This document shows, in pieces, positions 1-33,099 of a stretch of DNA of 33,099 nt. The stretch is from Bryobacteraceae bacterium CoA2 C42 (lineage in GTDB: Bacteria; Acidobacteriota; Terriglobia; Bryobacterales; Bryobacteraceae). The notes under the pieces are model-generated. The model saw only the letters and a list, made by a program, of their open reading frames with translations. It did not search any database and had not been told where the DNA came from. The translations under genes and the position numbers were made by a program. Where the stretch lies: assembly GCA_019931245.1 (NCBI GenBank), contig JAINDL010000140.1, positions 1 through 33,099 on the forward strand. The letters run 5' to 3'. Numbering within the stretch: position 1 is the stretch's first letter; every line of letters starts with the position of its first letter.

Positions 1-380
1 GGAGCCTGATCGCTCACGGTTACGGACTGCTGGACGTCGCCGACTTCGAGCTTGAGGTCGAGGTCAACGCGCTGGGCGATGCGGATTTCGATGTTCTGGC
101 GGGTCAGCTTTTTGAAGCCGGATTTTTCCACCATGATGACGTAGCGTCCGGTGGAGAGCTGGGGAAATACGTAAAGACCGGCCTCCGAGGAGGTGCTTTG
201 GATCTCTACGCCAGTGGCCTCATTTTTGGCGGTGACTGTGGCGGTGGGGATGGCGGCGCCGTTGGGATCCACGACAACGCCGGCCATCGAGCCGGTGGCG
301 CTCTGCGCAAAGGCGGAGCTGGTCGTGGACAACAGTGCGAACAGGGCAAAATACGCCGGGGACAGTTGTCTACTCTTCAT
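1..380 (-). CDS. TonB-dependent receptor (Oar-like), N-terminal part, cut by window edge
   Basis: Translating the minus strand from the ATG at 380 gives about 126 residues before the window ends. The protein opens with a Sec signal peptide (MKSRQLSP, then a hydrophobic stretch, then SAFAQ). A carboxypeptidase-regulatory-like beta-sandwich follows (from about residue 30: GSMAGVVVDPNGAAIPTA, later GLYVFPQLSTGRY). This is the usual start of the large outer-membrane receptors of Acidobacteria, which are thought to take up oligomeric substrates with TonB energy. The sequence AGAGG lies about 4 bases upstream of the ATG and supports this start. The plug and barrel lie outside the window, so the substrate and intactness cannot be judged. 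The same N-terminal design is seen in the complete receptor at 17956-21324. Confidence 0.85.
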   Translation of the reverse strand, partial: MKSRQLSPAYFALFALLSTTSSAFAQSATGSMAGVVVDPNGAAIPTATVTAKNEATGVEIQSTSSEAGLYVFPQLSTGRYVIMVEKSGFKKLTRQNIEIRIAQRVDLDLKLEVGDVQQSVTVSDQA

Positions 381-596
381 TTTTCCTCTTTCGATTTCGG
401 GATTCAAGTCTATGAAAAACAATAGACTTCTTTTCATGCGAATCCTTCCAGGGGAGATTATAACCCAGCTTGTCTCGTAACCAAGATGAAACTCTGGCGT
501 GGAGAAGGGATAAGTGGAAAATTATGGACGGGAGGCGGGGGAATGGAGGGGCGAACGCGGATTTGGGGGGGACGGAGGGGTGCGGGAGAGATTTTT

Positions 597-620
597 GCGG
601 CTATGACGAGACATAGCCGC
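597..620 (-). terminator. Stem-loop behind the exporter operon, possible transcript end
   Basis: A perfect 9-bp inverted repeat (GCGGCTATG / CATAGCCGC) with a 6-base loop sits about 40 bases past the stop codon of the last operon gene. On the minus strand it is followed by A residues and not by a U-tract, so it is not a classical intrinsic terminator. It could stabilise the 3' end or act with Rho. Confidence 0.4.
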
Positions 621-660
621 GGAGTGCGGGGAGGGGAGGGAGAGAGTCCCGATAGGCGGT

Positions 661-1512
661 TCAGGAGTGGGCGGCGCAGACGGCGCGGAGCTTCTTGAAG
701 AGGGCCGGCGTGGCGGTAAGGGCGGGGGTCTTTTCTTCGTATTCGAGGGCGAGGTAGCCGCGATAGTTGTTGGCGACGAGCATCTTGGCCACGCGGTCCC
801 AGTCTGACGGGGCGGGTCCGTTTTCGTCGCGGACCATGGCCTTGACCTGGACGTTGACGGCGTGGGGCGCGATCAGGGCGATTTGTTCGTAGACGCGGGT
901 GCGGAAGTTGGCGGTATCGAGGTTGATGCCGACCCAGGGGCTGTTGACCTGCTTGACGATCTGAATGATGTTTTCGGCCTTGTCGGTGATGCCGCCGTGG
1001 TTTTCAAGGCCGAGGATGACGCCGTGCTGGCCGGCGTACTCGGCGGCGGGGGAGAGGATTTCGGCGACCCATTTGGCGGCGTCGGCTTCCGTGGCGCCTT
1101 TGGGTACGGCGCCGCCGAAGACGCGGATATGGCCGGCGCCGAGTTTGGCGGCGACGTCGATCCACTTTTTCAGGCTGGCCGTTTGCTCGTCGCGGGCGGG
1201 ACCGGCGGGCTTGGTGAGCTCCGAACGGATGGAGATGGAATAGATTTCGATGCCGGCTTTATAGGCGGCTCGCTTCAGGGGAATCAGGAAGCTGTTTTCG
1301 GTATTGGGGAACCAGTAGACGGTGAGGTCGACGCCGTCGAGGTCGTTTTCGGCGGAGATGCGGATGAGATCCTCATACTTGAGCGTTCCCTTTTGCAGGT
1401 CTTCGCGGAAGGAGTAGGCGCAGAGGGCCGGCCGGAGGCGGGGCTTCAAGGCCGCGGACAGGGAGAGGGGCGCGGCGGCGGCGGCGGCGAGAAGAGAGCG
1501 GCGGTTGATCAT
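661..1512 (-). CDS. Exported sugar phosphate isomerase/epimerase-like TIM-barrel protein
   Basis: This 283-residue protein belongs to the xylose isomerase-like TIM-barrel superfamily (AP_endonuc_2 type), whose members isomerise or epimerise sugars and cyclitols or cleave abasic DNA. Residues 1-20 (MINRRSLLAAAAAAPLSLSA) look like a twin-arginine leader, which implies export of a folded enzyme. Likely metal ligands lie in GLENHGG, NLDTAN and the late LEYE, in the order expected for this fold. The substrate is unknown. The ATG at 1512 overlaps the TolC-family stop by 4 bases (ATGA), so the gene is translationally coupled to the exporter operon, an unusual partner for a secretion system. I am sure of the fold and unsure of the reaction. 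Confidence 0.85.
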   Translation of the reverse strand: MINRRSLLAAAAAAPLSLSAALKPRLRPALCAYSFREDLQKGTLKYEDLIRISAENDLDGVDLTVYWFPNTENSFLIPLKRAAYKAGIEIYSISIRSELTKPAGPARDEQTASLKKWIDVAAKLGAGHIRVFGGAVPKGATEADAAKWVAEILSPAAEYAGQHGVILGLENHGGITDKAENIIQIVKQVNSPWVGINLDTANFRTRVYEQIALIAPHAVNVQVKAMVRDENGPAPSDWDRVAKMLVANNYRGYLALEYEEKTPALTATPALFKKLRAVCAAHS

Positions 1513-2891
1513 GGTCTCGACAAAGCATATCGCGAGAAGATGCGTGTCGTCGAGCCGTCGTATTCGGCGAAGGCTTTGAAGTAATCGCTCTGGGCTTTGA
1601 TTTCGCGGAACTGGGCGTCGGCGGTGGCGAGTTCGCGGAGGTTGACGAGGAACTGGGTGGAGTCGCCGAGGTCGAATTTGGCGCGTTCGGCCTCTTCGAG
1701 CTGGCGGGCGGTGAGGACCTCGTTACGGACGACGGCGAGGGATTCGAAGGCGGCGCGGACGGCGCTGACGGCGTCCTGGACGTCGGCGACGACGCGGTCG
1801 CGGGAGAAGCGCAGTTCGGATTCGATCTGGGAGAGTTTCGCCGTCTGCTGGAGGTTTTTGCCGATGGCTTTCCGGCGCTGGGCGGGAAGCTCAAAGATGA
1901 CGCCGGACTCGAGGTTATCGCCGGCCTTGGTGATGGAGCCAACGCCGGCGTCGCGCGAGAACTGGAGGAAGAAATCGAGTTGCGGGGCGATTTGGTTGCC
2001 GGCGAGGCGGACTTCGACCTGCTGTTGGTTTCGTTTGAGCAGGAGGCCGCGCACTTCGGGGCGTTGTTGAATGGCGAAGGCGAGGTCTTCGCGGACCCGG
2101 GCATCTTCGAGATTGCCGGAGGGTTCGGGGATGGGGGGAAGGCGTTCGGGCGGGGGTTGGAGCGGGGCACCGTCGGCGGCGCGGAGGAAGAGGGAGAGTT
2201 CGATGGCGCGGTTCTGCAGGTTCCGTTCGGCGCCGACGACAGCGCCACGGCGGCGGAGGATGGTCTGGCGGTTATCGGTGAGTTCGATGGGGGCGATGCT
2301 GCCGAGTTTGACGGAATCTTCGATCTGGGTGTTCCGGGCTTCGGCGAGGCGGAGGAGGGATTGGGCGACGCGGAGTTGCTGGCCGGCGGCGACCCATTCC
2401 CAGTACTGTTTGAGCGCTTCCTTGAAGAAGGTGAGGCGGGATTTATCGACGGAGGTGTCGGCGATATCGCGCTGGAGGGCGTTGGTTTGGAGTCCGGCGC
2501 GGCGGGCGTCGATGACACGATCGCGAAGGAGATTGGTGCGCAGACCGACGCGATACTCGCCGGCCGAGAGGGTGCGGGACTTGTCATCGGCAGGGCTGAA
2601 GGTGCCGCGGCCGACCTTGTAGCCGCTGTAGACATCGGTGCCCCAGGCCTGAAGGGGTTGTTCGACGAGGGCTTCGAAGGTTTCGTTGCGATAGAAGCCG
2701 AGCTGCTCGACATCGCCTTTGGCTTTGATCTTGGTATCGAACTCGCCTTTGGCAGAGATCTGTCCGCCTTCGGCGATGCGGCGTTCTTCGAGCACGGCGG
2801 CGAGGAGGGGAAAGTGCTGGTTAACAGAGCGCAGGACCTCTTCGGGGGTTAGCGGGTCGAGCGCGAGCAGAGCGAAGAGGGCGAAGTTCAT
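1509..2891 (-). CDS. TolC-family outer membrane efflux protein
   Basis: This 460-residue protein is the likely outer-membrane channel of a type I-like exporter. Long alpha-helical, Arg/Glu/Gln-rich heptad stretches appear twice (about residues 125-225 and 345-450), matching the duplicated coiled-coil hairpins of TolC. The segment after each repeat reads as beta strands (for example LDFFLQFSRDAGVG). The reading frame stays open upstream to 3056, but the ATG at 2891 (MNFALFALLALDPLTPEEV) is preferred: it gives a signal-peptide-like start and shares one base with the HlyD-family stop (TGATG). The 3' end overlaps the isomerase start by 4 bases. It should form a trans-envelope conduit with the adaptor and ABC protein encoded just upstream. 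Confidence 0.88.
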   Translation of the reverse strand: MNFALFALLALDPLTPEEVLRSVNQHFPLLAAVLEERRIAEGGQISAKGEFDTKIKAKGDVEQLGFYRNETFEALVEQPLQAWGTDVYSGYKVGRGTFSPADDKSRTLSAGEYRVGLRTNLLRDRVIDARRAGLQTNALQRDIADTSVDKSRLTFFKEALKQYWEWVAAGQQLRVAQSLLRLAEARNTQIEDSVKLGSIAPIELTDNRQTILRRRGAVVGAERNLQNRAIELSLFLRAADGAPLQPPPERLPPIPEPSGNLEDARVREDLAFAIQQRPEVRGLLLKRNQQQVEVRLAGNQIAPQLDFFLQFSRDAGVGSITKAGDNLESGVIFELPAQRRKAIGKNLQQTAKLSQIESELRFSRDRVVADVQDAVSAVRAAFESLAVVRNEVLTARQLEEAERAKFDLGDSTQFLVNLRELATADAQFREIKAQSDYFKAFAEYDGSTTRIFSRYALSRP

Positions 2892-4210
2892 CACTTTTCT
2901 TTGGATGCCGACTTCGCCTTGCCGGGTTCGGAGGCGGAGATGACGGGAGGGAAGCCGTTGAACTGGCGCCAGAGTTCGAAGCCGAGGGGGACCTGGTTCA
3001 GGAGCACCCAACCGTTGGCGCGGACCCCTTGGCGGAGATAGTTCTTGGTGGGCCAAGGTTCGTCGTTGGCGTCGTGCTGGACGAGGACGCGGAACTGGCC
3101 GGCGCCGTTATCGGTGGAGTCGACCAACTGCACGTGACCGCCGAAGGTGCCGACGGCGATGGAGGGCCAACCGGCGAACTGGAGGGCGGGCCAGCCTTCG
3201 AACTGGAGGCGGACGGGGCTGCCTTCGCTGATGAGCGGGATGTCATTGCCGTTGATCCAGAGTTCGACGACATCTTTGGTGGTGGAGGGGACGAGGATGG
3301 CGATCTGGGCGCCGGCCTTGAGGAGTTCACCGTTCTGACGGGCGACAACGCGGAAGATTTTGCCGTCGACGGGGGCCATGACGCGCTGGGTGTTCTGGCG
3401 GGCGAGGCGAACTTCAACCTTGGTGACTTCGGCGCGGGCTTTGGCGACGTCCGATTCGGCCGAGGCGTGGGCGCCCCAGGCCTCTTCGATGCGGGAGCCG
3501 GCGTCGGCGTCGGTGCGAAGCAGTTCGCTGTCGAGGGAGAGCTTCTCGCTCTTGGCGGCGTTCAGCGAGGCGGTGGCGCGTTCGACATCGGCCACCTTCT
3601 GGGTGTAATCGAGTTCGGCGAGTTCGACGTTACGGGTGGAGGTGAGGCCTTTTTTGGCGAGGCCGGCCTGGCGCTCCTGCTGCATTTTTGCGGTGATGAG
3701 GGCGGCTTTGGCCGCCTCGAGGGACTGCTGGGCGGCGGCGATGCGATCGATCGACATCTGGACGCGGGCTTTGGCGGCGGAGACGGCAGTCTTCTGGGTG
3801 AGTTCGAGGGCGCGGATGCGGTCTTCGATGGTTTTGACCCGGCGAACGGCGGCCTCTTCGGTACGGCGCATCTGATCGAGTTCCTGGGTGAGGCGCTCAA
3901 TCAGGGAGGGATCGTTGTCTGTCAAGTCGACAATGGGATCGCCTTTCTTCACATCGGAGCCTTCGACGACGTGCCAGCGGGCGATGCGGCCGTCGATGGG
4001 GGCTTCGATGTTCTGCTGCCGCTCTTCCGGGGAGAAGGCGACGACGCGGCCGGAGCCGGGGATGTTCTGCTGCCAGGGGGTGATGGTGAGGGCGAGGGCG
4101 AGGACGATCATGAGGGCGACGAGCACGCGGGCCAGCACGCGGTTGGCGCGGGGGACCTGAATGGCGTGCAGGGCGGCGAAGGCGGGAAGAGAGTGGGAGG
4201 AGTTGCTCAT
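2891..4210 (-). CDS. HlyD-family periplasmic adaptor (membrane fusion protein)
   Basis: This 439-residue protein links an inner-membrane exporter to an outer-membrane channel. It has one membrane anchor near residues 28-48 and a first biotinyl-lipoyl half (IEAPIDGRIARWHVVEGS, about 68-98). A long Ala/Glu/Lys-rich coiled coil spans about 105-285. The second lipoyl half (MAPVDGKIFRVVARQNGELL) and a beta-barrel domain follow. The ATG at 4210 overlaps the ABC gene stop by 4 bases, and its own TGA shares a base with the TolC-family ATG. The family is clear. The cargo is not indicated by the sequence. Confidence 0.92.
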   Translation of the reverse strand: MSNSSHSLPAFAALHAIQVPRANRVLARVLVALMIVLALALTITPWQQNIPGSGRVVAFSPEERQQNIEAPIDGRIARWHVVEGSDVKKGDPIVDLTDNDPSLIERLTQELDQMRRTEEAAVRRVKTIEDRIRALELTQKTAVSAAKARVQMSIDRIAAAQQSLEAAKAALITAKMQQERQAGLAKKGLTSTRNVELAELDYTQKVADVERATASLNAAKSEKLSLDSELLRTDADAGSRIEEAWGAHASAESDVAKARAEVTKVEVRLARQNTQRVMAPVDGKIFRVVARQNGELLKAGAQIAILVPSTTKDVVELWINGNDIPLISEGSPVRLQFEGWPALQFAGWPSIAVGTFGGHVQLVDSTDNGAGQFRVLVQHDANDEPWPTKNYLRQGVRANGWVLLNQVPLGFELWRQFNGFPPVISASEPGKAKSASKEK

Positions 4211-6156
4211 CGATGCACCTCAAGGAGATTGGAGTCGCGGAGGTCGCCGTTTTCGAGGACGGCGAGGCGGTTGCAGCGAGACAGCAGATCGGGACGCTCG
4301 GTGATGCAGATGAGCGTCCAGGGGGCGGCGTGATCAAAGAGAACGTTGCAGATCTCTTCGCGTTCCTGGACGCGGTCGATCTGATCGAGGGCGTCATCGA
4401 GGATGAGGAGCCGGGGCCGGGTGGCGATGGCGCGGGCGATCATCAGGCGGCAGGCTTGGACGCGGGACAGGGGGCGGCCGCTCGGGTGGAGTTCGGTATT
4501 CATGCCCTGGGGCAGGAGTTGCACCTCGTCGAGGAGGCCGACGCGGTCGAGCAGGTGGCGGGCTTCCTCGTGGGAGAGCGCCAGGCCCATGCGCAGGTTG
4601 TCGAGGAGGGTGCCGGGGAAGATTTCGATGTCGCGGACGAGGGAGACGCGGCTGCGCAGCTCGGTCAGCGGGACGTCTCGAAGATCGGCGTTGTTCATGG
4701 TGATGACGCCGGCATCGGGTTCGCGGAGTCCGTAGAGGAGGTCGGCGAGGGTGGACTTGCCGCTGCCATTGTGGCCCATCAGACCCAAGCGCTCGCCGGG
4801 CGCCAGTTGAAAACTGCTTACCGAAAGATGCTTGTAGCGCATCTGGCGGAAATTCAAGCCGACCGGGCCATCGCCGGGGATATGGGCTTCGCCGCCTTCG
4901 CGCTCGAGAGGCAGATCGACGATGTTCCCGAGTTTGTCGAGGCCGGCCAGGAGATCGTAGTAGGTTTCGAGGTGTTTGCCAAACTTGGTAAAGCCGCTGA
5001 CCATGAGGCTGACGACGAGTTCCGCGGCGACGAGCTGGCCGAGGGTGAGTTGCCGGTCGATGACGAGGTAGCCGCCGATACCAAGGAGAATAGCGCTCGC
5101 TAGGGCCTGCAGGGTAAAGGAGCCGATAATCTGGCGGAGCAGGATGGAGAAGTGCTTCTTGCGGTATTCAAGATAGTGTTCGAGATGGTGCAGGGACTGT
5201 TCGGCGGCGAAGGAGGCGCCGGCGGGAGATTTGAAAGCGATAAGATGGGCCGAGATCTGCTCGAGCCAAGCCTCCATGGCGAATTTAGCCTTGGACTCTT
5301 TGATGGCGGTGGGGACGGCCCCGCGGCCGAGGCCAAAGATAATGAACAGCATGGCGACGATCAACAAGATGTCGAAGGCGAGGAGCAGGGGGTGGTAGAG
5401 CGCCACGAGCACCATGCCGATGACGGTCTGCATGAGGATGGTCAGGCCGTCGATGAGCAGCGTAGCGGCAGCTTTCTGGACGGTGACCACGTCGAAGAAG
5501 CGGTTAACCAGTTCAGGACCGTGGTAGCGATCGAAGGCTTTGGCTTCGACGTGAAGGAGACGGTGGGTGAAGTCCTGCGAGACGCGGGCGAAGACGCTGC
5601 GCTGCAGGAGTTCGATGACGTAGAAGCGGAGCGCGTTGAGGATGGTGGCGAACCCAAGGGCGAGAAAGACGAAGACGGTGAGGACGACGATGGGTTGGAG
5701 GACAGAACCGAAAGCAACCGTGTTGACCAGCGACTGGACGGCGATGGGAACGACCAGAGAAAGCAGGCCAATAACAACCGAATAGATGACGGCCACCCAG
5801 AGGGTGGTTCTTTCGCCGGCGAGGAGGGCGCGAAGGCGCTGGTAGGGAGTTTCTTTAAAGCGAAGCTCTTCGAGGGGAGCGATGGGTATGGGAATGCGCC
5901 AGTCGACCTCTGCCGCGACGTTGGGCACTCCCAAGACTTCGAGGAGGGCTTCGACGGTAATCCACTTCTCGCGGCCACCGCCATCGCCGAACCGGACGCG
6001 CACGCGCCCGCGCTTCTTCTCAAAGACCGTAATCATCTCGTGGTCGCCGGCGCAGGGGGCCATCCACGGGGATGAGGGATCCACTTCCCGGAGAACCGCT
6101 CGCAAGGCCCGCCGCACCGGCATGGTAGATTGCTCGGAGGTAAATGAAGCCTGCAT
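4207..6156 (-). CDS. ABC exporter, fused membrane and ATPase domains, atypical ATPase motifs
   Basis: This 649-residue half-transporter should power export through the adjacent adaptor and channel. After about 110 N-terminal residues without a C39 peptidase Cys-His signature come roughly six membrane segments (about 117-390) and a nucleotide-binding domain. Walker A is intact (GHNGSGKST, 461-469). The signature is LSRVQ in place of LSGGQ (about 563), Walker B ends LILDD in place of LILDE (about 584-588), the Q-loop glutamine is missing (SLVRDIEIF) and the H-loop His is Glu (ITER, about 620). ATG at 6156 has AGG just upstream. The frame opens at 6183, but that ATG lies inside a palindrome; 6123 is another candidate. 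The missing residues may be a subfamily trait and not decay. Confidence 0.88.
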   Translation of the reverse strand: MQASFTSEQSTMPVRRALRAVLREVDPSSPWMAPCAGDHEMITVFEKKRGRVRVRFGDGGGREKWITVEALLEVLGVPNVAAEVDWRIPIPIAPLEELRFKETPYQRLRALLAGERTTLWVAVIYSVVIGLLSLVVPIAVQSLVNTVAFGSVLQPIVVLTVFVFLALGFATILNALRFYVIELLQRSVFARVSQDFTHRLLHVEAKAFDRYHGPELVNRFFDVVTVQKAAATLLIDGLTILMQTVIGMVLVALYHPLLLAFDILLIVAMLFIIFGLGRGAVPTAIKESKAKFAMEAWLEQISAHLIAFKSPAGASFAAEQSLHHLEHYLEYRKKHFSILLRQIIGSFTLQALASAILLGIGGYLVIDRQLTLGQLVAAELVVSLMVSGFTKFGKHLETYYDLLAGLDKLGNIVDLPLEREGGEAHIPGDGPVGLNFRQMRYKHLSVSSFQLAPGERLGLMGHNGSGKSTLADLLYGLREPDAGVITMNNADLRDVPLTELRSRVSLVRDIEIFPGTLLDNLRMGLALSHEEARHLLDRVGLLDEVQLLPQGMNTELHPSGRPLSRVQACRLMIARAIATRPRLLILDDALDQIDRVQEREEICNVLFDHAAPWTLICITERPDLLSRCNRLAVLENGDLRDSNLLEVHR

Positions 6157-6167
6157 ACACCTCATAG

Positions 6168-6183
6168 ATGCAAACATTTGCAT
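6168..6183. promoter_or_regulatory. Operator-like 16-bp palindrome, exporter side
   Basis: The sequence ATGCAAACATTTGCAT has perfect 7-bp arms around a CA centre. It matches the palindrome at 6244-6259 in 14 of 16 positions. It lies just downstream of the predicted exporter transcription start, where a bound ArsR-family dimer would block initiation or elongation. Its role is inferred from position and symmetry. Confidence 0.6.
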
Positions 6184-6198
6184 GTCTGCACATTTTTT

Positions 6199-6226
6199 AG
6201 CATAGCAAGTTTAGAGAATGAGTCAA
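6199..6226 (-). promoter_or_regulatory. Putative sigma70-type promoter for the exporter operon
   Basis: On the minus strand, TTGACT (6226-6221) is separated by 16 bases from TATGCT (6204-6199). This gives 5 of 6 and 4 of 6 matches to the -35 and -10 consensus. The start would fall near 6192, just before the palindrome at 6168-6183 and about 35 bases before the preferred ATG. Confidence 0.5.
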
Positions 6227-6232
6227 GGGCAA

Positions 6233-6262
6233 TTGACAACCAGATGCAAATATATGCATATA
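6233..6262 (+). promoter_or_regulatory. Putative promoter for the ArsR-family gene
   Basis: A perfect TTGACA occurs at 6233-6238. The matching -10 falls in the AT-rich GCATATATG stretch around 6256-6262, with no strong consensus hexamer. The -10 region overlaps the second palindrome, as expected for an autoregulated gene. Transcription would start very near the start codon, giving a short or absent leader. Confidence 0.4.
6244..6259. promoter_or_regulatory. Operator-like 16-bp palindrome, regulator side
   Basis: ATGCAAATATATGCAT is a near copy of the site at 6168-6183 (14 of 16 identical), centred 76 bases away, about seven helical turns. It sits between the -35 element and start codon of the ArsR-family gene, which fits autorepression. 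Confidence 0.6.
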
Positions 6263-6273
6263 TGAAGATAACC

Positions 6274-6660
6274 ATGCCATTTCGAGACATTGCCGCGAAA
6301 GAACTGGCCAAGATTTTTTCCTTGCTGGCGCATCCGGACCGGGTGCGCATCATTGAGGAGTTGGGGGCGGGCGAGAAAGATGTCAATTCCCTGCAAGCCG
6401 TATTGGGGGTGAGCCATTCCCGAACGTCGCAGAACCTGGCGGTGTTGCGGACGAGCCGGATTGTGACGGAGCGGCGGGACGGGCGTCATGTGTTTTACCG
6501 CCTTGCGCAGCCGGAGTTGGCGGGGTGGATTTTGGAGGGGCTGCGTTTTATTGAAGGGGACGCGCAGGCCTCCGAGGCGCGGTTGAACGCGTTTGAGAAG
6601 GCCCGCCAGAAGTGGGGCAGCGAGGCGGCCGGCGAGCTACTTTTTACCAATCGCGATTAG
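6274..6660 (+). CDS. ArsR-family winged-helix transcriptional regulator
   Basis: This 128-residue protein is a small winged-helix repressor of the ArsR/SmtB type. FSLLAHPDRVRIIEEL forms the typical first helices. A recognition region (about LQAVLGVSHSRTSQNLAVL) and a wing (VTERRDGRHVFYRL) follow. There is no cysteine and no ELCVCD-type metal motif, so it is not a classical metal sensor. The start at 6274 (MPFRD) has GAAG six bases upstream. An ATG at 6262 (MKITMPFRD) is equally in frame, and starts further up would run through the palindrome. It is divergent from the exporter operon, and paired palindromes between them suggest it controls both. Its 3' end overlaps the convergent propeller gene by 24 bases. 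What it senses is unknown. Confidence 0.88.
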   Translation: MPFRDIAAKELAKIFSLLAHPDRVRIIEELGAGEKDVNSLQAVLGVSHSRTSQNLAVLRTSRIVTERRDGRHVFYRLAQPELAGWILEGLRFIEGDAQASEARLNAFEKARQKWGSEAAGELLFTNRD

Positions 6661-8070
6661 CTGGTTGCGGTTGACGACATAGATGGAGCCGTTGGCAGGC
6701 GTGGGGGTGGAGTAGATGGAGCTGCCCATGTTGGTTTCAAACAGCACTTTTTTTTCGCGTCCGGCGGCGAGTACGACGAGGTCGCCATCTTCGTCGCCGA
6801 TGTAGAGTTTGCCGTCGATGAGGATGGGTGACCCCCAGACGGCGGCGAGCAGGTCGTGCACCCAGACCTGTTGGCCGGTTTTGGCATCGACGCAGTGGAC
6901 AAAGCCGCTGAAGTCGGCGTAGTAGAGCAAGCCATCATGGTAGGCGCCGGTGGAGATGGAGCGGCGGATTTTGTCGTAGTGCCAGAGCAGGCCGGTTTTG
7001 GTGATGTCGCCCCGTTTGGTGCCATCGACGGCGTAGAGGTGGCCGACGCCTTCGCCGTGTTCGGGATCCTGGCCGTTGGCGATGTAGATAATGCCGTCGA
7101 CGATGATGGGGGTGGAGATGACCTCGTTGCGGGTTTTGGGCCAGACCGAGTCTTTGGGGTTCATATCGAACTCCCAGAGTTTCTTGCCGGTGGCCGCCTC
7201 GTAGCCGCGGAGCCAGCCATCGCCCTGGCCGATGACGGCCTGGTTCACGCCGCCGATGACGCCGACAGCGGCGCTCGACCACTGGCCGTGGAGGATCCTG
7301 TCGCCGACCGAGTTATCTTCCCAGACGAGTTTGCCGGTCTTCTTGTTGATGGCGATGATGGCGGGGGTTTTGGGCGAGGGGACGTTGACGTGGCTTTCGT
7401 CCTGGCCGTTAGAGGTGGAGATGATGACGAGATCGCCGACGATGACGGGGGAGGAGTTGGACATGTTGTGGGGTCCGTTGCCGAGTTCCTCCATCATGTC
7501 GTAGCGCCAGAGGATGTCGCCGTCTTTGGGTCCGGTGAACTTTTCGTCTTTGACGCCGTCGTTGCCGTTGGCCATGCCTTTGAGGTCGGCGGCGATGAGT
7601 TCGCTGCGGTTGGAGACGTAGTAGACGACGCCGTTTTCAACGAGCGGGGAGGAGCAGACGCCCTGGTAGGGCCAGTCGTTGACGCGGCCGGCGGCGAGTT
7701 TGTCGTGGGTGATCTGCCAAAGGTATTCGCCGTCGGACTCGCGGAAGGCCATGAGCACGCCGCGGTCGCCGGGTTGTTTGGGGTCGCGGAGACCTTCGTT
7801 GTTGGTTCCGACGAGGACGATGCCATCGGCGACGACGGGGTTGCCGTAGCTCTGTGAGCCGAGGGCGGCGATCCAGCGGATGTTTTCCTTCTTGGCGTAG
7901 TCCCAGGTGGCGGGGAGGCCTTTCATGGGGGAGACCATGTTGCGGCCGGGGCTGCCGCCCCACATGGGCCACTCTTTCTGGACCCCGTCTTTACTATCGG
8001 CCAGCAGAGCTCCGGCGAGGAGAGAGAAGGCGCCCACGGCGGTGAGGAGGAGAGTTTGGTGAGTCCGCAT
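6637..8070 (-). CDS. PQQ-like beta-propeller repeat protein, exported
   Basis: This 477-residue protein starts with a signal peptide (about residues 1-24, ending ALLADS) followed by WPMWGGSPGRNM, a common opening of BamB/PQQ-like propeller proteins. Repeated blades of the form AxxxxTGKxxWE (for example INKKTGKLVWEDN, YEAATGKKLWEF, VDAKTGQQVWVH) run to the C terminus and indicate about seven or eight blades. No cytochrome c CxxCH motif is present and I cannot identify dehydrogenase active-site residues. A structural or binding role or a divergent enzyme are both possible. The start lies 3 bases after the stop of the next propeller gene (8074-10257), so the two are co-transcribed. Its last 24 bases overlap the 3' end of the ArsR-family gene. 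Confidence 0.85.
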   Translation of the reverse strand: MRTHQTLLLTAVGAFSLLAGALLADSKDGVQKEWPMWGGSPGRNMVSPMKGLPATWDYAKKENIRWIAALGSQSYGNPVVADGIVLVGTNNEGLRDPKQPGDRGVLMAFRESDGEYLWQITHDKLAAGRVNDWPYQGVCSSPLVENGVVYYVSNRSELIAADLKGMANGNDGVKDEKFTGPKDGDILWRYDMMEELGNGPHNMSNSSPVIVGDLVIISTSNGQDESHVNVPSPKTPAIIAINKKTGKLVWEDNSVGDRILHGQWSSAAVGVIGGVNQAVIGQGDGWLRGYEAATGKKLWEFDMNPKDSVWPKTRNEVISTPIIVDGIIYIANGQDPEHGEGVGHLYAVDGTKRGDITKTGLLWHYDKIRRSISTGAYHDGLLYYADFSGFVHCVDAKTGQQVWVHDLLAAVWGSPILIDGKLYIGDEDGDLVVLAAGREKKVLFETNMGSSIYSTPTPANGSIYVVNRNQLIAIGKK

Positions 8071-8073
8071 GAT

Positions 8074-10257
8074 TTAGTTCCTGGTTACCTTGATATTGTC
8101 GAGGGCCACTTCGACGGGGGCGTCGGCATAGAGGCCGGCGGCGCCCTGGGGATTGGCCAGCGCGGGAGGATCTATCCGTTCGAGGGTCCATTCGGCGGGT
8201 TCCGGTTCGCCCTTCACCCAGGCTTTGCCCTGCACCTTGACGCTCTTGTCGGCGAGGGTTTCGACGCGGAGTTTGAGGCTGTACCAGGTGTCCCACTTCC
8301 AGGGGAATTTCTTGCTGACGGTCCGGTCGGTTTCCGGCTGCCAGCTTTGGAGTTCGATCTTTTCGGCGTTACCAAACAGGATGAGATTGTAGCGCTGCGC
8401 GACCAGGCCGACGTCGCCCATCTGGCGCCGCTTCTGGGTGGAGCGGACATCGCCTTCGACGGTGTAGTTGGCCATATTGACCGGGCCGAAGAAGACGCGG
8501 GCGCGTTTGGTGGCGGGGTTGTCGGCGAACTTGATGAGGGCGCGGTTGCCTTCTTCCTGGCGCACCTCAAACTTGGTATTGCAGTTAATCCACTCCATGG
8601 GCACTTTGCCGGGAGCGACCTTTTCGAAGTCCCAGGCCCAGTTGAGGGGCGGGACGATGCGGGCGCGGGCGGCGCCGGTGACGCCGCCGACGGTGGCTTT
8701 CAGCAGGCCGGCCTGGGCGGGGGCGCCGGCGGCGGCGGCGAACTTACCGGTGGGGGAGATCTCGCCTTGCAGGCCTTCGAGGGCCCAGGTGGCTGTCTCT
8801 TCGCGAATGAAGTTGCCCGCGGCGTCGAAGCTGCGGACGCGGAAGTTGGCCGACTGGCCGGGTTGCAGGGTGACTTCGGCCGGGACGACCTGGACAAAGG
8901 CGACCGCAGCGCCGGCGGGGGCGTTGCGCGGACCCGGCAGGGGGACGCGGGCGCCGGGCTGTTTTTTGCCGATGGCGTAGGTGCCCTTGGTGGTGACCAG
9001 GAAGACGCGGCCTTCACTGACGGCGACCGAACCGAGCACTTTTTCGCCTTCGTCGTCCCCGGTGGCGCTGGTGGACTGGGGGAAGGTGACTTCGCTGAGG
9101 GTTTCCATGCGGTCGTTGTGGGCCTTCAAGATAAAGAACTTGCCGTTTTCGGTACCGACGTAGAGTTTCCCGTCGGCGAGCACGGGCGAGGCCCGCTGGA
9201 TGGTGCCGAGCTGGTGTTTCCAGATCTGGCGGCCGGTGACGACGTCGAAGGCGAAAATATTAGCCGAGTTATCGATTTGGAGGAGTCGATCGCCGTCGAT
9301 GATGGGCGAGGAGAAGCCGAGTTGGAGGCCGGGGAAGTAGAACTTGGCCTGCTCCTTCTTGATGGGGCCTTTGAGGGTGGCGTCGACCGCGCTGAACAGG
9401 CCCATTTCGCTCGTGTCGAGGTTCTCTTCGCTGTGGGAGATGTAGGCGGTGGTGCCGTTGACGACGACGCCGGTATTGATGCCGCGCTTGGAGACTTCAT
9501 AGCGCCAGGCGGGGACGCCGGTTTGGGGTTGAATGGCGTGCGCGTTGCCGTCGCCGCCGCCGGCGATGAGGAGGCGGACACCCTTCACATCGACGATGTT
9601 GGTGGGCGAGTAGGTGGTGTCGTAGGGACGGCCGCCGGGGGCGCTGATGTAGACAAGATCGCCGTTGCGGCGGTCGAAGGCGAAGAAGCGGTGACCGGCG
9701 CGGGAGTACTGCCCCCAGCCGGTGGAGACGCCGGAGACGATAACGAGATCGCCGTCGACGGCGGGGGAGACGGTGCGGCCGCCGTGGGTGGTGACGAAGC
9801 CGAACTCTTCGGCGAGGGGGCGCTCCCAGAGCAGTTTGCCGAGCCGGGAGTAGGCGGCGAGGGTGCCGTGGACGCTGAGGACGAAGACGTTACCGGAGAG
9901 GGGGTCGACGGCGGGCGAGGACCAGGCGGCGCGGTGGGGCGGGACGTCGCTTGAATACAGATTGATGGGCTGGCGCCAGAGGGGTTTGCCGGTATCGGCG
10001 TTTAGACAGACGAGCAATTCCTGGAGGGTTTTGCCTTTGCCCTGGGTGGTGAGCAGGTAGAGATGATCGCCGTGCACGACGGGGCCGGAGCGTCCGCCGA
10101 TGGGGGCTTTCCAGGCCAGATTCTGTCCGGCGGGCGACCAGGATGCCGGTAGATTTTTTTCAGGGCTAGTACCGTCGCGGAGCGGTCCCCGCCAGTCCAG
10201 CCAATCGCCGGCGAAGAGGGTCGCCGCCAGGCCCATCCCAAGGAGTAATCGCTGCAT
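8074..10257 (-). CDS. PQQ-like beta-propeller protein with C-terminal Ig-like and LamG-like domains
   Basis: This 727-residue exported protein starts at the ATG at 10257 (MQRLLLGMGLAATLFAG), with AGGG six bases upstream. The frame stays open further up, but that part is antisense to nothing meaningful and is Arg/Pro-rich shadow sequence. A PQQ-type propeller covers about residues 20-445 (WLDWRGPLRDG, LNADTGKPLWRQ, FDVVTGRQIWKH). An Ig-like beta domain follows at about 452-537 (VVPAEVTLQPGQSANFRV). The last 190 residues read as a concanavalin/LamG-like jelly roll (NWAWDFEKVAPG to VALDNIKVTRN), a fold that often binds glycans. A propeller joined to a lectin-like tail suggests action on cell-surface or extracellular polysaccharide. 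It is the first gene of a two-gene operon with the propeller gene at 6637-8070. Confidence 0.83.
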   Translation of the reverse strand: MQRLLLGMGLAATLFAGDWLDWRGPLRDGTSPEKNLPASWSPAGQNLAWKAPIGGRSGPVVHGDHLYLLTTQGKGKTLQELLVCLNADTGKPLWRQPINLYSSDVPPHRAAWSSPAVDPLSGNVFVLSVHGTLAAYSRLGKLLWERPLAEEFGFVTTHGGRTVSPAVDGDLVIVSGVSTGWGQYSRAGHRFFAFDRRNGDLVYISAPGGRPYDTTYSPTNIVDVKGVRLLIAGGGDGNAHAIQPQTGVPAWRYEVSKRGINTGVVVNGTTAYISHSEENLDTSEMGLFSAVDATLKGPIKKEQAKFYFPGLQLGFSSPIIDGDRLLQIDNSANIFAFDVVTGRQIWKHQLGTIQRASPVLADGKLYVGTENGKFFILKAHNDRMETLSEVTFPQSTSATGDDEGEKVLGSVAVSEGRVFLVTTKGTYAIGKKQPGARVPLPGPRNAPAGAAVAFVQVVPAEVTLQPGQSANFRVRSFDAAGNFIREETATWALEGLQGEISPTGKFAAAAGAPAQAGLLKATVGGVTGAARARIVPPLNWAWDFEKVAPGKVPMEWINCNTKFEVRQEEGNRALIKFADNPATKRARVFFGPVNMANYTVEGDVRSTQKRRQMGDVGLVAQRYNLILFGNAEKIELQSWQPETDRTVSKKFPWKWDTWYSLKLRVETLADKSVKVQGKAWVKGEPEPAEWTLERIDPPALANPQGAAGLYADAPVEVALDNIKVTRN

Positions 10258-10289
10258 AGACGACCCTATTCTATCGCTATCGGTTCCGG

Positions 10290-10811
10290 TCAGCGGATGA
10301 CCTCCCAGGCGAGGTGTTCGAGTTCGGGAGCGATGAGCTTGTTCCAGGCCAACTGAACGGCGTTGGGCGAACCGGGCGTGGAGATGACGAGTTTGCCGCG
10401 GTAGACGCCGGCGGTAGCGCGGGAGAGCATGGCGGCGGGGCCGACAACCTCGTAGCTGAGCATGCGGAAGATTTCGCCGAAGCCGGGGAGGGTTTTTTCG
10501 AGGTGGCGGCTGAGGACATCGTAGGTGGTGTCGCGGGGAGCGATGCCGGTGCCGCCGTTCCAGAGGAGGATCCGGGCTTCGGAGGCGGCGAGTTCGTCGA
10601 GGACGGCGGCGACCTCGAGCGGTTCGTCGCGGATGAGGCGGTAGGCGACGGTCTCGTGGCCGGCGGCGGCGATTTGCGCACGGAGCCATTGGGCGTTGAC
10701 GTCGGTCTGCTCGGTGCGGGTGTCGCTGACGGTGATGAGGGCGATTTTGACGGGGCCCTGGGCGTGGGCGATCTCGCGGTGCTGGTTGGTAGTTGCCGAT
10801 CCGGTGCTCAT
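10290..10811 (-). CDS. moaB: Molybdenum cofactor biosynthesis protein MoaB/Mog family
   Basis: This 173-residue protein has the normal length of the MoaB family. It carries [12 protein letters not shown] near the N terminus, the molybdopterin-binding GGTGIAPRD, the SRA segment ([13 protein letters not shown]) and [11 protein letters not shown]. These motifs mark the MoaB/Mog adenylyltransferase-type fold, which binds or adenylates molybdopterin in molybdenum cofactor synthesis. The ATG at 10811 gives the full N terminus. No strong Shine-Dalgarno is seen. It is divergent from the SDR gene, 28 bases away. No other cofactor gene is in the window. Whether it acts as MoaB or Mog cannot be decided from sequence alone. 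Confidence 0.88.
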
Positions 10812-10839
10812 AGGTTCAGGATAGCTGGGGAGGCGAAAA

Positions 10840-11598
10840 ATGGAACTGTTTCGTTTGGACGGAAGGCGGGCGCTGATTACGGGCGGCTCGCGGGGGTTGG
10901 GGGCGGAGATGGCGGAGGGATTGGCCGAGGCGGGGGCGAGTGTGCGATTGCTGGCGCGGCGGGAGCAGTGGTTGACGCCGGCGGTGGAGGGTTTGCGGGC
11001 GCGGGGATTTGATTGTGAGGGGATGCTGTGCGATGTGACGGATGCGGGGCAGGTGGAGGCGGTGGTGGAGCGGTTTGGTCCGATTGACATTCTGGTGAAT
11101 AACGCGGGGGTGTCGTGGGGTCAGCCGGCCGAGCAGATGCCGCTTGACAAGTGGCGGCAGGTGCTTGACACGAATCTGACGGGGGCGTTTTTGTTCGCGC
11201 AGGCGGCGGGCCGGCAGATGATCGCGCGGCGGCGGGGGGTGATCTTGAACATCGCCTCGATTGCGGGAATGCGGGGATCGATGCCGCGGGGGATCCACGC
11301 GGCGGCGTACACGGCGAGCAAGGGGGGGCTGATCGCCCTGACCAAGGAGTTGGCGGCGAAGTGGGCGGGGTACGGCATCCGGGTGAACGCGATTGCGCCG
11401 GGGTATTTTCCATCGCGGATGACGGAGCGGATTCTGCCGGGGATGCAGGAGGATCTGGCGCGGCATGTGCCGCTGGGGCGGGCGGGGCGGGCGGGTGAGT
11501 TGAAGGGGGTGGCGGTTTTCCTGTGTTCGGACGCGGCGGGTTATGTGACGGGGCAGACGCTGGCGGTGGACGGCGGGGCGACGGCGGTAGGTCTGTAG
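10840..11598 (+). CDS. SDR-family NAD(P)-dependent oxidoreductase
   Basis: This 252-residue protein is a classical short-chain dehydrogenase/reductase. The Rossmann motif TGGSRGLG is at 14-21, NNAG at 87-90, the catalytic Ser at 140 and YTASK at 157-161. The C-terminal [13 protein letters not shown] closes the fold. The overall pattern resembles gluconate 5-dehydrogenase/3-oxoacyl-ACP reductase-like members, but the substrate is not determined. GGGGAGG lies about 6 bases before the ATG. It is divergent from moaB and convergent with the acetyltransferase gene. Confidence 0.92.
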
Positions 11599-11605
11599 AT
11601 GGCAG

Positions 11606-11626
11606 AGTACCTAAGTTGCAGGTACT
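11606..11626. terminator. Hairpin between convergent SDR and GNAT genes
   Basis: A perfect 7-bp stem (AGTACCT / AGGTACT) with a 7-base loop sits in the 28-base gap between two convergent genes. A short TTTAG follows on the plus strand. It could serve as a weak bidirectional terminator; the U-tract is poor. Confidence 0.4.
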
Positions 11627-12130
11627 TTAGTTGGTAAGGGGTGGAGCGCCGAGGGCGAGCCGCTCGAGCGCTTCGCCGGTCAGATCGTAGTAGAGGCGGC
11701 CGGATTCGCGGGTGGCGCCGAGGCGCTGATAGAACTGAATGGCCGGGGAGTTCCAGTCGAGGACGCTCCAGTGGAGAGCCCCGTAGTGGTGTTGGCGGGC
11801 GTAGCCGGCGGCAAAGGCCATCATCAATTTCCCAAGTCCCTGCCCCCGGCTGCGGGCGCGCACGAAGACGTCCTCGACGTAGATGACGGGAGTGCCGCTG
11901 TAGCTGGAAAAGCGATGCTGAAGCATGAGATAGGCGACCGGTTCGCCGTCCCAGAAGCCGAGGAAGACTTCGGCGATGGCCTTGGCGCCGAAGACGTAGC
12001 GTTCGAGGGCGGCGGGGGAAATGGAGACCGACTCGGCTTTTCGCTCGGCGGTGGCCATCTCGCGAATCATTTGGAGGACAAGGTCCGTGTCGGCGGAGGT
12101 GGCGCGGCGGACGGTTAAGAGATCTGCCAT
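11627..12130 (-). CDS. GNAT-family N-acetyltransferase
   Basis: This 167-residue protein has the single GNAT fold. Motif A is clear: YVEDVFVRARSRGQGLGKLMM holds the acetyl-CoA pyrophosphate-binding RGQGLG. The late LDWNSPAIQFYQRLGA is the typical motif B with a tyrosine in the active-site region. The arrangement resembles polyamine (SSAT-like) acetyltransferases, but the acceptor cannot be assigned. GAGG lies 5 bases before the ATG at 12130. It is divergent from the hybrid kinase gene. Confidence 0.9.
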   Translation of the reverse strand: MADLLTVRRATSADTDLVLQMIREMATAERKAESVSISPAALERYVFGAKAIAEVFLGFWDGEPVAYLMLQHRFSSYSGTPVIYVEDVFVRARSRGQGLGKLMMAFAAGYARQHHYGALHWSVLDWNSPAIQFYQRLGATRESGRLYYDLTGEALERLALGAPPLTN

Positions 12131-12250
12131 AGATACCTCTTCAGAGTACTATGCAGGACCATTACTTTTTTAACAGTTCCTTAGGTGAAAGATACTAGGC
12201 AAGTGTTGCAGGGTACCCTGGGTCCCCGATACTATAAGTCTGTTCCTTCC

Positions 12251-14380
12251 ATGATTCTTCTCCGCTCCGTGGTCCTTAACGCTGTGATTGTTTTCGCGGC
12301 GTCTGCAGCGAGATTGGTTGCTGCTCCCTCCGGTAATGCGTTTCCCGTCGTGGTTCCGCCGTGGGTAGTCGTTTTCTTCCTGCTGATCATTTCGGCCGCG
12401 GGTGGTTGCCTGTGGCAAGTACTGAACACGATGCGCCGTCCGGGCCGGTCCAGCCGAACGGCGGGGCTGCCGGCGGAAGATACCCTGAATGCGGTGATTG
12501 TGCGCGAAAGTTCGGATGCGCTGTTCACGATTAACGCCGCGGGATTGATTCAGAGTTTGAATCCGGCGGCGCGGCAGCAGTTCGGGTACACGATCGAAGA
12601 GATTCGGGACAAGAGTATTTCGGCTCTGATTCCGCCCCCGGCGCGAGGCCGTCAACGCGCAAACTACATGGCCAATCCGGGGACGCGGGAGTTGTTTGGG
12701 GTCCGGCGGGATGGCAGCCGTTTTCCGATTGACGTCAAGCTGGATGAACTGACGTTTGCCAACGGGAGCCTGATGGCCGTCTCGGTGCGGGATGTTTCGG
12801 CGCGGTATGCGGCCGAGCGGGAGGTGGAGCGGCGGCTGGCGGCGAGCGAGGCGATTGTGCACCAGACAGGAGCACCGCTCTTTGTGCTGTCGCGGGACGG
12901 GAAGATTGAGCGCATGAACCGGGCGAGCGAGATGCTGCTGGACTTTTCCTCCGGCGAGGTGAAGGGCCAGGCGATTTGGGAGATTGTGGCGATGCCCGAG
13001 CGCGCCGAGGAGTTGCAGAGTCAGATGGAGGGTCTGCTGCGGGGAACTTTCCCGGCCAGGTCCGAGATGGTGTTTACGGCGCGCGATGGCCGCGAGTACA
13101 CGATGAGCTGCGTGTTTACGGCGACGCTGGACGAGTTCGGAGTGATTGAGACGGTGATTCTCACGGCGCACGATATCAGTTCGCGGAAGGCCCTTGAGTC
13201 GTCGCATCTGCGCACGGAGCGGTTGGCGGCGGTGAGCCGGCTGGCAGGGGGAGTGGCGCATGATTTCAACAACCTGTTGACGGCCATCACCGGCTATAGC
13301 GGCATGGCGCTGCAGAATCTGGACTCCGGAAATCCGATCCGGAAGGATCTCGAGCAGATCAAGCGAGCGGGCGACCGGGGGGCGGCGATCACGCGGCAGT
13401 TGCTGGCGCTCAGCGGAAGGCATCCCCGGCAGCCGCGGCTGCTGCATCTGCACGATAGCGTGAAGAGCGCGGAGCGGATGCTGCGGGTGCTGGCGGGGGA
13501 GGCGATCCATTTGGAGATCCATACCGATCCGGCGCTGCCGCGTATCGAGGCGGATGCGGCGCAGGTGGAGGAGGTTCTGCTGCACCTGGCGGCCTTCCTT
13601 TGCGAGAGGATGTCGAAGGGAGGGCGGCTGACGATCCGGACGCAACCCGAGCGATTAGAGCGGGACAATTGCGACAGTGAGCCGCCAGTGCGGGCCGGGG
13701 AGTATGCGTCAGTGACCTTATCGGACACAAGCCAGCCCTTGAGCCGGGAGGCGGTCGCCCATCTGTTTGAACCGTTCTTCCCGGCCAGGGAGACGCTGCG
13801 GTCGAATGGCTTGGGGCTGGCGATGGTGGCCGGTTTGGTTAAGCAGAATGGTGGAGCGATTCTGGTTACCGCCAAGCCGGGCGGGGGCAACGTGATTTGC
13901 GTCTACTGGCCGAAGGGGGCGGCTCAGACGCTGGTGGCGGGCGAACGGCCGGGGCCGCTATTTATGGTACCCAAGCCGGTCGTGCTGGAGGGGACGGAAA
14001 CCATCCTGGTCGCCATGGCCAACGCCGAAGAGCGGGCGCGGGTTCGGGCGATGCTCGTGCCGGCGGGTTACACGGTGATCGCAGCGCGCAGCGGCCTGCA
14101 AGCGCTCGAGATGGCGCACAAGCAGGAAGGGACGCTGCACGCGGTGGTGACCGACATCACCCTGCCGGGCATGTCGGGCGCGGATTTGATCATGGCGATC
14201 CGCCATGCGCAGCCGGGGGTGAGGTCCATCTACGTGACCAGCCGGCCGTCGGTGGAGATTCTGGAGCAGGGACTGAGCCTAGGCAGCGTGATGAGCCTGC
14301 AGGAGACTACGGAGCCGCGGGAGTTACTCGAGAGAGTGCGCGCGGCACTGACGAACCGGTCGATGAGCGTGGGACGTTAA
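12251..14380 (+). CDS. PAS-containing hybrid histidine kinase with degenerate ATPase and receiver motifs
   Basis: The 709-residue protein has two N-terminal membrane segments (about 5-25 and 34-55), two PAS domains (about 78-193 and 196-313), a HisKA dimerisation domain, a HATPase domain and a receiver. The phospho-acceptor His337 is intact (VAHDFNNLL). The N-box normally reads LLNLxxNARDAM; here it reads LLHLAAFLCERM. The G1 box is DTSQP in place of DTGxG, while G2 remains (SNGLGL). In the receiver the acidic pair is AM (588-589) and the conserved Lys is Glu (about 685), while Asp635 (VVTDITLPGMSG) remains. It may be a pseudokinase or scaffold. The frame opens at a GTG at 12185 without a ribosome site; 12251 gives a clean membrane start. 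Confidence 0.85.
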   Translation: MILLRSVVLNAVIVFAASAARLVAAPSGNAFPVVVPPWVVVFFLLIISAAGGCLWQVLNTMRRPGRSSRTAGLPAEDTLNAVIVRESSDALFTINAAGLIQSLNPAARQQFGYTIEEIRDKSISALIPPPARGRQRANYMANPGTRELFGVRRDGSRFPIDVKLDELTFANGSLMAVSVRDVSARYAAEREVERRLAASEAIVHQTGAPLFVLSRDGKIERMNRASEMLLDFSSGEVKGQAIWEIVAMPERAEELQSQMEGLLRGTFPARSEMVFTARDGREYTMSCVFTATLDEFGVIETVILTAHDISSRKALESSHLRTERLAAVSRLAGGVAHDFNNLLTAITGYSGMALQNLDSGNPIRKDLEQIKRAGDRGAAITRQLLALSGRHPRQPRLLHLHDSVKSAERMLRVLAGEAIHLEIHTDPALPRIEADAAQVEEVLLHLAAFLCERMSKGGRLTIRTQPERLERDNCDSEPPVRAGEYASVTLSDTSQPLSREAVAHLFEPFFPARETLRSNGLGLAMVAGLVKQNGGAILVTAKPGGGNVICVYWPKGAAQTLVAGERPGPLFMVPKPVVLEGTETILVAMANAEERARVRAMLVPAGYTVIAARSGLQALEMAHKQEGTLHAVVTDITLPGMSGADLIMAIRHAQPGVRSIYVTSRPSVEILEQGLSLGSVMSLQETTEPRELLERVRAALTNRSMSVGR

Positions 14381-14411
14381 CGGCCCCTTCCCGATGGTTA
14401 CGCGCAAGGGA

Positions 14412-15203
14412 TCAGCGGTTTGACTGGACCGCAGTTTTCAACCGGAAGCCGACGTAGAGCGTGCTGATTTCGGTGCTGAGGCTCTTGAACAGCAGCACTT
14501 TAGCGGCGAACTTTACCTGGGAGCCCCGGGTGAAATACAGGCCTTCGGTCGAGCGGGCCCGGCGGAGGGCAAAACGGGTTCCTTTGTCGACGCGGCCCAG
14601 GATTCCAAAGCCCAGACTGATCGTATCGAACACTTCCGCTTCGACCCGGACGAGGTCTTTATCGGCCTGATCGATCCAGACCTTGCCGCGCACCTTTTCA
14701 AACAGACGGGCGCGGAGGCTTGGAGGCTTATAGCCAGGCCGCGGCTCGCAGGCAAGTACCCATAGCTTCCGGCCGTCCTGGGTATCTTCTCCCACCAGAC
14801 GGTAGTCGAGCGCCTCGGGGAACTCGCGGATGAGGTCTTCGGTTTCGCGGCCCATGATGCTGGTGGACCCCGCTTTGCCGACCTTGGCTTCGGCGAGGCG
14901 CCGGCGAATCGAATCCTCCTGACGGCTAGACTCGGCTTGGCTGAGGGGGCGTCCATTGCGGGAGATGACGCGCAGAATCCAGACGCCATCCACGCGTTCG
15001 GGCCGGGTGAGGGTGACGGTCTCGAGTTTGAGCCGGCCATCGGATTCAAACTCCTTGCGGGTAATCACCCGATCAAACGAGTAATCAGCGAGCCGGAGGT
15101 CACTTTCGAGCATCCGATCGAGCGAAGTCCGCAGGACCGGACGCCAGTCGAGCGGTTGCGCCCAAAGGGGTCCAGTCAAATACAACAAGACAAGAACGCG
15201 CAT
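14412..15203 (-). CDS. Exported hypothetical protein, possibly LolA-like
   Basis: I do not recognise a named family with certainty. The 263-residue protein has a signal peptide (MRVLVLLYLTGPLWAQ, cleavage near AQ-PL). The mature part alternates short beta strands with charged turns, including GKVWIDQADKDLVRVEAEV, which recalls the strand pairs of LolA/outer-membrane lipoprotein sorting folds. The early segment has an ESDGRLK turn and NGRPLSQAE. GAAGAG lies about 6 bases before the ATG. It is convergent with the hybrid kinase and divergent from the EamA transporter, so it is a single-gene unit. A periplasmic location is likely; function unknown. Confidence 0.75.
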   Translation of the reverse strand: MRVLVLLYLTGPLWAQPLDWRPVLRTSLDRMLESDLRLADYSFDRVITRKEFESDGRLKLETVTLTRPERVDGVWILRVISRNGRPLSQAESSRQEDSIRRRLAEAKVGKAGSTSIMGRETEDLIREFPEALDYRLVGEDTQDGRKLWVLACEPRPGYKPPSLRARLFEKVRGKVWIDQADKDLVRVEAEVFDTISLGFGILGRVDKGTRFALRRARSTEGLYFTRGSQVKFAAKVLLFKSLSTEISTLYVGFRLKTAVQSNR

Positions 15204-15306
15204 ATGCTACTCTTCATCATAGCCCTGCTGCTACCCTGACTTTGCCCGCCGGCCTTCTCCCGTCCTGTAAAGAGCCGGGGCTCCGCTGAGGAGTTACCCG
15301 AACCGC

Positions 15307-16245
15307 ATGACTGCTCCGTTGTGGCGCATCGCCCTGTCGTTTAGCGCCATTTACCTGATCTGGGGCTCGACCTTTTTGGCCACCCGGTTTGCGGTGGAGG
15401 AGTTGCCGCCGTTTTTTGTGGCGGGATTCCGCTTTTTTGTGGCCGGGCTGATTCTGTTCCTGCTCGGGCGCATCCGCTGCCGGGAGCGATTGCGGCGTGA
15501 TCATTGGATCAACGCGGCTCGGTTGGGACTGCTGTTTTTCTTTTTCTGCCACGGCGCGGTGAGTTGGGCAGCGCGGCATGTGCCTTCGGGCGTGGCGGCG
15601 CTGCTGATGGCGTCGATTGCACTGTGGACGGCCGTGGGAGAGCGGCTTTTGCAGACCCAGACCAGGCCGGGGAGGCGGGTACTTTTGAGTCTGGCCGGTG
15701 GATTTACCGGGCTGGCGATGCTGGTGTTGCAACCCGAGGCGCTGGCCGGTTCGACGCAGGCACGAGCGGCCTCGCTGGCCGTGCTGGTCGGCGCGTTGAC
15801 CTGGGCGGCGGCGACGGTGATGGCCAGCCGGACCGAGCGGCCGCGGAGCAGTTTTACCAGCGCCGGCATGCAGATGCTGTGCGGCGGCGGCGCCCTGCTG
15901 CTGGTGAGCGCGATGGGCCAACGGCCTTCGCTGGCGATGATCACGCCGGTGGCGGCGGGGGCGCTGGGGTACTTGACGCTGGTGGGCGCGCTGGTGGGAT
16001 TTCTGAGCTACACCTACCTCCTGGAGCACGTGCCGCCGACGAAGGTGGCTACCTATGCCTACGTGAATCCGGTAGTGGCGCTTTTGCTAGGATGGGCTGT
16101 GGCCGGAGAGATTCTGACGCCCCGTTCCCTGATTGCCAGTTTGATTGTGTTGGCCGCCGTGGCCAGCATTGTTCTTTCCCGGCCGGCGACGGCGTCGCAG
16201 CGCCAGCCGCTACCGTTACCTCTTCCCTCTGAGCAAGGAGCCTGA
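15307..16245 (+). CDS. DMT-superfamily EamA transporter
   Basis: This 312-residue protein has about ten membrane helices arranged as two EamA repeats. The first opens with AIYLIWGSTFLATRFAVEELPPF, and the second ends with KVATYAYVNPVVALLLGW, both hallmarks of YedA/RhaT-like drug/metabolite exporters. The substrate is likely a small metabolite but is not determined. A GAGGAG about 13 bases before the ATG is a somewhat distant ribosome site. It heads a plus-strand run; the aldo/keto reductase begins 5 bases after its stop, suggesting co-transcription. Confidence 0.9.
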   Translation: MTAPLWRIALSFSAIYLIWGSTFLATRFAVEELPPFFVAGFRFFVAGLILFLLGRIRCRERLRRDHWINAARLGLLFFFFCHGAVSWAARHVPSGVAALLMASIALWTAVGERLLQTQTRPGRRVLLSLAGGFTGLAMLVLQPEALAGSTQARAASLAVLVGALTWAAATVMASRTERPRSSFTSAGMQMLCGGGALLLVSAMGQRPSLAMITPVAAGALGYLTLVGALVGFLSYTYLLEHVPPTKVATYAYVNPVVALLLGWAVAGEILTPRSLIASLIVLAAVASIVLSRPATASQRQPLPLPLPSEQGA

Positions 16246-16250
16246 TCGCC

Positions 16251-17231
16251 ATGACCATTACCCGCCGACACTTTCTTGAAACCTCCGCCATGGCTGCACT
16301 GGCGGCCGCCACGGGCCACGCGGCTGAACCCGGCAAGATGCCGACGCGTGTGCTGGGCGCCACCGGGGCTCGGATCTCGATTATCGGGATGGGAGGCGGC
16401 AGCCGCTTCCTCTCCTATAAGAACGAGGACGATGCACTGGCCGCGATGAACCGGGCGATTGACGCCGGGGTTACCTACATTGACACGGCGCAGGGCTACG
16501 GCAACGGGCTGAGCGAGACGCGGGTGGGCAAGATCATGGCAACGCGGCGGAAAGAGGTGTTCCTCGCCACCAAACTCGGGCAGCGGAAGGGCGACGATGC
16601 CATGCGGACGCTGGAGGGCAGTCTCAAACGGCTGCAGACTGCGCAGATCGATACCGTCCACATTCACCAGTTGATGGGAGAGGAGGATCTGGCGGCGATC
16701 GAAGCCAAGGATGGCGTGTTGAACGCCCTGTACAAAGCGCGGGAGCAGAAGATGATCCGCTTTGTGGGGGTGACGTGCCATACCGATCCGAATATGCTGA
16801 AACTGGCTCTCGAGCGGCACGATTTCAACGTCACGCAGATGGCGCTGAACGCGGCGCTGGTGGGCATGAAGCCGGGACCGGCGGGCATGGTGATCAACCC
16901 GGATATGCGGCCGAGTTTTGAGACGGTGGCGCTGCCGGTGGCGCTCAAGAAGAAGATTGGCGTGACGGCGATGAAGATTTTTGGGGCCGATGGGCTGGTA
17001 GGACAGGTGCCGTCCGAGAAGCTGCTCTACTACTCGCTCTCGCTGCCGGTGGCCGGGGCCGTGCTGGGCATGCCTAAGATCGAGCATATTCTTGAGAATT
17101 CGAAGATGGCGAAGAGCTTCCGGGCACTGGCCAAGCCGGAGATGCGGGACCTTTCCGAGGCGCTTTCCTCGCGCAACAAGGTCGCGCTGGACCGTTACCT
17201 GGCCGACCACGTCGATACTTACGCGGTTTAA
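16251..17231 (+). CDS. Tat-exported aldo/keto reductase
   Basis: This 326-residue protein begins with a strong twin-arginine leader (TRRHFLETSAMAALAAA), so the folded enzyme with its NADP should be exported. The aldo/keto reductase barrel follows: Asp78 and Tyr83 in YIDTAQGYGNG, Lys108 in FLATKLGQR and a His in VHIHQ (137/139) give the catalytic tetrad. The FVGVTCHTD strand and the MKIFGADGL segment are typical of the family. The substrate is unknown. It lies 5 bases after the EamA gene and 4 bases before the TTG start of surE. Confidence 0.9.
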   Translation: MTITRRHFLETSAMAALAAATGHAAEPGKMPTRVLGATGARISIIGMGGGSRFLSYKNEDDALAAMNRAIDAGVTYIDTAQGYGNGLSETRVGKIMATRRKEVFLATKLGQRKGDDAMRTLEGSLKRLQTAQIDTVHIHQLMGEEDLAAIEAKDGVLNALYKAREQKMIRFVGVTCHTDPNMLKLALERHDFNVTQMALNAALVGMKPGPAGMVINPDMRPSFETVALPVALKKKIGVTAMKIFGADGLVGQVPSEKLLYYSLSLPVAGAVLGMPKIEHILENSKMAKSFRALAKPEMRDLSEALSSRNKVALDRYLADHVDTYAV

Positions 17232-17235
17232 GCGA

Positions 17236-17943
17236 TTGCGGATTCTGGTAACGAACGACGACGGCTTCGACGCGCCGGGCCTGGAGGCGCTGTGCGCCGT
17301 GGCGGGGGAGTTCGGAGAGGTAACTCTCCTGGCCCCCGCCACGCAGCAATCCTACGTTGGCCACCGGGTTTCGACGGCAACACCGCTGGCGCTGACCGAA
17401 CTGGGCCCCCGGCGGTATCATCTGGCCGGTACCCCGGCCGACTGTGTGCGGGTGGCTCTGCGAGGTCTGGCGGAGGCGTTCGACTGGGTGTTTTCGGGAA
17501 TCAACCACGGGGGCAACCTGGGGGCGGATGTCTACACCTCCGGCACGGTGGCGGCGGCGCGGGAGGCCCGGCTGCTGGGGGTTCCGGCGATTGCGCTGTC
17601 GCAGTTTCACCGGCGGCCGCATCCGGACGACTGGGAGATGTCGGCGCGGTTGGCCCGCCGGGCGATCCGGCGAATCCTCGAAGACGCGGGCCGGGGGACG
17701 GGGTACTGGAATGTAAATCTGCCGCACCCGGTGGTGGACCCGGCCGTGGTGGCGATCACCGAATGCGGGCTGGACCCGGGGGCGCTGGATGTGGCGTTTG
17801 CGCGGACGGGAAACGAGTTTCTCTACGCCGGGCGATACATGGAGCGTCACCGGGCACCCGGTTGCGATGTGGACCAGTGTTTTGGCGGCGCGATTACCGT
17901 GACGCATTTGGACCTGGGGGTTGTGCCCGCCGTCTGTCCGTGA
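17236..17943 (+). CDS. surE: 5'/3'-nucleotidase SurE, TTG start
   Basis: This 235-residue protein carries the SurE hallmark start RILVTNDDG, whose two Asp residues bind the catalytic metal, and the SGINHGGNLGADVYTSGTV segment that holds the further metal ligand and the Ser/Thr of the active site. SurE dephosphorylates nucleoside monophosphates and short polyphosphates. The frame is open from 17092, but that part overlaps the aldo/keto reductase and is Arg-rich shadow. The TTG at 17236 puts RILVTNDDG at residue 2, where the family starts; no ATG or GTG is available nearby and no strong ribosome site is seen, so coupling to the upstream gene is likely. Confidence 0.9.
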   Translation: MRILVTNDDGFDAPGLEALCAVAGEFGEVTLLAPATQQSYVGHRVSTATPLALTELGPRRYHLAGTPADCVRVALRGLAEAFDWVFSGINHGGNLGADVYTSGTVAAAREARLLGVPAIALSQFHRRPHPDDWEMSARLARRAIRRILEDAGRGTGYWNVNLPHPVVDPAVVAITECGLDPGALDVAFARTGNEFLYAGRYMERHRAPGCDVDQCFGGAITVTHLDLGVVPAVCP

Positions 17944-17955
17944 TATCACTGCACG

Positions 17956-20900
17956 ATGCGTTCTTTGAGTATCGCCCTTTTCCTGTGCGCCACGACCGCG
18001 CTCCCCCAAGACTTTCGATCTACTCTGCAAGGAACGATCACGGACCCGCAGGGCGCAGCCGTGGCCAAAGCGCAGGTGACGCTGCGGAATACGGTGACGA
18101 ACGTGGAGCGGGCGATCGAGAGCGGCGCGGAAGGCGACTACCTGTTTCAGTTCGTCGCGCCGGGGCAGTATCAGGTCACGGTGAAGGCGCCGGGATTCCG
18201 GACGCTGGCCCGCAGCGGCGTGGAGTTGGCCGTGACGCAGATTCTGCGGCTGGACCTGCAGCTGTCGCTGGGAGATACGGCAGAGACGCTGGAGGTTTCG
18301 GCGAGCGCGGCTACCGTGGAGACGGAGAATACATCGCTCGGAACGGCCATCCGGCAGGAGATTCGCGACAATCTGCCGCTCAAGGGCCGGAGTTCGCTAT
18401 TTATGTTTTCGCTGACGCCGGGCGTCGTGAACAACCGCTACGGCGAAGATACGCGGCCGAACGATACGATTACCAACGTGCTGTTTTCGGCCAACGGAGC
18501 GCCCGTGGCGGCCACGGACGTGTTCGTCGACGGGGTGGCGAATACGGTGAACGTGAACCGGGGCGTCAACATCTCCGGGTGGGTGCCGGCGGTCGATGCG
18601 ATTGGCGAGTTTAAGTTGGAGGTCGGTTCGCTCTCAAGCGAGTTTGGACGCTCGGGCGGCAGTATGACCAACATCATGGTCAAGAGCGGAACCAACCAAC
18701 TGCACGGTTCGCTGTATGAGTTCTTCCGGAACTCGAAGTTAGACGCCAACCAGTACTTCGCGCGCGGTCAAGGGCGGAAGTTGGCGGCCTTTGGAGCGAA
18801 CACGTTTGGTTTTGCGCTGGGGGGGCCGGTGATGCTGCCGAAGATCGTCGATGGGCGGAACCGGACGTTCTGGTTTGTGAACTATGAGGGATCGCGAGAA
18901 GGCAACGCGGTGGATTTTGTGGGCTCGACGCCCACGGCGCGCATGCGGGCGGGCGACTTCGGCGAAGTGCCGCAGGTGATCTACGATCCGTTTTCCGTGG
19001 CAACGGTGAACGGGGCGCCCACGCGGACGCCGTTTGCCGGCAACGTGATTCCGGCCAACCGGCAGGACCCGGTGGCGCAGAAGATTCTGCCGTTCTACCC
19101 GACGCCGAACCGGACCGCCTCGAACGCGGCGCAGCCATGGGTGAATAACTTCTCCTTCACGGGGAAATGGCCGCGCAATTACAACATGACGGCTGTGAAG
19201 ATTGATCATAAATTCAGCGATCGCTACACCACCTTCGCGCGGGTCAACTACGGCACGGCCCTACTGATCTTCCCCTTCCAATTTGACGGGTTGGCTACCG
19301 ACGGGCGAAACGTGGTCAACCGGCCCAACATGGGCATCTCCTGGGGGAACACGCTGCTGCTGAGTCCGCGGCGGACCCTGGATGTGCGGCTGGGTTTTGC
19401 GCGGGCCAAGGAGGACAATCAGCCGTGGTCGGCGGGCTTCGACCTGGCGGGGCTTGGCATGCCGTCATCGTTTGTGAGCACGCTGCAGGCGCCTTCGTTT
19501 CCGCAGGTGCGGGTAAATGGTTTCATGAATCTGGCGGGCAGCGGTCTCGTGAACGATCCGGGCATGACGTGGACGCTGCAGCCGAGCATGTCCGAACAAC
19601 GCGGCAAACACCTGCTGCGCTTTGGCGCCGACCTGCGGCTGCTGTACGGCAACTTCTTCCGGAACCTGTCCGGTCCCGGCAACTACAGCTTTACCAACGC
19701 CTGGACGAACGGGCCGCGGGCGGATACGCCGCTGGCGACCACGGGTTTTCCCATGGCGTCTTTGCTGCTCGGAACGGCCAATAGCGGAAGCGTGGACCGG
19801 AACACGGGCGTTTCGATTCTCAACCGCTACTATGGGTTCTTTCTCCAGGACGACTTCCGCGTGAGCGCCAAGCTGACGTTGAATCTGGGGCTGCGCTATG
19901 AGTACGAGACGCCGCGCACGGAGCGTTACAACCGCGCAACGCGGGGCTTTGACGGCGCCAACGGCGGCGCGCTGATTTACGCAAGCGACAAGCAGCGGGG
20001 CATCTACGATCCCGACCGGAATAACTTTGCGCCCCGCTTCGGACTGGCCTATTCGGCCAACGCCAAAACGGTGGTGCGCATGGGCTACGGGCTGAACTTC
20101 GTGCCCGTGGTGGGCTCGGTGGACGCGGTAGGTTATTCCGTGACGACGCCGATGGTGACCACGCAGGACGGCATCACGCCACTGAACCGGTTGTCGAATC
20201 CGTTTCCGCAGCAGTTGGCGCCGATTGGAGCCAATGCCGCGGCGTTCCGCGGACAGAACATCAGCTACGTGGAGCCGAAGGACCGCACCCCGCTGTTCCA
20301 TACCTGGAACGTCAACGTCCAGCGCGAGCTCTTTGCGCGGTCGGTACTGCAGGTGGGTTACATCGGGGGTAAAGGCACGCGGTTGACGAGCGAGGTTTCC
20401 ATTGGGAACAACATCAGCGAGAACATCAACCAGGTGGACCCGCGCTTTCTGGCCGAAGGGCAGGAGCTGCTGGCGGTGGTTACAAACCCGTTCTTCGGAT
20501 CGTTCTCAAGCGGCCCGCTCGCCGGGCGAACCGTGCAGCGGCAGCAGCTGCTGCGCCCGTTCCCGGCCTATGGCAACATTGTGCGGAATCTGCCGGCGTT
20601 CGGCAGTTCGAGCTACCACTCCATGCAGGCAAAGTTTGAGACGCGTTCGTACAAGGGGCTGACGACGCTGATCTCCTACACGATTGCGAAGAACCTCACC
20701 GACGTACAGCCGTATCAGAACGCGTATAACCGCAAGGTGGAGCGCGGTCCGGCCGCCTTCGACGTGCCGCAGCGGCTGACGACCACCGTCAGCTGGGACG
20801 TGCCGGTGGGCCGCGGACGGGCCGTCGGACAACAGATGGCCAAGAGCCTCGACGCCGTGATTGGCGGCTGGAACGTGTCGATGTTCAATACGTTCCAGAG

Positions 20901-21324
20901 CGGGTTCCCGCTGAGCTTCGGGCTGAATCAGAACACGCTGTTCCTGGCCGGCGCCGGGGCGCAGCGGCCGAACGTGGTGGGCGATCCGACGGCGGGCATC
21001 AGCGGCAGCGTGCAGGACCGCCTGCTGCGCTTCTTCAACCCGGCGGCGTTTGCGCAGCCGGCGAACTTCACCTTCGGCAACGCGCCGGCGCGGGCCTCGT
21101 GGCTGCGGAACCCCGGCATGAACAACTGGAACCTGACGCTGACCAAGACGTTCACCATCACCGAGGCTTTGAAGGTAAACCTGCGCGGGTCTTCGTTCAA
21201 CCTGATGAACCATCCGGTCTTCGCCGGGCCGAACACAACTTTTGGCGTAGCGCAGTTCGGACAGATTGCGAGCCAGGCGAACATCAGCCGTCAGCACGAG
21301 GTGGTACTCCGGATCCTGTTCTAA
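17956..21324 (+). CDS. Oar-like TonB-dependent outer membrane receptor
   Basis: This 1122-residue protein has a signal peptide (about 1-18) and a carboxypeptidase-regulatory-like domain (about 22-105, with GTITDPQGAAVAKAQVTLRN). A plug-like region (about 120-250, including FVDGVANTVN and EFGRSGGSMTNIMVKSGTNQLHGSLYEF) and a long beta-barrel follow, closing with EVVLRILF. The terminal Phe is the usual barrel-assembly signal. Such receptors in Acidobacteria are thought to import large or bound substrates with TonB energy. The gene starts 12 bases after surE. It is complete, unlike the receptor at the left edge. The substrate cannot be read from sequence. Confidence 0.92.
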   Translation: MRSLSIALFLCATTALPQDFRSTLQGTITDPQGAAVAKAQVTLRNTVTNVERAIESGAEGDYLFQFVAPGQYQVTVKAPGFRTLARSGVELAVTQILRLDLQLSLGDTAETLEVSASAATVETENTSLGTAIRQEIRDNLPLKGRSSLFMFSLTPGVVNNRYGEDTRPNDTITNVLFSANGAPVAATDVFVDGVANTVNVNRGVNISGWVPAVDAIGEFKLEVGSLSSEFGRSGGSMTNIMVKSGTNQLHGSLYEFFRNSKLDANQYFARGQGRKLAAFGANTFGFALGGPVMLPKIVDGRNRTFWFVNYEGSREGNAVDFVGSTPTARMRAGDFGEVPQVIYDPFSVATVNGAPTRTPFAGNVIPANRQDPVAQKILPFYPTPNRTASNAAQPWVNNFSFTGKWPRNYNMTAVKIDHKFSDRYTTFARVNYGTALLIFPFQFDGLATDGRNVVNRPNMGISWGNTLLLSPRRTLDVRLGFARAKEDNQPWSAGFDLAGLGMPSSFVSTLQAPSFPQVRVNGFMNLAGSGLVNDPGMTWTLQPSMSEQRGKHLLRFGADLRLLYGNFFRNLSGPGNYSFTNAWTNGPRADTPLATTGFPMASLLLGTANSGSVDRNTGVSILNRYYGFFLQDDFRVSAKLTLNLGLRYEYETPRTERYNRATRGFDGANGGALIYASDKQRGIYDPDRNNFAPRFGLAYSANAKTVVRMGYGLNFVPVVGSVDAVGYSVTTPMVTTQDGITPLNRLSNPFPQQLAPIGANAAAFRGQNISYVEPKDRTPLFHTWNVNVQRELFARSVLQVGYIGGKGTRLTSEVSIGNNISENINQVDPRFLAEGQELLAVVTNPFFGSFSSGPLAGRTVQRQQLLRPFPAYGNIVRNLPAFGSSSYHSMQAKFETRSYKGLTTLISYTIAKNLTDVQPYQNAYNRKVERGPAAFDVPQRLTTTVSWDVPVGRGRAVGQQMAKSLDAVIGGWNVSMFNTFQSGFPLSFGLNQNTLFLAGAGAQRPNVVGDPTAGISGSVQDRLLRFFNPAAFAQPANFTFGNAPARASWLRNPGMNNWNLTLTKTFTITEALKVNLRGSSFNLMNHPVFAGPNTTFGVAQFGQIASQANISRQHEVVLRILF

Positions 21325-21377
21325 CCGGAACGGGATAGTGAGTTGTCAGAGCGGGACCGGCTTGGCTACCGTAGAGT

Positions 21378-23696
21378 ATGCGCCGCCAAGCCCTCCCGAC
21401 CCTACTTACCGTTCTTCCCTGCCTGCTGCAGGCCCAAAGCAAGAGCAGCCCCCTCGATAAGTTCCGTCAGTTGGAGGAGATTCTTCCGACCGCCAACGAG
21501 TACCGCACCGCCTCCGGCGCGCCGGGGCATAAGTACTGGCAGCAGCGGGCCGACTACCAGATTGCCGTCGAACTCGATGATGTCAATCAGCGCATCACCG
21601 GCGCCGCGACCATTGACTATCACAACCATTCACCCGACACGCTGCACTATCTTTGGCTGCAGCTCGACCAGAACATCTGGCAGAAGCACTCCGATACGCC
21701 ACTGACGGAGACCGCCCCGGACTTCAAGCGTTTTCCGCTGCCGGTGGCGCGCCGGCTGATGGACGACCCGTTTGAAGGCGGCTACACCATCGGCGCCGTG
21801 CGCGATGCCAGCGGACGGGAGTTGCACAAGCACATCAACCGCACCATGATGCGCGTCGATCTGCCGGCGCCGCTCGCCTCCGGCCAGTCGTTTCGGTTTA
21901 CGCTCTCCTGGGAGTATAAGATCAACAACTCGAAGCGTGTCTCCGGACGCACGGGCGCCGAGTTTTTTCAAAAAGACGGTAACTGGATCTACGAGATCGC
22001 CCAGTGGTTCCCCCGCATGGCGGCCTACAACGACGTCACCGGCTGGCAGCATAAACAGTTTCTCGGCACCGGAGAGTTCACCCTTGAGTTCGGCGACTAC
22101 CAGGTGAAGATCACCGTTCCCAACGATCACATCGTGGCGTCCACCGGGGTATTGCAGAACCCGGCCGAGGTGCTCACCGCGACCCAGCGGCAGCGCCTCG
22201 AACAGGCCCGCACGGCCAAGAAGCCCGTGTTGATCGTCACCCCGGCCGAAGCCAAGGCGGCCGAGAAGGGCAAGCCCACCGGAAAGAAGACCTGGGTTTT
22301 CCACGCCAAGAACGTCCGCGACTTCGCCTTCGCTTCGTCACGGAAGTTCATCTGGGATGCGCAGGGGCATAACGTCGGCGGCAACTCCGTCCTGGCGATG
22401 AGCTTCTACCCCAACGAAGGCAACCCGCTCTGGGAGCGCTATTCGACGCAGGCCATCATCCACACGCTCAACGTCTATAGCCGCTACACATTTCAGTACC
22501 CGTATCCGATCGCCATCTCCGTCAACGGTCCGGTGGGCGGCATGGAGTACCCGATGATTTGCTTCAACGGCCCCCGCCCGCTTGAAGATGGTACTTACTC
22601 CCTGCGGACGAAGTATGCGCTGATCGGGGTGGTGATCCACGAAGTGGGGCACAACTACTTCCCGATGGTCGTCAACTCGGACGAGCGGCAATGGACCTGG
22701 CTCGACGAAGGGATCAACTCCTTTTTGCAGTATCTCGCCGAGCAGGAGTGGGAGCCGAACTATCCTTCCCGCCGCGGCGAACCGGCCGGCATTGTCGAGT
22801 ACATGCTCAGTCCGGGCCACGACCCGATCATGACGAACTCCGAGAGTGTGGTGGCGCTTGGACCGAATGCCTACGGCAAGCCGGCGACTGCGTTGAATAT
22901 TCTCCGGGAGACCATCCTGGGCCGCGAGCTGTTTGATTTCTCCTTCAAAGAATACGCCCGGCGCTGGATGTTCAAACGGCCGATGCCGGCCGATTTCTTC
23001 CGCACGATGGAGGACGCCTCCGGCACCGATCTCGACTGGTTCTGGCGCGGCTGGTTCTACACGAATCAGCACGTCGATCTATCGCTCGAAAAGCTGACGC
23101 AGTACACCATTGATACGCGCAACCCCGAGATTGAAAAGCCGTTGTCGAAGAAGGCCAGGGAAGAGGCGCCGGTGACGCTCTCGGCCCAGCGCAACAAGCC
23201 GCTGCGCAAGCGCACGGACGACTACCCCGAACTGCTCGATTTCTACAACAAGTGGGATGAGTTCGCCCCGCTGCCTTCAGAAAAGAAGGCCTTTGAAACC
23301 TACGTCAAGACCCTCGAAGAGGACGAACAGAAGCTGCTCGACCCCACGATGAACTTCTATGCGATCGAACTCAAAAACATCGGCGGCGTTGTCATGCCCG
23401 TCATTCTTTCGATCGAGTTCGGCGATGGGAGTAAAGAGGAGATGCGGATTCCGGCCGAGATCTGGCGGCGGCAAAGCAATACCGTCACCAAACTGATACC
23501 CACGCGGAAGGAGATCCGGACAATTACGCTCGACCCGCATCTGGAAACCGCCGACGCCGACCTGAGCAACAACCACTGGCCGCGCAAGCCCGTGAAGAGT
23601 AAGTTCCAGTTGTTCAAAGAAGAGCGGGACAGCAAGCGGAACCCCATGAACGAGAGCAAGGCCGATGCGGCGCCTTCTTCTTCCGGCAGTAATTAG
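21378..23696 (+). CDS. M1-family zinc metallopeptidase, exported
   Basis: This 772-residue protein has a signal peptide (about 1-20) and the M1 beta-saddle domain. The zinc site is HEVGH at 421-425 with the third ligand Glu444 in WTWLDEGIN, the standard 18-residue spacing. The substrate-binding GxMEN motif reads GGMEYP (about 388-392), which is found in exported M1 relatives. It probably trims N-terminal residues from peptides in the periplasm or outside. The C-terminal part (after about residue 590) is charged and less conserved. The DUF6702-like gene begins inside its last 32 bases. Confidence 0.92.
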   Translation: MRRQALPTLLTVLPCLLQAQSKSSPLDKFRQLEEILPTANEYRTASGAPGHKYWQQRADYQIAVELDDVNQRITGAATIDYHNHSPDTLHYLWLQLDQNIWQKHSDTPLTETAPDFKRFPLPVARRLMDDPFEGGYTIGAVRDASGRELHKHINRTMMRVDLPAPLASGQSFRFTLSWEYKINNSKRVSGRTGAEFFQKDGNWIYEIAQWFPRMAAYNDVTGWQHKQFLGTGEFTLEFGDYQVKITVPNDHIVASTGVLQNPAEVLTATQRQRLEQARTAKKPVLIVTPAEAKAAEKGKPTGKKTWVFHAKNVRDFAFASSRKFIWDAQGHNVGGNSVLAMSFYPNEGNPLWERYSTQAIIHTLNVYSRYTFQYPYPIAISVNGPVGGMEYPMICFNGPRPLEDGTYSLRTKYALIGVVIHEVGHNYFPMVVNSDERQWTWLDEGINSFLQYLAEQEWEPNYPSRRGEPAGIVEYMLSPGHDPIMTNSESVVALGPNAYGKPATALNILRETILGRELFDFSFKEYARRWMFKRPMPADFFRTMEDASGTDLDWFWRGWFYTNQHVDLSLEKLTQYTIDTRNPEIEKPLSKKAREEAPVTLSAQRNKPLRKRTDDYPELLDFYNKWDEFAPLPSEKKAFETYVKTLEEDEQKLLDPTMNFYAIELKNIGGVVMPVILSIEFGDGSKEEMRIPAEIWRRQSNTVTKLIPTRKEIRTITLDPHLETADADLSNNHWPRKPVKSKFQLFKEERDSKRNPMNESKADAAPSSSGSN

Positions 23697-24132
23697 CGCG
23701 GTCCTGGCAACGGCGCACCAGTATCATTTCGCCCACCTCGACGCCAATTGGAACTCCCGCGCCAAGACGCTTGAGGTAACGGTCCGCCTGCACGCCGACG
23801 ACCTCGAACAGCTTCTGCGGCAGCGGGCGGGACGGCCGGTTGAACTCGACCGGGACCCGCAAGCCGAGGAGTTGGCGTGCGCCTACACGCTTGAGACGGT
23901 CGCGTTTGAACGCACCCGGTTGCGCTGCCTGGGCATGCAGGTCGCCCGGCACTCCGCCACGCTGTTTCTCGAAGCACCCGCCGCGGGGCCGCCCGTCCGC
24001 GCACGGTTCCGCTCGTTCTCCGCCAACTTCGCCGACCAGATCAATACCGTCCAGCTACTGACCGACAATCAACGCACCGGTGCCACCGTCGCCTTCCTGG
24101 CGGCCGACCAGTGGAAAGCCCTGCCGCGATAG
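23665..24132 (+). CDS. DUF6702-like exported protein
   Basis: This 155-residue protein has a short signal peptide (MRRLLLPAVISAVLATA) followed by HQYHFAHLDANWNSRAKTLEVTVRLHADDLE. That pattern of an early His-rich strand, a KTLEVTVR strand and an acidic DDLE matches the DUF6702 family as I know it. The gene overlaps the M1 peptidase by 32 bases, so the two are probably translated together. Genes of this family are, to my memory, often next to M1 peptidases, which would suggest a partner role; I cannot confirm this here. The molecular function is unknown. Confidence 0.7.
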   Translation: MRRLLLPAVISAVLATAHQYHFAHLDANWNSRAKTLEVTVRLHADDLEQLLRQRAGRPVELDRDPQAEELACAYTLETVAFERTRLRCLGMQVARHSATLFLEAPAAGPPVRARFRSFSANFADQINTVQLLTDNQRTGATVAFLAADQWKALPR

Positions 24133-24137
24133 CCCGT

Positions 24138-24437
24138 TTAATCTTCGCCCGCGCCGTCGGTCGACTCCAATTCGGCCTCAGCCTGCTCGGCGGCGGCCGG
24201 CCCGGCCGAAAGCGCTTCGGCCAACACCTGCTGCGCCGCTGCAAACTGATTGCGCGCCACGCTGATTTCAAACGGCACGCTCGAAAAGCCCACGGCGCCT
24301 TCAACCACGCACTCGATGCCGGCCGCGCGCAGAACGCTTTCTACCGCGCGTGCCTCCATCTCCGCCTGCGGGCCATGATAGTTGGCCAGGATCACAAGAT
24401 CCAGTTCAGATGTATCGTTCGGTTCTGTCTCGCCCAT
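24138..24437 (-). CDS. DUF2007-type small protein
   Basis: This 99-residue protein carries the DUF2007 pattern: LVILANYHGPQAEMEARAVESVLRAAGIECVVEG, a ferredoxin-like alpha/beta unit found in small putative signal-transducing proteins. The C-terminal 35 residues are Ala/Glu-rich and look disordered. A G-rich stretch (AGGGTGGGGG) precedes the ATG at 24437. It is convergent with the DUF6702-like gene (5 bases between stops) and divergent from the beta-lactamase-fold gene. Its role is not known. Confidence 0.72.
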   Translation of the reverse strand: MGETEPNDTSELDLVILANYHGPQAEMEARAVESVLRAAGIECVVEGAVGFSSVPFEISVARNQFAAAQQVLAEALSAGPAAAEQAEAELESTDGAGED

Positions 24438-24479
24438 GCCCCCACCCTAGCACTGTTTGGGACAGCGCGGGATTCCAGT

Positions 24480-25694
24480 ATGATGATCGACGTGCGACTT
24501 CCTCTTCTTGCTCTCCTCTCGACGCTTGCCTTATGCGGGGCCGACTACTTCCCTCCCCCGGACAGCAAAGGCGGCTGGCGTACCCGTCAGGACGCGGCCC
24601 TGACGGCCAAACTCGACAAGGTTTTTGACTACGTCCAGACCACCACGCAGCACGGCGGTCTGCTGGTCGTCCACCAGGGCCATCTCGTCTACGAACGCTA
24701 CTTCGGCCGCGGCAATCGCGAGGCCCTGCCGGAGTTGGCCTCCATTGGCAAAGCGTTCACCTCTCTGGCCACGGCCATCGTCATGCGGGAGCACCCGGCC
24801 CTCTTCCCGCAGGGACTCGATACCCGTATCTTCTCCTCCAAGCTCCTGCCCGCCGCCGCCTTCCCGCTGAACGATCCCCGCAAGGAGCAGATCTCGATCG
24901 GCCAGGTCCTCTCCATGTCGGCCGGAATCCGCGGCACCAATCCCGTCTACGTCAAAGGCGCCCGGCAGACCTGGCCGCAGCCCACCGAAGACAACGGCCC
25001 GTACTCGACCACCGACGGCTTTGCCCTCAATCAAACCCTCTGGTGCAACCCCGGGGAATGCTACTCCTATTCGACCGCCTCCAGCCACATCCCCGCCATC
25101 ATGGTCCGCCACGTCGCCGGCATGGAGATGGAAGAGTATATGCGGAAACACCTCGCCGGACCACTGGGCTTCGGCACCTGGGGCTACGCCATGTACCGGC
25201 CCAAACTCAAGGGCGGCATCGACGCCAACGGCCGCATGCTACACACCCCCGGCGGCGGCTCCATCGCCGTCCGCTCCACCGATATGCTCCGGTTCGGCTA
25301 CCTCATGCTCCGCCAGGGCCGCTGGGGCAAACGCCAGGTGGTCCCGGCCGATTTCGCCAAACTCTGCGCCCAGTCCGTTTCCTACAACCCCCACTTCACC
25401 CACAGCTTCAACTTCAACAACAACGACGACGGCCACATCGCCGGCCTCCCCAAAGACGCCTTCTGGAAGGGCGGCGCCGGCGGCCACGGCATCTACGTCG
25501 TCCCGTCGCTCGACCTCGTCGTCTTCAAGCTTGGCGGCAACGAAGGACAGTACGACCCGGCCCTCACCCGCCTCCCCGTGAAACACTCCTACGATGGCTC
25601 CCGCGACGGCTGGAAACCCGCCGATCCGAAGCTTCTCGGCGACTCCTCCCCGAAGACCGCGCAGTTAGTCGTCAGCGCCTTGACCGCTCAGTAG
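24480..25694 (+). CDS. Serine hydrolase of the beta-lactamase/PBP fold, exported
   Basis: This 404-residue protein has a signal peptide (about 1-21, MMIDVRLPLLALLSTLALCG). The nucleophile motif SxxK is SIGK at 88-91, the second motif is in the YSYSTASSH stretch, and the late GGAGGHGIYVVPSLDLVV corresponds to the KTG/HxG strand. This is the family-S12 or class C-like fold, whose members include esterases, D-aminopeptidases and peptidoglycan enzymes. Antibiotic resistance cannot be inferred. The ATG at 24480 is followed at once by a second ATG at 24483; either may be used. The frame is open upstream to 24111, but that part overlaps the opposite DUF2007 gene and lacks coding character. Confidence 0.88.
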   Translation: MMIDVRLPLLALLSTLALCGADYFPPPDSKGGWRTRQDAALTAKLDKVFDYVQTTTQHGGLLVVHQGHLVYERYFGRGNREALPELASIGKAFTSLATAIVMREHPALFPQGLDTRIFSSKLLPAAAFPLNDPRKEQISIGQVLSMSAGIRGTNPVYVKGARQTWPQPTEDNGPYSTTDGFALNQTLWCNPGECYSYSTASSHIPAIMVRHVAGMEMEEYMRKHLAGPLGFGTWGYAMYRPKLKGGIDANGRMLHTPGGGSIAVRSTDMLRFGYLMLRQGRWGKRQVVPADFAKLCAQSVSYNPHFTHSFNFNNNDDGHIAGLPKDAFWKGGAGGHGIYVVPSLDLVVFKLGGNEGQYDPALTRLPVKHSYDGSRDGWKPADPKLLGDSSPKTAQLVVSALTAQ

Positions 25695-25707
25695 CTATCC
25701 TAGCCCT

Positions 25708-27015
25708 ATGCGCCGCCGCGATCTATTCCCTTCGGTCTTGCTTTCTGCGTCCGCCTTGCATAGCCAGCAGGCCCCGCCCCCCAGCCGCCGCATCACCGTC
25801 GGCCTGATCGGCTGCGGCAACCAGGGCATCAACGATTTGAAGCTCTTCCTGGCCGACGAGCGCGTGCAGGTGGTCGCCGTCTGCGACGTCAACCGCCAAT
25901 CGCCCGGCTACTGGAACGGCGGCATCGCCGGCCGCGAACCAGCCCGCGACTTCGTCGAATGGCACTACGGCCAAGCCCGCCGCTCCGGAACCTACAAGGG
26001 CTGCGCGATGTATGAAGACTTCCGCGAACTGCTGCGCCGGCCGGACATCGACGCCGTCGTGCTGGCGCTGCCCGACCACTGGCACGCCCTCGTCACCATC
26101 GCCGCGGCCCGCGCCGGCAAAGACATCTACGGCGAAAAGCCGCTGGCGCTGACCATTGCCGAAGGCCGCGCCATGGTGAACGCGGTCCAGAGCAACAACC
26201 GCATCTTTCAAACCGGCTCGCAGCAGCGCTCCGATCCCCGCTTCCGGCTCGCTTGCGAACTCGTCCGCAACGGGCGCCTGGGCAAGCTCCACACCGTGCT
26301 CTGCGGCCTGCCCGGCGGCACGCCCGACTACGGCCAAACCGGCCACCGGCAGGATCCCGAACCCGTCCCCGCCGGCTTCAACTACGACCTCTGGCTGGGG
26401 CCGGCGCCCGAAGCCCCCTACGCCCCGGCCCGCTGCCATGTGAACTTCCGCTGGATCCTCGACTACTCGGGCGGCCAGCTCACCGACTGGGGCGGCCACC
26501 ATCCCGATATCGCCCAGTGGGGCATGGGCACCGAACTCACGGGCCCCATCGCCATCCGCAACGGCCAGGCCACCTGGGCCAAAGAGAAGCTCTGGAACAC
26601 GGCCACCGACTTCCACTTCGAAGCCCACTACGCCTCCGGCGTGAAGCTCATCTGCTCAAGCCGCGTTCGCCAGGGCGTTACGTTCCAGGGTGCCGACGGC
26701 TGGGTCTGGGTCAATCGCGGCGCCATCGAAGCCAGCCCGCTGCAGTTACTCGACTATAGCCCCGGCCCCCACGAGACGCGCCTTCCCCGCAGCCCCAGCC
26801 ACTCCCGCAACTTCATCGACTCCGTGTTCTCCCGGCAGCAGCCCATCGCCCCGATCGAGCCGGCCCACCGGTCGATCTCCATCGCCCACCTCGGCAACAT
26901 CAGCCTCCGCCTCGGCCGCGACCTCGCCTGGGACCCCGTCAAAGAACGCTTCCCCAACGACGAAGCCGCCAACCGCCTTCTCTCCCGGCCCTACCGGCAA
27001 CCCTGGACTCTCTAA
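25708..27015 (+). CDS. Exported Gfo/Idh/MocA-family oxidoreductase
   Basis: This 435-residue protein begins with a twin-arginine-like leader (MRRRDLFPSVLLSASA), which suggests export of a folded, NAD(P)-loaded enzyme, as known for Zymomonas glucose-fructose oxidoreductase. The Rossmann motif GCGNQG is at 35-40 and the family signature EKP at 143-145. The segment TDWGGHHPDIAQWGMG in the C-terminal domain holds the likely catalytic His. The family oxidises sugars or reduces their derivatives; the substrate is unknown. The gene starts 13 bases after the hydrolase stop and ends 9 bases before the phosphodiesterase gene, so the three genes form a probable operon. Confidence 0.9.
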   Translation: MRRRDLFPSVLLSASALHSQQAPPPSRRITVGLIGCGNQGINDLKLFLADERVQVVAVCDVNRQSPGYWNGGIAGREPARDFVEWHYGQARRSGTYKGCAMYEDFRELLRRPDIDAVVLALPDHWHALVTIAAARAGKDIYGEKPLALTIAEGRAMVNAVQSNNRIFQTGSQQRSDPRFRLACELVRNGRLGKLHTVLCGLPGGTPDYGQTGHRQDPEPVPAGFNYDLWLGPAPEAPYAPARCHVNFRWILDYSGGQLTDWGGHHPDIAQWGMGTELTGPIAIRNGQATWAKEKLWNTATDFHFEAHYASGVKLICSSRVRQGVTFQGADGWVWVNRGAIEASPLQLLDYSPGPHETRLPRSPSHSRNFIDSVFSRQQPIAPIEPAHRSISIAHLGNISLRLGRDLAWDPVKERFPNDEAANRLLSRPYRQPWTL

Positions 27016-27024
27016 TCGCCGCCC

Positions 27025-27810
27025 ATGCTCTCCCGCCGTGCCCTTCTCTCGCTCGCCGCGCTGCCGCTGCCGGCCGCTGAACCCGTCCGGCTCATCGCCC
27101 ACCGCGGCGGTATCGTCGACGGGCAGCACGTCGAAAACAGCGCCGCCTCGCTCGCCGACGCCATCGCCGCCGGTTATTGGATGATCGAGGTGGACGTCCG
27201 CCGCACCAAAGACGGCGAACCCATCCTGCAGCACGACGACAACTTCCGGCGCTTCTACCACCAGCCCTACCGCGTCGACGAGCTCACCTGGGACGAGATC
27301 CGCCGCTTCCGCGGACAGCCCGGCAACGCGGAACCCCTCCACTTCCGCGACCTCTGCCAACTCTGCCAGGGTAAGGTCCGCCTGATGCTTGACCTCAAAG
27401 GCTACGACTGGCCGCCCTCGTTCTACGAGAATCTGGCCGATCTCCTAGCCCACCACAACCTGCTAAATACCGCCTATCTCCTCGGCGGCCGCAACGCGAC
27501 TACCCTGCCCCTCACCCGCACCGCCAAGGCCTCCATCAACGCCGCCGGCCTCGCCCTGGCTCTCGCGGCCGGCGAGGACGTCGCCAGCCGCTACTACCTG
27601 TTTGAACTGGCCAGCGGGATCACGCCCGAAACCGTCGCGCTCTGCCGCCAGGCGCGCGTCCCCTGCGTGGCCGCTATCAATACTTTTCGCTACACCATGG
27701 CCAAGCGCGACGAATGGGAAGGCCCCAAACAGGACGCCGCCCGCCTCCTCGCGCTCGGCGTCACCCACTTCCAGATCGACTCCCGCTACGGTTCGCTGTT
27801 CGCCCGCTAA
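27025..27810 (+). CDS. Exported glycerophosphodiester phosphodiesterase-family protein
   Basis: This 261-residue protein begins with a twin-arginine-like leader (MLSRRALLSLAALPLPA). The glycerophosphodiester phosphodiesterase pattern follows: HRGG with His26 and Arg27, EN at 37-38, EVDV with Glu55 and Asp57, and HDD with His70. These are the metal ligands and catalytic His of the TIM-barrel family that hydrolyses glycerophosphodiesters. The protein is near the lower end of the family's length. It probably acts in the periplasm. It is the last gene of a probable three-gene operon and is convergent with the VOC gene, 4 bases between stops. Confidence 0.88.
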   Translation: MLSRRALLSLAALPLPAAEPVRLIAHRGGIVDGQHVENSAASLADAIAAGYWMIEVDVRRTKDGEPILQHDDNFRRFYHQPYRVDELTWDEIRRFRGQPGNAEPLHFRDLCQLCQGKVRLMLDLKGYDWPPSFYENLADLLAHHNLLNTAYLLGGRNATTLPLTRTAKASINAAGLALALAAGEDVASRYYLFELASGITPETVALCRQARVPCVAAINTFRYTMAKRDEWEGPKQDAARLLALGVTHFQIDSRYGSLFAR

Positions 27811-27814
27811 GCGC

Positions 27815-28237
27815 CTACTTCGCGAACAACTGCGAGCGATCGGCAAACGCCTTGAACTCGAGCGCGTTGCCCGAAGGATCGAGAAAGAACATGGTCGCCT
27901 GCTCGCCCACCTGACCCTGAAAACGGACATAGGGTTCGATGATGAAGTTCTGCCCGGCCGCACGGAGCCTGCCGGCGAGCGCGTGCCACTGGTCGAGTTC
28001 AAGAATCACGCCGAAATGGGGCACCGGCACCGCGTGCGAATCCACTGCGTTATGGTGCAGGTCCGCCTGGTGGCCCGGCTTCAGGTGCGCCACCACCTGA
28101 TGGCCATACAGGTCGAAGTCGATCCATTCGTCCGAAGAGCGGCCCCCCGGGCAGCCGAGCAGGCCTCCGTAGAAGGCCCGCGCGGCCGCGAGGTCATGCA
28201 CCGGAAAAGCGATATGAAAGGGGGTAATTGCCGTCAC
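27815..28237 (-). CDS. VOC-family (glyoxalase/dioxygenase fold) protein
   Basis: This 140-residue protein has the paired beta-alpha-beta units of the vicinal oxygen chelate fold. [23 protein letters not shown] is the typical first module and [18 protein letters not shown] the second. The C-terminal [15 protein letters not shown] carries the family's conserved glutamate. Candidate metal ligands are the first His, the second His and that Glu. The reaction is not determinable; dioxygenase, lyase and antibiotic-binding members share this fold. Confidence 0.9.
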
Positions 28238-28262
28238 CCCGCTATTGTAAACGGACAGGCCC

Positions 28263-29123
28263 CTAGATACTCAGCACGGCACAGGGCGAGTCCCGCACAA
28301 TGGCGTAACTGTTCGACCGCAGCCTTCCGAGTACTCCGGATTCCGTCGTGCGGCCAAGCACCACGATATCCGCGCCCACTTCGCCGGCCACCTGCCGCAC
28401 CACCTTGGCCACCTCGCCGGCCACCACATGCACGGACGCGGTCACCCCGGCTGCGGCCATATCTTCGCGCAGAAGGGCATCGCGGCGCTTGGCGATCTCG
28501 ACGCGCCACGTCGGATCTACAAAGCGTCCCGCCCCGGCCGCATCGTCCGGACTCGCATGGACGATATGCAGCTTGGCGCCAAACAGATTGGCGACCTCCG
28601 CGGCGGCCTTCATCAGCAGGGGCGCCCGTGGATCCACATCAACGGCGAGCAGCACGGACTGTATCTCCCGCTGGCCGCGCCCCTCGTCGAGATGGGCGCT
28701 GGTCAGCACCGGCACTGCAGCATCCGAGAGCACCTTCGCGGCCACGCTGCCGAGCAGGAATCGGCGGAATCCACCGTAGCCATGCGTGGCCATCACAATC
28801 AGATCCGCCCGCTCCTCGTTTGCCACGGCGACAATCTCATTGGCGGCGTCTCCTTCGCGGACCACCGTCTTCACCGCGACATCCGCCAGTTCCGCCGCGA
28901 CAAAAGGCGCGAGGCGGCCCAGCACCGCCGGACGCTGCAACTCGTACCAGTTCACGGGCGGCGCCATCTCGAGGCCGCCCCCGTAAATCGGAATCGGCGC
29001 CAGCACATAGACCACCACCACCTCGGCGCCAAACAGCTTGGCCAAACTCCTCGCTTCGCCCGCAGCCACCTTGGAACGTTCCGAAAGGTCGACGGGTAGA
29101 ACGATCCTCTTCATCGAAATCAT
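28263..29123 (-). CDS. Tandem universal stress protein (UspA-like)
   Basis: This 286-residue protein consists of two UspA-like domains (about 1-145 and 150-286). The first keeps a near-canonical nucleotide-binding stretch ([14 protein letters not shown]; the usual first Gly is Ala), so it may bind ATP. The second reads [16 protein letters not shown], where the inner Gly is Thr and the last GS is SNS, so binding there is doubtful. The start at 29123 is chosen because AGAGG lies 5 bases upstream; an in-frame GTG at 29129 overlaps that site and an ATG at 29114 is also possible. Such proteins help cells survive stress, often during hypoxia or starvation. Confidence 0.88.
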
Positions 29124-29128
29124 AATCA

Positions 29129-29133
29129 CCTCT
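29129..29133 (-). promoter_or_regulatory. Ribosome binding site of the universal stress protein gene
   Basis: AGAGG on the minus strand sits 5 bases before the ATG at 29123. It overlaps the alternative GTG at 29129, which argues against that start. Confidence 0.6.
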
Positions 29134-29215
29134 GGCGGAGGCCCTGACAGCAGCTCCCGGCTTCTACATCCTACGCCGTTCGGATGAAAACGGCCAGCCC
29201 TGTGTTACACGCCCC

Positions 29216-30187
29216 CTAAACGGCCACGTTCCGTTCACAGGTCAGTGTCTGGAGAATCTCCTCCCGCACCTGCTGTACGAAAGCCTCGTTCTGCGATGGC
29301 AGACTTATTCCCGCCACGGCCGCGTGTCCGCCGCCGCCGTACCGACCGGCCACTTCGGCTAGGTTCACCAGGCGCGTCGACCGCCGCCAAGGATTCGTTC
29401 CCAACGAAATCCGAACCCAGGCATCGCCCGCCGACACCGTGACCATATACTCCAGATCGGGGAAAACCCAGTAGGGTAGAAACCGGTTGGGCCGGGCGCC
29501 CTCCAGACCGCGAACATCCAGATAGCCCACCGCATCGCGCCGTTCAAGCCGCCTGACGACAAATCCCATCTCCCCCTGCCGCTGTTCGACGCAGCGGTCC
29601 GCCACCGCCCGCAGCGCCGGCACGGCCAGCACCTCTTCCATCGACCGGAACCGCAGCCGACGCACCACCTCCGTCCGTAGCTCCTCCTGCTCGGCATGCT
29701 CGATCACCAGCCGCAAGCGCGCCGCCGGCGACTGCAACTCAACGGCCGCCTCGGGACTCGCGTAATTGGCTCCGTCAATGATCTCCGCCCACTCGACCAA
29801 CTCCTCCAGCCCCTCCGCCAGATAAGAGAATCGGTCCCACAGGTAATCCGCAATCAGTCCGGTGCACGAAGATCGCTCAGTGTCCCACACCTTCTGCGGA
29901 GAACCCTGCCGGCGAAAATGCGTCTCGTCCTCCGGACTCAGGAACGCGGTCAGGTGATGGTCAAACCACCAGTCCAGACGGCGGTCGGCTGCATAACGGA
30001 AATCAACAATCGCGTTCTCGTCCCCATCCAGGTCCCCGGACTCCCAGCGGAAGCCGGGCCGGTGCAGAACACCCCGCGGCAGCAGCTGGCCTTGCGGGTA
30101 GTAATACTCCTGCAAAAACCTGCCTAACAGCGCCGCCGAGGCAGTTCCATCAAAACAGCGATCATGGTAGAGGAGCCGGATGCGCAT
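29216..30187 (-). CDS. DHH/DHHA1-family phosphoesterase
   Basis: This 323-residue protein has the complete metal-site set of the DHH superfamily: His8-Asp9 and Asp13 in YHDRCFDGTASAAL, Asp62 in VDFRYA, the DHH at 76-78 (WWFDHHLT), and Asp138 in EIIDGANY. The C-terminal DHHA1 domain ends with GGGGH at 284-288, which binds the substrate phosphate. The family covers RecJ-like exonucleases, oligoribonucleases (NrnA) and cyclic-dinucleotide phosphodiesterases. This stand-alone cytosolic form fits nanoRNase or pAp-phosphatase-like enzymes best, but the substrate is not shown. Confidence 0.9.
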   Translation of the reverse strand: MRIRLLYHDRCFDGTASAALLGRFLQEYYYPQGQLLPRGVLHRPGFRWESGDLDGDENAIVDFRYAADRRLDWWFDHHLTAFLSPEDETHFRRQGSPQKVWDTERSSCTGLIADYLWDRFSYLAEGLEELVEWAEIIDGANYASPEAAVELQSPAARLRLVIEHAEQEELRTEVVRRLRFRSMEEVLAVPALRAVADRCVEQRQGEMGFVVRRLERRDAVGYLDVRGLEGARPNRFLPYWVFPDLEYMVTVSAGDAWVRISLGTNPWRRSTRLVNLAEVAGRYGGGGHAAVAGISLPSQNEAFVQQVREEILQTLTCERNVAV

Positions 30188-30333
30188 GCAGTTGAGAGAT
30201 CTTCGCCATGGCCGCGCAACCGGGAGCGGCTAACCCTCTACGTTACATCGGTATACTCCCAGGCGTCAATCGCGGGAAACAAACGCGCGGGCCCACCCGC
30301 AGCCGTTTTGCGTCACAATACAGGGTTAGGAAA

Positions 30334-33099
30334 ATGACGCGAGCACTCCGGTTCCTGGTTCCTCTCCTGCTCGCTGTCGGCCTGCTGCCGGCCCAGCCGC
30401 TCAAGTACGCCCCTTACCGGACCGGCCAGATCCTCATCAAGCCGAAGCTCACCGCCGCGAGTTCGCTGCTGCAGGCCCTGCACAGAACCCACGGTGCTAC
30501 CGTGGCGCGCGTCTTCGCCCGCTTGGGCAACATTCAGCTGCTGCGCCTGCCCGGCGGGATCAACGTCGAACAGGCCCTGGCCCTCTACCGCGCCAATCCG
30601 CTGGTGGAGTTGGCCGAACCCGACTATCTGGTCAGCATCGACCAAACCCAGACCTTGCCGAATGATGCATCGTTCACTCAACTATGGGGCCTTCACAATA
30701 CGGGTCAGACGGGCGGCACCGCCAACGCCGACATCAACGCCCCGGAAGCCTGGAGCCTGCGCACCAGTGCCTCCTCCATCATCGTCGGCGTCGTCGACAC
30801 CGGCGTCGACTACAACCATCCCGATCTCGCCGCCAACATGTGGACCAATCCCGGCGAAATTCCCAACAACAGTATCGACGACGACAACAACGGGTACATC
30901 GACGATGTGTACGGCATCAACGCGATCACCAACACCGGCAACCCAATGGACGACAATAGTCACGGAACCCACGTCGCCGGCACCATCGGCGCCATCGGCA
31001 ACAACGGCATCGGCGTCACCGGGGTGGCCTGGAACGTCAAGCTGATGGCTTTGAAGTTCCTGTCCGCCGGTGGCTCCGGTTCTTCATCCGATGCCATCAA
31101 GTGCATCGAGTATGCTCTCACCAAAGGCGTCCACATTCTCAGCAATTCGTGGTCGGGAGGCGGCTTCTCGCAGACCCTCTACGACGCCATCAACAGCGCC
31201 AAGAACCAGGGAGTCCTCTTCGTCGCCGCCGCCGGCAACGCCAGTTCGAACAACGACTCCGGCCCCACCTACCCCGGAAGCTTCGACCTTCCCAACGTCG
31301 TCGCCGTCGCCGCCAACGATGCCAACGATGCCCAGGCCGGCTACTCCAACTACGGCTATCGCCGCGTTCATCTCGCCGCCCCCGGCTCGGGCATTTACTC
31401 AACACTGCCGGGCAACCAGTATGGATTGAAAAGCGGCACCTCCATGGCCACACCCCACGTGGCCGGCGCCCTCGCCCTCCTCAAGGCCCAGTTCCCCGCC
31501 CTCGCCTACGATGAACTCATCCGCCGCCTTCTGCTCGCCACCGATGCGCGGTCGAACCTGGACCAGACGACCTTCTCCGGCGGGCGCCTGAATCTATACC
31601 GCGCCCTCTCCAACCTCCAACGCCCCCTCCCGCACTTCATCGCCAGCGCCCGCTCCGGGTCCCCTCCGCTTACCGTCACCTTCACCGACAACTCCCTGGG
31701 GACGCTCACCTCCCGCACCCTCAATGCCGGCGCCGGCGGCTCCGCCGTCGCGCTCAGCGGGTCTACCAGCCAAACTTACCCCAACTCCGGAACGTACACC
31801 GCCACCCTGACCGTTGCCGGCCCGGACGGCACCGCCAGCCGCTCCCAAACCATCCGCGTCCAGCCATCTTACTCCACCGCCACCGATACCTACGCCTGGA
31901 TCGACACCACCGGCATGACCTCGCTCTCGCTCGACGACGACAGTATCAGCTCCGCCATCACTCTGCCCTTCGCCTTCCCCTTCTTCGGCGGCCAGTACAA
32001 CACCGCCTATATCTGCGCCAATGGCTTCCTCACCTTCGGCACTCCTACCGGCGGCACCGAATTCGCCAACACAGCGATCCCCGACGCAACCGCCCCGAAC
32101 AATGGACTCTATCCCTTCTGGGACGACCTCGACCCCAGCAAAGGCGGCACGATTCGCTACGGCACCTCAGGAGGAAACTTCGTCGTCAGTTGGGAAAACA
32201 TCGCCCACCGAACGGACACCAGTCGAACCTACCCGCTCTCGTTCCAAATCGTGATCAACCGCTGGGGCGGCGTTCAGTATAACTATCGCGAAGTCCAGCC
32301 CGCCCGCCCTGTCTTCGGCGGCGGTCGCGGCGCCACCGTCGGCATCGAAGACGAGTTCGGCTCCATGGCCACCCAGGCCAGCTTCAATACCAGCGCCCTC
32401 ACCAACCTCTCCGCCCGGCGCTTCGGCCGCGGCTCAGTCACCCTCAGCGCCACCAGCGCCACCGCCCCCGTTAACGGCGCATCCGGCAGCCTCACCGTCT
32501 CCCCGGCCGAACCCGCCTACGCCGCTTGGTCTGTCTCCGGCCAACCCAACTGGCTCTCGGTCGACGTCTCCGCCAATCCCCACGTCTGGACCGCCGCCGC
32601 CAACACCGATCCCAATCCGCGCACCGCCACTCTCACCATCGGCGACAAATCCTTCACCCTCACCCAGGCCGGCTCGCCCGGTACCATCACCCTCAACCCC
32701 GCCGCGGCCACCGCCGCCGCCGCCGGCGCCTCCGGTTCGATTGCCGTTACTCCCACCCCCAGCAACTACACCTCCTGGACCGTCACCGGCAACCCCGCCT
32801 GGCTCACCGTCTCCACCTCCGGCAACACCATCTCCTGGACCGCCGCCCCCAACAACTCCGTCACCCCCCGCTCCGCCACCCTCACCATCGGCGACAAATC
32901 CTTCACCCTCTCCCAATCCGGCGCCACCGGCTCCGTCACCCTCAGCGCCTCCTCCGGTTCGGCGCCCGCCACCGGCGGCTCCGGCAGCGTCACCGTCACC
33001 CCCACCCCCTCGGACTACACCTCCTGGACCGTCTCCGGAAACCCCGCCTGGCTCACCGTCTCCACCTCCGGCAACACCATCTCCTGGACCGCCGCCCCC
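30334..33099 (+). CDS. Secreted S8 (subtilisin-like) protease with PKD, NIDO-like and BACON domains, cut by window edge
   Basis: The frame runs 922 codons from the ATG at 30334 to the window end. It has a signal peptide (about 1-21) and an inhibitor-like prodomain (about 28-105). The catalytic domain has Asp155 (VVDTGVDYNHPDL), His210 (NSHGTHVAG) and Ser370 (GTSMATPHVAG). A PKD-type domain follows (about 430-510), then a NIDO-like module (TDTYAWIDTTG to about 690). From about residue 702 come BACON repeats of 83 residues each (WxVxGxPxWLxV, RxATLTIGDKSFTLxQxG). AGGA lies just upstream of the ATG. The protein is likely large and extracellular, degrading protein while the BACON tail binds glycan or mucin-like material. 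The C terminus and any sorting signal lie outside the window. Confidence 0.92.
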   Translation, partial: MTRALRFLVPLLLAVGLLPAQPLKYAPYRTGQILIKPKLTAASSLLQALHRTHGATVARVFARLGNIQLLRLPGGINVEQALALYRANPLVELAEPDYLVSIDQTQTLPNDASFTQLWGLHNTGQTGGTANADINAPEAWSLRTSASSIIVGVVDTGVDYNHPDLAANMWTNPGEIPNNSIDDDNNGYIDDVYGINAITNTGNPMDDNSHGTHVAGTIGAIGNNGIGVTGVAWNVKLMALKFLSAGGSGSSSDAIKCIEYALTKGVHILSNSWSGGGFSQTLYDAINSAKNQGVLFVAAAGNASSNNDSGPTYPGSFDLPNVVAVAANDANDAQAGYSNYGYRRVHLAAPGSGIYSTLPGNQYGLKSGTSMATPHVAGALALLKAQFPALAYDELIRRLLLATDARSNLDQTTFSGGRLNLYRALSNLQRPLPHFIASARSGSPPLTVTFTDNSLGTLTSRTLNAGAGGSAVALSGSTSQTYPNSGTYTATLTVAGPDGTASRSQTIRVQPSYSTATDTYAWIDTTGMTSLSLDDDSISSAITLPFAFPFFGGQYNTAYICANGFLTFGTPTGGTEFANTAIPDATAPNNGLYPFWDDLDPSKGGTIRYGTSGGNFVVSWENIAHRTDTSRTYPLSFQIVINRWGGVQYNYREVQPARPVFGGGRGATVGIEDEFGSMATQASFNTSALTNLSARRFGRGSVTLSATSATAPVNGASGSLTVSPAEPAYAAWSVSGQPNWLSVDVSANPHVWTAAANTDPNPRTATLTIGDKSFTLTQAGSPGTITLNPAAATAAAAGASGSIAVTPTPSNYTSWTVTGNPAWLTVSTSGNTISWTAAPNNSVTPRSATLTIGDKSFTLSQSGATGSVTLSASSGSAPATGGSGSVTVTPTPSDYTSWTVSGNPAWLTVSTSGNTISWTAAP
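32437..33099 (+). repeat. Tandem 249-bp in-frame repeats encoding BACON domains
   Basis: Units start at 32437, 32686 and 32935, each exactly 249 bases (83 codons) with no indels; the third is cut by the window. Sixty bases at 32791-32850 recur without change at 33040-33099. The first unit is more diverged. This points to recent duplication or gene conversion in the downstream units. More copies may lie past the edge. Confidence 0.88.

Follow-up and report, generated by a model that had tools for sequence, protein, structure and literature searches.

A candidate pseudo-histidine kinase with a C-terminal pseudo-receiver, apparently maintained by selection in the Bryobacteraceae

Pseudo-histidine kinases and pseudo-receivers are already known (PMC12632262). 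RetS of Pseudomonas aeruginosa is described as having a degenerate HATPase with a retained HExxT motif and as dephosphorylating the receiver of GacS (PMC5992135), and it also blocks GacS autophosphorylation and accepts phosphate on its REC2 domain (PMC5992135; reviewed in PMC12189002). DivL of Caulobacter, as portrayed in PMC4211667, is devoid of both kinase and phosphatase activity and detects a phosphorylated regulator, its specificity being set by the PAS domains. HisKA proteins carry an H-E/D-x-x-T/N motif, and in the kinases tested in PMC3510030 phosphatase activity depends on the T/N residue and kinase activity on the acid, each residue being dispensable for the other activity. A pseudo-receiver is defined in PMC12632262 as a receiver lacking at least one of the residues DD, D, T, and K; according to the same source, substitutions at DD, T, or K do not necessarily prevent phosphorylation. 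Among the literature matches listed (titles and abstract openings, with few subscription papers) on pseudo-histidine kinases and degenerate HATPases, hybrid kinases of Acidobacteria/Acidobacteriota, pseudo-receivers, and related themes, the family presented here is undescribed, and we met no precedent among them for a hybrid kinase with both halves degenerate, fixed in a clade and with the intermediates alive in relatives.

The window analyzed here, a stretch of 33,099 nucleotides, is the complete contig 214 of a 6.07-Mb draft genome (97.7% complete). It holds an uninterrupted frame on the + strand from the ATG at 12251 to a stop codon ending at 14380 (709 codons plus stop), as the preliminary description of this DNA had stated; an alternative in-frame GTG at 12185 would give 731 codons. 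The 709-residue product has the layout PAS-PAS-HisKA-HATPase-receiver, and all of its features below are given in + strand coordinates. A signal-peptide-like N-terminal stretch (residues 1 to 26) and a transmembrane stretch (about residues 36 to 57) lie at 12251 to 12421, as judged from hydropathy and from orthologue N termini compared by eye, and a periplasmic part is almost absent by hydropathy. PAS1 (residues 75 to 195; 12473 to 12835), FixL-like in sequence, was placed by sequence- and structure-database matches and alignment, and PAS2 (residues 196 to 313; 12836 to 13189) by Pfam, which found PAS in two stretches. These are followed by the HisKA/DHp domain (residues 314 to 395; 13190 to 13435), which is the most conserved, the HATPase_c domain (residues 396 to 558; 13436 to 13924), and the receiver domain (residues 583 to 702; 13997 to 14356). 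Like PAS, all three exceed the Pfam gathering cutoffs (HisKA, 34.5 bits against 26.9; HATPase_c, 35.0 against 26.4; Response_reg, 45.7 against 30.2), but their scores are low compared with those of another, intact hybrid kinase encoded in this genome (78.7, 107.8, and 112.1, respectively). In FixL, the best match of PAS1, a histidine in the PAS helix is the haem ligand. Haem sensing by PAS1 was considered on account of this match and ruled out, as the histidine is missing: the segment aligned to the RSRH... of FixL is shorter and reads RGRQRANY, and the residue at the His position varies among family members.

Orthologues were found at an E value of ≤1e-95 in 21 of 237 family genomes, its own included, namely, in 18 of the 19 genomes of the genus and in G030, G177, and G126; the one genus genome with no match (G008) is 62% complete. 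Named near relatives of the gene lie in acidobacterial metagenome genomes (JADCJL010000287.1, JAPKZB010000014.1 [LacPavin], and CANNLB010000298.1). The frame is full length in 19 of the 21 members; in the draft of G001 the copy is split in frame, and the G002 copy is cut by a contig end and enters the H-box, N-box, and G1 counts only. In the orthologue tree, whose main forks are supported by 100/99 or better and many of whose outgroup branches are long, G126 is outermost, G030 and G177 together branch next, and the genus then splits into clade A (nine copies, including that of the window) and clade B (nine copies). Invariant positions across clades A and B amount to 37 of 82 in HisKA, 32 of 163 in the HATPase, 26 of 120 in the receiver, 29 of 121 in PAS1, and 17 of 118 in PAS2.

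Catalytic residues were judged by alignment with 11 canonical relatives (one locus each from 11 other genomes), which carry the canonical residue at each counted site (Ser or Thr at the T site). Kept in the window protein are H337, D338, N341, D492, the G2 glycines, D635, and T663, and the HATPase also retains FEPFF. The phospho-acceptor His and the H-D/E-x-x-N/T motif are found as H337-D338-F-N-N341 (13259 to 13273); N341 is present in 21 of 21 members and H337 and D338 in 20 of 21 each, both being invariant in clade A (9/9 each), and the surrounding block AHDFNNLLTAITGYSG is nearly fixed, with the Phe for D338 in G002 as the single exception. In the N box, LLHLAAFLCERM (13577 to 13612), both Asn residues are replaced, by H445 and F449. 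The latter residue occurs in 9/9 copies of clade A, against Asn in 9/9 of clade B, and the Asn at this position normally holds the metal in histidine kinases. The G1 box (13724 to 13738) reads DTSQP, in which D492 is kept and the two glycines have become S494 (9/9 in clade A) and P496 (still Gly in 6/9), whereas the G2 box, NGLGL (13805 to 13819), keeps its glycines; D492 and the G2 glycines are invariant across clade A. The protein thus has the losses of ATP/Mg-binding residues by which a pseudo-histidine kinase is recognized, with both N-box Asn residues and both G1 glycines replaced, and most likely lacks autophosphorylation, because Phe has taken the place of the metal-binding Asn and G1 is without its glycines. 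That these replacements arose by chance or from sequencing error is very unlikely, since H445, F449, and S494 recur in eight other copies, although P496, A590, and E685 are common to fewer.

These results bear out several particulars of the preliminary description, namely, the kept His337 and Asp635, the missing N-box Asn residues (now placed at His445 and Phe449), the DTSQP reading of the G1 box, and the Glu at the receiver Lys position (E685). Its picture of an eroded ATP-binding domain stands for the N box and G1. Elsewhere in the domain, however, Asp492, FEPFF, and the glycines of G2 remain, so that the site is lost partly rather than wholly, and some nucleotide may still be bound because D492 and the G2 glycines are kept. 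In a predicted model of the HATPase alone (pLDDT, 79.8; pTM, 0.80), the domain adopts a GHKL-type fold, with model residues 114 to 124 in the lid region below 50; this is the best of five models, whose mean pLDDT ranged from 79.8 down to 40.9, and only the overall fold was used. Among structures, it matches best that of CckA bound to c-di-GMP/AMPPNP (Z, 20.8; 159 residues; RMSD, 2.4), followed by DivL, with RetS one of many others. Foldseek and VIA matches do not single out pseudokinases, active kinases scoring equally high, and the model shows no more than that a GHKL fold is predicted to be retained. A model of the DHp-HATPase-receiver portion was discarded (mean pLDDT, 43.1).

The receiver is similarly depleted, with three of the five active-site residues lost in the window. 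Its acidic pair is replaced by M589-A590 (14015 to 14020); the alignment gives Met589-Ala590, one residue away from the A588-M589 (AM) of the preliminary description. The first acid is gone, and its position hydrophobic, in 17/17 readable copies of clades A and B, and the second is gone in 3/17, the window included. The Lys is replaced by E685 (14303 to 14305), no Lys being present in any of the 17 readable genus copies, and Arg stands there in 6/8 of clade B. In contrast to these losses, D635 (14153 to 14155) and a Thr or Ser at 663 (T663 in the window) are kept in 17/17. With both DD acids and the Lys gone, the domain falls within the definition of a pseudo-receiver as worded in PMC12632262.

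The distribution of the losses over the tree is graded. G126 carries every counted catalytic residue and is the only fully canonical orthologue found as well as the most distant one. G030 and G177 have an unchanged N box and G1 but lack the Lys and the second acid of the receiver. The first N-box Asn is His in 9/9 copies of clade A and 6/9 of clade B and Gln in 3/9 of clade B; F449 and S494 are limited to clade A (9/9 each), and the window, G010, and G016 additionally lack the second G1 Gly (P/A496) and the second receiver acid (A590 in the window). From these sequences, the tree gives a ladder, from a canonical copy through loss of the receiver and then of the first N-box Asn to loss of the second Asn and G1. 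CheA carries His at the first N-box position. Clade B, which keeps the second Asn and G1, may for that reason be active. The G030 copy from another genus (G030:C119:65857-67836) has Arg for the phospho-acceptor His with an intact N box and G1, which, as far as its residues indicate, is an independent route to inactivation.

Selection was estimated for each domain as omega (dN/dS) in IQ-TREE with the GY+F3X4 model, with an own tree inferred for each domain set and with eight of the nine copies of each clade (G001, split, and G002, cut, being excluded). With synonymous changes near saturation over the deeper pairs, most of all in clade B, omega was 0.059 for PAS1, 0.067 for PAS2, 0.033 for HisKA, 0.064 for the HATPase, and 0.069 for the receiver in clade A (8 copies) and 0.027, 0.050, 0.032, 0.053, and 0.054, respectively, in clade B; the trio of the window, G010, and G016 gave 0.055, 0.055, 0.041, 0.053, and 0.052. 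As a control, a hybrid kinase that is intact in these genomes gave 0.014 (HisKA), 0.058 (HATPase), and 0.059 (receiver) in clade A; its values in clade B were 0.008, 0.032, and 0.015. A second intact kinase gave 0.022 (HisKA) and 0.060 (HATPase) in clade A. The degenerate domains of clade A are therefore about as constrained as working ones (HATPase and receiver, 0.064 and 0.069, against 0.058 to 0.060 in intact kinases). The HisKA value of clade A, 0.033, is 1.5 to 2.4 times those of the controls (0.022 and 0.014), i.e., this domain is somewhat less constrained, and the receiver (0.054) and HATPase (0.053) of clade B are less constrained than those of the control (0.015 and 0.032). One outlier in clade B is the G004-G005 pair, with a receiver omega of 0.336 (bootstrap, 0.107 to 0.856). 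Canonical close orthologues combined with relaxed selection, which the preliminary description took as the mark of a decaying gene, are not what the family presents: its only fully canonical member is the distant G126, and the losses are common to close orthologues (F449 and S494 in 9/9 of clade A). The selection-kept, noncatalytic role proposed there gains from the shared losses and the low dN/dS, whereas the lost kinase activity that it presupposes is read from residues and is to be taken as probable.

Between the window and G010, the pairwise omega is 0.139 for the kinase gene (bootstrap, 0.103 to 0.186), 0.161 for its HATPase (0.091 to 0.260), and 0.110 for its receiver (0.053 to 0.216), compared with 0.169 and 0.122 for the two control kinases. 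Six flanking genes gave 0.000, 0.014, 0.023, 0.045, 0.150, and 0.260, so that the kinase lies above four of the six. The kinase protein is 87% identical to that of G010, against 96 to 100% for eight neighboring genes; part of this lower identity reflects the raised dS at the locus, which is 0.38 against 0.06 to 0.16 in the flanking genes (all six lower) and 0.35 and 0.19 in the control kinases. In 250-base bins over 12251 to 14500, identity to G010 is 79 to 94% over the kinase gene, and the right flank is at 95 to 99%; the left flank also holds a patch of 90 to 92%. This local drop looks like mosaic recombination and may be read as mosaic divergence. The drop was set aside as a sign of decay, one control kinase having a similar dS (0.35) and the other a lower one (0.19).

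When set against the described systems, the window protein resembles RetS in being a hybrid with a degenerate HATPase (N box and G1 lost) that keeps the phosphatase motif of the H box, here HDFNN (PMC5992135), and the kinase region of RetS (6dk7) matches the predicted CA domain with a Z of 18.8 over 149 residues (RMSD, 2.2), as do many active kinases. It differs in that RetS REC2 works as a phosphate acceptor in that account, whereas the single receiver here has lost DD and K and, judged from its residues, is no counterpart of a phosphate-accepting REC2. DivL shares the PAS and HisKA-HATPase arrangement and a conserved kinase-dead state, which for the window protein is predicted (PMC4211667; 4q20, Z of 19.7 over 139 residues; RMSD, 1.8). 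However, DivL has Tyr in place of the His, whereas the window protein keeps the His (H337 in 9/9 of clade A, with no nonphosphorylatable residue there) and loses the ATP side, and the DivL architecture as described in PMC4211667 has no receiver. Of the named kinases among the matches, CckA comes nearest in both fold and sequence (5idj, E value of 1.7e-32; 5idm, Z of 20.8 over 159 residues; RMSD, 2.4), but it is an active kinase, and the NCBIfam equivalog score of 236 bits is far from its cutoff of 1000; that for EspC of Myxococcus is 106.1 bits against a cutoff of 1200. ShkA and CikA are likewise hybrid kinases whose receiver lost active-site residues, but as outlined in PMC12632262 their pseudo-receiver controls autophosphorylation of their own kinase core, whereas the transmitter of the window protein is also degenerate.

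We propose, with moderate confidence and from sequence comparison, that the window protein may be a pseudo-histidine kinase that selection maintains, one that carries a pseudo-receiver at its C terminus and acts through its DHp domain on the receiver or kinase of a partner. A regulatory job without the usual enzyme activity is probable because the constraint about equals that of working sensors despite the lost residues. In the proposed mechanism, the transmembrane helix near the N terminus would anchor the protein, the two PAS domains would read a cytoplasmic cue, and their state would set the output of the DHp helix bundle, which would dock on and dephosphorylate the receiver of another hybrid kinase or a response regulator; alternatively, the DHp domain might inhibit a partner kinase in the manner of RetS or, like DivL, only bind its partner as a sensor, and the pseudo-receiver would work by binding rather than phosphorylation. 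By analogy, the protein would act as RetS does when it dephosphorylates or blocks its partner, or else as DivL does; a sink of the REC2 type is disfavored by the degenerate receiver. The domain layout, the losses and their conservation, the purifying selection, and the retained H-D-x-x-N motif are observed, and the kinase inactivity, the phosphatase or docking output, and the existence of a partner are what we infer in this proposal. A phosphatase-only role leaves something unexplained, because D338, the acid needed for kinase activity, is fixed in 9/9 copies of clade A, and phosphorylation in trans keeps its place among the readings for the same reason.

In such a scheme, the ATP domain of another kinase would phosphorylate H337 within a mixed dimer, and the phosphate would then pass to a third protein. 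H337 and D338 are indeed invariant in clade A despite the loss of the protein's own ATP site, but the best-scoring other kinase of its genome is 25% identical over residues 190 to 532, far for a mixed DHp dimer, so that none is an obvious trans partner. The compared genes of the window include no recognized kinase, and inspection by eye of up to 2.2 kb downstream in 18 copies showed none either; we regard the scheme as unlikely. It is distinctly unlikely that the protein is a weak or unusual kinase that binds nucleotide via D492 and the G2 loop with a nonstandard metal site, given that F449 stands in place of the metal-holding Asn in all of clade A and that both G1 glycines are gone in the window, even though no clade A copy departs from D492 or the G2 glycines, the GHKL fold is predicted to be kept with nucleotide-bound CckA structures as its best matches, and clade B, with its second Asn and G1, may well be active.

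Slow decay of the gene would agree with the extra losses of the window lineage, in which more residues are missing from the trio (P/A496 and A590) than from its sister copies, the pattern expected if erosion went on slowly, with the identity to G010 below that of the eight neighbors, with an omega above that of four of six flanking genes, and with the in-frame split of the G001 copy. Yet omega is near that of intact kinases, the dS of 0.38 explains part of the lower identity (with 0.35 and 0.19 in control kinases elsewhere), the frame is full length in 19 of 21 members, and the blocks upstream are conserved, which makes decay very improbable. Besides phosphorylation in trans and conformational signaling from ligand-sensing PAS domains, both of them hypothetical, the preliminary description had offered a phosphate sink, in which D635 would drain phosphate from other kinases. 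D635 and the Thr or Ser at 663 are kept in every readable genus copy, and a receiver altered at DD, T, or K may still be phosphorylated (PMC12632262), but the sink is disfavored because the window receiver lacks both Mg-site acids and the Lys (the Lys and the first acid being gone in 17/17), and we consider it highly improbable. Under the preferred reading of a maintained pseudo-histidine kinase, living relatives retain a stepwise path from an ordinary hybrid kinase to a doubly inactive form under strong selection, and the ladder of losses is a natural series for testing what the histidine kinase fold does without kinase chemistry. It is also a caution for genome annotation, as such genes are not to be tallied as working two-component kinases.

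A second hybrid protein is encoded in the same genome on contig 199 of G000 (3249 to 4682, − strand; 478 amino acids from stop to stop). It has an HEANN box, an HATPase that is unrecognizable (Pfam finds only Response_reg), and a receiver that retains DD and D. At an E value of ≤1e-40, 17 of the 19 genus genomes have it, four of the listed matches containing internal stop codons, and 7 of 20 other family genomes have a match at ≤1e-25; of the eight match places listed outside the genus, seven are confined to the receiver part and that in G028 (150 to 473) is longer. The H-E-x-N-N box and the receiver DD and D are found in 12 of 12 aligned loci, and the Lys was read in the genome of the window only. 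The two proteins, both with H-[DE]-x-N-N and neither with a usable ATP domain, might form a kinase-free couple handling the phosphate of others, in which the PAS-gated DHp of the window protein would set phosphorylation of the intact receiver of the contig-199 protein; this is a long shot, and any link between the two is speculation.

No linked partner gene was found beside the kinase gene, the downstream genes, viewed by eye over up to 2.2 kb in 18 copies (five of them shorter), differing between the clades. At the site corresponding to 14381 to 14411 of the window, a gene of about 403 amino acids lies on the − strand in G016, G017, G009, G012, and G001, but neither the window nor G010 has it; by eye, it looks like a class V aminotransferase, with nothing pointing to signaling. 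The sole neighbor retained through both clades is a GNAT enzyme, whose divergent gene (11627 to 12130, − strand; Acetyltransf_1, 60.9 bits) adjoins the kinase gene in 16 of 20 orthologue regions (8/8 of the other clade A regions, 8/9 of clade B, where the G014 contig starts too close to the kinase to show it, and 0/3 outside the genus). This shared neighbor makes the genus copies positional orthologues as well. Beyond the GNAT gene, the eight clade A regions have an SDR-like gene (identified by eye) that none of the clade B regions shows, several clade B contigs being short. The divergent intergenic region (12131 to 12250) was aligned in 18 copies, with G014 misaligned there owing to its contig start, and contains the conserved blocks AGTAC (12145 to 12149), TTACTTT (12162 to 12168), TTGC (12206 to 12209), and TACTAT (12230 to 12235), which persist through both clades, the series closing with TTGC and, immediately before the start of the kinase gene, a hexamer resembling TACTAT/TAGCAT. 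A consensus promoter scan of the kinase upstream region found none above threshold; going by their conservation, the TTGC and TACTAT blocks (hexamers 18 bases apart) look like the kinase promoter, which would favor the ATG at 12251. Across the genus, the upstream region common to the divergent GNAT and kinase genes is compact and carries conserved blocks.
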